41,277 bases of DNA from Microcaldota archaeon. Lineage in GTDB: Archaea; Micrarchaeota; Micrarchaeia; Micrarchaeales; CABMGC01. Below, in pieces: positions 1 through 41,277 of the stretch (position 1 is the stretch's first letter; each line of letters begins with the position of its first letter). Location: positions 1 to 41,277 of the forward strand of contig DAHUYR010000017.1 of NCBI GenBank assembly GCA_027315135.1, read 5' to 3'. A model generated the notes under the pieces. The model was not told the origin of the DNA, did not search any database, and saw only the letters and a program-made list of their open reading frames with translations. The translations under genes and the position numbers were made by a program.

Positions 1-848
1 ATATCTACGACTTCAGGTATTTTTCTCTCTCCATCATTTACAGTCAAGTCAACTAACCCGTCATGAACAGAAGCATTCTTTACCCAGGAGTGATTTTTCA
101 TAATCTTTTGAAATTTATCAGAGCTGCTGTTTGCCTGCACAGAAATGACGTCTCCCCCTAGCTTGCCTTTGAGCTTATACGGCGTATCAAGGGCAATGAG
201 CTTCCCATGGTCTACAAATGCAACTCTGTTGCACAGGTAATCTGCCTCTTCTATATAATGTGTAGTTAGTATGACTGTTGTGCCATGCTTTTCATTGAGC
301 TTTTTGATATAATCCCATATCTTCCTTCTTGTTTGTGGGTCAAGCCCTACAGTAGGTTCATCCAGGAAAAGTACGGAAGGCTCATGCACAAGTCCACGTG
401 CAATTTCAAGCCTCCTTTTCATACCTCCAGAATAATCCTTGATAAGGATGTCTTTTTTGTCAAGCAACTCAACAAGTTCTAAAACCTCCTTTATCTTTTC
501 AGTGCGCTTCTTTTTATCTATCCTATACAATATCGCATGAAATTCAAGATTCTCCCACCCTGTCAGTTCATCGTCAAGCGAAGGATCCTGGAATATAATC
601 CCTATCTTCTTCCTTACCTCTTTCTGGCTCTTCAAAATCCCATATCCTGCAACAATTGCGCTTCCTGAGGTGGGTGGGATAAGAGTTGTAAGAATCTTTA
701 TGGTCGTGGTCTTTCCAGCTCCATTCGGTCCCAGCAGGCCAAATATCTCTCCCTCTTTAACATCAAAGGATATTCCATCGACTGCTTTTAAGGTTCCAAA
801 GTGCTTGCTTATCTTCTTTGCACTAATAGCGTTATCAACTCCAACCAA
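1..848 (-). CDS. ABC transporter ATP-binding protein, DrrA/CcmA type (3' end outside window)
   Basis: ATPase subunit of an ABC-2 type exporter (daunorubicin-resistance-like family), at the cytoplasmic face of the membrane. About 282 residues are visible and the C-terminus runs off the window. Seen in order: Walker A GPNGAGKT (residues 40-47), Q-loop FQDPS (about 86-90), ABC signature YSGGMKRR (about 139-146), Walker B VLFLDEP (about 159-165) and the H-loop histidine in TTHYIEEA. The start chosen is a TTG at 848, four bases past the stop of the PadR gene, because AGGTGAT, a strong archaeal ribosome binding site, lies just before it. It is co-transcribed with the upstream PadR gene, and the permease is expected just outside the window. 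The substrate cannot be told from the sequence. Confidence 0.93.
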   Translation of the reverse strand, partial: MVGVDNAISAKKISKHFGTLKAVDGISFDVKEGEIFGLLGPNGAGKTTTIKILTTLIPPTSGSAIVAGYGILKSQKEVRKKIGIIFQDPSLDDELTGWENLEFHAILYRIDKKKRTEKIKEVLELVELLDKKDILIKDYSGGMKRRLEIARGLVHEPSVLFLDEPTVGLDPQTRRKIWDYIKKLNEKHGTTVILTTHYIEEADYLCNRVAFVDHGKLIALDTPYKLKGKLGGDVISVQANSSSDKFQKIMKNHSWVKNASVHDGLVDLTVNDGERKIPEVVD

Positions 849-852
849 AAAA

Positions 853-1305
853 TCACCTTAGTCTCTTAAGCCTCTCAATTATACTATCTATTCTTTTGGC
901 ATGCCTTTTCAATCCCTTACCTCCTGAAGCTATATCCTCCATATACGATATGTTACTTTCTATATTTGTCATCACATCCTCCATCTCTCCAGTCTCTTTT
1001 CCATCTGCTCTTTTGCCTGCAATCTCATACCTTCCATCACTTCTCTTCTTTACAAGCCCTTCTTTTGTAAGTTCGTCAAGCAATGGATATATCGAACCTG
1101 GGGAAGGTCTCCACCATCCTCTGCTCCTTTCCTCGAGCTTGTCCATTATCTCAACACCTTTCATTGGATTCTCTTCAAGTATTGCAAGAACAGTCGGTCT
1201 TATCCAACCCCTCTGCCCCATCCAGCTTCTCTTGAAAAACGCCTGTTGTTTCATATGCTGTCTTATTAATTCATGCTTAAAAGATTCTTTGCCTTCTTTG
1301 TCCAT
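853..1305 (-). CDS. PadR family transcriptional regulator
   Basis: Winged-helix repressor of the PadR family. These proteins usually control an adjacent multidrug exporter and release DNA on binding a hydrophobic ligand. The core reads WIRPTVLAILEENPMKG, then RPSPGSIYPLLDELTKEGLV, which is the classic PadR recognition helix and wing entry, then GRYEIAGKRADGKE and a C-terminal helical dimerisation segment rich in Lys and Arg. Start taken at the ATG (1305), preceded by AGTGAT; a GTG at 1314 would add three residues. The gene is first in an operon with the ABC ATPase, whose TTG start lies five bases beyond the stop. A perfect inverted repeat in the upstream region (1330-1345) is the likely autoregulatory operator. 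Confidence 0.9.
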   Translation of the reverse strand: MDKEGKESFKHELIRQHMKQQAFFKRSWMGQRGWIRPTVLAILEENPMKGVEIMDKLEERSRGWWRPSPGSIYPLLDELTKEGLVKKRSDGRYEIAGKRADGKETGEMEDVMTNIESNISYMEDIASGGKGLKRHAKRIDSIIERLKRLR

Positions 1306-1329
1306 ACAAATCACTTATCAGTTATATGA

Positions 1330-1345
1330 TATCGTATAAACGATA
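1330..1345. promoter_or_regulatory. Candidate PadR operator (inverted repeat)
   Basis: Perfect 6-bp inverted repeat TATCGT-ATAA-ACGATA between the divergent PadR gene and the 1401 gene. A TATA-like TATTTAAAAATAC on the minus strand (about 1362-1374) places the PadR-operon transcription start near this palindrome. On the plus strand the palindrome lies just upstream of the TATA box at 1349-1358. The position fits autoregulation of the exporter operon. Binding is inferred, not shown. Confidence 0.45.
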
Positions 1346-1348
1346 CTC

Positions 1349-1358
1349 TTATATAAAC
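1349..1358 (+). promoter_or_regulatory. TATA box for the gene at 1401
   Basis: CTTATATAAA-like TATA element about 45 bases before the chosen start codon. The spacing predicts a transcript beginning near 1380 with a short leader. This is also why the upstream ATG at 1326 was not chosen: it would lie ahead of the transcript. Confidence 0.45.
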
Positions 1359-1400
1359 ATTCGTATTTTTAAATACTCACAACCAAACAGGACTGTTCCA

Positions 1401-1934
1401 ATGAATGCAACCTCAAATTATACTGGATTTCCAGTAGGCGCAACGCCCACAGGTACTTCCGGAGACATATTCATACTGGCAATAGTGTTGATAATGTCAG
1501 TAAGGGTATTCAGAGGGATGAAAGGGACAAAGTTCAGCATGTACAGAGTAATTGGAATTCCTATACTCTATATGCTGATAACTATCGGGTCCATTGCCTA
1601 TTCAACTATGACCTCTACGGAATATGCGATAGCGATAGTTGCGTTCGCCATAGGCGCACTGCTCGGCACCAGATTCGGCAAGTCTACAAAGTTCTTTGAC
1701 AAGGATGAACAGACGTATTATAAGAGATCAGCAGTGGTGATAACCGTATGGCTTGTCTCATTTGCATTTAGGGACATAATTCCAATGATAGTCACAAATG
1801 TCCCATGGTTGACAGTAGCTGTTAATATGGTGCTTGCACTTACTACAGGTATGATAATTGGCGAATCCATTCATATTTATCGGGAATACAAATCGCCTAT
1901 GGACAGAAGGAATGTGAAAAGAGGGAAAACGTAA
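1401..1934 (+). CDS. Multi-pass membrane protein, CcdC-like
   Basis: 177-residue integral membrane protein. After a polar Thr/Gly-rich N-terminus there are about five hydrophobic helices (around residues 20-35, 45-65, 70-90, 115-135 and 140-160) and a basic C-terminal tail. The central GALLGTRFGKSTKF followed by DKDEQTYYKRS resembles the CcdC / DUF1453 family, whose members have a G-x-x-F-G loop and a DKDG-x-YYKRS strand. The molecular function of that family is not established. The start at 1401 is preferred over 1326 because the longer form would run across the TATA box and palindrome. The gene is transcribed away from the PadR operon and is 23 bases from the amidohydrolase gene. Confidence 0.6.
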   Translation: MNATSNYTGFPVGATPTGTSGDIFILAIVLIMSVRVFRGMKGTKFSMYRVIGIPILYMLITIGSIAYSTMTSTEYAIAIVAFAIGALLGTRFGKSTKFFDKDEQTYYKRSAVVITVWLVSFAFRDIIPMIVTNVPWLTVAVNMVLALTTGMIIGESIHIYREYKSPMDRRNVKRGKT

Positions 1935-1957
1935 ATATCTCTGTCAAAGGCGACTTA

Positions 1958-2698
1958 ATGATAATAGACTCACATGTGCATATAGGTGCAGACGCTGACG
2001 GATCTGCGCAAAAGCTCCAGAGGCTCAAAAGAAACATGCATGCTTACGGGATAGACAAGTCTGCAATCTTTCCATTCAATGAGAAAAGCGACCTGGTAAA
2101 AGCAAGCATAAAACTCCTTGAGCATAAGGATCAGTCTATGCTTCCATTCCTCAGATTTGACCCCAAGGTAATCGATACAGAACAGCTTGAGCATCTCCTT
2201 GACTACGGCTTCTATGGAGTAAAGCTTCATCCTAGGGCCCAGAACTTTGACCCTATCGATAAAAAATACTATGGACTGTATAAGAAGATTGAGGATTCAG
2301 GCAAGCCTCTGCTTATCCATGCGCGGAAGTATGATACATTTACGAGGATAATGCTTAAGACAAATGGCAAATACTCGGATCCTGACAGGATAGTAGGACT
2401 AGCAAAAATATTCCCAAATATGAATATAATAATAGCTCATTTTGCAAACCTCTCCAGAGATGCCCTAAACGTAATTGCAAAGGAAGACAATCTTTATGTA
2501 GAAACATCTATTTTTGGAACAACATATGTTGTTAAGATGATGTGCAAAAACCTAGGTGCGGACAAAATAATATTCGGATCAGATGCTCCATATTCTGACC
2601 AGGAGATAGAAATGCTCAAAATAAAGAAGGCAGATATAAGCAGATCTGAGAAGGAGAAGATATTCTCTGGAAACATAAAGAAGCTCCTTTCAAGATAA
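1958..2698 (+). CDS. Amidohydrolase family metal-dependent hydrolase
   Basis: TIM-barrel hydrolase of the amidohydrolase-2 type (246 residues). The metal-binding HxH is at residues 6-8 (DSHVHIG), a histidine lies in LLIHARKY (about 118), another in IIIAHFANLS (about 155), and the catalytic aspartate is in IIFGSDAPY (about 207). This pattern is typical of enzymes acting on C-N, C-O or decarboxylation substrates; the actual substrate cannot be predicted. No signal peptide, so cytosolic. Starts 23 bases after the CcdC-like gene on the same strand, so it may share its promoter. Confidence 0.85.
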   Translation: MIIDSHVHIGADADGSAQKLQRLKRNMHAYGIDKSAIFPFNEKSDLVKASIKLLEHKDQSMLPFLRFDPKVIDTEQLEHLLDYGFYGVKLHPRAQNFDPIDKKYYGLYKKIEDSGKPLLIHARKYDTFTRIMLKTNGKYSDPDRIVGLAKIFPNMNIIIAHFANLSRDALNVIAKEDNLYVETSIFGTTYVVKMMCKNLGADKIIFGSDAPYSDQEIEMLKIKKADISRSEKEKIFSGNIKKLLSR

Positions 2699-2838
2699 AA
2701 ACAACCAAACATTAACTGTAATATTGCCATCTGAAGAATGCAGCTATGCGTATTCTACAGCTAAGCCTATAACTCCATCAAGAAATCCTAATGGCAAATA
2801 ATCAGCATATTGGAATACGCATGCTATTATGTCGTATA

Positions 2839-3450
2839 TCACTGGCTATTGTTCCTGGCATTCTTCATTGCTTTCGCTGTCCAGACTAGATCATTCACAA
2901 AGTCTGCAAGATGGTCAGGGCCCATACCTTTCCTCAAAGGTGCAAAGAGCTCTGCATTAGATATGTCCTTATTTTGCCAGGTCTTCATTATGAAGTCCCA
3001 GTTAATATGTACAGATTTACGTATCGGCGCCATGTTAAGTTCTATCGCTACCTCACGGAGCTGTTCAATTGCCCTTGCTCCAGATGCACTTCCATAGCTG
3101 ACAAATCCGACAGCCTTTCTGGACCATTCAGGAGAAAGCCAGTCCAAAGCATTCTTCAGCACTGAAGAATAACCATGATTGTATTCAGGAGAGATGATTA
3201 TGAAGGCATCTGCATTGTCAACTTTTGCAGACCATTTCTGCACATTCTCATTTTGGTACTTCTTTTCCATCATTGATGGAGAGGTTGGAGAATCAAAGAA
3301 AGGCATAGGGTAATCCTTAAGATCTACAAAGTCAACATCTACTCCTTCCCAAGTCTTCAGTTCTTCATTTATCCATTTTGCAGGTCGCTCTCCAAATCTT
3401 CCGTTCCTTATGCTTCCCAGTATTATACATATCTTTATTTTGTTTTCCAT
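2839..3450 (-). CDS. NADPH-dependent FMN reductase family protein
   Basis: Flavodoxin-fold reductase of 203 residues. The N-terminal ICIILGSIRNGRFGERPAKW is the FMN-phosphate loop of the family, followed by FFDSPTSP, AFIIISPEYNHGYSSVLKNALDW (the EYN flavin contact) and KAVGFVSYGSASGARA. These are the hallmarks of the ArsH/azoreductase/quinone-reductase group. It probably reduces quinones, azo compounds or free flavin with NAD(P)H in the cytosol. The ATG at 3450 was chosen over an upstream start at 3507 because the GTGAGAAT ahead of it can act as ribosome binding site and because homologues begin at this point. A monocistron, transcribed toward the amidohydrolase. Confidence 0.85.
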   Translation of the reverse strand: MENKIKICIILGSIRNGRFGERPAKWINEELKTWEGVDVDFVDLKDYPMPFFDSPTSPSMMEKKYQNENVQKWSAKVDNADAFIIISPEYNHGYSSVLKNALDWLSPEWSRKAVGFVSYGSASGARAIEQLREVAIELNMAPIRKSVHINWDFIMKTWQNKDISNAELFAPLRKGMGPDHLADFVNDLVWTAKAMKNARNNSQ

Positions 3451-3647
3451 TATTCTCACTACTATTAGTATTTTCCAATTCAAGTATTCTATTATATTTA
3501 ACAGCACAAAGTATATAATATAGTATGTCCTATAGGTGACTTTTTACTACACGTAGATTCGTATAAACTTTTATACCGGTGTCTATGCCAACCCGCACCC
3601 AGATTCACTTGCGGATTTGTTGCCTGCTTTGATGAGAGCTTTCTGAT

Positions 3648-3670
3648 TAAACTCTTTCCCAAAGAGTTTA
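3648..3670. repeat. Perfect hairpin just 3' of the intron-containing tRNA
   Basis: Ten-base inverted repeat TAAACTCTTT - CCC - AAAGAGTTTA. On the minus strand it begins one base past the tRNA discriminator position. There is no strong T-run after it, so it is not a classic archaeal terminator. It may instead be a 3' processing or stabilising structure, or a boundary element. The rest of 3451-3647 shows no convincing gene. Confidence 0.5.
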
Positions 3671-3671
3671 T

Positions 3672-3782
3672 TGGACTCGGCGGGAATCGCACCCGCGGCC
3701 TTTCCGTTTTTCGGAAGTTTCGACGAAACCCTTTCTAAGGGTTTCCTGCGAACGGAACGCTCTGCTCCTGAGCTACGAGCCC
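3672..3782 (-). tRNA. tRNA-Ala(CGC) with a 39-nt intron
   Basis: Cloverleaf assembled by eye. Acceptor GGGCTCG/CGAGTCC contains the G3-U70 wobble that identifies alanine tRNAs. D-arm GCTC/GAGC, anticodon stem TTCCG/CGGAA, T-arm GCGGG/CCCGC and discriminator A73. Mature length is 72 nt; CCA is not encoded. The anticodon CGC is at 3748-3750. The anticodon loop is interrupted between positions 37 and 38. The gene lies 40 bp from, and divergent to, the CCA-adding enzyme gene. Confidence 0.9.
3708..3746 (-). other. Archaeal tRNA intron (BHB type)
   Basis: The 39-nt insert at the canonical 37/38 site forms a bulge-helix-bulge. The anticodon stem is followed by a three-base AAA bulge at the 3' splice site. 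A 4-bp helix pairs TTCG (exon positions 32-35) with CGAA (intron 3' part), and a three-base CAG bulge lies at the 5' splice site. The intron interior has a 7-bp hairpin GAAACCC/GGGTTTC. This is the substrate architecture of the archaeal tRNA-splicing endonuclease. Confidence 0.85.
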
Positions 3783-3822
3783 ATGTAACGCTATATTAAC
3801 CTTTGTTTATATTAATTTGTTT

Positions 3823-5199
3823 ATGGCGCCAACCACAGAAAAAAAGGCAAAGGGTATATTCGATTCTGTGTTAAAAGACATAAAACCTACTCCTAATGAT
3901 GTAAAAGAGATGACTGCAAGCGTCAATCTGCTCATGGACAAGCTCGCCGCGATAACCGGGAAAGGTGTGGAACTAAAGGTTGCAGGTTCGATAGCAAAGG
4001 GAACATACCTGAAAGGCGACGCCGATGTAGACATCTTTATGCTCTTCAAGAAAGGAACAAGCAAGCAGCATCTTGAGAAAAAGGCAATAGAGTACGGCAA
4101 GAAGCTGATAACTGCCAAATCCGATTATTACAGGATAAAATATGCTGAGCATCCATACATAAGGGTATATCTTAACTCAATAAAAGTTAATGCCGACCTT
4201 GTACCAGCAACAAAAATAAGCGATCCAGAAGAACTTGCAACTACTGTTGACCGAACTCCCTTCCATACTAAATTCATACTCTCAAATATGACGGAAAAGC
4301 AGAAAGACGATACAAGAGTGCTGAAAGCACTGCTGAAGGCGCACAACATATACGGGGCAGAGGTAAAAATAAGCGGATTTTCAGGATACCTGTGCGAGCT
4401 TCTCATCCACCACTTTGGCTCTCTACACAATTTGCTCAGGTATATGTCACGCGCACAGGATTACGTGATACTATTTCCCAAAGACAGAACCGAGGGAGAT
4501 ATTGGATATACAAAGCGGTTCCACACCAACTTTATAGTTATAGATCCGGTGGACAAGAACAGGAATGTGGCAGCAGGCGTTTCCCAGGAGTCCTTATCCA
4601 GATTTGTCATTATTTCTAAGAAGTTCATGACAAATCCTTCTATAGAATTCTTCAACAAAGGAAAAGCAAATGCACAAGCGGGGAAAACCTTATCGTCTTT
4701 TATAAAAGAATCTGCTTTAGATGTCCATGCATTGGTTGTAAAGACTGATGACAAAAGCGAAGATGTCGTGTGGCCTCAGCTTCGCAAGGCTGCAAATATA
4801 ATCAGCAACAGGGCGACGCAGCTTGGATTCAGGATATACTTACACTCAGAAACTATAAACAAGAATGAAGGCATAATTGTATTTGTTACTCCTAAAGAGC
4901 AGATAGGATCCAGGATAATAAAAGGTCCGAAGGCAAACCTCGGCGATGCACCACTAAGATTTATCGAAGCACACAGGAAGGCAATTGGTTTTCTGGCTGA
5001 AGGTGATACTATAAACGCAATGGAGAAAAGTGAGTATAAAACCTTCTCCGATTTGCTTGCAGAAGTATCGAAAGGCAGACAGGTGCTTATCAAGAACGGC
5101 GCTTCGGTAAAAGGTGCAAAAGTATTTCTGAATGAAAAAATCCCTGCAAAATACTCTTCAATAATCTATGCTGATCTTTCAAAAAAACTGAGGATCTGA
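3823..5199 (+). CDS. cca: Class I (archaeal) CCA-adding enzyme
   Basis: tRNA nucleotidyltransferase (458 residues) that adds C, C and A to tRNA 3' ends without a template. The nucleotidyltransferase core shows GSIAKGTYLKG (residues 55-65) with catalytic aspartates in DADVDIF (D68, D70) and a further carboxylate strand in VNADLVPA. The archaeal central and tail domains follow (GFSGYLCELLI, then KGPKANLGDAP in the beta-rich tail). Length is normal for class I. The ATG at 3823 was chosen; a TTG two codons earlier is possible. It is needed because neither tRNA in this window encodes CCA. It converges with the Fap7 gene, the two stops being one base apart. Confidence 0.95.
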   Translation: MAPTTEKKAKGIFDSVLKDIKPTPNDVKEMTASVNLLMDKLAAITGKGVELKVAGSIAKGTYLKGDADVDIFMLFKKGTSKQHLEKKAIEYGKKLITAKSDYYRIKYAEHPYIRVYLNSIKVNADLVPATKISDPEELATTVDRTPFHTKFILSNMTEKQKDDTRVLKALLKAHNIYGAEVKISGFSGYLCELLIHHFGSLHNLLRYMSRAQDYVILFPKDRTEGDIGYTKRFHTNFIVIDPVDKNRNVAAGVSQESLSRFVIISKKFMTNPSIEFFNKGKANAQAGKTLSSFIKESALDVHALVVKTDDKSEDVVWPQLRKAANIISNRATQLGFRIYLHSETINKNEGIIVFVTPKEQIGSRIIKGPKANLGDAPLRFIEAHRKAIGFLAEGDTINAMEKSEYKTFSDLLAEVSKGRQVLIKNGASVKGAKVFLNEKIPAKYSSIIYADLSKKLRI

Positions 5200-5200
5200 A

Positions 5201-5761
5201 TCACGCAAGGAAATTCTTGTTTTTCTTTATCAGTTTCAGGAGCTCAGGAATTAAGTCTATGCTCTCTCCATTGCGCCTGCCGTATCTTAATACTCTGAGC
5301 GCTTCTGCATTTGCAGTTCTCCCTCCTGCGATTTCATATACTTTCTTGTAATTCTTCCTTGAATTGCTGCCGCAAAGGTCAATCGCCTCACTTATGATAT
5401 TGTCACGCAGTTTATCAAAATGATACTTCCTTTTCTCAAGCCGTTTTATCAGGACTGGAAGATGTTCTCTGATTACTATAACTGCTGCTCCGCCTACTTT
5501 TATCTCGGACAGAAGATGCCCTTCCAATACGAGTGCTTTTTTCTCCCGTGAATATTTCCTTGCAATCCCATTAACTACCTTCTCAAGCCTCTTTATGTCA
5601 ATTATGCTTGTGCCAAACTTGTCCTTTGCAATCACCAGGTTGTGTTTTGTTGCAATCTCGTTAGCTCCAATCACATCTGCGCCAATCTTATCTCCAAGAT
5701 GCTTTGCAAGAGTGCTCTTTCCCGTCCCTGGGGTGCCTGTTATCACAATAAGTCTTTCCAT
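5201..5761 (-). CDS. Fap7/AK6-type nucleotide kinase
   Basis: 186-residue P-loop ATPase/adenylate kinase related to eukaryotic Fap7 (hCINAP). That protein assists small-ribosomal-subunit maturation, including release of uS11 and eS26 region factors. P-loop GTPGTGKS lies at residues 9-16 and the Walker-B-like segment at ALVLEGHLL. The nucleotide-lid arginines are in IKRLEKRKYHF, with DKLRDNIISEA following, a family signature. It is 15 bases downstream of the 5776 gene and probably in its operon. That the genome also has eS26 (20895) is consistent with a ribosome-biogenesis role. Confidence 0.88.
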   Translation of the reverse strand: MERLIVITGTPGTGKSTLAKHLGDKIGADVIGANEIATKHNLVIAKDKFGTSIIDIKRLEKVVNGIARKYSREKKALVLEGHLLSEIKVGGAAVIVIREHLPVLIKRLEKRKYHFDKLRDNIISEAIDLCGSNSRKNYKKVYEIAGGRTANAEALRVLRYGRRNGESIDLIPELLKLIKKNKNFLA

Positions 5762-5775
5762 AAAAGCATTCTTTG

Positions 5776-6378
5776 TTACTTTACACTGAACTCTGCATAT
5801 ATGCTCTCAAGAACTGCCTTTATCTCGTCCCTCGCCATGTTCATGACTATTATCTCACTTACAGGGGGACGGATACTTATCATATACTTGCTTCTTCCAG
5901 AGAAGAGCCATGAGCCTACTATATAATCTCCATAGCTCGTAGACAGGTCAGCTATGTAATCCGATATATTTATCATTCGGGTAACAAGCTGGTCAATTGA
6001 TGCATCATAACCTTCTATTATTATCTCTTCTCTTTCCGAAACATCCACGAACGCTGGCTTCACAAAAGGTACTTGCGCTATAGATGCCTTTGTTTTTATC
6101 GCCTGCACTATTTTTTTGGAATCCTGATCTATTACAGCAAGATTGTTTTGCAATGCCTTTTCATCATCTCTCCTGCTTGCTATCTGCCCGTCAATAAAGC
6201 TGTCAACATCCTCTTCCATCGACTTTATCTTTTCTGCTATCTTGGGATTGTCGGCGTAGTTGGCAGGCTCCTTCAGCAGCTCCTCAAAATCTATGCTGTA
6301 CTTCTTCCTTATAACTGGCGTTATCCGAGCAACATATCTCAAAGAATCCTCGCCTAGCACATCGCTTAATTCTGCCAT
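5776..6378 (-). CDS. Conserved-looking protein of unknown function
   Basis: 200 residues, not recognised. The first half (to about residue 95) is charged and helical (KIAEKIKSMEEDVDSF, then IASRRDDEKALQNN). The second half alternates hydrophobic strands and helices (EREEIIIEGYDAS, DYIVGSWLFSGRSKY, MISIRPPVSEIIVM). There is no signal peptide or membrane segment. ATG start with AGGT a few bases upstream. It heads a two-gene operon with the Fap7-like kinase and diverges from priL, so a link to ribosome assembly or replication is possible but only by context. Confidence 0.7.
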   Translation of the reverse strand: MAELSDVLGEDSLRYVARITPVIRKKYSIDFEELLKEPANYADNPKIAEKIKSMEEDVDSFIDGQIASRRDDEKALQNNLAVIDQDSKKIVQAIKTKASIAQVPFVKPAFVDVSEREEIIIEGYDASIDQLVTRMINISDYIADLSTSYGDYIVGSWLFSGRSKYMISIRPPVSEIIVMNMARDEIKAVLESIYAEFSVK

Positions 6379-6467
6379 AAAAATATACCTAATAACAGAA
6401 TGTTTTAAGGTTTATTAAGTCAACGCATCACAGAAAGGATGTTATACATTATTGCACATGTTGTATT

Positions 6468-7394
6468 ATGGACCCAGAAGCTAGAAAACTTGAATTTTCA
6501 TATAAATATCCGTTTTCAAAGACTGCCCTAGACATAATAGGCAGTGCTTCATCATCCATAGAGGAAAAATACCTGAGGCTTGGCAAGCTCAGGCTTGAAG
6601 AGGATCTTCACAAGCGAAATCCTGAATTTGCAGAAGTCAGGCTTAATGAGATTAAAAAATCCATAGTCATAAGCTATGTCTATTCAAGGATGTTGGCAAG
6701 CGCTCTGAATGACAGGTATCTGCTTAACATATACATAAATGCAGAGAGCAATAGAGTAAGGTCTGCATTGTCATCCGAGGATACTTCCAGAATCATGGAA
6801 TTATCAAAAGAGCTGGAAATACCTGTGCTGCATGAAAGCGGAACCCTTGCGATAAAGTTCGAACAGTTCCTAATGAATAAGCGGAAAGGATCCGGCCTAT
6901 CTCTGGTCAACAGAAACCTTGACAGGGGTAACGTTTATCTTTCTCAGGCAGAGCTGTCAGAGATTATTGCAGAGGCAGCGAGGAAGAAGATAGCGATGAA
7001 CCTGCCTATAAATCCAAAAAAGCTGCCAAAAGAGGTAATAGAATATGCCAAGGGCATCAAAAGACCTGTTAGAAAGGTAAAGGTACAGACAGGAGGCAAG
7101 GTCTACAGGTGGATAGAAAAAATACTTGAAACGCCGATACATGACATCAGGCACCGCACCGTAAACCTGATACTTGCCCCGTATCTTATAAACGTGAGGA
7201 ATATGCCTGAAGCAGATGCTGCAAAGATAATTGTCGAGTACATAGAGAAATGCAAAGAGCTCAATCCTGACACGAATGTAAACCAGTCATACATAACCTA
7301 CCAATGCAAATATGCAAAGTCGAAGGGACTGAAGCCTCTTTCTCTGAAGAGAGCCAAAGAGCTGTATGCCGGAACGCTTGATTTAGGTGAGTAA
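6468..7394 (+). CDS. priL: DNA primase large subunit PriL
   Basis: Regulatory subunit of the archaeo-eukaryotic primase (308 residues), partner of PriS in RNA/DNA primer synthesis. The N-terminal half shows the family pattern (FSYKYPFSKTAL, KSIVISYVYSRMLAS, YLSQAELSEIIAEA) and the C-terminal helical domain follows (IHDIRHRTVNLILAPYLINV, then AAKIIVEYIEK). Canonical PriL binds a 4Fe-4S cluster through four cysteines in that domain. Here the position of the first ligand reads TPIHD, the KPYSC-type position reads KPLSL, and only two unrelated-looking cysteines remain, so the cluster appears to be absent. Divergent from the 5776 operon. A zinc-finger microgene starts immediately after its stop. 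Confidence 0.88.
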   Translation: MDPEARKLEFSYKYPFSKTALDIIGSASSSIEEKYLRLGKLRLEEDLHKRNPEFAEVRLNEIKKSIVISYVYSRMLASALNDRYLLNIYINAESNRVRSALSSEDTSRIMELSKELEIPVLHESGTLAIKFEQFLMNKRKGSGLSLVNRNLDRGNVYLSQAELSEIIAEAARKKIAMNLPINPKKLPKEVIEYAKGIKRPVRKVKVQTGGKVYRWIEKILETPIHDIRHRTVNLILAPYLINVRNMPEADAAKIIVEYIEKCKELNPDTNVNQSYITYQCKYAKSKGLKPLSLKRAKELYAGTLDLGE

Positions 7395-7547
7395 ATGGAT
7401 AAGAGTACACTATGCCATATTTGCGGGAAGATAGCATCACATGTATGTCCATTATGCGGAAAACATGTATGCGGTGCACATTTAGATGATAAACAAGGCG
7501 TATGCACATCATGCATGCATGGTAAAAGAATCGGGTTGAAAAGCTGA
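7395..7547 (+). CDS. HIT-type zinc-finger microprotein
   Basis: 50-residue protein with zinc-binding pairs in the order CHIC (7-10), CPLC (18-21), C26/H29 and CTSC (37-40). This spacing resembles zf-HIT/treble-clef fingers, which act in protein-protein contacts. The ATG follows the priL stop codon directly (TAA-ATG), so it is translationally coupled to primase. GGTGAG, inside the end of priL, serves as ribosome binding site. Its 3' end overlaps the convergent 7509 gene by 39 bp. Function unknown; linkage to PriL is by position only. Confidence 0.7.
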   Translation: MDKSTLCHICGKIASHVCPLCGKHVCGAHLDDKQGVCTSCMHGKRIGLKS

Positions 7548-7808
7548 AACCTGGAAATCCCGTGCCGAGGTCCCTTTGGGAAACGACCTTCCGTTCTGGG
7601 CTTTTACAGGCAGGCCAACTTCCTCAGCTATCCTGGTAAGCTCGGAAGCATCTATCAGCCTATCTGTAAACAGTTCATAATACTCGACCTCGCCTGCTTT
7701 CTCCTTCGCAACCGTGAAGGTGAGCTTCTGGTACATCCCGCTCCTAATCACCCTTATCTTTATCTCCCCTGCACTTATTATCCTGGCAGCCTTTTCAGAA
7801 AACGTCAT
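7509..7808 (-). CDS. Small hypothetical protein
   Basis: 99 residues, not recognised. Starts at an ATG with GGGAGAC just ahead. It looks like a small alpha/beta domain (EIKIRVIRSG, KLTFTVAKEKAG, VEYYELFTDRLI, then a helix LTRIAEEVGL). No membrane segments or cysteines. It is divergent from nuoA, with 54 bp between start codons, and overlaps the end of the zinc-finger gene. Coding character is supported by start signal and length only. Confidence 0.6.
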   Translation of the reverse strand: MTFSEKAARIISAGEIKIRVIRSGMYQKLTFTVAKEKAGEVEYYELFTDRLIDASELTRIAEEVGLPVKAQNGRSFPKGTSARDFQVSAFQPDSFTMHA

Positions 7809-7824
7809 TGTCTCCCTAGTTTAA

Positions 7825-7834
7825 CTATAAAATA
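7825..7834 (+). promoter_or_regulatory. TATA box of the nuo operon
   Basis: CTATAAAATA element 29-38 bases upstream of the nuoA ATG. The archaeal TATA-to-start distance implies a transcript beginning within a few bases of the start codon, so nuoA is probably leaderless or nearly so. No SD-like sequence precedes nuoA, in agreement. Confidence 0.55.
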
Positions 7835-7862
7835 TTAAAGCTATCATAACGATAATATTATT

Positions 7863-8216
7863 ATGTATTCAGTCTATCTCGCGCTTTTAGTATTCATGCT
7901 GTTCGCGCTGGTAGTACCATTTGTCATGATATTCAGCTCTATTATCATAAGGAACAGGAAAAAATCTAACAGGGTAAGAAATGCTTCCTTCGAGAGCGCT
8001 GAGGCAAGCGTCGGGTCAAGGATAAGCATAATGAACGAATACATGCACTATTTCTCAGTATTCGTTGCGTTTGATATACTCATAGCAATAATACTGACAT
8101 GGACATACTCTGCAAGCCTGCTATCCAGCACTACGGACATGCTGATACTGATGCTGCCCGTTGCTGGTTTCATAATGGTCGTTATCACGCTTGCCATGGC
8201 AAAGTTTACGAAGTGA
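7863..8216 (+). CDS. nuoA: NADH-quinone oxidoreductase subunit A
   Basis: 117-residue membrane subunit of complex I at the quinone-cavity end of the membrane arm. Three transmembrane helices are visible (about 5-30, 60-82 and 90-112). The loop after the first helix reads NASFESAEASVGSRISI, equivalent to the family's YECG loop but with the usual cysteine replaced by Ser/Ala. The second helix reads YFSVFVAFDILIAIILTW, keeping the acidic residue. First gene of the ten-gene nuo operon; the nuoB ATG follows after four bases. Confidence 0.85.
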   Translation: MYSVYLALLVFMLFALVVPFVMIFSSIIIRNRKKSNRVRNASFESAEASVGSRISIMNEYMHYFSVFVAFDILIAIILTWTYSASLLSSTTDMLILMLPVAGFIMVVITLAMAKFTK

Positions 8217-8220
8217 ATTG

Positions 8221-8793
8221 ATGACAGAAGAATATACTGAAGAGGAATTTAAGATTGCAAAAAAAGAGATGGACCAGCTGGTCTACGAATCTCTTAAAGA
8301 CAAGGATGTAAAGCCGAATGTGATGTTTGCAAAGACATCTGAAATATTAAGAGCTCTGAAACTCTCAAAAGGAATGATAAAATGGGCCAGGGTAAACTCC
8401 CTATGGCCGATGCAGTTCGGGCTTGCATGCTGCGCTATAGAACTCATGGGCTTCGGCTCAGCGCGGATAGATGCCGAACGTAAGGGATACCTACTTTTCA
8501 GAGGCACGCCCAGGCAGGCTGACGTGATGGTTGTAGCAGGATGGGTAACAAAATCAGCCGTTCCAGAGATAAAAAGACTCTATGAACAGATGACTGAGCC
8601 GAGATATGTGGTTGCATTCGGGGAGTGTGCAACATGCGGAGGTCCATGGTTTGAAAGCTACAACATAGTGCGTGGAATAGACCAGGTCCTCCCTGTAGAC
8701 GTATATGTTGCAGGATGCCCTCCAAAGCCAGAAAACCTTTTCGAGGCACTGATGAAACTACAAGCTAAAATAAGTGGTAAGATTGAAGATTAA
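8221..8793 (+). CDS. nuoB: NADH-quinone oxidoreductase subunit B
   Basis: 190-residue peripheral-arm subunit that carries the N2 4Fe-4S cluster, the last electron carrier before quinone. The ligand pattern is complete: tandem C70-C71 in GLACCAIEL, C136 in FGECATCGG and C166 in VAGCPPKPE. Length is typical. Starts at the ATG at 8221, four bases after nuoA; GTGA at the nuoA stop acts as ribosome binding site. Overlaps the nuoC start by 20 bp. Cytoplasmic, bound between NuoD and the membrane arm. Confidence 0.95.
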   Translation: MTEEYTEEEFKIAKKEMDQLVYESLKDKDVKPNVMFAKTSEILRALKLSKGMIKWARVNSLWPMQFGLACCAIELMGFGSARIDAERKGYLLFRGTPRQADVMVVAGWVTKSAVPEIKRLYEQMTEPRYVVAFGECATCGGPWFESYNIVRGIDQVLPVDVYVAGCPPKPENLFEALMKLQAKISGKIED

Positions 8794-9148
8794 AAGAGAA
8801 GAATTACTCCAGAAAGTAAGCGAGATGAAGACTGCAGGCTATTCGTATCTGGTAAAGATAACTGCTGTAGATTATGTGGATCATGTTACTGCGCTGTACT
8901 TCCTGAGAGACATAGACAAGCGAAAGGATGAGATACTGGAAGTAGAACTAATGCCTGCGGACTTGTGGGTCCCAACAATAATGAAGGACTATACGTCTGC
9001 AGATTGGTATGAGCGCGAGATGTCAGAGATGTTTGACATAAGTATAAAGGGAAGGAAGGCTTCACGGTTGCTTCTTGAGAAATGGGACGGGCTAAGCGGT
9101 CCGCTAAGAAAGAGCTTTGCATGGGGAGAGGATTACAAATCAATGTGA
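8774..9148 (+). CDS. nuoC: NADH-quinone oxidoreductase subunit C
   Basis: 30-kDa-type subunit, 124 residues. The core reads YLVKITAVDYVDHVTALYFLRD and then the family signature ADWYEREMSEMFDI (WYERE-x-x-D-x-F/MGI in homologues). It scaffolds NuoD in the peripheral arm. It is shorter than bacterial NuoC and is not fused to NuoD. GTG start at 8774 inside the end of nuoB; a TTG at 8783 is an alternative. Confidence 0.88.
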   Translation: MVRLKIKREELLQKVSEMKTAGYSYLVKITAVDYVDHVTALYFLRDIDKRKDEILEVELMPADLWVPTIMKDYTSADWYEREMSEMFDISIKGRKASRLLLEKWDGLSGPLRKSFAWGEDYKSM

Positions 9149-9152
9149 GTCA

Positions 9153-10247
9153 ATGTCGATAACAAGGATTAATATAGGCCCTATACATCCGAGTACACAC
9201 GGAGTGATGCGCCTTGTCGCAGATATTGACGGGGATACTATAGAACGGATAGAGCCACACATAGGATTCCTCCACAGAGGGGTGGAAAAACTTACCGAGA
9301 CAAGGATGTATATGCAGAATCCTCCATACATGGAGAAGCTTGACTATCTGGCTCCAATGTCCTACGATGAAGCTTACGTGGCAGCTGTCGAGCAGGCGAT
9401 GGGCATAGAGGTAAAGGAGCGCGCAATGTACATCCGCGTAATACTATTAGAGCTGCAGAGAATCGCCAGCCATTTATTCTTTATAGGCACTATAGGAAAT
9501 GACTTGGGACAGATGTTCACATTGTTCATGTGGGCATACATGGACAGAGATAAGGTACTCGATCTGCTGCAGGAAGCAACAGGAAGCAGGATGTTCTATG
9601 TCAACATGCGGCTGGGCGGACTTATAAGCGATCTACCACCGGATTTTGAGGAAAGAGCCCTCAACACGCTTGACTATATAGAAAAAAGGGTACGGGAATA
9701 TGAATTATTCATAGAAAAGAACCCTGTATTCAAAGAGAGGATGAAGAACATTGGCATACTTACTCCTGAGAAGGCGATTGATTTGGGGGTAACTGGCCCT
9801 GTACTGAGGGCCTCAGGAGTGCAGTATGATGTAAGGAAGAACCTTCCATATTACGTATATGACAAATTGCATTTTGAGACAAAGATACTCACCAGAGGCG
9901 ATAACTTCTCAAGATACAAGGTAAGGCTGCTGGAGATGCGTGAAAGCATACGCCTGATAAAAACGGCATTCAAGACCATGCCTACTGGCGATGCGATAGG
10001 AATGCCTGTAAAGTTAAGAAGTCCTCCAACGAAGAACAAGATATCTATAGTGAGCAGGGAGGCGCCGAAGGGGGAGGTGATGATGTATCTGGTTGCAGAT
10101 GACCAGAAACCATACAGGCTCTCTATAAGGTCTCCAAACTTCATAAATCTGACGGCGATAACGCATCTTGCAAAGGGTCTAAGAATGGCAGACCTGTTCG
10201 CGACTCTAGGGACTTTGGATTTGGTGATGGGTTGTGTTGATAGATAA
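9153..10247 (+). CDS. nuoD: NADH-quinone oxidoreductase subunit D
   Basis: 49-kDa-type subunit (364 residues) forming the quinone pocket with NuoB. It has INIGPIHPSTHG at the N-terminus (HP-x-x-HG quinone histidine loop), HIGFLHRGVEKL, LQRIASHLFFIG and the canonical C-terminus GTLDLVMGCVDR. It lacks the extra N-terminal extension of some bacterial proteins. The ATG at 9153 was chosen because homologues begin here; it follows the nuoC stop by four bases. Its stop overlaps the proposed nuoH start by 11 bp. Confidence 0.95.
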   Translation: MSITRINIGPIHPSTHGVMRLVADIDGDTIERIEPHIGFLHRGVEKLTETRMYMQNPPYMEKLDYLAPMSYDEAYVAAVEQAMGIEVKERAMYIRVILLELQRIASHLFFIGTIGNDLGQMFTLFMWAYMDRDKVLDLLQEATGSRMFYVNMRLGGLISDLPPDFEERALNTLDYIEKRVREYELFIEKNPVFKERMKNIGILTPEKAIDLGVTGPVLRASGVQYDVRKNLPYYVYDKLHFETKILTRGDNFSRYKVRLLEMRESIRLIKTAFKTMPTGDAIGMPVKLRSPPTKNKISIVSREAPKGEVMMYLVADDQKPYRLSIRSPNFINLTAITHLAKGLRMADLFATLGTLDLVMGCVDR

Positions 10248-11241
10248 CATAATACAATTATTCAATGGCATGCTGCAATCAGGCAATATACTATACAACG
10301 TAGTGGCTCTGCTAATCTATGCTATACTTATCTTCTTCATGCTTGCGGTTTTCGGATAGATGTTCGGATGGATAGAAAGAAAGATAATTGCAAAAGCGCA
10401 GTACAGACACGGGCCAACCTATGTCGGAAAGTACGGAATATTGCAGAACTTTGCGGATCTGGTGAAGCTTTTTTCAAAAGCAAGCCTTGACCTAGACAAT
10501 GCTGATTCTATACTATATGGGACTGCACTTCCAATACTGATATCCATCACTATATTTACTGTTCTGCTGTTGCCAATATTTCCAAGCCTACAGGCTACTA
10601 ATATCGGTTTTGGTCTCCTACTCGTCTTTGTAGTGATCGCATTTATGCCGATAATGATATTCCTTTCTGGTTTTGCAAGCGGCAACAAGTTTGCAGACAT
10701 CTCCGCTCAAAGGTCCATACTGATGCTGCTCAGCTACGAAATACCATTGATGCTTGTCATAGCTGCCATAGGCCTTATATCAAAAGGATACAATCTGCAG
10801 AACATAATCGCAATGCAGTCAAACGCGTATTACATAGTGCTAATGCCAATCGGCTTCTTCATATTCTTCATAGCGATGCTCGCGGAGATAGAAAGGCCTC
10901 CATTTGACCTTATGGAAGCAGACTCAGAGCTAATAGCAGGATGGATAACTGACATGAGCCCGGCATACTATGCGCTTGTGCTCTTCCTGGATTACTCAAA
11001 GGTATTCATGTCAAGCTTGCTGATATCTATACTGTTCTTGGGAGGATGGCTGGGACCGGCGCCAATACCAGGAGTGGTATGGCTCATAATAAAGGCAATA
11101 ATAATAGCAGTAATAGCTGTGATAATAAGGGCCACAACCTTCCGTATGAGGATAGACAGGATCCTGCGCATGGGGTGGCTTATCCTGATACCTCTTTCAT
11201 TAATAAATCTTATAATAACATATATACTGTTTGTTGGTTGA
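10237..11241 (+). CDS. nuoH: NADH-quinone oxidoreductase subunit H, interrupted by an in-frame TAG
   Basis: Membrane subunit that links the quinone chamber to the proton channels. The homologous reading frame starts at TTG 10237, preceded by GGTGATG, and encodes a first helix (VVALLIYAILIFFMLAVFG). It then meets TAG at 10357-10359, and resumes at the very next codon with MFGWIERKIIAKAQYRHGP, the universally conserved ERR/QxRxGP segment. The remaining 293 residues are intact, with AEIERPPFDLMEADSEL as the quinone-site loop. If translation restarts at the ATG at 10360 the product lacks helix 1, which all NuoH proteins have. Possible explanations are a sequencing error (TGG to TAG), readthrough, reinitiation or a genuine split. 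Confidence 0.9.
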
Positions 11242-11246
11242 TTTGA

Positions 11247-11609
11247 ATGATATGGCCTATACTAAAGACGATGAAGACGACTATAGGCTCAAAAAGATTC
11301 ACTGTTAACTTTCCGGAAGAGCGGGAGTCAATGCCTGACAATTACAGGGGAATGCTCAGGCTTGATATGAACACATGCATAAGCTGCTCTGCCTGTGCGA
11401 TAATCTGCCCGAACAAGACGATAACCATGGTGGATGTAGTCACCGCGAAGGGCGTAAAGAAGATGCCGCAGATAGGGATAGAGAGATGCCTGTTCTGTGC
11501 GCTTTGCGAGGAGGTATGCCCTCCAAAATGCCTGACCCTGACGAAAAATTATGACTATGAAGTATACGATAAGAGGGAGTTGCTGAAGAACCCGGCAGAC
11601 CTTGAATAA
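11247..11609 (+). CDS. nuoI: NADH-quinone oxidoreductase subunit I
   Basis: 120-residue ferredoxin-like subunit that carries clusters N6a and N6b. The two motifs are CISCSACAIICP (C44, C47, C50, C54) and CLFCALCEEVCP (C81, C84, C87, C91). The short N-terminus has no long membrane-surface extension. With no NuoEFG in the operon, this subunit is the likely entry point for electrons from a soluble donor such as ferredoxin; that role is an inference from other truncated complex I and Fpo systems. Five bases after nuoH. Confidence 0.95.
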   Translation: MIWPILKTMKTTIGSKRFTVNFPEERESMPDNYRGMLRLDMNTCISCSACAIICPNKTITMVDVVTAKGVKKMPQIGIERCLFCALCEEVCPPKCLTLTKNYDYEVYDKRELLKNPADLE

Positions 11610-11618
11610 AGTGTAACT

Positions 11619-12095
11619 ATGATGGAAATAGACATACTGTATGTGCTGATAAGCGTGCTTGCTATCCTCTCTGCACTTCTTGTATTCATGTTCAAACACC
11701 TGCTGCATGCTGCTCTTGCGCTTACGGTAACATTTCTGGCAAGTGCATTCATCTTCTCGGCGATAGGGCAGAGCTTCATAGGTCTTCTGCAGATCCTGAT
11801 ATTTGTCGGTGGTCTATCTGCATACCTGATAGCAGCAGTTGCAACAGAGACAAAGCTAAAGAACATGCTGAAGCCGGCCAAATTCTTTGCAGCTACGGCT
11901 GCCCTTTCAATAGCTTTTACTGCAATCGCATTCTCTATTCCGCAGAGTGCCTACCTTCCTTCGACCTTCCAGCAGTCAGCATCAGCGACGTTCTCCCAAT
12001 ACTACGCGATATTGTTTATAATAACACTGATGCTTTTCTCAACTGCGATAGGCGGAGTGCTGATAATAAAGAAATTCAAGAGGCTGGTGGTTTAA
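11619..12095 (+). CDS. nuoJ: NADH-quinone oxidoreductase subunit J
   Basis: 158-residue membrane subunit with five predicted helices. SFIGLLQILIFVGGLSAYLI corresponds to the conserved helix with the pi-bulge in family members, and ALFIITLML-like C-terminal helices follow. Start is the first of two consecutive ATG codons (11619 and 11622), nine bases after nuoI. The stop overlaps nuoK by one base (TAATG). Confidence 0.85.
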   Translation: MMEIDILYVLISVLAILSALLVFMFKHLLHAALALTVTFLASAFIFSAIGQSFIGLLQILIFVGGLSAYLIAAVATETKLKNMLKPAKFFAATAALSIAFTAIAFSIPQSAYLPSTFQQSASATFSQYYAILFIITLMLFSTAIGGVLIIKKFKRLVV

Positions 12096-12397
12096 TGTTC
12101 CCTTACCTTATAGAGCTAGCATTCATACTGTTCGCGATAGGGCTCGCAGGGATAGCATCAGACAGGCATTTTGTCGCTCTTCTTCTTGCAGTAGAACTAA
12201 TAATGGTTGCAAGCATAATCGCACTGGTCTCGTTTTTCACATCAAGCACCTCTGCATCGGCAAGTCCGGTAATTATGTTATTATCGATATGGGCAGTAGC
12301 TGCAACAGAGATAATAGTGCTCATAACATTCTATATTTACATGAAATACAATGGAATAAGCTTCGATATAACAACTCTATCGAAGATGAAGTGGTAA
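12095..12397 (+). CDS. nuoK: NADH-quinone oxidoreductase subunit K
   Basis: 100-residue three-helix subunit. The two conserved membrane glutamates of the proton path are present, in LLAVELIMVA (residue about 33) and AVAATEIIVLI (about 70). The start codon overlaps the nuoJ stop, implying translational coupling; nuoL follows after one base. Confidence 0.9.
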   Translation: MFPYLIELAFILFAIGLAGIASDRHFVALLLAVELIMVASIIALVSFFTSSTSASASPVIMLLSIWAVAATEIIVLITFYIYMKYNGISFDITTLSKMKW

Positions 12398-12398
12398 T

Positions 12399-14174
12399 AT
12401 GCAGCCGTTATATCTTCTATTGCCATTGGCCGTTTCAATAATTATTATAGCTCTGCTCAAGAACAGGAAATTTCCCGGCATTATTGCGGTGCTTGGCAGC
12501 TTAGTCTCCCTTGCGATGATGCCTTTTGTCGCTTACGGTACCAAGTCACTGCCTTGGTTCACCGTCGGTACCCTATCATTAACCATAACAACTCTGATAA
12601 CTCCGATAAGCTATATGCTCCTTGCAGTAATACTTTTTGTATCTCCACTTGTATTCGCATATGCGACATGGTATATGGATAATCCAAGCGAACAGCGCAG
12701 GTTCTACATAGAGATGCTTGCATTCGAGTCTGCAATGCTAACATTTGCATTCAGCGGGAGCTTCATAACGTTTGCCATTGCATGGGGATTCCTAAGCCTT
12801 ACAAGCTATCTGCTAATAGGTTTCTGGAACACTAAACACGGTCCAATAGTGGCTTCGAGGAAGGCCTTGACAATGGTGCTTATAGGTGACATTGCAATAC
12901 TAGCAGCGATAGGGGTGATGGGGAGCACCTTCGGCACACTGGATTTCGCCACCATAATAAACGGTCTGTCATCAGCACCCAGAGGAGCAGTACTACTCAG
13001 TGCAGTCCTCATTGCCATAGCTGTATTCACCAAATCAGCCCAGTTCCCATTCCATGAATGGCTGATAGACGCAATGGAAGGACCTACTCCTGTATCAGCA
13101 TATCTACACTCGACAACCATGGTAAAGGCAGGAGTATTCTCGATTCTTGTACTGCTTCCACTGTTTCAATATACTGGGCTAACCTATGTGATATTAATTA
13201 TAGGTATACTTACCGCAGCGATTGCTACACTGAACGCGATGCGGGAATTCCATATAAAGAAGATAATCGCATATTCTACGATACAGGAACTTTCCCTAAT
13301 GATGGTTGCAATAGCTGCCGGAGCGGTGACTGCAGGCATATACTTCTTCTTCGTTCAGAGCTTCTACAAGGCTCTGCTGTTCTTCAGTTCAGGGTCTGCG
13401 ATGAAGGCTACTGGCGAGGAAGACATAAGAAAGGCAAACGGCCTGCACTCAAACAAACTGCTCTTCTATTCTACATTGTTCGGAGTGCTATCCCTTGCAG
13501 GCTTCATACCATTTTCAGGGTTCTTCTCGAGCATGGGGATAAGTTCATCCTTGACTGGAAATCTGCCAGTATATATCATATTGTCGGCGATAAGCTTCGG
13601 TACGAGCTTTTACATTATGAGATGGTTCCTATACATCGCAATGCCAACGACCAGTGATGAAGCAAAGATTGCATATAAAACGCAACCAAAGCGCATGATG
13701 GTTCCAATAGCAATACTTGCCATCGCGACACTTGCAGCATCCTTGCTGTTCACAAGATTCCAATCGCTGATGACAAATGGCCCATATTATACTTATGCAG
13801 TTTCAGGGATCCCGCTAAGCTTCAGCATAACTGATGCAGTATCATTCATACTCCTGATAAGCATAGCTGCAATATCTGCTTACCTGATTTATGTAAAGAA
13901 AAGAGTGGTAACCTCTTCAAAACTATCTGGTTTCGGATATACTGCTCCGGCGATGAATTCTTTCTATATGCATTTCTCATATTTCACTATGGACATAGCA
14001 GAAGGAGTCGCAGTATTTGACACATTCCTCAGTGACTTCTTCGACGGCATCGGCAGATTTGTCATAAGATCCGGCTACTTAATAAGAAGAACATCCACAG
14101 GACAGATAAACTACTATGCTGCAATATTTGTTGTTGCATTGGTGGTTCTTGCTGCATATGCATACTTGATGTGA
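12399..14174 (+). CDS. nuoL: NADH-quinone oxidoreductase subunit L
   Basis: 591-residue antiporter-like subunit at the distal end of the membrane arm. It has about 16 hydrophobic segments. The signature FHEWLIDAMEGPTPVSAYLH with the following TTMVKAG is diagnostic of NuoL rather than NuoM or NuoN, and FTKSAQFPF carries the channel lysine. The C-terminal region (FDGIGRFVIRSGYLIRR) matches the long lateral helix plus final anchor, so the brace along the membrane arm appears to be present even though nuoM is missing from the operon. Six bases before nuoN. Confidence 0.93.
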   Translation: MQPLYLLLPLAVSIIIIALLKNRKFPGIIAVLGSLVSLAMMPFVAYGTKSLPWFTVGTLSLTITTLITPISYMLLAVILFVSPLVFAYATWYMDNPSEQRRFYIEMLAFESAMLTFAFSGSFITFAIAWGFLSLTSYLLIGFWNTKHGPIVASRKALTMVLIGDIAILAAIGVMGSTFGTLDFATIINGLSSAPRGAVLLSAVLIAIAVFTKSAQFPFHEWLIDAMEGPTPVSAYLHSTTMVKAGVFSILVLLPLFQYTGLTYVILIIGILTAAIATLNAMREFHIKKIIAYSTIQELSLMMVAIAAGAVTAGIYFFFVQSFYKALLFFSSGSAMKATGEEDIRKANGLHSNKLLFYSTLFGVLSLAGFIPFSGFFSSMGISSSLTGNLPVYIILSAISFGTSFYIMRWFLYIAMPTTSDEAKIAYKTQPKRMMVPIAILAIATLAASLLFTRFQSLMTNGPYYTYAVSGIPLSFSITDAVSFILLISIAAISAYLIYVKKRVVTSSKLSGFGYTAPAMNSFYMHFSYFTMDIAEGVAVFDTFLSDFFDGIGRFVIRSGYLIRRTSTGQINYYAAIFVVALVVLAAYAYLM

Positions 14175-14180
14175 ATAACC

Positions 14181-15563
14181 ATGCAATACTACCAACTAAT
14201 CTCTTTCCTGCTTCCCGTAATCCTTGTAGTTGGAAATATGTTCCTGCGACTGCTAAACAACAAAAAGACACAGCTCCTGTTCAACATAATCCTGCTTGCC
14301 ACGACTGCGGCATATGCGATATTTGGCGCAATAACCGGATATAACTTTGCAGTGCTAAACACTTACCTTATAAATCCATATTCGCTCTTCTTTACAATCC
14401 TGTTCGCAATAGGCATGATGCTTGTGAATGCACTTGCATTCACTTATTCTGAAGATTACTGCGATTTTGCCCTGATAAGCAGCTTCGCATTTTTGGGAAT
14501 GCTGCTCGTAGCAGCTTCAACCTCTATAATAACGATATTTCTAGGGCTTGAACTTGCAAGCATACCATCAGTCTTCATAATAATGCTATCAAAGAAAGGA
14601 AGCATAGAGTCGGCTGCAAAATTCTTCATAATGGCGTCAATATCAATAGCTGTTTTCTCATTTGCGGCTGTTCTGCTGTATGGAAGCACAGGCAGCTTTG
14701 CCCTGACAAATTACTCCTCGTCAACGCTGGTGACATTTGCGGCCGTATTGTTCATAGCATCGCTGGGCATGGACGCATCGATATTCCCATTCAACGTGCT
14801 TATACCTGACGTGTACCAAGGAGCATCTGCTTATGCCACATCTATGCTCGGAGGGATAAACAAAAAAATGGGCTTTGCAGCTCTGATACAGATTATGATA
14901 CTTGTATTCATAACAAATTCTCAGGCATTCTTGCTACTTATCGTACTTGCAGTGCTTACAATGTTCTACGGTAACATAACTGCGATACTGCAAAAGGATA
15001 TGAAACGCATGCTTGCATATTCATCAATCTCCCAGGCAGGATACATACTCATAGGGATAGTGGTTTCAACATCAGCAGGAATCGCTGCAAGCTTGTTCCA
15101 GATATTTGCTCACATGTTCATGTTTATAGGCACACTGGCAATAATTGCATGGCTGGAGAGGATGCACAGGTACAAGATAGATGATATTATAGGGTTGCAT
15201 GAGGATAACAAGTTTGCGGCGTTTGCGCTGAGCCTGATGCTTCTATCTATGATAGGCCTTCCGTTCACCACCGGCTTCGTAGGTAAGTTCCTAATATTCC
15301 TAAGCGCCGTCAGCGCAGGAATGGCATGGCTGGCGATAATAGGCATAATAAACAGCGTGATATCAGTTTTCTATTATGCAAAGGTGATAATAGCTGCTTA
15401 TACGTCTAAAGCTGTGCCGAAGAAAGCAAGCATGGACAGGTATACTACGGCAGTGATAGTAGTATGCATTGCAGCTACTCTGCTTTTTGGGATATACCCA
15501 CAACCGATAATAACAATTGCCAACAATGCAGCAGCGTACCTACTGTCTGTACCCAAAATCTAA
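14181..15563 (+). CDS. nuoN: NADH-quinone oxidoreductase subunit N
   Basis: 460-residue antiporter-like subunit, last gene of the operon. It is assigned to NuoN and not NuoM from FLGLELASIPSVFIIML with SIESAAKFFIMAS, from LIPDVYQGASAYATS (the PDVYxGA motif of NuoN), and from KDMKRMLAYSSISQAGYILIG. About 14 membrane helices. The proton-channel glutamate (GLELAS) and lysine (NKKMGFA) are kept. No nuoM lies between nuoL and nuoN, where it stands in most organisms. Confidence 0.92.
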   Translation: MQYYQLISFLLPVILVVGNMFLRLLNNKKTQLLFNIILLATTAAYAIFGAITGYNFAVLNTYLINPYSLFFTILFAIGMMLVNALAFTYSEDYCDFALISSFAFLGMLLVAASTSIITIFLGLELASIPSVFIIMLSKKGSIESAAKFFIMASISIAVFSFAAVLLYGSTGSFALTNYSSSTLVTFAAVLFIASLGMDASIFPFNVLIPDVYQGASAYATSMLGGINKKMGFAALIQIMILVFITNSQAFLLLIVLAVLTMFYGNITAILQKDMKRMLAYSSISQAGYILIGIVVSTSAGIAASLFQIFAHMFMFIGTLAIIAWLERMHRYKIDDIIGLHEDNKFAAFALSLMLLSMIGLPFTTGFVGKFLIFLSAVSAGMAWLAIIGIINSVISVFYYAKVIIAAYTSKAVPKKASMDRYTTAVIVVCIAATLLFGIYPQPIITIANNAAAYLLSVPKI

Positions 15564-15593
15564 TTTAAAGTTGAGGCTCGGACGTAGTCCCTG

Positions 15594-15866
15594 TTATTTA
15601 CACTCTGCGAATTGCTGCACCGTCTTCTTTCCCATAAAAATAATAGGTAGTTCACCTCCGATGAGGTTGGGGAATGCGTTTGGTATTCAATCCTGGAATA
15701 TAAATGGCGTCGAGGTTCGTTGCCATACTGGAATAACCTCCCTCGTGTTCGGGAGCAGGTTCTTGCACTCAATCTTGAGTCCCTCAACCATGATATAATC
15801 ATATTCTGCTGGATCGCAATACTGGTAATTATGCTCATTCTTATGAAGTACGATCTCGGCTCCTAG
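15594..15866 (-). pseudogene. Decayed ORF of unknown family
   Basis: One frame on the minus strand reads like real protein for 91 codons (QYCDPAEYDYIMVEGLKIE, then PNTREVIPVWQ, then GGELPIIFMGKKTVQQF). It has no start codon at its head, since a stop directly precedes it, and it is interrupted by TGA at 15687-15689. Amino acid composition is normal and unlike a random shadow. I do not recognise the family. It is best read as the remnant of a gene between the nuo operon and the wHTH gene. The rest of 15564-15911 shows nothing else. Confidence 0.35.
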
Positions 15867-15911
15867 TCACAAGTAAGGATAAGTAGATAGAAATGCCTAA
15901 GCAGCGATATA

Positions 15912-16199
15912 TCATTTGGTCTTTGAGGTTGCTAGAGCTTCCTCAAGTTGCTTTGCGTGCTCTATTACTTTTCTGCCCTTTTCCGTGGTCCTATAAGCTA
16001 TTACTCTCCTTCCGCTCTTGGATTTGGTTATTACCTCCTCAAGGGTCTTTGCGGCCAGCAGCTCGGAGATCCTCTTTGAGACAGTGGCAGAGCTGAGGTG
16101 CCTGTTCTTTATAGTTATCTTTGTGAAGTCGTTGAAAGATTTTGGACCATGGCCGTCAGCAAGCTGCAGCAGCTCCAAGATTCCTCTTATTATTACCAT
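15912..16199 (-). CDS. Winged-helix transcriptional regulator (MarR/HxlR/PadR-like)
   Basis: 95-residue single-domain wHTH. The helix-turn-helix is NRHLSSATVSKRISELLAA and the wing is EEVITKSKSGRRVIAYRTTEKG, followed by a C-terminal helix for dimerisation. The ATG at 16199 was chosen; a GTG at 16214 would extend it by five residues and sits too close to the GGAG sequence. Divergent from the VOC-family gene across a region with a 21-bp palindrome, so it likely regulates itself and that neighbour. The ligand is unknown. Confidence 0.82.
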   Translation of the reverse strand: MVIIRGILELLQLADGHGPKSFNDFTKITIKNRHLSSATVSKRISELLAAKTLEEVITKSKSGRRVIAYRTTEKGRKVIEHAKQLEEALATSKTK

Positions 16200-16265
16200 A
16201 TTAGTCGCCGGCACTCCTTTACAGACTATTAGTTAAACACCGAAGTATATAACACTTTGTATCAA

Positions 16266-16286
16266 ATACTTTAGATTCTAAAGTAT
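16266..16286. promoter_or_regulatory. Palindromic operator between wHTH and VOC genes
   Basis: Perfect inverted repeat ATACTTTAG - ATT - CTAAAGTAT (9-bp arms). It lies about 20 bases upstream of the TATA box of the VOC gene and in the leader or promoter of the wHTH gene. A related half-site (GTATCAAATACTT) overlaps it on the left. It is the natural candidate binding site for the wHTH protein. Confidence 0.6.
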
Positions 16287-16304
16287 AATATAAAATAGCA
16301 AAGT

Positions 16305-16312
16305 TTTATATA
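16305..16312 (+). promoter_or_regulatory. TATA box of the VOC gene
   Basis: TTTATATA, 41 bases before the ATG at 16353. Between them AGGGGT at 16341-16346 gives a ribosome binding site at good spacing. Together they predict a short leadered transcript. Confidence 0.5.
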
Positions 16313-16352
16313 CCAGAGTAAAGAAGTATATATTATCTTAAGGGGTAATAAT

Positions 16353-16820
16353 ATGAAACAAGCAACACATGAAATATCTCATTTTGAGATTCCGGCAAGA
16401 GACCCGGAAAGGCTGAGGAACTTCTACACCAACGTATTCGGATGGAAATTCAAGAATGCAGCAGCGCAGAACATGCAGTATTGGAACATAGTCACCGGAA
16501 CCAAGCACATCCCTGGAGTCAACGGCGGATTGTACAAGAAGGGTAGCCGGAACCAGACGCCTGTAAACTACGTCAGCACGCCTGACCTTAATGCGTCGAT
16601 TGCAGAGATAGAAAAGTATGGCGGTCACATAACCGTAGGCAAGAAGGAAGTAATGGGCCATGGGTTTACTGCAATAGGAACAGACCCGGAGGGCAATTCA
16701 ATAGGATTGTTCGAATCGAAAAACAGGGGCATGTTCAGGGCAAGGGGAACCCAAAGTCAGAGCGGCGCAAACAGAGTGAAGTCCAAGCTCAGGCAGAACA
16801 AGAGAGCAGACAGCAAGTAA
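16353..16820 (+). CDS. VOC-superfamily (glyoxalase/bleomycin-resistance-like) protein with basic tail
   Basis: 155 residues. The first 125 form a vicinal-oxygen-chelate domain: SHFEIPARDPERLRNFY, then NVFGWKF, then GHGFTAIGTDPEGNSIGLFES, where GTDPEGN-x-IGLFE carries the usual metal-ligand glutamate. The last 30 residues are strongly basic and polar (RARGTQSQSGANRVKSKLR), an unusual addition that might bind nucleic acid. The function of this subgroup, often called glyoxalase-like, is unknown. ATG start with AGGGGT ribosome binding site. Under likely control of the divergent wHTH. Confidence 0.85.
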   Translation: MKQATHEISHFEIPARDPERLRNFYTNVFGWKFKNAAAQNMQYWNIVTGTKHIPGVNGGLYKKGSRNQTPVNYVSTPDLNASIAEIEKYGGHITVGKKEVMGHGFTAIGTDPEGNSIGLFESKNRGMFRARGTQSQSGANRVKSKLRQNKRADSK

Positions 16821-17021
16821 CCATAGAGGGTGGGATGGGATATCATACTGGTTTGGGAAAGGCTAGAGGGAGCATAATTACTCCAATCATTTAAGCATCC
16901 AAGCCGGCATGGGTCCTAAGAAGAAAGAGATTCGGAATGGTAGGCAGTGTATATATTGAAGTGATTAATTGAGCGCAAATGCAGGACATGGTATAGGGTT
17001 ACAAGAATACATAGCAGAAAG

Positions 17022-17042
17022 CCCACGATTTTCAATCGTGGG
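17022..17042. repeat. Left-end hairpin of the IS605-type element
   Basis: Perfect 9-bp stem CCCACGATT / AATCGTGGG with loop TTC, about 80 bases before tnpA. It has nearly the same stem as the right-end hairpin (CCCACGA shared), as expected for structures recognised by the same TnpA. Confidence 0.8.
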
Positions 17043-17119
17043 ATGAATGCGAATGTATTGCGATTTGATAGAAGTATATGTATATAAATTAGAAGGAATA
17101 TATAGTATCTAATGAGTAA

Positions 17120-17512
17120 ATGGAATACAAACATAACAGAACAAGTGTAACAATGGTAAACTACCACATAGTATTCTGTCCAAAATACAGAAGAAAGTTA
17201 TTGGTAGGAGACATTAAGAAAAGACTCGAAGAAATCATGTTTGATGTCGCACTTGAAAACGGATGGGAAATTATTTCAAAAGAAGTCATGCCAGACCATG
17301 TCCATCTCTTCATTTCTGCTGACGTAAGGTCAAGACCAGAAATAGTAGTCAAGAGATTCAAGGGCAGAAGTTCAAGATATTTAAGGAATGAATTCCCAGA
17401 ACTCCTAAAGATGCCTACTCTTTGGACTCGTTCGTACTTCCTTTCAACAGCAGGAAACGTAAGTGCTTCAACGATAAAGAAATATATAGAACAACAATGG
17501 GATAAGGTATGA
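17120..17512 (+). CDS. tnpA: IS200-like transposase TnpA (Y1 HUH)
   Basis: 130-residue tyrosine transposase that cuts and joins single-stranded IS ends at their hairpins. The HUH motif is in MPDHVHLFIS, the catalytic tyrosine is in STIKKYIEQQ, and the family N-terminus is present (MVNYHIVFCPKYRRKLL). Full length and uninterrupted, so probably active. TATA-rich sequence (GTATATGTATATAAAT) precedes it by about 30 bases. Its stop overlaps the next start (ATGA). Confidence 0.96.
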   Translation: MEYKHNRTSVTMVNYHIVFCPKYRRKLLVGDIKKRLEEIMFDVALENGWEIISKEVMPDHVHLFISADVRSRPEIVVKRFKGRSSRYLRNEFPELLKMPTLWTRSYFLSTAGNVSASTIKKYIEQQWDKV

Positions 17513-17748
17513 ATAGAAAATTGGCTTTAGTGCTCAGTATAATCTCAATACTCTTAGGCTTGACATTCTCTATAAGTAGTACTGTCTCTTATTATGGTAG
17601 AATGTGTTCCTGCCCAGCGGAAATCATAGGAACACCTCCAATACCGTGCTGCACTGACCCCTCTGCAATCCTTCTTCTATCATTAGGAATAATTCTTGTA
17701 GTTATAGGTCTAATTGCATTCATTAAACTCATACCAAATAAAAAATGA
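17509..17748 (+). CDS. Small two-helix membrane protein, IS cargo
   Basis: 79 residues with two hydrophobic helices (about 5-27 and 53-72). Between them is an extracellular loop with four cysteines (CSCP and CC). The C-terminus is Lys-rich. The ATG overlaps the tnpA stop (ATGA), and tnpB follows four bases later, so it is translated as part of the transposon operon. I recognise no family. Passenger genes at this position are unusual in IS200/IS605 elements; its benefit to element or host is unknown. Confidence 0.72.
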   Translation: MNRKLALVLSIISILLGLTFSISSTVSYYGRMCSCPAEIIGTPPIPCCTDPSAILLLSLGIILVVIGLIAFIKLIPNKK

Positions 17749-17752
17749 TTCT

Positions 17753-18772
17753 ATGATTCTAACCTTCAAGATAAAACACAACAGGGACTTCTCCTCAGAG
17801 TTAGGAAAGGCAAAACAGATTGCCGAGTATGTTCTGACTCACAAAACAAGGTCTTCAAAGGATGTGAAACAGTTCGGTCTGAAGTCGGCAATCGCAAACC
17901 AGATACTCAGGAAGTATGGGAATAATGAGACAATAAAGAATGTCAATAGGATAAAACTGACCATTCCCTCTCAATCTGTCCATGCAGATAAGGAGAAGAG
18001 AACAATAGAAATTCCATGCCTAAAGTTCAATGTGTCATACAATTTCAGGAATGACTATGAGAAGATAAACCAGATAGAATTGGACAACGAATATGTTTAT
18101 GTCTCAGTCAATATAAAGGAAGAACCACAAATAACTCCAGAGACATGGATGGGGGTAGATAGAAACACGACAGGACATATCGCAGTAGTCGGAAACCCAG
18201 ACACAGGAAAGATTCTAAAACTTGGAAAAGAGGCTCTGCACATTCACACAAAATACAGGAATATAAGAAAGAAGATGCAGAGACAGGGGAAGTATGGAGT
18301 AGTCAAAATGATAAGGAACAGGGAGTCAAGGATAATCAAGAACATCAACCACAACATCTCAAAGGCAATAGTAGAAACTGCAAAGGAGAACAATGCAGGA
18401 ATCAAACTTGAAAAATTGGAAGGCATAAGAAAGAATAGGAAACATTTAAGGAACTTCAATTATAGTCTGCATAGCTGGTCTTTCTACCAGTTGCAGACAT
18501 TTATCGAATACAAGGCAAAATTATGTGGAATACCTCTAACCTACGTGGAGCCTAAAAACACGTCCAAGGACTGTTCAAGGTGTGGAAACGAAGGAATTAG
18601 GGATTCAAAGAAATTCGTGTGCCAGTCGTGTGGACACGTAGACCATGCCGACGCAAATGCATCGTTCAACATATCGCAGCGTCCTCCAATAGGAGAAGGC
18701 AGAAGTCAATTGCACACAGACAGGGATGTGTGCAAGGGCAGCACTGATACGCCCCAAGGTGCAACTCTATGA
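17753..18772 (+). CDS. tnpB: TnpB RNA-guided endonuclease (IS605 OrfB)
   Basis: 339-residue TnpB, ancestor-type of Cas12. The RuvC catalytic set is complete: D136 in MGVDRNTTG, E220 in IKLEKLEGI and D300 in DHADANASF. The zinc ribbon is CSRC (274-277) and CQSC (290-293). The ATG at 17753 was chosen as the family start, four bases after the cargo gene. The protein uses an omega-RNA from the element's right end to cleave the donor site and promote element retention; the catalytic motifs suggest activity. The tail after the RuvC motif (GEGRSQLHTDRDVCKG) is hydrophilic, and its DNA may double as omega-RNA. Confidence 0.95.
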   Translation: MILTFKIKHNRDFSSELGKAKQIAEYVLTHKTRSSKDVKQFGLKSAIANQILRKYGNNETIKNVNRIKLTIPSQSVHADKEKRTIEIPCLKFNVSYNFRNDYEKINQIELDNEYVYVSVNIKEEPQITPETWMGVDRNTTGHIAVVGNPDTGKILKLGKEALHIHTKYRNIRKKMQRQGKYGVVKMIRNRESRIIKNINHNISKAIVETAKENNAGIKLEKLEGIRKNRKHLRNFNYSLHSWSFYQLQTFIEYKAKLCGIPLTYVEPKNTSKDCSRCGNEGIRDSKKFVCQSCGHVDHADANASFNISQRPPIGEGRSQLHTDRDVCKGSTDTPQGATL

Positions 18773-18820
18773 ACGCCAGAGACGCCGAACCAAGAGGAAC
18801 CCCACGAATTTATTCGTGGG
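18664..18820 (+). ncRNA. Predicted omega-RNA (reRNA) region at the IS right end
   Basis: In IS605 elements the guide RNA spans the 3' part of tnpB to the right end, and its guide is the flanking DNA. Here that region ends with the hairpin at 18801-18820. The predicted guide would be the sequence from about 18821 on, the start of the bofA-like gene. Boundaries are inferred from the family, not from transcript data. Confidence 0.45.
18801..18820. repeat. Right-end hairpin of the IS605-type element
   Basis: Perfect 9-bp stem CCCACGAAT / ATTCGTGGG with a two-base TT loop. It lies 28 bases past tnpB and three bases before the ATG of the next gene. Confidence 0.8.
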
Positions 18821-18823
18821 AGG

Positions 18824-19093
18824 ATGTCAGTATTAACAGTAGTGCTAATTGCGCTAATATTCGTCTTGGTGCTCCCGCTCACGGGAGGACTGCTCTACTC
18901 GCTGCTCTTGAATACCATCGTAGGATTCATAGTGATATTCCTTGTAAATGCCATTTTCGGCCTTGGGATAAGGTATGATTTGTTGGTATTGATCTTTGTA
19001 GCGATATTCGGGCTGCTTGCAGTGGCAATACTGATAATACTCAACCTGTTTGGGGTAGGTTCAGGAAACAGACCATACAGGAATCGTGGATAA
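18824..19093 (+). CDS. BofA-like membrane protein (copy 1)
   Basis: 89 residues with three hydrophobic helices. The segment LLLNTIVGFIVIFLVNAIFG-L-GIRYD is the hallmark of the pro-sigma-K processing inhibitor BofA family. That family is also widespread in archaea, where its role is unknown because sigma K is absent. The C-terminus is basic (GNRPYRNRG). The start codon touches the IS right end and its GAGG lies directly against the ATG, so the original leader was probably displaced by the insertion and the true start may be a later GTG. Followed after nine bases by a paralogue. Confidence 0.75.
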   Translation: MSVLTVVLIALIFVLVLPLTGGLLYSLLLNTIVGFIVIFLVNAIFGLGIRYDLLVLIFVAIFGLLAVAILIILNLFGVGSGNRPYRNRG

Positions 19094-19102
19094 TGGGATA
19101 TT

Positions 19103-19378
19103 ATGTTTTTAGGAGATATTTTTGTCGGGGAACTGGTCGCAGAGCTGTTGCTGATAGCAGCAATAGCGCTGGTGCTATTCATCGTCTTCAAGTTCAGGAA
19201 CTTTATTCTCGGGATCATACTTAACAGCATCCTGGGCTTGATTGCGATATGGCTTGCAAACAGCTTCTTCATGCTTGGAATAACATACGACTGGATCACA
19301 TGGATCGTGGTAGCGGTATTCGGACTGCCTGCTGTTGCGATTATAATAATCCTAAAGCTGATCGGCATTTCTATCTGA
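19103..19378 (+). CDS. BofA-like membrane protein (copy 2)
   Basis: 91 residues, paralogue of the preceding gene. After an N-terminal helix (ELLLIAAIALVLFIVFKF) it repeats the pattern ILNSILGLIAIWLANSFFML-GITYD and a final helix. Shared features are the N-x-I-x-G-x-I and LGI-x-YD motifs. It is probably a tandem duplication, diverged strongly outside the core. In operon with copy 1 and the 19401 gene. Confidence 0.75.
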   Translation: MFLGDIFVGELVAELLLIAAIALVLFIVFKFRNFILGIILNSILGLIAIWLANSFFMLGITYDWITWIVVAVFGLPAVAIIIILKLIGISI

Positions 19379-19400
19379 TTTACGCTTAATTGGTGAAACA

Positions 19401-19985
19401 ATGAATCAACAAAAAACAGAGAAATTTTATACAATATCTGCAAGATTGGCATTTTCCGCAATAATTGTGGTGCTTGTAGTAGTTCTGATATTAGGTCTTT
19501 CGATAGCCATCAACCATGGCCCAATAATACCTTTGTTAGGCGTATTTGGAACAGCCACAGCACCATACACTGTCGCCGCTACATCAGCGCCGTCGATAGT
19601 GATAAGTGTGGGATGCTCTCCTACATCGACAAGTTACAAGTGCCTGAATCCTGTGTATAATTACACTACCGGAGTACTGGCCATCGCACTGAGCCAGGAT
19701 ACGGGATACAACTGGACCAGCGTGACAGTAAGGTTTGTGACCGCAAACGCTGTCTACTCTAATGGAGTGCCTGTGCTCTCATGGTCGCCTCCGGAAGCTG
19801 TCAACTTGACAGGCGGACTGCTCTCAAACCAGACTAAGTACGTTAACATACCTATAACTTCGGGGCCTATAGCAGTTGGTAGTAATATAACTGGCTCGAT
19901 CTGGGCAAAGTACCAGCTGCAGATAGGAGAACAGGTATCGTATGCGAACATGTCTTCAGCAGTTATAGTGATCAAAAGGGGTTGA
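19401..19985 (+). CDS. Secreted/anchored pilin-like surface protein
   Basis: 194 residues. A basic N-terminus is followed by one long hydrophobic helix (ARLAFSAIIVVLVVVLILGLS, about 14-34) and a Thr/Ser/Asn-rich extracellular domain with many N-x-S/T sequons (NYTTG, NWTS, NLTG, NQTK, NITG). Two cysteines (GCSPTSTSYKCL) could form a disulfide. The arrangement resembles archaeal type IV pilin-like or S-layer-associated proteins, but no class III peptidase site is certain. 22 bases after the second BofA-like gene, so co-expressed with it. Confidence 0.7.
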   Translation: MNQQKTEKFYTISARLAFSAIIVVLVVVLILGLSIAINHGPIIPLLGVFGTATAPYTVAATSAPSIVISVGCSPTSTSYKCLNPVYNYTTGVLAIALSQDTGYNWTSVTVRFVTANAVYSNGVPVLSWSPPEAVNLTGGLLSNQTKYVNIPITSGPIAVGSNITGSIWAKYQLQIGEQVSYANMSSAVIVIKRG

Positions 19986-20018
19986 TCATTACACTGCATT
20001 GGATTAGAGGTGAACAAC

Positions 20019-20165
20019 ATGGCGAAAAGAAGCCGAGGCGGAAGGACTGAGCAGCTAAGAAACGTGCTGCGCGATACGGCAAGGGCAACAAGAACAGGCA
20101 TGCTCGCAGAATCAGAATACTTCCGGCCTTGGCCATTCAACGTGCCTATACTCTTCATCAACTAA
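20019..20165 (+). CDS. Basic microprotein
   Basis: 48 residues: an Arg/Lys-rich first half (MAKRSRGGRTEQLRN, then RDTARATRTG) and a hydrophobic aromatic end (EYFRPWPFNVPILFIN). An excellent ribosome binding site GAGGTGA precedes the ATG by six bases, the main evidence that it is real. It follows the pilin-like gene by 33 bases and overlaps the convergent 20112 gene by 54 bp. Unknown function. Confidence 0.5.
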   Translation: MAKRSRGGRTEQLRNVLRDTARATRTGMLAESEYFRPWPFNVPILFIN

Positions 20166-20885
20166 GCTATTTGCTGCTCTCACTGCGCTCATGTTTCCAA
20201 GCACCAGAAGCACCATCGATATGAATGACAACGCCATCGGGAGAATAAGGTAATTGACACCGCTGCTGTTCATAAATTCATAGCTTATAAGCATGAAGAC
20301 TATAAGACCTACAACTATTCCTATGCGCCTCCTACCACTTGACATTGCCATGAGCCCTGCAATCAATGATACTATTATCGCAACAAAGTTTGCAAGGGTA
20401 GGGTAATAATAGCTTGCAAGCAGCTTTGCAATGCCGTTTATTGTAAGCGACACCAATATATTGCCGTACAGTACACTTGCCTGCGGATAAAATAGATATA
20501 ACAAATAAGCTCCGTTGAATATCAGAAACACTCCGCCTATGCCTGTGAAGAGATTATTCTTGGACGCATTTTTTTCAATGTCCTCGGTTTCAACAACTGC
20601 TATGTCGTCCAAGCAGACAAACCTGCCTTTTTTCTTGATTATATCTACATAGCAGAACGGTAAACCGCACTTGCTACATACTGCGTAAGCATCTCTCCAC
20701 GGATGCACGGAACATTTCAGACCTTTGGCTGAAACTATTACATCCGGATTGGGTTCAGTTACTTCTTCAGGAAAATCTTCGGCTGAAGATTCTGCAGAAA
20801 CTGGCGCAGCTTCATCTGTGCTTTCTTCAAGGTCTACATCTCCTCGCAGCTTGAATATCAGCAGGTCAGAAGACTCATCGCCCAA
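20112..20885 (-). CDS. B-box-like zinc-finger membrane protein
   Basis: 257 residues in three parts. Residues 1-52 are acidic and disordered (Glu/Ser/Ala rich). At about 55-95 a zinc finger reads LKCSVHPWRDAYAVCSKCG, LPFCY, GRFVCLDD, with the C-x2-H, C-x2-C, C and C spacing of B-box-like fingers found in many prokaryotic membrane proteins. Five or six transmembrane helices follow (from about 112 to 235). TTG start at 20885, chosen because AGGTG lies six bases ahead. Directly downstream of eS26. Probably a membrane-anchored binding protein; role unknown. Confidence 0.72.
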   Translation of the reverse strand: MGDESSDLLIFKLRGDVDLEESTDEAAPVSAESSAEDFPEEVTEPNPDVIVSAKGLKCSVHPWRDAYAVCSKCGLPFCYVDIIKKKGRFVCLDDIAVVETEDIEKNASKNNLFTGIGGVFLIFNGAYLLYLFYPQASVLYGNILVSLTINGIAKLLASYYYPTLANFVAIIVSLIAGLMAMSSGRRRIGIVVGLIVFMLISYEFMNSSGVNYLILPMALSFISMVLLVLGNMSAVRAANSLVDEEYRHVEWPRPEVF

Positions 20886-20894
20886 ACCCTACAC

Positions 20895-21128
20895 CTATCT
20901 ATCATATCTGCTTGCAGCGCGCTGAGCCTGTTCCTTCTTCTTTTCAAAGATGCCTTTATGTTTCGCGCAGCTTATGCAGTAGTAAACCTTCCTTCTTGTC
21001 ATATAACTTACACTATCTGCTCTAACATCGGTGCTGAACCGTATAACTTTTTCATCAGCTACGGCCTTGTTCCTCGGGACCGACCTGCCACAATTGGAGC
21101 AGTTCACTAGTTGCTCTTTGCCTCTCAG
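20895..21128 (-). CDS. rps26e: Ribosomal protein eS26
   Basis: Small-subunit protein near the mRNA exit channel. The zinc-binding pairs are in VNCSNCGRSVPRNKAV and YYCISCAKHKGIF, matching eS26. The C-terminal tail is basic (RAASRYDR). In-frame ATG at 21179 exists, but it overlaps or precedes the expected transcript start (TATA at about 21186-21194 on this strand). GGTGAT sits four bases before a CTG at 21128, which I prefer as start (77 residues); the start is uncertain. eS26 occurs in only part of the Archaea. Followed by the zinc-finger membrane gene after ten bases; divergent from the RpiB-like gene. Confidence 0.8.
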   Translation of the reverse strand: MRGKEQLVNCSNCGRSVPRNKAVADEKVIRFSTDVRADSVSYMTRRKVYYCISCAKHKGIFEKKKEQAQRAASRYDR

Positions 21129-21225
21129 AAAATCACCTTTTAAACATAATTGCGTTAAATCTACAGATATATTATACATACGATATAATATAAATACTAA
21201 CGGACATATTGCAATAGGTGTTTAA

Positions 21226-21750
21226 ATAAAGATTCTGCTCGCTTCAAACGTGCCTGGAGCTGTTGAGGAGCTGTTTAATAACATACCTGATGCTTCTGGG
21301 GTCATAGCAAAGGAGATTACGGCAAACACTGACAAATTTGTAGAATCTGTGAGAAAAGCAGCCAGCGATAAGGCATATTCAATTTGCATTGTTATACCTG
21401 AGGATTACATAAAAGCATCAATAATGCTGAACAGGAATGGGAACATAAACGCAGCAATATGTTCGTCAGAAGCAGACATGCGTTATGCAAAAGAGAATAA
21501 TGCAAATGTTATAATAATAAAACAGGGCGACATGAGCGGTACGGCTAAATTGCTTGACGAATTTTTCAAAGCATCTGCTCAGCCCGTAGCTGAAAACGTT
21601 GCATATTCCACTCCAGCAAAGTCTGAAAAGCAGCAGAGAATAACGCAGCAAGCTATACAGGAAATAAAGCAGGAAGCCAAGCCAAGTGCAGTACAAGAGA
21701 GCAGGGGCATGCTAAAGAAGTTGAAATACTCCTTAGGGATAGAAGATTAG
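21226..21750 (+). CDS. RpiB/LacAB-fold protein lacking the catalytic cysteine
   Basis: About 174 residues. The frame opens with KILLASNVPGAVEEL, like the RpiB N-terminus, then SICIVIPEDYIKASIMLNR and INAAICSSEADMRYAKENNANVIII, which align by eye to the RpiB CGTGxG and H/N-DANVLxxG regions. In true RpiB the isomerase uses C in ICGTG; here it is replaced by IPEDY, so catalysis is unlikely. A Gln/Lys-rich linker and a short tail (LKKLKYSLGIED) follow. No ATG is available: the ribosome binding site AGGTG (21216-21220) lies five bases before ATA 21226, while GTG 21250 is too far. In operon with the HTH regulator at 21759. Confidence 0.6.
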   Translation: MKILLASNVPGAVEELFNNIPDASGVIAKEITANTDKFVESVRKAASDKAYSICIVIPEDYIKASIMLNRNGNINAAICSSEADMRYAKENNANVIIIKQGDMSGTAKLLDEFFKASAQPVAENVAYSTPAKSEKQQRITQQAIQEIKQEAKPSAVQESRGMLKKLKYSLGIED

Positions 21751-21758
21751 GTATCAAA

Positions 21759-22118
21759 ATGGCAATAAAAAGCGAATCAATAATGGAAAAGACAAAGAAG
21801 CACGGCCAATTAAATTGTATGCACATAACAAATCTAATGATGCCAGCTGTAAGGGCTTCGGTAACCGAGAAGCTTTTAAGCATGGGTTACGGGCAGGAGA
21901 GCATAGCAAAGGAATTGGGGATAGTGCAGGCAGCTGTTAGTAAGTATATGAACGGCAGATATTCAGAACATGTGGGTGCCATAAAAAAGCACATAGAGGA
22001 TGGTAATCTATGCGATTGCATTATCGAGAGCATAGTTAAGAAAAAAGGCAAAACTGTCGTGGAAAAAGATATAAGCCGACTCTGTGAGAACCTTATAGAT
22101 TATTATAATTCCCAATAA
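21759..22118 (+). CDS. Archaeal HTH regulator (COG2522-like)
   Basis: 119 residues. The family core is PAVRASVTEKLLSMGYGQESIAKELG, then IVQAAVSKYMNGRYS, an XRE-like helix-turn-helix present in many archaea. The C-terminal helices contain three cysteines (CDC and LCEN) and might sense metal or redox, which is a guess. Cys at residue 20 is also typical. ATG start eight bases after the RpiB-like gene, so the two are likely co-expressed. Target genes unknown. Confidence 0.8.
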   Translation: MAIKSESIMEKTKKHGQLNCMHITNLMMPAVRASVTEKLLSMGYGQESIAKELGIVQAAVSKYMNGRYSEHVGAIKKHIEDGNLCDCIIESIVKKKGKTVVEKDISRLCENLIDYYNSQ

Positions 22119-22162
22119 AATCTGACTGATGTTTACAACATTTTGATATTTTACGTGATAAT

Positions 22163-23431
22163 ATGGTAGAAGAACTAAATCCTTTCAAGATTTCACAGCT
22201 ACAGTTGGACAAAGCAGCGGATAAGATGCAGCTTGATAAGACCGCCCATGCGATACTTAGAGAACCTATGAACATTCTAGAGACGAACACACCTGTAAGG
22301 ATGGACGACGGATCCGTCGAAGTATTTAATGGCTTCAGAGTAAGATACAACACCGCACGCGGACCTGCAAAGGGCGGCGTGCGATACCATCCGCAGGAAA
22401 ACCTGGACACCGTAAAGGCGCTTTCGGCATGGATGACTTGGAAATGTTCTCTTGCAAATCTTCCTTTCGGAGGTGGCAAAGGCGGCATAATCTGCGACAC
22501 GAAGAAAATGAGTGATTCGGAAGTGGAAAGAATGTCGCGTGGATATATACGATCTGTACAGCGAGAGATAGGTCCTGAAACCGACATACTTGCACCAGAC
22601 GTCTATACAAACCCGCAGATAATGGCTTGGATGATGGATGAGTATAGTGCTATTAAGGGATACAATTCCTTCGGAGTGCTTACCGGGAAGCCGCTTGAGG
22701 TATGGGGCTCGGAAGGAAGGTTCGACTCTACCGCAATGGGTGGGATGTATGTCATGCGTGAAGCTGCAAATAAGCTGAAGATAGACTTAAAGGGCGCGAA
22801 GGTGGTAATCCAGGGATTCGGAAATGCGGGGAAATTCGCTTTCGAACTTGCGCAAAATATAGGTGCAAAGGTGATAGCCATAAGCGACTCTCAGGGTGGA
22901 GTATACTCGGAGGAGGGGCTTGACCTTGCCAAACTCGACGCTGCAAAGACTAAGACAGGAAGTGTGCAGGGATATACTGACAAAGGCGCAAAGAAGATAT
23001 CGAATGACAAACTGCTGGAACTGAAAGCTGATGTGCTGATACCTGCCGCTATGGAGAACCAGATAACCGGACGCAATGCCGACAAGATCAACGTTCCATT
23101 GCTGCTTGAGCTGGCAAACGGTCCAGTAACTCCAGAGGCAGATGAGATACTGTTCGAAAGAGGGATCGTCGACCTACCTGACTTTCTTGTAAATTCAGGA
23201 GGAGTCATTGTCTCATATTTCGAATGGGTGCAGAATCAGCAGGGCTATTATTGGGACATAGACGAGGTGTATTCAAAGCTTGATAAAATAGTTACAAAAT
23301 CCTTCCAAGATGTAATGAAGACACAGGCCGACTATGCTTCAAAACGAAAGAAGATAACTCCAAGGGAATCTGCATACATAATAGCAGTAAGCAGGGTCGC
23401 ATCTGCAATGAAGGCGCGCGGATGGTACTGA
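22163..23431 (+). CDS. gdhA: Glutamate dehydrogenase
   Basis: 422-residue Glu/Leu/Phe/Val dehydrogenase that interconverts glutamate with 2-oxoglutarate and ammonia using NAD(P). Motifs: FNGFRVRYNTARGPAKGG with the substrate lysines, ANLPFGGGKGG (catalytic Lys), DILAPDVYTN, then the Rossmann nucleotide loop VVIQGFGNAGKFA with VIAISDSQGG, and ANGPVTPEAD. Length is that of hexameric archaeal enzymes. Own promoter likely in 22119-22162. Converges on polX, stops adjacent (TGATCA). Confidence 0.96.
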   Translation: MVEELNPFKISQLQLDKAADKMQLDKTAHAILREPMNILETNTPVRMDDGSVEVFNGFRVRYNTARGPAKGGVRYHPQENLDTVKALSAWMTWKCSLANLPFGGGKGGIICDTKKMSDSEVERMSRGYIRSVQREIGPETDILAPDVYTNPQIMAWMMDEYSAIKGYNSFGVLTGKPLEVWGSEGRFDSTAMGGMYVMREAANKLKIDLKGAKVVIQGFGNAGKFAFELAQNIGAKVIAISDSQGGVYSEEGLDLAKLDAAKTKTGSVQGYTDKGAKKISNDKLLELKADVLIPAAMENQITGRNADKINVPLLLELANGPVTPEADEILFERGIVDLPDFLVNSGGVIVSYFEWVQNQQGYYWDIDEVYSKLDKIVTKSFQDVMKTQADYASKRKKITPRESAYIIAVSRVASAMKARGWY

Positions 23432-25159
23432 TCAGAAGCTCTTGAAGTGCTTCATCAGCCTGTCCAGAGGAAGTGTGTTTACCACTTCTTCCTTAGATAG
23501 CCACCCCCTTCTAGCGGTTCCTATGCCATACTTGAGAACATTGAAGTGATCGACGCCATGCGCATCCGTATCCACTGCAAACTTCAGGCCATACTCCTTT
23601 GCCTTGATTATGTTTTCATCACCAAGGTCTAATCTTTCAGGGAAGGAATCTATTTCCATTATTACGTTGTTATCTGCTGCAACCTCGAATACTTTGTCAA
23701 GATCCATATTTATCGGATCTCTGCTTCCTATCAGCCTGTCTGTCGGATGGCCCATTATATCTACATAGCCGCTTGAAAGCGCCTTTACCACTCTCCCAGT
23801 CATTTCCTCCCTTGACATCTTAAGGTTTGTATGTATGCTTGCTAACCTGTAATCCATCATCTCAAGAGTCTTCCTCTTCAGATCAAGGCTTCCGTCCTTA
23901 AGTATGTCTATCTCGGCGCTTTTCAATATCCTTATCTTACTAATATTCTCATTAACATCGTCTATGTCCTTCAGATGCTTAACAAATTTCACATCATCCA
24001 TCCCGTTTGCAATCCTCTCATTCTTAGTATGGTCTGTTATTCCCAGATAACTCAAGCCTTTCCTCTCTGCTGCCTCTGCCATCTCCAATATGCTGAACGT
24101 TCCGTCGCTATGGTTTGTATGGGCGTGCAGTTCTCCTTTTATGTCTGCCAACTCAATTATATCAGGTATCTTCCCTTTAAGGCTTAACTCTATCTCTCCC
24201 CTATTCTCCCTCATCTCCGGAGGCATATACTGCATCCTGAGCTTTGTATATACATCCTTCTCATCTTCAGCAGCAATGCTCTTCCCGTTTTTATCGAACA
24301 AGCCATACTCATTCAGTTTATATCCTCTCTTTATCGCTATCTCTCTAACTTTTACATTATGGTCTTTGTTCCCTATGAAGTACTGCATAGCAGCACCGAA
24401 GCTTTCCGTCCCAACAACTCTTAGATCGCAAGTTATCCCTATCTTAAGCATAACTGTTGTCTTAGTCGGACCTGTCAACAGCACTCTTTCAACCTGATTA
24501 AGAGATGAAAAGCTCTCAGTCATCTCATCCGGGTGTTTTGTGGTCACAAGAATGTCAAGATCCCCGACCGTCTCCCGCATCCTTCTGGCAGATCCTGCAA
24601 GCTCTACTCTGTCAGCAAGCCCCGATTTCCTAAGTTCATCTATTATCTTCTCAGCTTCCGGGAGTGCCCTTCCAAGCAACATCCTGCCGCCGCTCCTCTC
24701 CAAACGCTCAATGCCATTTGCTATCTCAAGTTCGCTCTTCTCCCCGAAGCCGTCGAGAGCCATTATCTTATGCTTCCGTATCGCCTCTTTCAGTTCCTCA
24801 ATGTTCTTTATGTCAAGTTCCTTATACAGCCTGTAGACCTTTTTAGCCCCAAGACCCTGTATCTTTGTCAGGGAGTTGAAGTCTACAGGAAAGCTCTTTT
24901 TCAAAGAGTCATACTTCTTCATATGCCCTGTATCAAGGAGTTCGGCTATGCTGCCTGCAATACCCTTGCCTATCCCCTGCAGTTCCATCAGTCCGTCAAT
25001 GCCCTTTCGTTCATATATGTTCTCTATCCTCTCCTGCAGCGTCTCTATTGTGGTCGCGGCTTTCCTGTATGCAAGGACCTCGAACCTGCTCCTCTTTCCC
25101 TCTACCTCTAATATGTCTCCTATCTCCTTAAGCATCTCAGAGATTCCCTTATTGTCCAC
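23432..25159 (-). CDS. polX: DNA polymerase X family with PHP domain (PolX)
   Basis: 575-residue repair polymerase/nuclease. An N-terminal HhH 8-kDa-like domain (LQGIGKGIAGSIAELL and KIQGLGAKKVYRLYKEL) is followed by the palm with GSARRMRETVGDLDILV (first aspartates) and ITCDLRVV (third). The C-terminal PHP phosphoesterase has HAHTNHSDGT, GITDHTKN, AEIDIL, SIHTN, MGHPTDR and DTDAHGVD. Bacterial PolX fills gaps in base excision repair with Mn-dependent proofreading. All metal ligands look intact. GTG start at 25159. Divergent from ftsZ. Confidence 0.95.
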   Translation of the reverse strand: MDNKGISEMLKEIGDILEVEGKRSRFEVLAYRKAATTIETLQERIENIYERKGIDGLMELQGIGKGIAGSIAELLDTGHMKKYDSLKKSFPVDFNSLTKIQGLGAKKVYRLYKELDIKNIEELKEAIRKHKIMALDGFGEKSELEIANGIERLERSGGRMLLGRALPEAEKIIDELRKSGLADRVELAGSARRMRETVGDLDILVTTKHPDEMTESFSSLNQVERVLLTGPTKTTVMLKIGITCDLRVVGTESFGAAMQYFIGNKDHNVKVREIAIKRGYKLNEYGLFDKNGKSIAAEDEKDVYTKLRMQYMPPEMRENRGEIELSLKGKIPDIIELADIKGELHAHTNHSDGTFSILEMAEAAERKGLSYLGITDHTKNERIANGMDDVKFVKHLKDIDDVNENISKIRILKSAEIDILKDGSLDLKRKTLEMMDYRLASIHTNLKMSREEMTGRVVKALSSGYVDIMGHPTDRLIGSRDPINMDLDKVFEVAADNNVIMEIDSFPERLDLGDENIIKAKEYGLKFAVDTDAHGVDHFNVLKYGIGTARRGWLSKEEVVNTLPLDRLMKHFKSF

Positions 25160-25317
25160 AATCTCATTATCTTTACAAAGCTAATAAACCTTATACAAAA
25201 CGGAACTCCAAAGCGAAATATCCAAGCCTGCTTATAAAGCTGCACAAGCGCTCCCTTCTCTAAATGCAAAGGAAAGCTATTTATTCTTAGATATGGATTA
25301 TGAATAAAGGTAATGTT

Positions 25318-26355
25318 ATGTTTGAATACGATGTAGAAAAGCAGAAACAGGAAATGATGTCTGATTATGAAATGTTTAAGCCAAGGATATGCGTGGTCGG
25401 AGTTGGAGGAGGAGGAAATAACACCGTGCACAGAATAAGCAGCATGGATATAAAAGGGGCAAGCTTATTTGCATTCAACACCGACGGAAAACAGCTCAGC
25501 ACAATGAAGACGAACATAAAGACGCTTATGCTTGGAAAGTCACTCACCCACGGGTTAGGAGCCGGAGGATATCCGGACGTGGGAGAAAAAGCTGCAGAGA
25601 TGTCTCGCATGGATATAGAGCTTCTGCTCAGGGACATGAATCTGACCTTCCTGTGCGCAGGTATGGGAGGAGGAACCGGAACAGGTGCTGCACCTATAGT
25701 TGGAAGAGTAGCAAAAGACAGCGGTTCCATAGTTGTCGGAGTAGTGACGATACCGTTCTCGCTTGAGAGAGTAAGGCTTGACACTGCAAGAAAGGGGATA
25801 GACAAACTGAAGAACAATGTTGATACTTTGATAGTGATAGACAACCAGAGGTTAGTACAGCTCTATCCAAATCTTCCTATAGAAAAGACCTTTGCTCTTG
25901 CAGACGAGATAACAGCAAAGGCCGTGCGTGGAATAACAGAGGCAATAACTCAGCCAAGCTTGATAAATACGGACTATGCAGACGTTAGAACTATAATGAC
26001 AAGCGGAGGCATGGCTGTAATAAGCGTAGGGTCGGCATCAGGGGCCCACCGCGTAGAGGAGGTAGTGCACAACACGCTGAAGAACAAGCTGCTTGATGTT
26101 GACTACAGCGATGCAACTGGAGTGCTTCTCCACATAACCGGAGGGAAGAGCCTGACATTAGGCGAGGCAAATCAGATAGGCACAAAGCTTACGGAGAGGT
26201 CAGCGCCTAACGCAAATGTGATCTGGGGAGCAAGACTTGACCCTGAATACGGAGACATGATAGAGGTCATTGCAATATTTACTGGAGTAAGAGGATCATC
26301 GGTTGTTGGAAAGGATGAGCCTCAACAGAATGATACAGGACTTGACTTAATCTAG
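25318..26355 (+). CDS. ftsZ: Cell division GTPase FtsZ
   Basis: 345-residue tubulin homologue that forms the division ring. The nucleotide loop is VVGVGGGGNNTV (about 26-37) and the tubulin signature is GGGTGTG (117-123). The T7-loop region follows (LINTDYADVRTIM, then GGMAVISVG). The C-terminal tail is very short and ends TGLDLI, which may be the interaction peptide. The ATG at 25318 was chosen over 25300 because AAAGGT lies seven bases ahead. Its TAG stop is shared, within a CTAG, with the convergent pelota gene. Confidence 0.95.
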   Translation: MFEYDVEKQKQEMMSDYEMFKPRICVVGVGGGGNNTVHRISSMDIKGASLFAFNTDGKQLSTMKTNIKTLMLGKSLTHGLGAGGYPDVGEKAAEMSRMDIELLLRDMNLTFLCAGMGGGTGTGAAPIVGRVAKDSGSIVVGVVTIPFSLERVRLDTARKGIDKLKNNVDTLIVIDNQRLVQLYPNLPIEKTFALADEITAKAVRGITEAITQPSLINTDYADVRTIMTSGGMAVISVGSASGAHRVEEVVHNTLKNKLLDVDYSDATGVLLHITGGKSLTLGEANQIGTKLTERSAPNANVIWGARLDPEYGDMIEVIAIFTGVRGSSVVGKDEPQQNDTGLDLI

Positions 26356-27365
26356 ATTGCAGCTATTCCCTTGAATCTTACGAGCTGCATTCCTGCATCG
26401 TCTCCAGAGTTGAATATCTCTATCTTCACCCCCTTAGAATCGGCAAGGTCAAGAGTCTTCTTGACACCTTGGTCATTGAGCACGTTGTCATTGACCATAA
26501 CTAGTTTTAGATCATCTATCTTATCCTTTATGTTTTCTGCCCCATATACTGCCCTTCCAGAGACAAGGCCGCTGAGGAACATATTAAGATACCAGAACTC
26601 CTTCTTAACGCGCTCATTCTCAAGAAGCTTTGCAACAGCCTCGCTCTGCATTATTTCTCTTATTCCTGATCTCTCAGCATCGCTTGCCTGTACATAAGAT
26701 ACTCTCTTCTCAATGCTCTTCCTCACACCATCCATATACTTCTTCATATCCTCCTTAGTGAATCCCGGACCTCCTATAACGACGACATCCACAGGCATAT
26801 TGCCCACAGTGCTTATTACAGAATCAAAGAACGACTCCTTCTGCTTCTTGTACTCCTTCTCATTCATTTTCTTGCTTAACTTGCTGTATATCTCAGAAAA
26901 GATGTCTATCCCATAGCCTTTTATATATGCAAAAGAGGCCTTTTCCTCGTCAATCGCGACTATTCCCAGCCTTGGCTTCTTCGCTTCCGCAACAGCCTCC
27001 TTCAGCCTGCGCATTATGTATCCTTTCCATTCATCTTTATGCACTGATATTATATCGCGCGGCTCCACATTCAGCGTGTGGTAACTACCCATACTTATAA
27101 ATTCCAAAGGACTGCCGTCTACTATCTTTCCAGATACTCTCAATCTGAAGGCGCTCCTGTCAACTTCTGCCTTTTCAACAGAAAGCTTTACGCGTATGTC
27201 CTTTTGTTCCCCCCTATCTCCTTCGCTGGGTTTGAACCTGCGCGTGCTCTTGCCCTCAATGGTGTCACCTGCGTTTATAACCACTGCAAGCAGGTAAAGA
27301 TCATCAAAGCTCTCCGGCTCAAGGCGCATCTCATTTGATATCTGATTGAATCCAAGTATCTTCAT
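26352..27365 (-). CDS. pelA: Pelota/Dom34 ribosome-rescue factor
   Basis: 337-residue eRF1-like factor that dissociates stalled ribosomes together with aEF1A or ABCE1. The N-terminal Sm-like domain (MKILGFNQISNEMRLEPES and GDTIEGKSTRRF) is followed by the central domain with KPRLGIVAIDEEKASFAYIKG. The C-terminal domain has VVVIGGPGFTKEDMKKYM and AVAKLLEN, ending AGMQLVRFKGIAAI. Domain order and length match the family. TAG stop within the CTAG shared with ftsZ. Confidence 0.95.
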   Translation of the reverse strand: MKILGFNQISNEMRLEPESFDDLYLLAVVINAGDTIEGKSTRRFKPSEGDRGEQKDIRVKLSVEKAEVDRSAFRLRVSGKIVDGSPLEFISMGSYHTLNVEPRDIISVHKDEWKGYIMRRLKEAVAEAKKPRLGIVAIDEEKASFAYIKGYGIDIFSEIYSKLSKKMNEKEYKKQKESFFDSVISTVGNMPVDVVVIGGPGFTKEDMKKYMDGVRKSIEKRVSYVQASDAERSGIREIMQSEAVAKLLENERVKKEFWYLNMFLSGLVSGRAVYGAENIKDKIDDLKLVMVNDNVLNDQGVKKTLDLADSKGVKIEIFNSGDDAGMQLVRFKGIAAI

Positions 27366-27403
27366 ACAATATCAAAAAGAGTTGAATCCAAATTTATAAT
27401 AAT

Positions 27404-28465
27404 TCATACCTGTTCCAAAAGTTCCTGCAGCTGCTTTATGTTGGAAAAACTTCTATGGCTTGATGCCTTTCTCAGCCTGTTCATCGCCGCATAACCAAGA
27501 CCCTTTGCCGGAAATGCCTCTATGACTCCAAAGTCAACTCCGAAGGAGTCAAGCTCTATAAGTTTGTCAAACAGCCTATGCACGCGCTCCTGCGCATTAT
27601 CAGATGGGCCGAGTGAGAGCAGCCTTAAACCTGTGCCTTTCAGAAGGCTGCAGCTCTCAGTAGAGCCTATGAACGCAGCTTTACTGCCGAAAGTTTCAAG
27701 CATGCTGCGCATATCCTTCATGTCCCCGGCATATACAAAAAGCGGCGTCTCAGGAGAGTAATGCTTATACTTTGTGCCAGGGCTTATCACGTGCCCTGCG
27801 CTTGCAGTGCCTTCAGCCAGCTTCCCAAGAATTGGTCTTTTCCCGAACGCTTTTTCTATCTGTTCGGGAGTGAATGCACCCGGCCGCAGAATCCTCAAGC
27901 TTCTCAGATCGAATATAGTAGACTCTATGCCATAATAAGATTCTCCACCATCAATTATCACGTCTACCTTTCCTTTGAAATATCCTATCGCATGCTCCCC
28001 CTTTGTGGACGACGGTTTGGCAGATATGTTTGCGCTTGGTGCAGCTATGGGCAAGCCTGTTCTTTTAAGGAGCTCTTGTATGAACTTGCCTTCCGGGCAT
28101 CTTATCGCCACGCTTCTAAGTCCAGCAGTAACGGTTCCAGGCAAGATTCCCCTGCTCTTAACTATCACAGTCAAAGGACCCGGCCATATATGCTCAAGAA
28201 CTGCTACGTGTTCTTTGCTAATCCTTCCAAGCTTAAGCGCATCATCTACATTCTGCACATGCACTATCAAGGGATTGTCCGAGGCCCTACCCTTAACCTC
28301 GTATATCTTTCTGCATGCGTCTTCGTCAAAAGCATTCGCCCCTATGCCATATACTGTCTCGGTGGGGAAGACAACGAGTCTGCCATTCATTATGGCATCT
28401 GCTGCAGCATCCACTGCCTTTGCAGAAGGCTTTCTCGGATCAGTCCTGCAGACCAGCGTCCTCAT
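27404..28465 (-). CDS. sua5: L-threonylcarbamoyladenylate synthase (Sua5)
   Basis: 353-residue enzyme making threonylcarbamoyl-AMP from Thr, bicarbonate and ATP for the t6A modification of ANN-decoding tRNAs. The YrdC domain shows VVFPTETVYGIGANAF, KGRASDNPLIVHV, WPGPLTVIVKSR and SVAIRCPE, then APSANISAKPSST. The Sua5-specific C-terminal domain follows the linker SPGTKYKHYSPETPL. Four bases downstream of the potassium-channel gene, so in the same transcript. Confidence 0.95.
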   Translation of the reverse strand: MRTLVCRTDPRKPSAKAVDAAADAIMNGRLVVFPTETVYGIGANAFDEDACRKIYEVKGRASDNPLIVHVQNVDDALKLGRISKEHVAVLEHIWPGPLTVIVKSRGILPGTVTAGLRSVAIRCPEGKFIQELLKRTGLPIAAPSANISAKPSSTKGEHAIGYFKGKVDVIIDGGESYYGIESTIFDLRSLRILRPGAFTPEQIEKAFGKRPILGKLAEGTASAGHVISPGTKYKHYSPETPLFVYAGDMKDMRSMLETFGSKAAFIGSTESCSLLKGTGLRLLSLGPSDNAQERVHRLFDKLIELDSFGVDFGVIEAFPAKGLGYAAMNRLRKASSHRSFSNIKQLQELLEQV

Positions 28466-28469
28466 TGAG

Positions 28470-29219
28470 TCATCCTTTGAACAGCCTATCGTTTATGAAA
28501 TTTCCTGCTATTGTAGATGGGTTTATGACCACGGCCCTGTTCCCTGCAACTATCTTAAGATGGTGTTCAGCATCCTTGTTCGGTGCCACCACTATTATCT
28601 CCGCATTGACTGCCAGCTCCTTTACGCTTACTAGAGCATATACTGAAGTGGAGCTGTCGGCCACGTCTATCACAACTGCTTTGGCCTTGTCCAGGTTCAT
28701 CTCTTTCATGTCTCCATCAGACGCAAGATCTGCCTGGAACGCAAGGTAACCATATTTCTTGAGCCTATCAAGACTATCTGCCGCCTTGACTATCATGATG
28801 AACCTTTCTCCTATCTCAGAGAGCTTGTTTGCTATGTAAAGGTTTGTCGGCCCGTCTCCTATAAGGACCATGTGCTTGTTCAATGCTCTTCTCTCAAAAG
28901 ACGATATTCTGCCGCTTATTCTCTCTATTCTTCTGTTCACGAATTCACCTGAAAACGCCGTAATGGCAGACACGAACGTGCCAAGCCCTACGACCACTAA
29001 TATTATCACGAAAATCTTTGCAATCGGCGTCACTGGATAGACATCGCCGTACCCTATCGTTGCCAGCGTTATCACTGTAAAGTAAAGCGCATCAAGCGGA
29101 TTACTTATTGGCTGGTTGAATCCGCCGCTGCTTCCGATTACATAGCTCCCCACGATGCCGAATGCGAGAACTGCTGAAAGCACAAGGACATATGCGAATA
29201 CCTTTATGTTGAATCTCAT
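28470..29219 (-). CDS. Potassium channel with RCK-like domain
   Basis: 249 residues. Two membrane helices (about 8-30 and 65-90) flank the pore helix and selectivity filter TLATIGYGD. A cytosolic Rossmann domain from about residue 112 (HMVLIGDGPTNLYIANKL) follows. RCK domains normally have G-x-G-x-x-G; here the glycines are partly replaced (GDGPTN), so nucleotide binding may be altered. There is no RCK-C lobe, making it shorter than MthK. Likely gates K+ flow in response to an unknown ligand. Leads the operon with sua5. Confidence 0.9.
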   Translation of the reverse strand: MRFNIKVFAYVLVLSAVLAFGIVGSYVIGSSGGFNQPISNPLDALYFTVITLATIGYGDVYPVTPIAKIFVIILVVVGLGTFVSAITAFSGEFVNRRIERISGRISSFERRALNKHMVLIGDGPTNLYIANKLSEIGERFIMIVKAADSLDRLKKYGYLAFQADLASDGDMKEMNLDKAKAVVIDVADSSTSVYALVSVKELAVNAEIIVVAPNKDAEHHLKIVAGNRAVVINPSTIAGNFINDRLFKG

Positions 29220-29287
29220 TAAGACCAGTTTTGATAATTAGTTGGATAAAGAGAGATACTGCATATTATATAATAAATACCTTATGT

Positions 29288-30199
29288 TCAACTCTTGGGT
29301 TTCTGCCTCATCCTTTCCCTGAATGAGACCAGCTTTCCAAGAAATGCTGAGTTGCCCTTTGCAATCTCCTTCCCAAACTCGACAAAGGTCCGGCTCACGT
29401 AATCAGAAAAAAAATCTTCCAGATCCTTTATATCCTTCCTCTCAAGCATGAAATCCAGTGCCTTTGCATTCTCGCGCACATGCTCCAGGTTTCCTGCCTT
29501 TGGTATAGCGACGGTATTGTCCTTCGAGACTACCCAGTTAAGGGCCACCTGCGCTGCGCTCTTTCCATGCCTCTCTCCAACCATCTTCAACACATCTGTC
29601 GCTTCGTGGCGTCTTTCAAGAAGACCTCCACGTGCAAGCGGGCTGTATGCTATTACAGTTATCTTTTCTTTTTTGCAGAATTTTGCAAGCTCCTTTTCAA
29701 TCTCCCTTGCAGTCAGGCTGTACTGTACCTGGTTCGACGCTATCTCGTTTTTCTTTAGGCATGCGTTTGCCTCATTTATGTCCTCTACGCTGAAGTTGCT
29801 TACTCCTATGTGGCGTATCTTCCCCTCTTTAACAAGCTCCTCCATCGCCTTCATGGTCTCGCTTATAGGGACCCGTCGGTTTGGCCAGTGCAGCTGGTAC
29901 AGGTCTATCTGTTTTACACCAAGGCGCTTAAGGCTTGCATTGCATGATGCCTTAACCTCCTCATATCTGAAATGCTCCGGCGAGACCTTTGTTGCTATGA
30001 ACACCTCCTCGCCTTTTATTGCCTGACCGACTATGTCCTCAGTGTGATACATTTCCGCCGTATCTACGAAGCGCATGTCGAGTTTAAGCCCCTCCTTTAT
30101 CGATTCTATTGCAGTGCCATGGTCGCTGCCAAGCTTCCATGTACCCATCCCAAGTGCAGGTATCCTTTCTCCAGTCTTTCCAAGCTCTACAAGTCTCAT
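29288..30199 (-). CDS. Aldo/keto reductase
   Basis: 303-residue TIM-barrel oxidoreductase that reduces aldehydes or ketones with NAD(P)H. The tetrad is visible: Asp in FVDTAEMYH with Tyr a few residues on, Lys in FIATKVSPEH and His in YQLHWPNRR. Cofactor-binding strand AIPKAGNLEHVRENA near the end. The ATG at 30199 was chosen; a TTG at 30208 adds three residues. Little leader is available, so the transcript may be leaderless. Divergent from the alpha/beta hydrolase gene. Physiological substrate unknown. Confidence 0.92.
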   Translation of the reverse strand: MRLVELGKTGERIPALGMGTWKLGSDHGTAIESIKEGLKLDMRFVDTAEMYHTEDIVGQAIKGEEVFIATKVSPEHFRYEEVKASCNASLKRLGVKQIDLYQLHWPNRRVPISETMKAMEELVKEGKIRHIGVSNFSVEDINEANACLKKNEIASNQVQYSLTAREIEKELAKFCKKEKITVIAYSPLARGGLLERRHEATDVLKMVGERHGKSAAQVALNWVVSKDNTVAIPKAGNLEHVRENAKALDFMLERKDIKDLEDFFSDYVSRTFVEFGKEIAKGNSAFLGKLVSFRERMRQKPKS

Positions 30200-30248
30200 T
30201 CTGCTCAAAGAATAATAAGAATTAAAAGTTTTATAACTATGCTTAATA

Positions 30249-30992
30249 ATGGAACATATGCTTATGAAAGACCGATATTTCAGCTCAAGCGTCGGAAGGC
30301 TGCATTACAGGTATTCCGATGGTAATTCTGCACAAACTATCGTGCTCCTGCATGGCTTCGCGTCGAGTTCACTGTCATGGGCAAGGTTCATAGAAAAGCT
30401 TCCTGATACGATGGATGTTGTCGCACCAGACCTTCTCGGCCACGGCCTTTCCGAAGCGCCAGAAATAGAATTCAACATATCTAATCAGGCAAAAGCTGTA
30501 GAGGAACTTATTGCAAGCCTCAATGCAAGGAACATCACCATAATGGGGCATTCATATGGGGGATGGATAGCAGCTACAATCGCGCAGAAAGGCCTGTGTA
30601 ATTACCTTATACTGGAAGATTCTGCAGGACTTGACATCATGGATGATGAAAGGCTTTCCTCAGACCCTGATTTCATGGAGAAGTTCATAAAACAAGCGTT
30701 GGCAACAAATCCGAATGAACGTGTATTGAGGAGCATCATGTACTCAAGAAAACAGTCTGATTATCTTACACCTGGCACACTATCATCGATAAGCATGCCA
30801 ACACTCATAGTGTGGGGCAATCAGGATCTCATCGTTCCAGTCAAATTTGCATATGCGTTCAACAGCCGCATAAAAAACAGCGAACTGTTCGTATTGCACG
30901 ATGCGAAGCACACTCCGCATTATACGAACCCTAAAGAAGTAGCGGACAAGGTCATCTCCTTCCTTGTCCAAAGCAAAAAGATATTAAAATAA
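30249..30992 (+). CDS. Alpha/beta-hydrolase fold protein
   Basis: 247 residues. The oxyanion strand is VLLHGFASSSLSW, the nucleophile elbow is MGHSYGG (Ser about 100), the acid is in WGNQDLIVP and the histidine in DAKHTPHY. The mid-region cap is short. Similar to esterases or carboxylic ester hydrolases of the haloalkane-dehalogenase-like group; the substrate cannot be named. No signal peptide. Separate gene, divergent from the aldo/keto reductase. An ATG at 30264 is an alternative start. Confidence 0.85.
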   Translation: MEHMLMKDRYFSSSVGRLHYRYSDGNSAQTIVLLHGFASSSLSWARFIEKLPDTMDVVAPDLLGHGLSEAPEIEFNISNQAKAVEELIASLNARNITIMGHSYGGWIAATIAQKGLCNYLILEDSAGLDIMDDERLSSDPDFMEKFIKQALATNPNERVLRSIMYSRKQSDYLTPGTLSSISMPTLIVWGNQDLIVPVKFAYAFNSRIKNSELFVLHDAKHTPHYTNPKEVADKVISFLVQSKKILK

Positions 30993-31019
30993 AACAAAAT
31001 AACTTTCCTGATGGCAGGT

Positions 31020-31130
31020 TCACTCGTCGAAATCTGAATCGTCGTCGAACTCCTCGTCATCGAAGTCTTCGCTATCCTCTTCTTCGTCTTCTTCGTCAAG
31101 TTCCTCTTCTTCGTCTTCTTTCTTTGCCAT
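31020..31130 (-). CDS. Extremely acidic microprotein
   Basis: 36 residues, of which 26 are Asp or Glu. After MAKKED come long Glu/Asp runs with spaced Phe/Ser near the end (SEDFDDEEF, then DSDFDE). It is probably real because GGTGA lies five bases before the ATG and the frame is closed. It resembles acidic tails of chromatin or RNA polymerase-associated proteins and DNA mimics, but no family assignment is possible. The segment 31131-31280 upstream holds its promoter and that of the tRNA; no other gene is seen. Confidence 0.6.
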   Translation of the reverse strand: MAKKEDEEEELDEEDEEEDSEDFDDEEFDDDSDFDE

Positions 31131-31280
31131 AGCTGTCACCTTTTCAGTTCCATGTATAATGATAACTTATTTAAACGTATCTACCATACGTAGACTTTAT
31201 CTGAATTAAACATATGGGCAGCACTGCCATCTAACCCTTGCGCCACCTTTTTAAGCTCTACTAATTTATATAAAAACAAT

Positions 31281-31352
31281 GGGCTCGTAGCGCAGTGGTA
31301 GCGCGCCCGCTTTGCAAGCGGAAGGTCGCGGGTTCGAATCCCGCCGAGTCCA
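31281..31352 (+). tRNA. tRNA-Ala(TGC)
   Basis: Cloverleaf: acceptor GGGCTCG/CGAGTCC with G3-U70 alanine identity, D-arm GCGC/GCGC, anticodon loop TTTGCAA (anticodon TGC), T-arm GCGGG/CCCGC with TTCGAAT loop, discriminator A. No intron, no encoded CCA. Same acceptor stem as the CGC isoacceptor at 3672-3782. TTTATATAAA and TTTTTAAG just upstream are TATA candidates. Confidence 0.97.
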
Positions 31353-31372
31353 CTCAGTTCTAAAGGATTAAC

Positions 31373-31945
31373 ATGGTATACAAAGAGCCTGCCAGATGCC
31401 CATGGTCTACGACCGACCCTTTATACGTGAGGTATCATGATGAAGAGTGGGGCGTTCCAGTGCATCATGACAAAAAACTATTCGAATTCATCATGCTGGA
31501 AGGTGCGCAGGCAGGCCTCAGCTGGATAACCGTACTTAAGAAAAGAGAGAATTACAGAAAGGCATTTGATGGATTTAATCCTGAGAAGATCGCAAGGTAC
31601 GATATAACGAAAACGGATTCCTTGATGCAGAACCCTGGCATAATACGGAACAGGCTAAAGATAAATTCAGCGGTTACCAATGCAAAGGCCTTTCTTAAAG
31701 TACAGGAAGAATTTGGCAGCTTTGATTCATACATATGGCAGTTTGTAAAGAATAAACCCATAAGGAACAGGTGGGCGGATCTGAAGCAGATACCTGCGCG
31801 CACAAGAGAATCAGATCTTGTGAGCAAAGACCTTCTAAAAAGAGGCTTCAGATTCGTCGGCAGCACCATCTGCTATTCGCATATGCAGGCAACGGGTATG
31901 GTAAATGACCATATAATATCCTGCTTTAGATATAAACAACTGTGA
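31373..31945 (+). CDS. tag: DNA-3-methyladenine glycosylase I
   Basis: 190-residue helix-hairpin-helix-fold glycosylase that excises 3-methyladenine. The structural zinc ligands are in place: C9 (RCPWS), H22 (YHDEEWG), H180 and C184 (VNDHIISC), with the H-C spacing of E. coli Tag. The active-site segment is EGAQAGLSWITVLKKR, and GFRFVGSTICYSHMQATG is conserved. Follows the tRNA gene by 20 bases. Tag is mainly bacterial, so transfer is plausible. Confidence 0.95.
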   Translation: MVYKEPARCPWSTTDPLYVRYHDEEWGVPVHHDKKLFEFIMLEGAQAGLSWITVLKKRENYRKAFDGFNPEKIARYDITKTDSLMQNPGIIRNRLKINSAVTNAKAFLKVQEEFGSFDSYIWQFVKNKPIRNRWADLKQIPARTRESDLVSKDLLKRGFRFVGSTICYSHMQATGMVNDHIISCFRYKQL

Positions 31946-32171
31946 CCGTAACGACAAAGCAAAATATGGCTAAATAAGAACATGCTGCTAATAAACATAC
32001 GTCTGGTACTCTATGTGCGCAAATCAATAATCTCTGCATTAATACTATAGCTGTTTCATCTGTGCGGTTGCTATTCTATCGTATTTTTGGAGGGCTTTTT
32101 CATAAAACAGACCAAACCGCTACAAAACAACATATTTTATAATACAATGTGATATAATCTCTGGAGATAAT

Positions 32172-32312
32172 ATGGAAGCATATTGTGTTAAGTGCAAAGA
32201 AAAGCGCGAAATGAAGAGTGCAAAGGAAGTAACAATGAAGAACGGCAAGAAAGCCATGTCTGGACAGTGCCCTGAGTGCGGTACAAAGATGTTCAAGATA
32301 GGCGGCAAATAA
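32172..32312 (+). CDS. Zinc-ribbon microprotein (DUF5679-like)
   Basis: 46 residues with CVKC near the N-terminus and CPEC near the C-terminus, separated by a Lys-rich arm (KREMKSAKEVTMKNGKKA). This layout is that of the DUF5679 family common in archaea, function unknown, perhaps nucleic-acid or ribosome associated. GGAGATA ribosome binding site directly upstream, and a TATA-like TTTTATAATAC about 35 bases ahead. The rest of 31946-32171 holds no gene. Confidence 0.8.
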   Translation: MEAYCVKCKEKREMKSAKEVTMKNGKKAMSGQCPECGTKMFKIGGK

Positions 32313-32325
32313 CCAAGTTTCGCGT

Positions 32326-32350
32326 ACGCTGCATCTTTCAGATGCAGCGT
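32326..32350. terminator. Strong hairpin between zinc-ribbon and helicase genes
   Basis: Perfect 11-bp stem ACGCTGCATCT / AGATGCAGCGT with TTC loop, 14 bases after the zinc-ribbon stop. It lies between two convergent genes. No long T-run, so termination is uncertain; it may protect the mRNA end. Confidence 0.4.
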
Positions 32351-32360
32351 CGCACTAATC

Positions 32361-32470
32361 CTATTTATTTACAGAACCTGAAAGAATACGGTCACTTATC
32401 TGCTAAAACTCCTTCTATTTATTTACAGAACCTGAAATAATGCAGATGCTTTTACCTGCTAAAACTCCTC
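32361..32470. repeat. Two diverged tandem copies (about 55 bp) at the helicase 3' end
   Basis: Unit 1 (32361-32414) and unit 2 (32415-32470) both begin with CTATTTATTTACAGAACCTG and end with CTGCTAAAACTCCT; the middle has diverged. A third partial start (CTATTTTTATTG) follows within the helicase gene. Unit 2 contains the helicase stop codon, so the gene's last codons are duplicated downstream. Confidence 0.75.
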
Positions 32471-33816
32471 CTATTTTTATTGCTTCTGTAATTGCCACTG
32501 CCATGGTGGCTGGTATTGCTATGATGACTGGAACTTCCTTGACGGCTGCTATTCCCATGATAGCTGCTGCTTCCATGCTGATTGCTGTTTTCATGATTAC
32601 CGCTGCCGCTTCTATGCTGATTATTGGCTCTGTTTCCGCGGAAGCCACCTCTGCTTCTGAACCTGCCTGGCTCATCTATAGGAAGCTTCAAGGTTCTATA
32701 AGGTTCAAGATCCAGTTCTATCTTCTTCATCTCCACATTTGCATAATCCCTTATGTTGTCAAGATCTCTTTTTTCAAGAGGTTCTGCAATTATCATGGCT
32801 CTGCCCTCCTTTCCCATACGGGCTGATCTGCCAACTCTGTGGACATAGACATTCGGATCCTCAGGAACGCTAAAGTTTATAACGTCTGTTACCCCTGCAA
32901 TGTCAAGTCCTCGTGCAGCTACATTTGTCGCTATGAGGAATTGCGCCCCGCTCCTAAAGCCACTCAACGATTTTTCACGCATGGCCTGCGTCAATCCTCC
33001 ATGCATCAGTATGGCATTGTACTTCTGGCTGAGAAGCACTCTATGCAATGCATCAGCTTGGTACTTGGTCCTAGCAAAGATTATTGCCTTCTTAGGAGAA
33101 TAAGTCTTTATGTATGCGAGCAACGCTGAGAACTTCAGCCTTGCTGGCACTATCGCATAATAATGCTTTATCGTGCTTACTGTAAGGTCTTCTTCCTCTC
33201 CTACAGTTATGGTTGTAACATGCCCTGGCGCCGAGTGCCTCTCTGCTATCTTCACTATCTCCTTCGGCATAGTTGCAGAGAATAGCATTATCTGCTTTTC
33301 CTTAGGTGTGTATGACATTATCTCTTCTACGTCATCTATGAAGCCCATATCAAGCATTATGTCCGCTTCGTCAAGTACAAGGTACTTTATATCGTCAAGG
33401 TCAAGTGCTCCATGCTTTATAAGGTCAAGAAGTCTTCCAGGCGTGCCTACCACTATGTTCGGCCTGGATCTCAGGGCCTGCATCTGAACGTTTATCGAAG
33501 CTCCGCCATATACTGTAGTAGTATAAATATGCAGATGATTTCCAAGCTTCTGTGCAAATGTTGATACTTGCGATGCCAGCTCTCTCGTAGGCACTACTAT
33601 CAAGGCTTCTATCTTCCGAGATCCGCTCATCATCTCCATTATAGGCACGATGAACGCGCCCGTTTTTCCAGTTCCCGTCTTTGCCCTTGCTATTACGCTC
33701 TTTCTCTGAAGAAGTATCGGTATGGCTGCGCTCTGCACCTCTGTAGCATTAACAAAGCCTACTCTACGCAACGCTTCTACCAATTCAGGCTTTAACTGCA
33801 TTTCTTTGAATTCCAA
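32452..33816 (-). CDS. DEAD-box RNA helicase with low-complexity tail
   Basis: 454-residue ATP-dependent RNA helicase. The Q-motif region opens at MQLKPELVEALRRVGFVNATEVQ; motifs I ARAKTGTGKT, Ia PTREL, Ib TPGR, II VLDEADIM (DEAD), III SATMP, V GLDIAG and VI HRVGRSARMG are all seen. From about residue 385 a Gly/Ser/His/Asn-rich tail (RSRGGFRGNRANNQHR and onward) resembles RGG-type RNA-binding and phase-separating tails. TTG start with GGTGA five bases ahead; the next ATG is five codons in. Acts in RNA remodelling or ribosome assembly; possibly cold-inducible. Confidence 0.95.
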   Translation of the reverse strand: MEFKEMQLKPELVEALRRVGFVNATEVQSAAIPILLQRKSVIARAKTGTGKTGAFIVPIMEMMSGSRKIEALIVVPTRELASQVSTFAQKLGNHLHIYTTTVYGGASINVQMQALRSRPNIVVGTPGRLLDLIKHGALDLDDIKYLVLDEADIMLDMGFIDDVEEIMSYTPKEKQIMLFSATMPKEIVKIAERHSAPGHVTTITVGEEEDLTVSTIKHYYAIVPARLKFSALLAYIKTYSPKKAIIFARTKYQADALHRVLLSQKYNAILMHGGLTQAMREKSLSGFRSGAQFLIATNVAARGLDIAGVTDVINFSVPEDPNVYVHRVGRSARMGKEGRAMIIAEPLEKRDLDNIRDYANVEMKKIELDLEPYRTLKLPIDEPGRFRSRGGFRGNRANNQHRSGSGNHENSNQHGSSSYHGNSSRQGSSSHHSNTSHHGSGNYRSNKNRRSFSR

Positions 33817-33972
33817 TCTTTCACCGTAGGTTAAGAAAGCATACGTGAGTACGCCTATCTTATTTCTAATATATTCTCAATACTATGTTATAAAGAGCTT
33901 TGTGTTTGCCACCATTTGTTGCCATGCTACCTATCACAAGCCTCCAAACGCATACTGGGCGGCGTTTCAGCT

Positions 33973-34653
33973 TTATCTACCGTTGCGACTCTTCCAATAC
34001 TCTTGGAGCATATGCGTAACTTCTTTATCGTCTACCTGCTCAAATATCTTGTAGAACTGCCCTATCGCATAGAAAAATTCAGGGGCCTCTATGAAAACCA
34101 CATGGTTCACACGCTCTCTTAGCCTTGCCAAGATGCTTGCAGGTATCACAGGTATTGCTACAATCAATCTGTCTGGATTCTGCTCTTTAGCCCACTTTAT
34201 GGCCACTTCCATGGTCGCTCCTGTCGCTATTCCATCATCTACGAGTATTGCGGTTCTGCCTTTCAATACGACCGGCGCCCTGCTGCCTCTATATGCAGCG
34301 AGCCTCCTTGCAGATTCATTTATCGCACTCTCCTTTTTCGTTTCTATATAAACCGGAGAGGCATTGCTTGCAGATATGGCCTCCTGATTGAGAAAGGTAC
34401 TTCCATCATGCATGGCTGCCCCGAGGGCAAGCTCTGGATTCTGCGGCGCGGGAATCTTCCTTGGCGTTACGATGTCAAGATCCGCGTCTATCCGCTTTGC
34501 TACTTCACAGCCTATTACAACACCGCCTCTAGGGATGGCGATTACTATGGGCCTGTTAAGCTCGAGAAGCTGAAGTTTCTCAGCAAGAAGCATCCCTGTC
34601 TCCTCCCTGCTATTAAAAAAAATCTGGTTCCCGTCCACAAGATCAGTATACAT
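33973..34653 (-). CDS. Phosphoribosyltransferase-domain protein
   Basis: 226 residues of PRTase fold (COG1926-like). The PRPP loop reads ILVDDGIATGATM, and the N-terminal part has AIPRGGVVIGCEVAKRI and PRKIPAPQNPELALG. This group is annotated as predicted phosphoribosyltransferase, with no settled substrate. The ATG overlaps the end of the symporter gene by 11 bp, so it is translated from the same message. The upstream stretch 33817-33972 carries no gene. Confidence 0.88.
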   Translation of the reverse strand: MYTDLVDGNQIFFNSREETGMLLAEKLQLLELNRPIVIAIPRGGVVIGCEVAKRIDADLDIVTPRKIPAPQNPELALGAAMHDGSTFLNQEAISASNASPVYIETKKESAINESARRLAAYRGSRAPVVLKGRTAILVDDGIATGATMEVAIKWAKEQNPDRLIVAIPVIPASILARLRERVNHVVFIEAPEFFYAIGQFYKIFEQVDDKEVTHMLQEYWKSRNGR

Positions 34654-36163
34654 CAGCGTTCTTTGGAAGAGCGTTTGTTATATTCATTGCATTTGCTATC
34701 CCTGTCCCTACTAATACTACTGCTATGTTGATTGCAAGAGCTATCATGCCTATGAACACTGGTCCAAGTCCAGTGCCTACGAGCGTTGTTGTCCATGTTG
34801 CATAACTGTTTGCAGCCTCCATTATGTACACTCCCGAGGCAACGCCTGCAACAAGTCCTAAGAAGAGCGCTCTCCTGTTGAGATTCTTTGTTATCATGCC
34901 GAAGATGAATGAAGGGAGCACCTGAAGTATAAGTATGCCTCCGAAGAGCTGCAACTGAATTGCATAAGTCGCAGGTATCAGGAATACGAAGCCAAGCGCA
35001 AGGAACTTGAACACAACTGCAAACACCTGTGCTATCTTGGTCTCTCCTTTAGGCGTTATATTTGGCTTTATCTCCTTTGCAATATTTCTTGTAAACAGGT
35101 TAGCTGCTGCTATTGCCATTATTGCTGCAGGGACTAATCCACCTATGAATATTCCAAGAAGCGCTGCGCCAGACAGCCATGAAGGCAACAGGGTAAGTAT
35201 CAATCCGGGAACCACCTGTGTTCCCTGCACAGCCGCAGGGAAGGAGTTTACATACTTTAATGCTGCAGGGACTCCGTATACTACGAAGCCGAACATGGCA
35301 AGCAGTCCTAATCCTATGCTGTAAAGAGGTAATAATGAAGCCGTCCTCCTAACTGATTTTGCGCTCTTCTGTGCCAGAGTACCATTCACCACATGCGGAT
35401 ACAGATACAGTGCAAGTGCGCTGAATACGAACAGACTCCAATATGCGTTATACAAACTGGAAGGAAGGGTAAAGTAATGTATATTTGTTGCAGAGGCATT
35501 TACAAATGCATTATGGAAACCTCCAAGAGTTATCACTGCGACCACTACTGCAACCACGCTGACTAATATCAATGCATCTTTGAGCACTCCTGCAAGTGTT
35601 GCCCCTCGCAATCCGCTCGTCCAGGTAAACGCTGCTAATATCACGAACGATATTATCAATGAAAACTCTATTATCGTGTTAACCGCTCCGAAGCTGCTGA
35701 GAAGCGCTATCAGTACTGCCTGCATACCAACTATCTGTAGTGCTATGTACGGAAGCTCTGCCACTATCCCTACAAGTGCTATGGACACTGCAAGGAGCCT
35801 GCTGTTGAACACTCCTTTTACGAAATCAGCCATTGTGATGTAGCCGTGCTTGTTCGCAATCTTCCAGAACCTTGGCATGGCCCACATTGCAAATGCATAA
35901 GTAATTATTACATAAGGCGCAGCAAAGAAGTATATCGCTCCTTTGGCAAACAAGGAAGAAGGAACTGCTATGAAGGTATACGCAGTGTAAATATCAGCAC
36001 CGAGAAGGAACCATCCCAGGAAGGTTCCAAGCCTGCCTCCTGCAAGGCCCCACTCCTTGAGCTTCGTAAGGTCTCCCTTTCTCCATCTCGCTCCCCAGAA
36101 GCCTAGGAACACGAAGAATATGAATAGGGCAATGAAAACAGCTATTGATAATAGGTCAATCAT
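34643..36163 (-). CDS. Sodium:solute symporter (SSS family)
   Basis: 506-residue cotransporter with about 13 membrane helices. Typical SSS features are seen: GGRLGTFLGWFLLGADIYTA in the first repeat, and ATLAGVLKDALILVSVV (the conserved G-x-x-x-x-x-x-x-D segment before helix 6) in the middle. Likely a monocarboxylate, amino acid or acetate-like importer (MctP/PutP relatives), which is a family-level guess. It follows the DUF3311 gene by three bases, a pairing common for this clade. Confidence 0.92.
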   Translation of the reverse strand: MIDLLSIAVFIALFIFFVFLGFWGARWRKGDLTKLKEWGLAGGRLGTFLGWFLLGADIYTAYTFIAVPSSLFAKGAIYFFAAPYVIITYAFAMWAMPRFWKIANKHGYITMADFVKGVFNSRLLAVSIALVGIVAELPYIALQIVGMQAVLIALLSSFGAVNTIIEFSLIISFVILAAFTWTSGLRGATLAGVLKDALILVSVVAVVVAVITLGGFHNAFVNASATNIHYFTLPSSLYNAYWSLFVFSALALYLYPHVVNGTLAQKSAKSVRRTASLLPLYSIGLGLLAMFGFVVYGVPAALKYVNSFPAAVQGTQVVPGLILTLLPSWLSGAALLGIFIGGLVPAAIMAIAAANLFTRNIAKEIKPNITPKGETKIAQVFAVVFKFLALGFVFLIPATYAIQLQLFGGILILQVLPSFIFGMITKNLNRRALFLGLVAGVASGVYIMEAANSYATWTTTLVGTGLGPVFIGMIALAINIAVVLVGTGIANAMNITNALPKNADVY

Positions 36164-36166
36164 TCA

Positions 36167-36430
36167 TCATCTCCTCTTTCTCCTAGCTCCGGATTTTGAC
36201 CTAGACGCAGCTCTTGCTGCCTTCTCAACTCTCATGTCTCTCTTCTCCCATAACAAGGCTGCTATGAAATACAGCAGTGCACCTAAGGGCATCCATAATA
36301 TCTGATACCAATAGAAGAATGCGACTCCTCCAAGAGTAGGATTAACCATATTGTATGTAGGTATGGCAAGCAATGCGATTAGCGGTACCAAAAGAAGAAC
36401 TGCAATTGAAACATCGATAGCTTCAACCAT
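36167..36430 (-). CDS. DUF3311 small membrane subunit
   Basis: 87 residues with two hydrophobic helices (about 8-27 and 38-63), the pattern LIPLIALLAIPTYN-like and GALLYFIAALLWEKRD, then a very basic tail (ASRSKSGARRKRR). DUF3311 proteins are usually encoded beside SSS transporters and thought to act as accessory subunits. Upstream 36431-36534 contains a TTTTAAAT TATA-like element and no gene. Confidence 0.8.
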   Translation of the reverse strand: MVEAIDVSIAVLLLVPLIALLAIPTYNMVNPTLGGVAFFYWYQILWMPLGALLYFIAALLWEKRDMRVEKAARAASRSKSGARRKRR

Positions 36431-36534
36431 TCAGCATTCCCAACCTACTGTAGTACTGCTTGCTAGAAAAGCATTTAAAAGTGATGCATAATGTACGAGC
36501 AATATGGTAAAGAGGCAGGTAAAAGAAATGGACT

Positions 36535-37644
36535 CTATTCCAAGTTAATTCCTCTTAATATGAAAGCATCTATCTCATTCTGCCCTTTCTCTATATGTAT
36601 TCCCTTAGCTATCTCCTGGTACTTCCACTGCGGATCAAACAGCAGGTTTATTTCCTTTATAGTAAGTCCCGTGTTCTTGCCTTTGCACAGGTCTATTATC
36701 TGGCTAACAAATACCTCTGAGTTATTCAGACCGCCAGGGTTTCCAGATGCAATCAAAGATCCGTCCTCATAGAGTGACCAGCCGCCTCTCCTGTCAGAAT
36801 TATACTCTATATCGGAATGCAGGTATGACAGATCAAGATAAGCGCCACTCTCGAAATAGAACCTCGCAGAGCGTGACTCTTTTGGAGAGCCCTTGGCTAT
36901 CCTGATTGTCCCACGCGCCCCGTCACTGAAGAACTTTCCAGAAACACTTACGTTTGCCTCTACTCCAGTTGCATTATCCTGTCCGTATTCCTTCTTAACT
37001 GCAAATACCTTAGCATCTTCAAGTTCAACCTTATCTGCCTTAGCCCCGGCGATTATTATCTCAAACATGTGTATTCCGGTATCCATGAAGAGCCCGCCGC
37101 TCCTGTTTGAGAATAGCCAGCTACTCCTCCTCAGATCCTCATCGCTTTCAGCCTCGAACAAAGTGGCAGCAACCCTTACTACCTTGCCATATTTATCTGT
37201 ATATTCTGACAGCATGCCTTCGAGATCAAATGTCAGCTGCTTGTGCAGATAATGCAGGTGCAGGTATGCTTTAGATTCCATATTGTTTATTTTTATGAAA
37301 TTTGCAACCCTGTCAAATTCTTCCTTGTTGACTCCCCACGTCTTTTCCGTAACTGTGAATTTGCCGTGCTGCAGCGATTCTATCGTCTGCTGTGCATGAT
37401 ACTCATTAGGATCTGATATATGGACAAGGTCAAGACCGTCATAGAACTCTTCTGGAAGCTTCCCATCAGATACTCTGTAATAATCCTCTTCAGTTAAGCC
37501 TATCTCCTTGAGTTTCTCTATCTTGTTTGATACGTCGCTTACTCCCACTACTTTTGCTATCCTGAATTCATTGCTGTTTCTAAGCCCTGCATAAAGTCTG
37601 TTGAACCAGTGGCCAAAGCCAACTGCGCCAAGATTAAATGCCAT
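36535..37644 (-). CDS. Gfo/Idh/MocA family oxidoreductase
   Basis: 369-residue NAD(P)-dependent sugar or polyol dehydrogenase. The N-terminal Rossmann motif is LGAVGFGHWFNRLYAGL, then DLVHISDPNEYHAQQTIE (the cofactor strand) and KFTVTEKTWG, matching the family EKP-type loop. The C-terminal alpha/beta domain has FMDTGIHMFEIIIAGA with the catalytic-region histidine. Its ATG follows the gnd stop directly (TAGATG), so the two enzymes are coupled. A sugar-phosphate oxidation before Gnd, such as a glucose-6-phosphate dehydrogenase function, is possible but unproved. Confidence 0.85.
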   Translation of the reverse strand: MAFNLGAVGFGHWFNRLYAGLRNSNEFRIAKVVGVSDVSNKIEKLKEIGLTEEDYYRVSDGKLPEEFYDGLDLVHISDPNEYHAQQTIESLQHGKFTVTEKTWGVNKEEFDRVANFIKINNMESKAYLHLHYLHKQLTFDLEGMLSEYTDKYGKVVRVAATLFEAESDEDLRRSSWLFSNRSGGLFMDTGIHMFEIIIAGAKADKVELEDAKVFAVKKEYGQDNATGVEANVSVSGKFFSDGARGTIRIAKGSPKESRSARFYFESGAYLDLSYLHSDIEYNSDRRGGWSLYEDGSLIASGNPGGLNNSEVFVSQIIDLCKGKNTGLTIKEINLLFDPQWKYQEIAKGIHIEKGQNEIDAFILRGINLE

Positions 37645-38562
37645 CTATTTCTCCTCTGTTTTCACGTCATGGCCTCCGAATTCATGCCTTAGTGCAGCAA
37701 GCATCCTTCTCTGGAACTTCTTGTCGGAGCGTGATTCAAATCTGGTATACAATGAGTTTGTTATTATGCCAAGCGGAACATCATAGTCTATTGCGGTATG
37801 CACTGCGTACCTGCCCTCACCATTATCTTGTACGTATGGCACTATGGAAGAAAGATGCTTGTCCTTCGCCAGAGCCCTTTCAGCAAGCTCCATTAGATAT
37901 CCTCTTATAACTGATCCGTTGTTCCACAGCTTGCAAACCTTTACAAGATCGGTATCTCCTTTATAAGGCCCTTCCTCTATCAGCTCTAATCCCTCTCCGA
38001 TAGCCTGCATCATCCCATACTCTATCGCGTTATGGGCCATCTTTACAAAATGGCCTGATCCTGCCTTCCCTGTGTATAAATATCCTTCTTTAACGCTGAG
38101 ATCCTTGAATAATTCCTCATATCTGTCAAAAACCTCTCTGTCCCCGCCTACCATTATCGACATTCCGTTAAGGGCGCCGCTCGGTCCTCCACTGCATCCT
38201 GCATCAAGGTACTCTATGCCATTCTCTTTTGCCTTGCTATGAAGCATCGACGACTCCTTGTAAAACGAATTCGACCCGTCTATTATAGTGTCTCCCTTCT
38301 GCATAATTTTTATTAAATCTGTTACAAACTCTACGGTCACATCCCCTGAAGGCAGCATGACCCAGATGGTTCTGTTGCCTTTTAATGTCTCTACCATCTG
38401 CTTTACCGTCTCCGTGCTCCTTATCCCTGATTTTTCCAGTTCTCGGACAGGATCCTTAGACCTGTTCCATACCACGACATCATATTTCTTATTATGCATC
38501 TGTATGGCTATGTTTTTTCCCATCTTTCCTAATCCAATCAGTCCTATCTCTCTGCCTTGCAT
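37645..38562 (-). CDS. gnd: 6-phosphogluconate dehydrogenase, decarboxylating (short form)
   Basis: 305 residues of the short GndA/YqeC-like class. It converts 6-phosphogluconate to ribulose-5-phosphate with NAD(P) reduction. NAD(P) loop LGKMGKN, then DAGCSGGPSGA with the substrate loop, GSGHFVKMAHNAIEYGMMQAI (catalytic Lys and binding residues). The C-terminal domain is truncated compared with the long form. ATG at 38562 chosen; earlier ATGs exist. Divergent from the deaminase-like gene. Confidence 0.92.
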   Translation of the reverse strand: MQGREIGLIGLGKMGKNIAIQMHNKKYDVVVWNRSKDPVRELEKSGIRSTETVKQMVETLKGNRTIWVMLPSGDVTVEFVTDLIKIMQKGDTIIDGSNSFYKESSMLHSKAKENGIEYLDAGCSGGPSGALNGMSIMVGGDREVFDRYEELFKDLSVKEGYLYTGKAGSGHFVKMAHNAIEYGMMQAIGEGLELIEEGPYKGDTDLVKVCKLWNNGSVIRGYLMELAERALAKDKHLSSIVPYVQDNGEGRYAVHTAIDYDVPLGIITNSLYTRFESRSDKKFQRRMLAALRHEFGGHDVKTEEK

Positions 38563-38631
38563 ATGAACCATCCACATTTCGTAGGTGCATTGTCAAGAAA
38601 TGTTATTAAGCATATACTAAGAAAATCAGGC

Positions 38632-39117
38632 ATGCGTTACCTGTCAGACTCTGAGGAAGCGGAAGCAACGACATACATGGGCCAAGCGGCAAATATTGCA
38701 AAGAGCGCTTCATGTGACAGACACAAGTGCGGCAGTGTGATTGTAAACAATGGAAAAATCATAGGCAGAGGTTTCAACTCTCCTCCTGCAGGGCTGGAAG
38801 AACAGCGGAGATGCTCATATCCAAAGGAATCATACAACAAAAAGGTTACAGACAAAACCTGTTGCATGCATGCAGAGCAAAGGGCTATAATGGATGCATT
38901 AAGGAATAATCCGGACAAACTCCGTGGTTCAAGCATATACTTCACAAGGCTGGGCAAAGACGGCAGTACTGCAAGATCAGGAAAGCCATACTGTACGATA
39001 TGCAGTAAAATGTCCTTAGATGCAGGAATCAAGGAATTCATACTATGGCATGAAGAAGGCATCTGCGCATACGCTGCAGATGAGTACAATACGCTCTCTT
39101 ACCAATACAAAGAATAG
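38632..39117 (+). CDS. Deoxycytidylate/cytidine deaminase-like enzyme
   Basis: 161 residues of the cytidine-deaminase fold. The zinc site is CCMHAEQRA (His80, catalytic Glu82) and PYCTICSKM (C121, C124), as in dCMP deaminases. SVIVNNGKIIGRGFNSPP is the typical preceding strand, and CDRHKCG gives additional cysteines. The start at 38632 is taken because CATATAC-like TATA sequence lies about 25 bases ahead (leaderless); an ATG at 38557 would overlap the gnd start. Substrate could be dCMP or a modified nucleotide. Confidence 0.8.
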   Translation: MRYLSDSEEAEATTYMGQAANIAKSASCDRHKCGSVIVNNGKIIGRGFNSPPAGLEEQRRCSYPKESYNKKVTDKTCCMHAEQRAIMDALRNNPDKLRGSSIYFTRLGKDGSTARSGKPYCTICSKMSLDAGIKEFILWHEEGICAYAADEYNTLSYQYKE

Positions 39118-39187
39118 AAGAATAAGCAATATGCCATTCTCTCTTATCATTGAATATCGGCAGCAAGAGAAAATATAAGAACTAAGA

Positions 39188-41254
39188 TTACGCCTTAAAC
39201 CTTGCCAACAACAAAGAGTTCGATACAACTGTAACCGAGCTGAAGGCCATTGCAAATCCTGCAAGCATGGGCAGTATCCCATAAATGCTTATTGTAAAAA
39301 TAGGTATCAGCGCACCTGCAGCTATTGGTATAAGGACTATGTTATATCCGAACGCCCAGAAAAGGTTCTGTCTTATCTTTGACATGGTCTTATCTCCAAG
39401 TCTCAGTGCCACATAAACGTCATATACGCTGCTTCTCATCAATACTATTCCACCTGCCTGCACTGCCACTTCGGTACCTGCGCCTATGGCTATTCCAAGG
39501 TCTGCTTTCGTAAGTGCAGGCGCATCATTGATCCCATCGCCTACCATCGCCACTACCTTGCCTGCTTTCTGCAGTTCTGCTATCTTGTTCATCTTCTGGT
39601 CTGGTTTTGCCTGAGAAACTACATTCTTTATTCCAAGCTGCTTTGCTACAGCATCGGCAACGGAAGCATTGTCTCCTGTGACGAGCCATACTTCCTTCCC
39701 TATTTTCTGAAGAGCCTCAACCGCTCTTTTGCTATCAGCCTTCAACACGTCTGCAAGTGCGATGAGCCCTACAGCCTCACCGTCAATACTTACTATAAGT
39801 GTGGTCTTTCCATCTGATTCAAGCTTCTGGATATGCATCTCAGCCTCTTCAGGCATGTGCCTGCCAAACAGCTCCCTGTTGCCCACCATTATCTCTTTGC
39901 CATTCTTATCGAAAGCCGTAATGCCGAATCCCTGTCTATAACCGAATTTCTTAGGGATATCTATCCTTATCTGTTCATGTTCTGCCCTTGAAACTATGGC
40001 TTTGCCAAGGATATGCTCTGAGCTTGCCTCTGCAGTAGCGGCGAATTCAAGTATCTGCGCCGCATTATAACTGGATAACGGTACAATATCGGTAACTGCC
40101 GGTCTTCCTTCTGTCAGCGTGCCTGTCTTGTCAAAGACGACGGCATTAACCTTGCTTGCAATCTGAAGACTCTCTCCATTCTTGACCAATATTCCCTTTT
40201 CTGCTGCTCTTCCAGACGCGACCAATAAGGCTGCCGGTGTCGCTATCCCAAGCGCACATGGGCAAGCTATTATCAGCACGCTTACAAATATCAGTACAGC
40301 TGCACTAAGGCCGACCCCTGCAAAATACCAGGCCAGCGCAGCAGTTATCCCTATAAAAACCACCAAAGGTACGAAATAAGATGACACTCTATCTGCAAGT
40401 CTTTGCACAGGAACCTTGCTTGAAGCTGCCTCTCTCACTATTCTTATTATCTGAGCAAGCGTCGTATCACTGCCTGTCCTCACCACCTTTATCTTTAACG
40501 GACTATCAGAGTTTACAGTCCCTCCCACAACGCTATCCCCAATCCTTTTCATTACTGGCATGCTCTCTCCAGTAATAGCTGATTCATAAATTGCACTACT
40601 GCCATCTACAATTGTTGCGTCTGCAGGTATTCTCTCTCCAGGCTTGACAAGAAGCACATCTTTCTCCTGAATCTGTTCTATTGGGATATCCTTGAAACTG
40701 TTTCCTTCTATTAAATGGGCTGTTTTAGGTTGCAGCGAAACAAGTGCAGATACTGCATTAGACGCTTTTGCTTCAGTCAACCTCTGCAGGTATGTTCCAG
40801 TAAGTATGAGCGTTATTATTATCGTAGACGTATCGAAGAACACACCGCCTGAAAAAAAGACATAAGGAAACAAGGTCACTGCGCAACTATAAGCCCATGC
40901 GACTGTAGTGCCTATGGCTATGAGCGTATCCATATTTGCAGATCTGTTCTTTACTGCATCGATTATGCCGGCATAAAATCTTCTACCTGCATAAAACTGC
41001 ACTATACTTGCAAGTATGAGCATTATGTAGTTTCCATAACCTACTCTTAAGACATATGTGAGCAAAGCTACAATTATTGTCAGCGGCCAAGATACCATGA
41101 GCGCCTTCCTAAGGATTCTCATCTCAAGTTCAGGTCTATCGAACTGCAGTTTGCAAGTAGCGCTGCAGAAGTAGTACTTCTGCCCATCCTTATCACTAAT
41201 AAGTTTGGTATCTTTCTCATCCACATACATTCCGCATATCGGATCGTTTGCCAT
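39188..41254 (-). CDS. Heavy-metal (copper-type) P1B ATPase with N-terminal YHS domain
   Basis: 688 residues. An N-terminal YHS domain (DPICGMYVDEKDTKLIS, then YYFCSATCKLQF) replaces the usual heavy-metal-associated domain; it binds metal through its cysteines. Then come the transmembrane CPC motif (IIACPCALG), the phosphorylation site DKTGTLTEG, the TGES actuator loop (ITGESMP), GDGINDAPAL and a SEHILG-type nucleotide-pocket histidine. YN and MxxxS-like residues in the last helices (NIVLIPI, MAFSSVTVVSNSLL) point to Cu+. The ATG at 41254 was chosen because GAGG lies six bases ahead. Exports copper from the cytosol. Confidence 0.93.
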   Translation of the reverse strand: MANDPICGMYVDEKDTKLISDKDGQKYYFCSATCKLQFDRPELEMRILRKALMVSWPLTIIVALLTYVLRVGYGNYIMLILASIVQFYAGRRFYAGIIDAVKNRSANMDTLIAIGTTVAWAYSCAVTLFPYVFFSGGVFFDTSTIIITLILTGTYLQRLTEAKASNAVSALVSLQPKTAHLIEGNSFKDIPIEQIQEKDVLLVKPGERIPADATIVDGSSAIYESAITGESMPVMKRIGDSVVGGTVNSDSPLKIKVVRTGSDTTLAQIIRIVREAASSKVPVQRLADRVSSYFVPLVVFIGITAALAWYFAGVGLSAAVLIFVSVLIIACPCALGIATPAALLVASGRAAEKGILVKNGESLQIASKVNAVVFDKTGTLTEGRPAVTDIVPLSSYNAAQILEFAATAEASSEHILGKAIVSRAEHEQIRIDIPKKFGYRQGFGITAFDKNGKEIMVGNRELFGRHMPEEAEMHIQKLESDGKTTLIVSIDGEAVGLIALADVLKADSKRAVEALQKIGKEVWLVTGDNASVADAVAKQLGIKNVVSQAKPDQKMNKIAELQKAGKVVAMVGDGINDAPALTKADLGIAIGAGTEVAVQAGGIVLMRSSVYDVYVALRLGDKTMSKIRQNLFWAFGYNIVLIPIAAGALIPIFTISIYGILPMLAGFAMAFSSVTVVSNSLLLARFKA

Positions 41255-41277
41255 AACTTGCCTCATCACTTACTTCT

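Follow-up and report, generated by a model that had tools for sequence, protein, structure and literature searches.

How does a conserved gene of complex I come to carry an amber codon within an otherwise open frame, and is this codon read through, followed by a restart, newly mutated or simply wrong? The window analysed here, i.e., the whole stretch of 41,277 nucleotides, is contig C31 of the metagenome-assembled genome (MAG) of a Microcaldota archaeon (G000; 806,683 bases in 50 contigs, 88% completeness). The named close matches were all Micrarchaeota MAGs. The limits of the nuoH frame are the TTG at 10237 and the TGA at 11239-11241, and the translation of 10237-11241 reads LIDNIIQLFN...FFMLAVFG*MFGWIERKIIAKAQYRHGP...ILFVG*. 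The TAG at 10357-10359 is the sole stop inside this frame and is adjoined by the ATG at 10360.

A preliminary description of this locus had reported an amber codon in nuoH and a TTG start with GGTGAT upstream. Both are present: the frame is open apart from this codon, and GGTGAT lies eight bases 5' of the TTG, in a start region that the congeners share. We take GGTGAT to be a Shine-Dalgarno-like element on the basis of the archaeal 16S 3' end. The features of the locus are listed below.

10223..10228, + strand: GGTGAT, Shine-Dalgarno-like element that precedes the usual start of nuoH, within the 3' end of nuoD (sequence)
10237..10356, + strand: 5' part of nuoH, 40 codons with a TTG start, transmembrane helix 1 (full-length alignment with nuoH of congeners)
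10357..10359, + strand: in-frame TAG; Tyr codon TAC in the congeners with nuoH (sequence and comparison)
10360..11241, + strand: remainder of nuoH, 293 codons plus TGA with an ATG start; of the four congeners that have nuoH, three also code for Met here

The open reading frame 10360-11241 was identified as NuoH (Pfam NADHdh, 3.9e-83, profile positions 17-297 of 298), and the cut falls at the end of helix 1. The complex I row in the window has the order A-B-C-D-H-I-J-K-L-N and, as described previously for the remainder of the operon, its other genes are all open. L and an N-like gene occupy 12399-15563, a separate M is not beside them, and a second antiporter-like match is found in the genome at C36:1389-2609. 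The genome contains one copy of nuoH, and no second copy was found on the viral contigs scanned. Elsewhere in the window, a pair of open reading frames at 17120-18772 resembles, by eye, the TnpA and TnpB of IS200/IS605.

The nuoH codon in relatives and selection on the gene

The comparison with nuoH of close relatives, which the preliminary description had proposed, revealed a sense codon one base away from the stop. Namely, all four congeners with nuoH (G001, G003, G004, and G005) have TAC (Tyr) at this position; therefore, G000 differs from them by a single C-to-G change at 10359. This replaces the previously suggested change of TGG to TAG by that of TAC to TAG. In the further relatives that were read, the position is occupied by Tyr in nearly all cases and by Val in two. 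The codon following it is ATG (Met) in three congeners and codes for Thr in G003. Of the 164 genomes searched within the order, 143 contain nuoH, G000 included, and none of the other 142 has an internal stop in this gene. A second match in G010 was weak (E about 1e-3), contained three TAG and resembled nuoH too little to be counted.

In-frame stops were also examined by setting 263 kb of G000, about one third of the genome, against 459 kb of G004, a congener. These sequences share about 106-117 genes with about 29,000-30,600 aligned codons. The stop in nuoH was the only convincing one among them, and no frameshift-split genes were found in this sample. The filtered comparison was used for this; an unfiltered run gave many stops. 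The other stops in both the filtered and unfiltered comparisons were judged by eye to be in antisense shadow frames or upstream of the gene starts.

The dN/dS of nuoH against the congeners was about 0.04. Private residue changes in the gene number 3 in G000, in comparison with 13 in G004, 12 in G005, and 23 in G003, although its private synonymous codons number 27 (13, 13, and 19 in the same congeners). Both upstream and downstream of the stop, the gene is as constrained as in the congeners, and neither relaxed selection nor a second lesion (stop or frameshift) was seen in nuoH or in the row. By a rough estimate, neutral drift over more than about a tenth of the G000 branch would have produced many more residue changes. 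The low dN/dS and the few private residue changes therefore indicate that nuoH was functional until now and, together with the lack of any further lesion, rule out an old pseudogene. As selection is intact, any loss of nuoH has to be very recent. Thus, the previous opinion that decay is unlikely is correct as regards old decay but does not extend to a very recent mutation.

A probable one-base error or a possible recent nonsense mutation

We consider nuoH of this organism to be an ordinary conserved complex I gene and hold, with moderate confidence, that the stop most likely goes back to a single wrong base, G in place of C at 10359, in the reads or in the consensus sequence of the MAG. Such an error would turn the Tyr codon into TAG, while nuoH is probably intact in the organism. 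The difference concerns a single base, is absent in all relatives searched, is isolated in the genome sample, and is found in a gene under intact selection. A sequencing or assembly error is thus the best supported of the options named in the preliminary description. Two observations speak against it. There is no other error in the row of complex I genes, and the assembly is therefore not generally poor. Moreover, C-to-G accounts for only 3 of about 111 G000-specific third-position changes and is not a dominant class. In spite of this, we infer that the base at 10359 is most likely erroneous and not newly mutated in the organism; a very recent nonsense mutation is the next most likely account.

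It should be added that, within 10352-10376, the changed base creates the 7-mer GGATAGA, which is the same as a 7-mer a few bases downstream. In the genome sample, a match of this kind arises from about 4% of random C-to-G changes. The repeat hints faintly at copying from a nearby template, which might have taken place in the cell or during library preparation.

A genuine nonsense mutation that arose very recently in the population sampled, either fixed in a strain or polymorphic, is a clearly less probable explanation, although one to be taken seriously. It would represent the first step of complex I loss. A single base change suffices for it, and a fresh nonsense mutation is credible because some members of the order lack complex I. 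Namely, the near-complete genomes of two genera (G030, G153; G094) are without nuoH, and G030 is also without nuoD and nuoL matches. In agreement with this, NADH dehydrogenase was reported to be absent from two genomes in a survey of Micrarchaeota (PMC5864196). However, the absence of both a second lesion and relaxed selection in nuoH or its row counts against this explanation, and the mutation would need to have been caught almost at birth.

Possible restart at the abutting ATG or decoding of TAG

Alternatively, translation might stop at the TAG and restart at the ATG. The helix 1 peptide of 40 residues and the core of 293 residues made in this way would then assemble together. Such a split protein was one of the options proposed previously, and we regard it as unlikely. 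The in-frame ATG does abut the TAG, the break is at the end of helix 1, and both pieces are conserved, with normal selection acting on each. However, the ATG is an ancestral Met codon that occurs in three congeners free of the stop, and it is therefore not an adapted restart site. Furthermore, no Shine-Dalgarno-like element was seen by eye just 5' of 10360, and a split nuoH was found in no other genome of the order. The 40-residue piece alone had no Pfam match, which is uninformative at such a short length. The stop and the restart may, however, be coupled without a ribosome-binding signal. A TAG that is real and already fixed in the species, with NuoH made in two pieces via TAGATG and helix 1 forming a peptide of 40 residues on its own, seems more doubtful still. 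Were the TAG real, it would mark the very beginning of either the loss of this core subunit of complex I or a new arrangement of it in two pieces.

The least probable explanation by far is that readthrough or suppression of the TAG, by a suppressor tRNA, pyrrolysine or a programmed signal, yields full-length NuoH. In its favour, the downstream frame resumes immediately after the stop. However, TAG is an ordinary terminator in this genome, ending 16 of the 105 conserved genes in the sample, five of these in the window, and the archaeal release factor aRF1 is intact. No other convincing in-frame TAG was present in the sampled conserved genes, and reassignment of the code was rejected, in accordance with the preliminary description.

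The search for a suppressor tRNA or pylS, also proposed there, gave a negative result in this 88% complete genome. None of the forty tRNA matches, several of them with introns, has a CUA anticodon, and the anticodon-loop pattern search returned only known tRNAs (matched via their D loops) and one non-tRNA match. As about 12% of the genome is absent and some expected tRNAs, e.g., that for Trp, are missing from the matches, a suppressor could have escaped this search. The matches to the C-terminal profile of PylS (TIGR02367) were far below the cut-off, and control genomes without PylS give similarly weak ones; the N-terminal profile (TIGR03912) had no matches. Programmed readthrough, another of the earlier options, received no supporting signal: the RNA fold in the 100 bases 3' of the stop was nothing unusual (z = 0.21), and the stop is not conserved in relatives.

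Several tRNA genes required closer reading. The 'tRNA-Stop (tta)' of ARAGORN at L091:1501-1592 (G000:C25:13564-13655) was rejected as a stop-decoding tRNA and assigned as an intron-containing tRNA-Ile(UAU) from its stem GCGGU/GCCGU and loop C32 U33 U34 A35 U36 A37. This tRNA would decode AUA without a modified CAU tRNA. The tRNA at C40:46384 has the anticodon UCU (Arg) and not CUA. In the window, an intron-containing tRNA at 3672-3782 (- strand) with a G3-U70 acceptor pair was read as tRNA-Ala(CGC); it is missed by plain ARAGORN.

The stop is thus most likely due to a wrong base in the sequence or to a very fresh mutation, and not to a new way of decoding genes. A lone in-frame stop in one draft genome should not be taken as evidence of recoding before the relatives and the reads have been checked.

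Comparison with known systems

As in archaeal decoding by pyrrolysine or amber suppressors, a conserved gene contains an in-frame TAG. Unlike in those systems, neither PylS nor a CUA tRNA was found here and TAG is a normal stop, while the site is Tyr in relatives and the TAG is not conserved. The NADH dehydrogenase-like complex of Micrarchaeota has been described without nuoEFG (PMC5864196), and the row in the window is similar in comprising A, B, C, D, H, I, J, K, L, and an N-like gene; it differs from that complex in that nuoH is broken by TAG, in the G000 assembly only. Meanwhile, we saw no difference from the isolated premature stops of conserved genes in MAGs, whether these are base-call or consensus errors or strain-level nonsense mutations: as in those cases, the codon is one base from that of the relatives, there is no other lesion, and nuoH is under normal selection.
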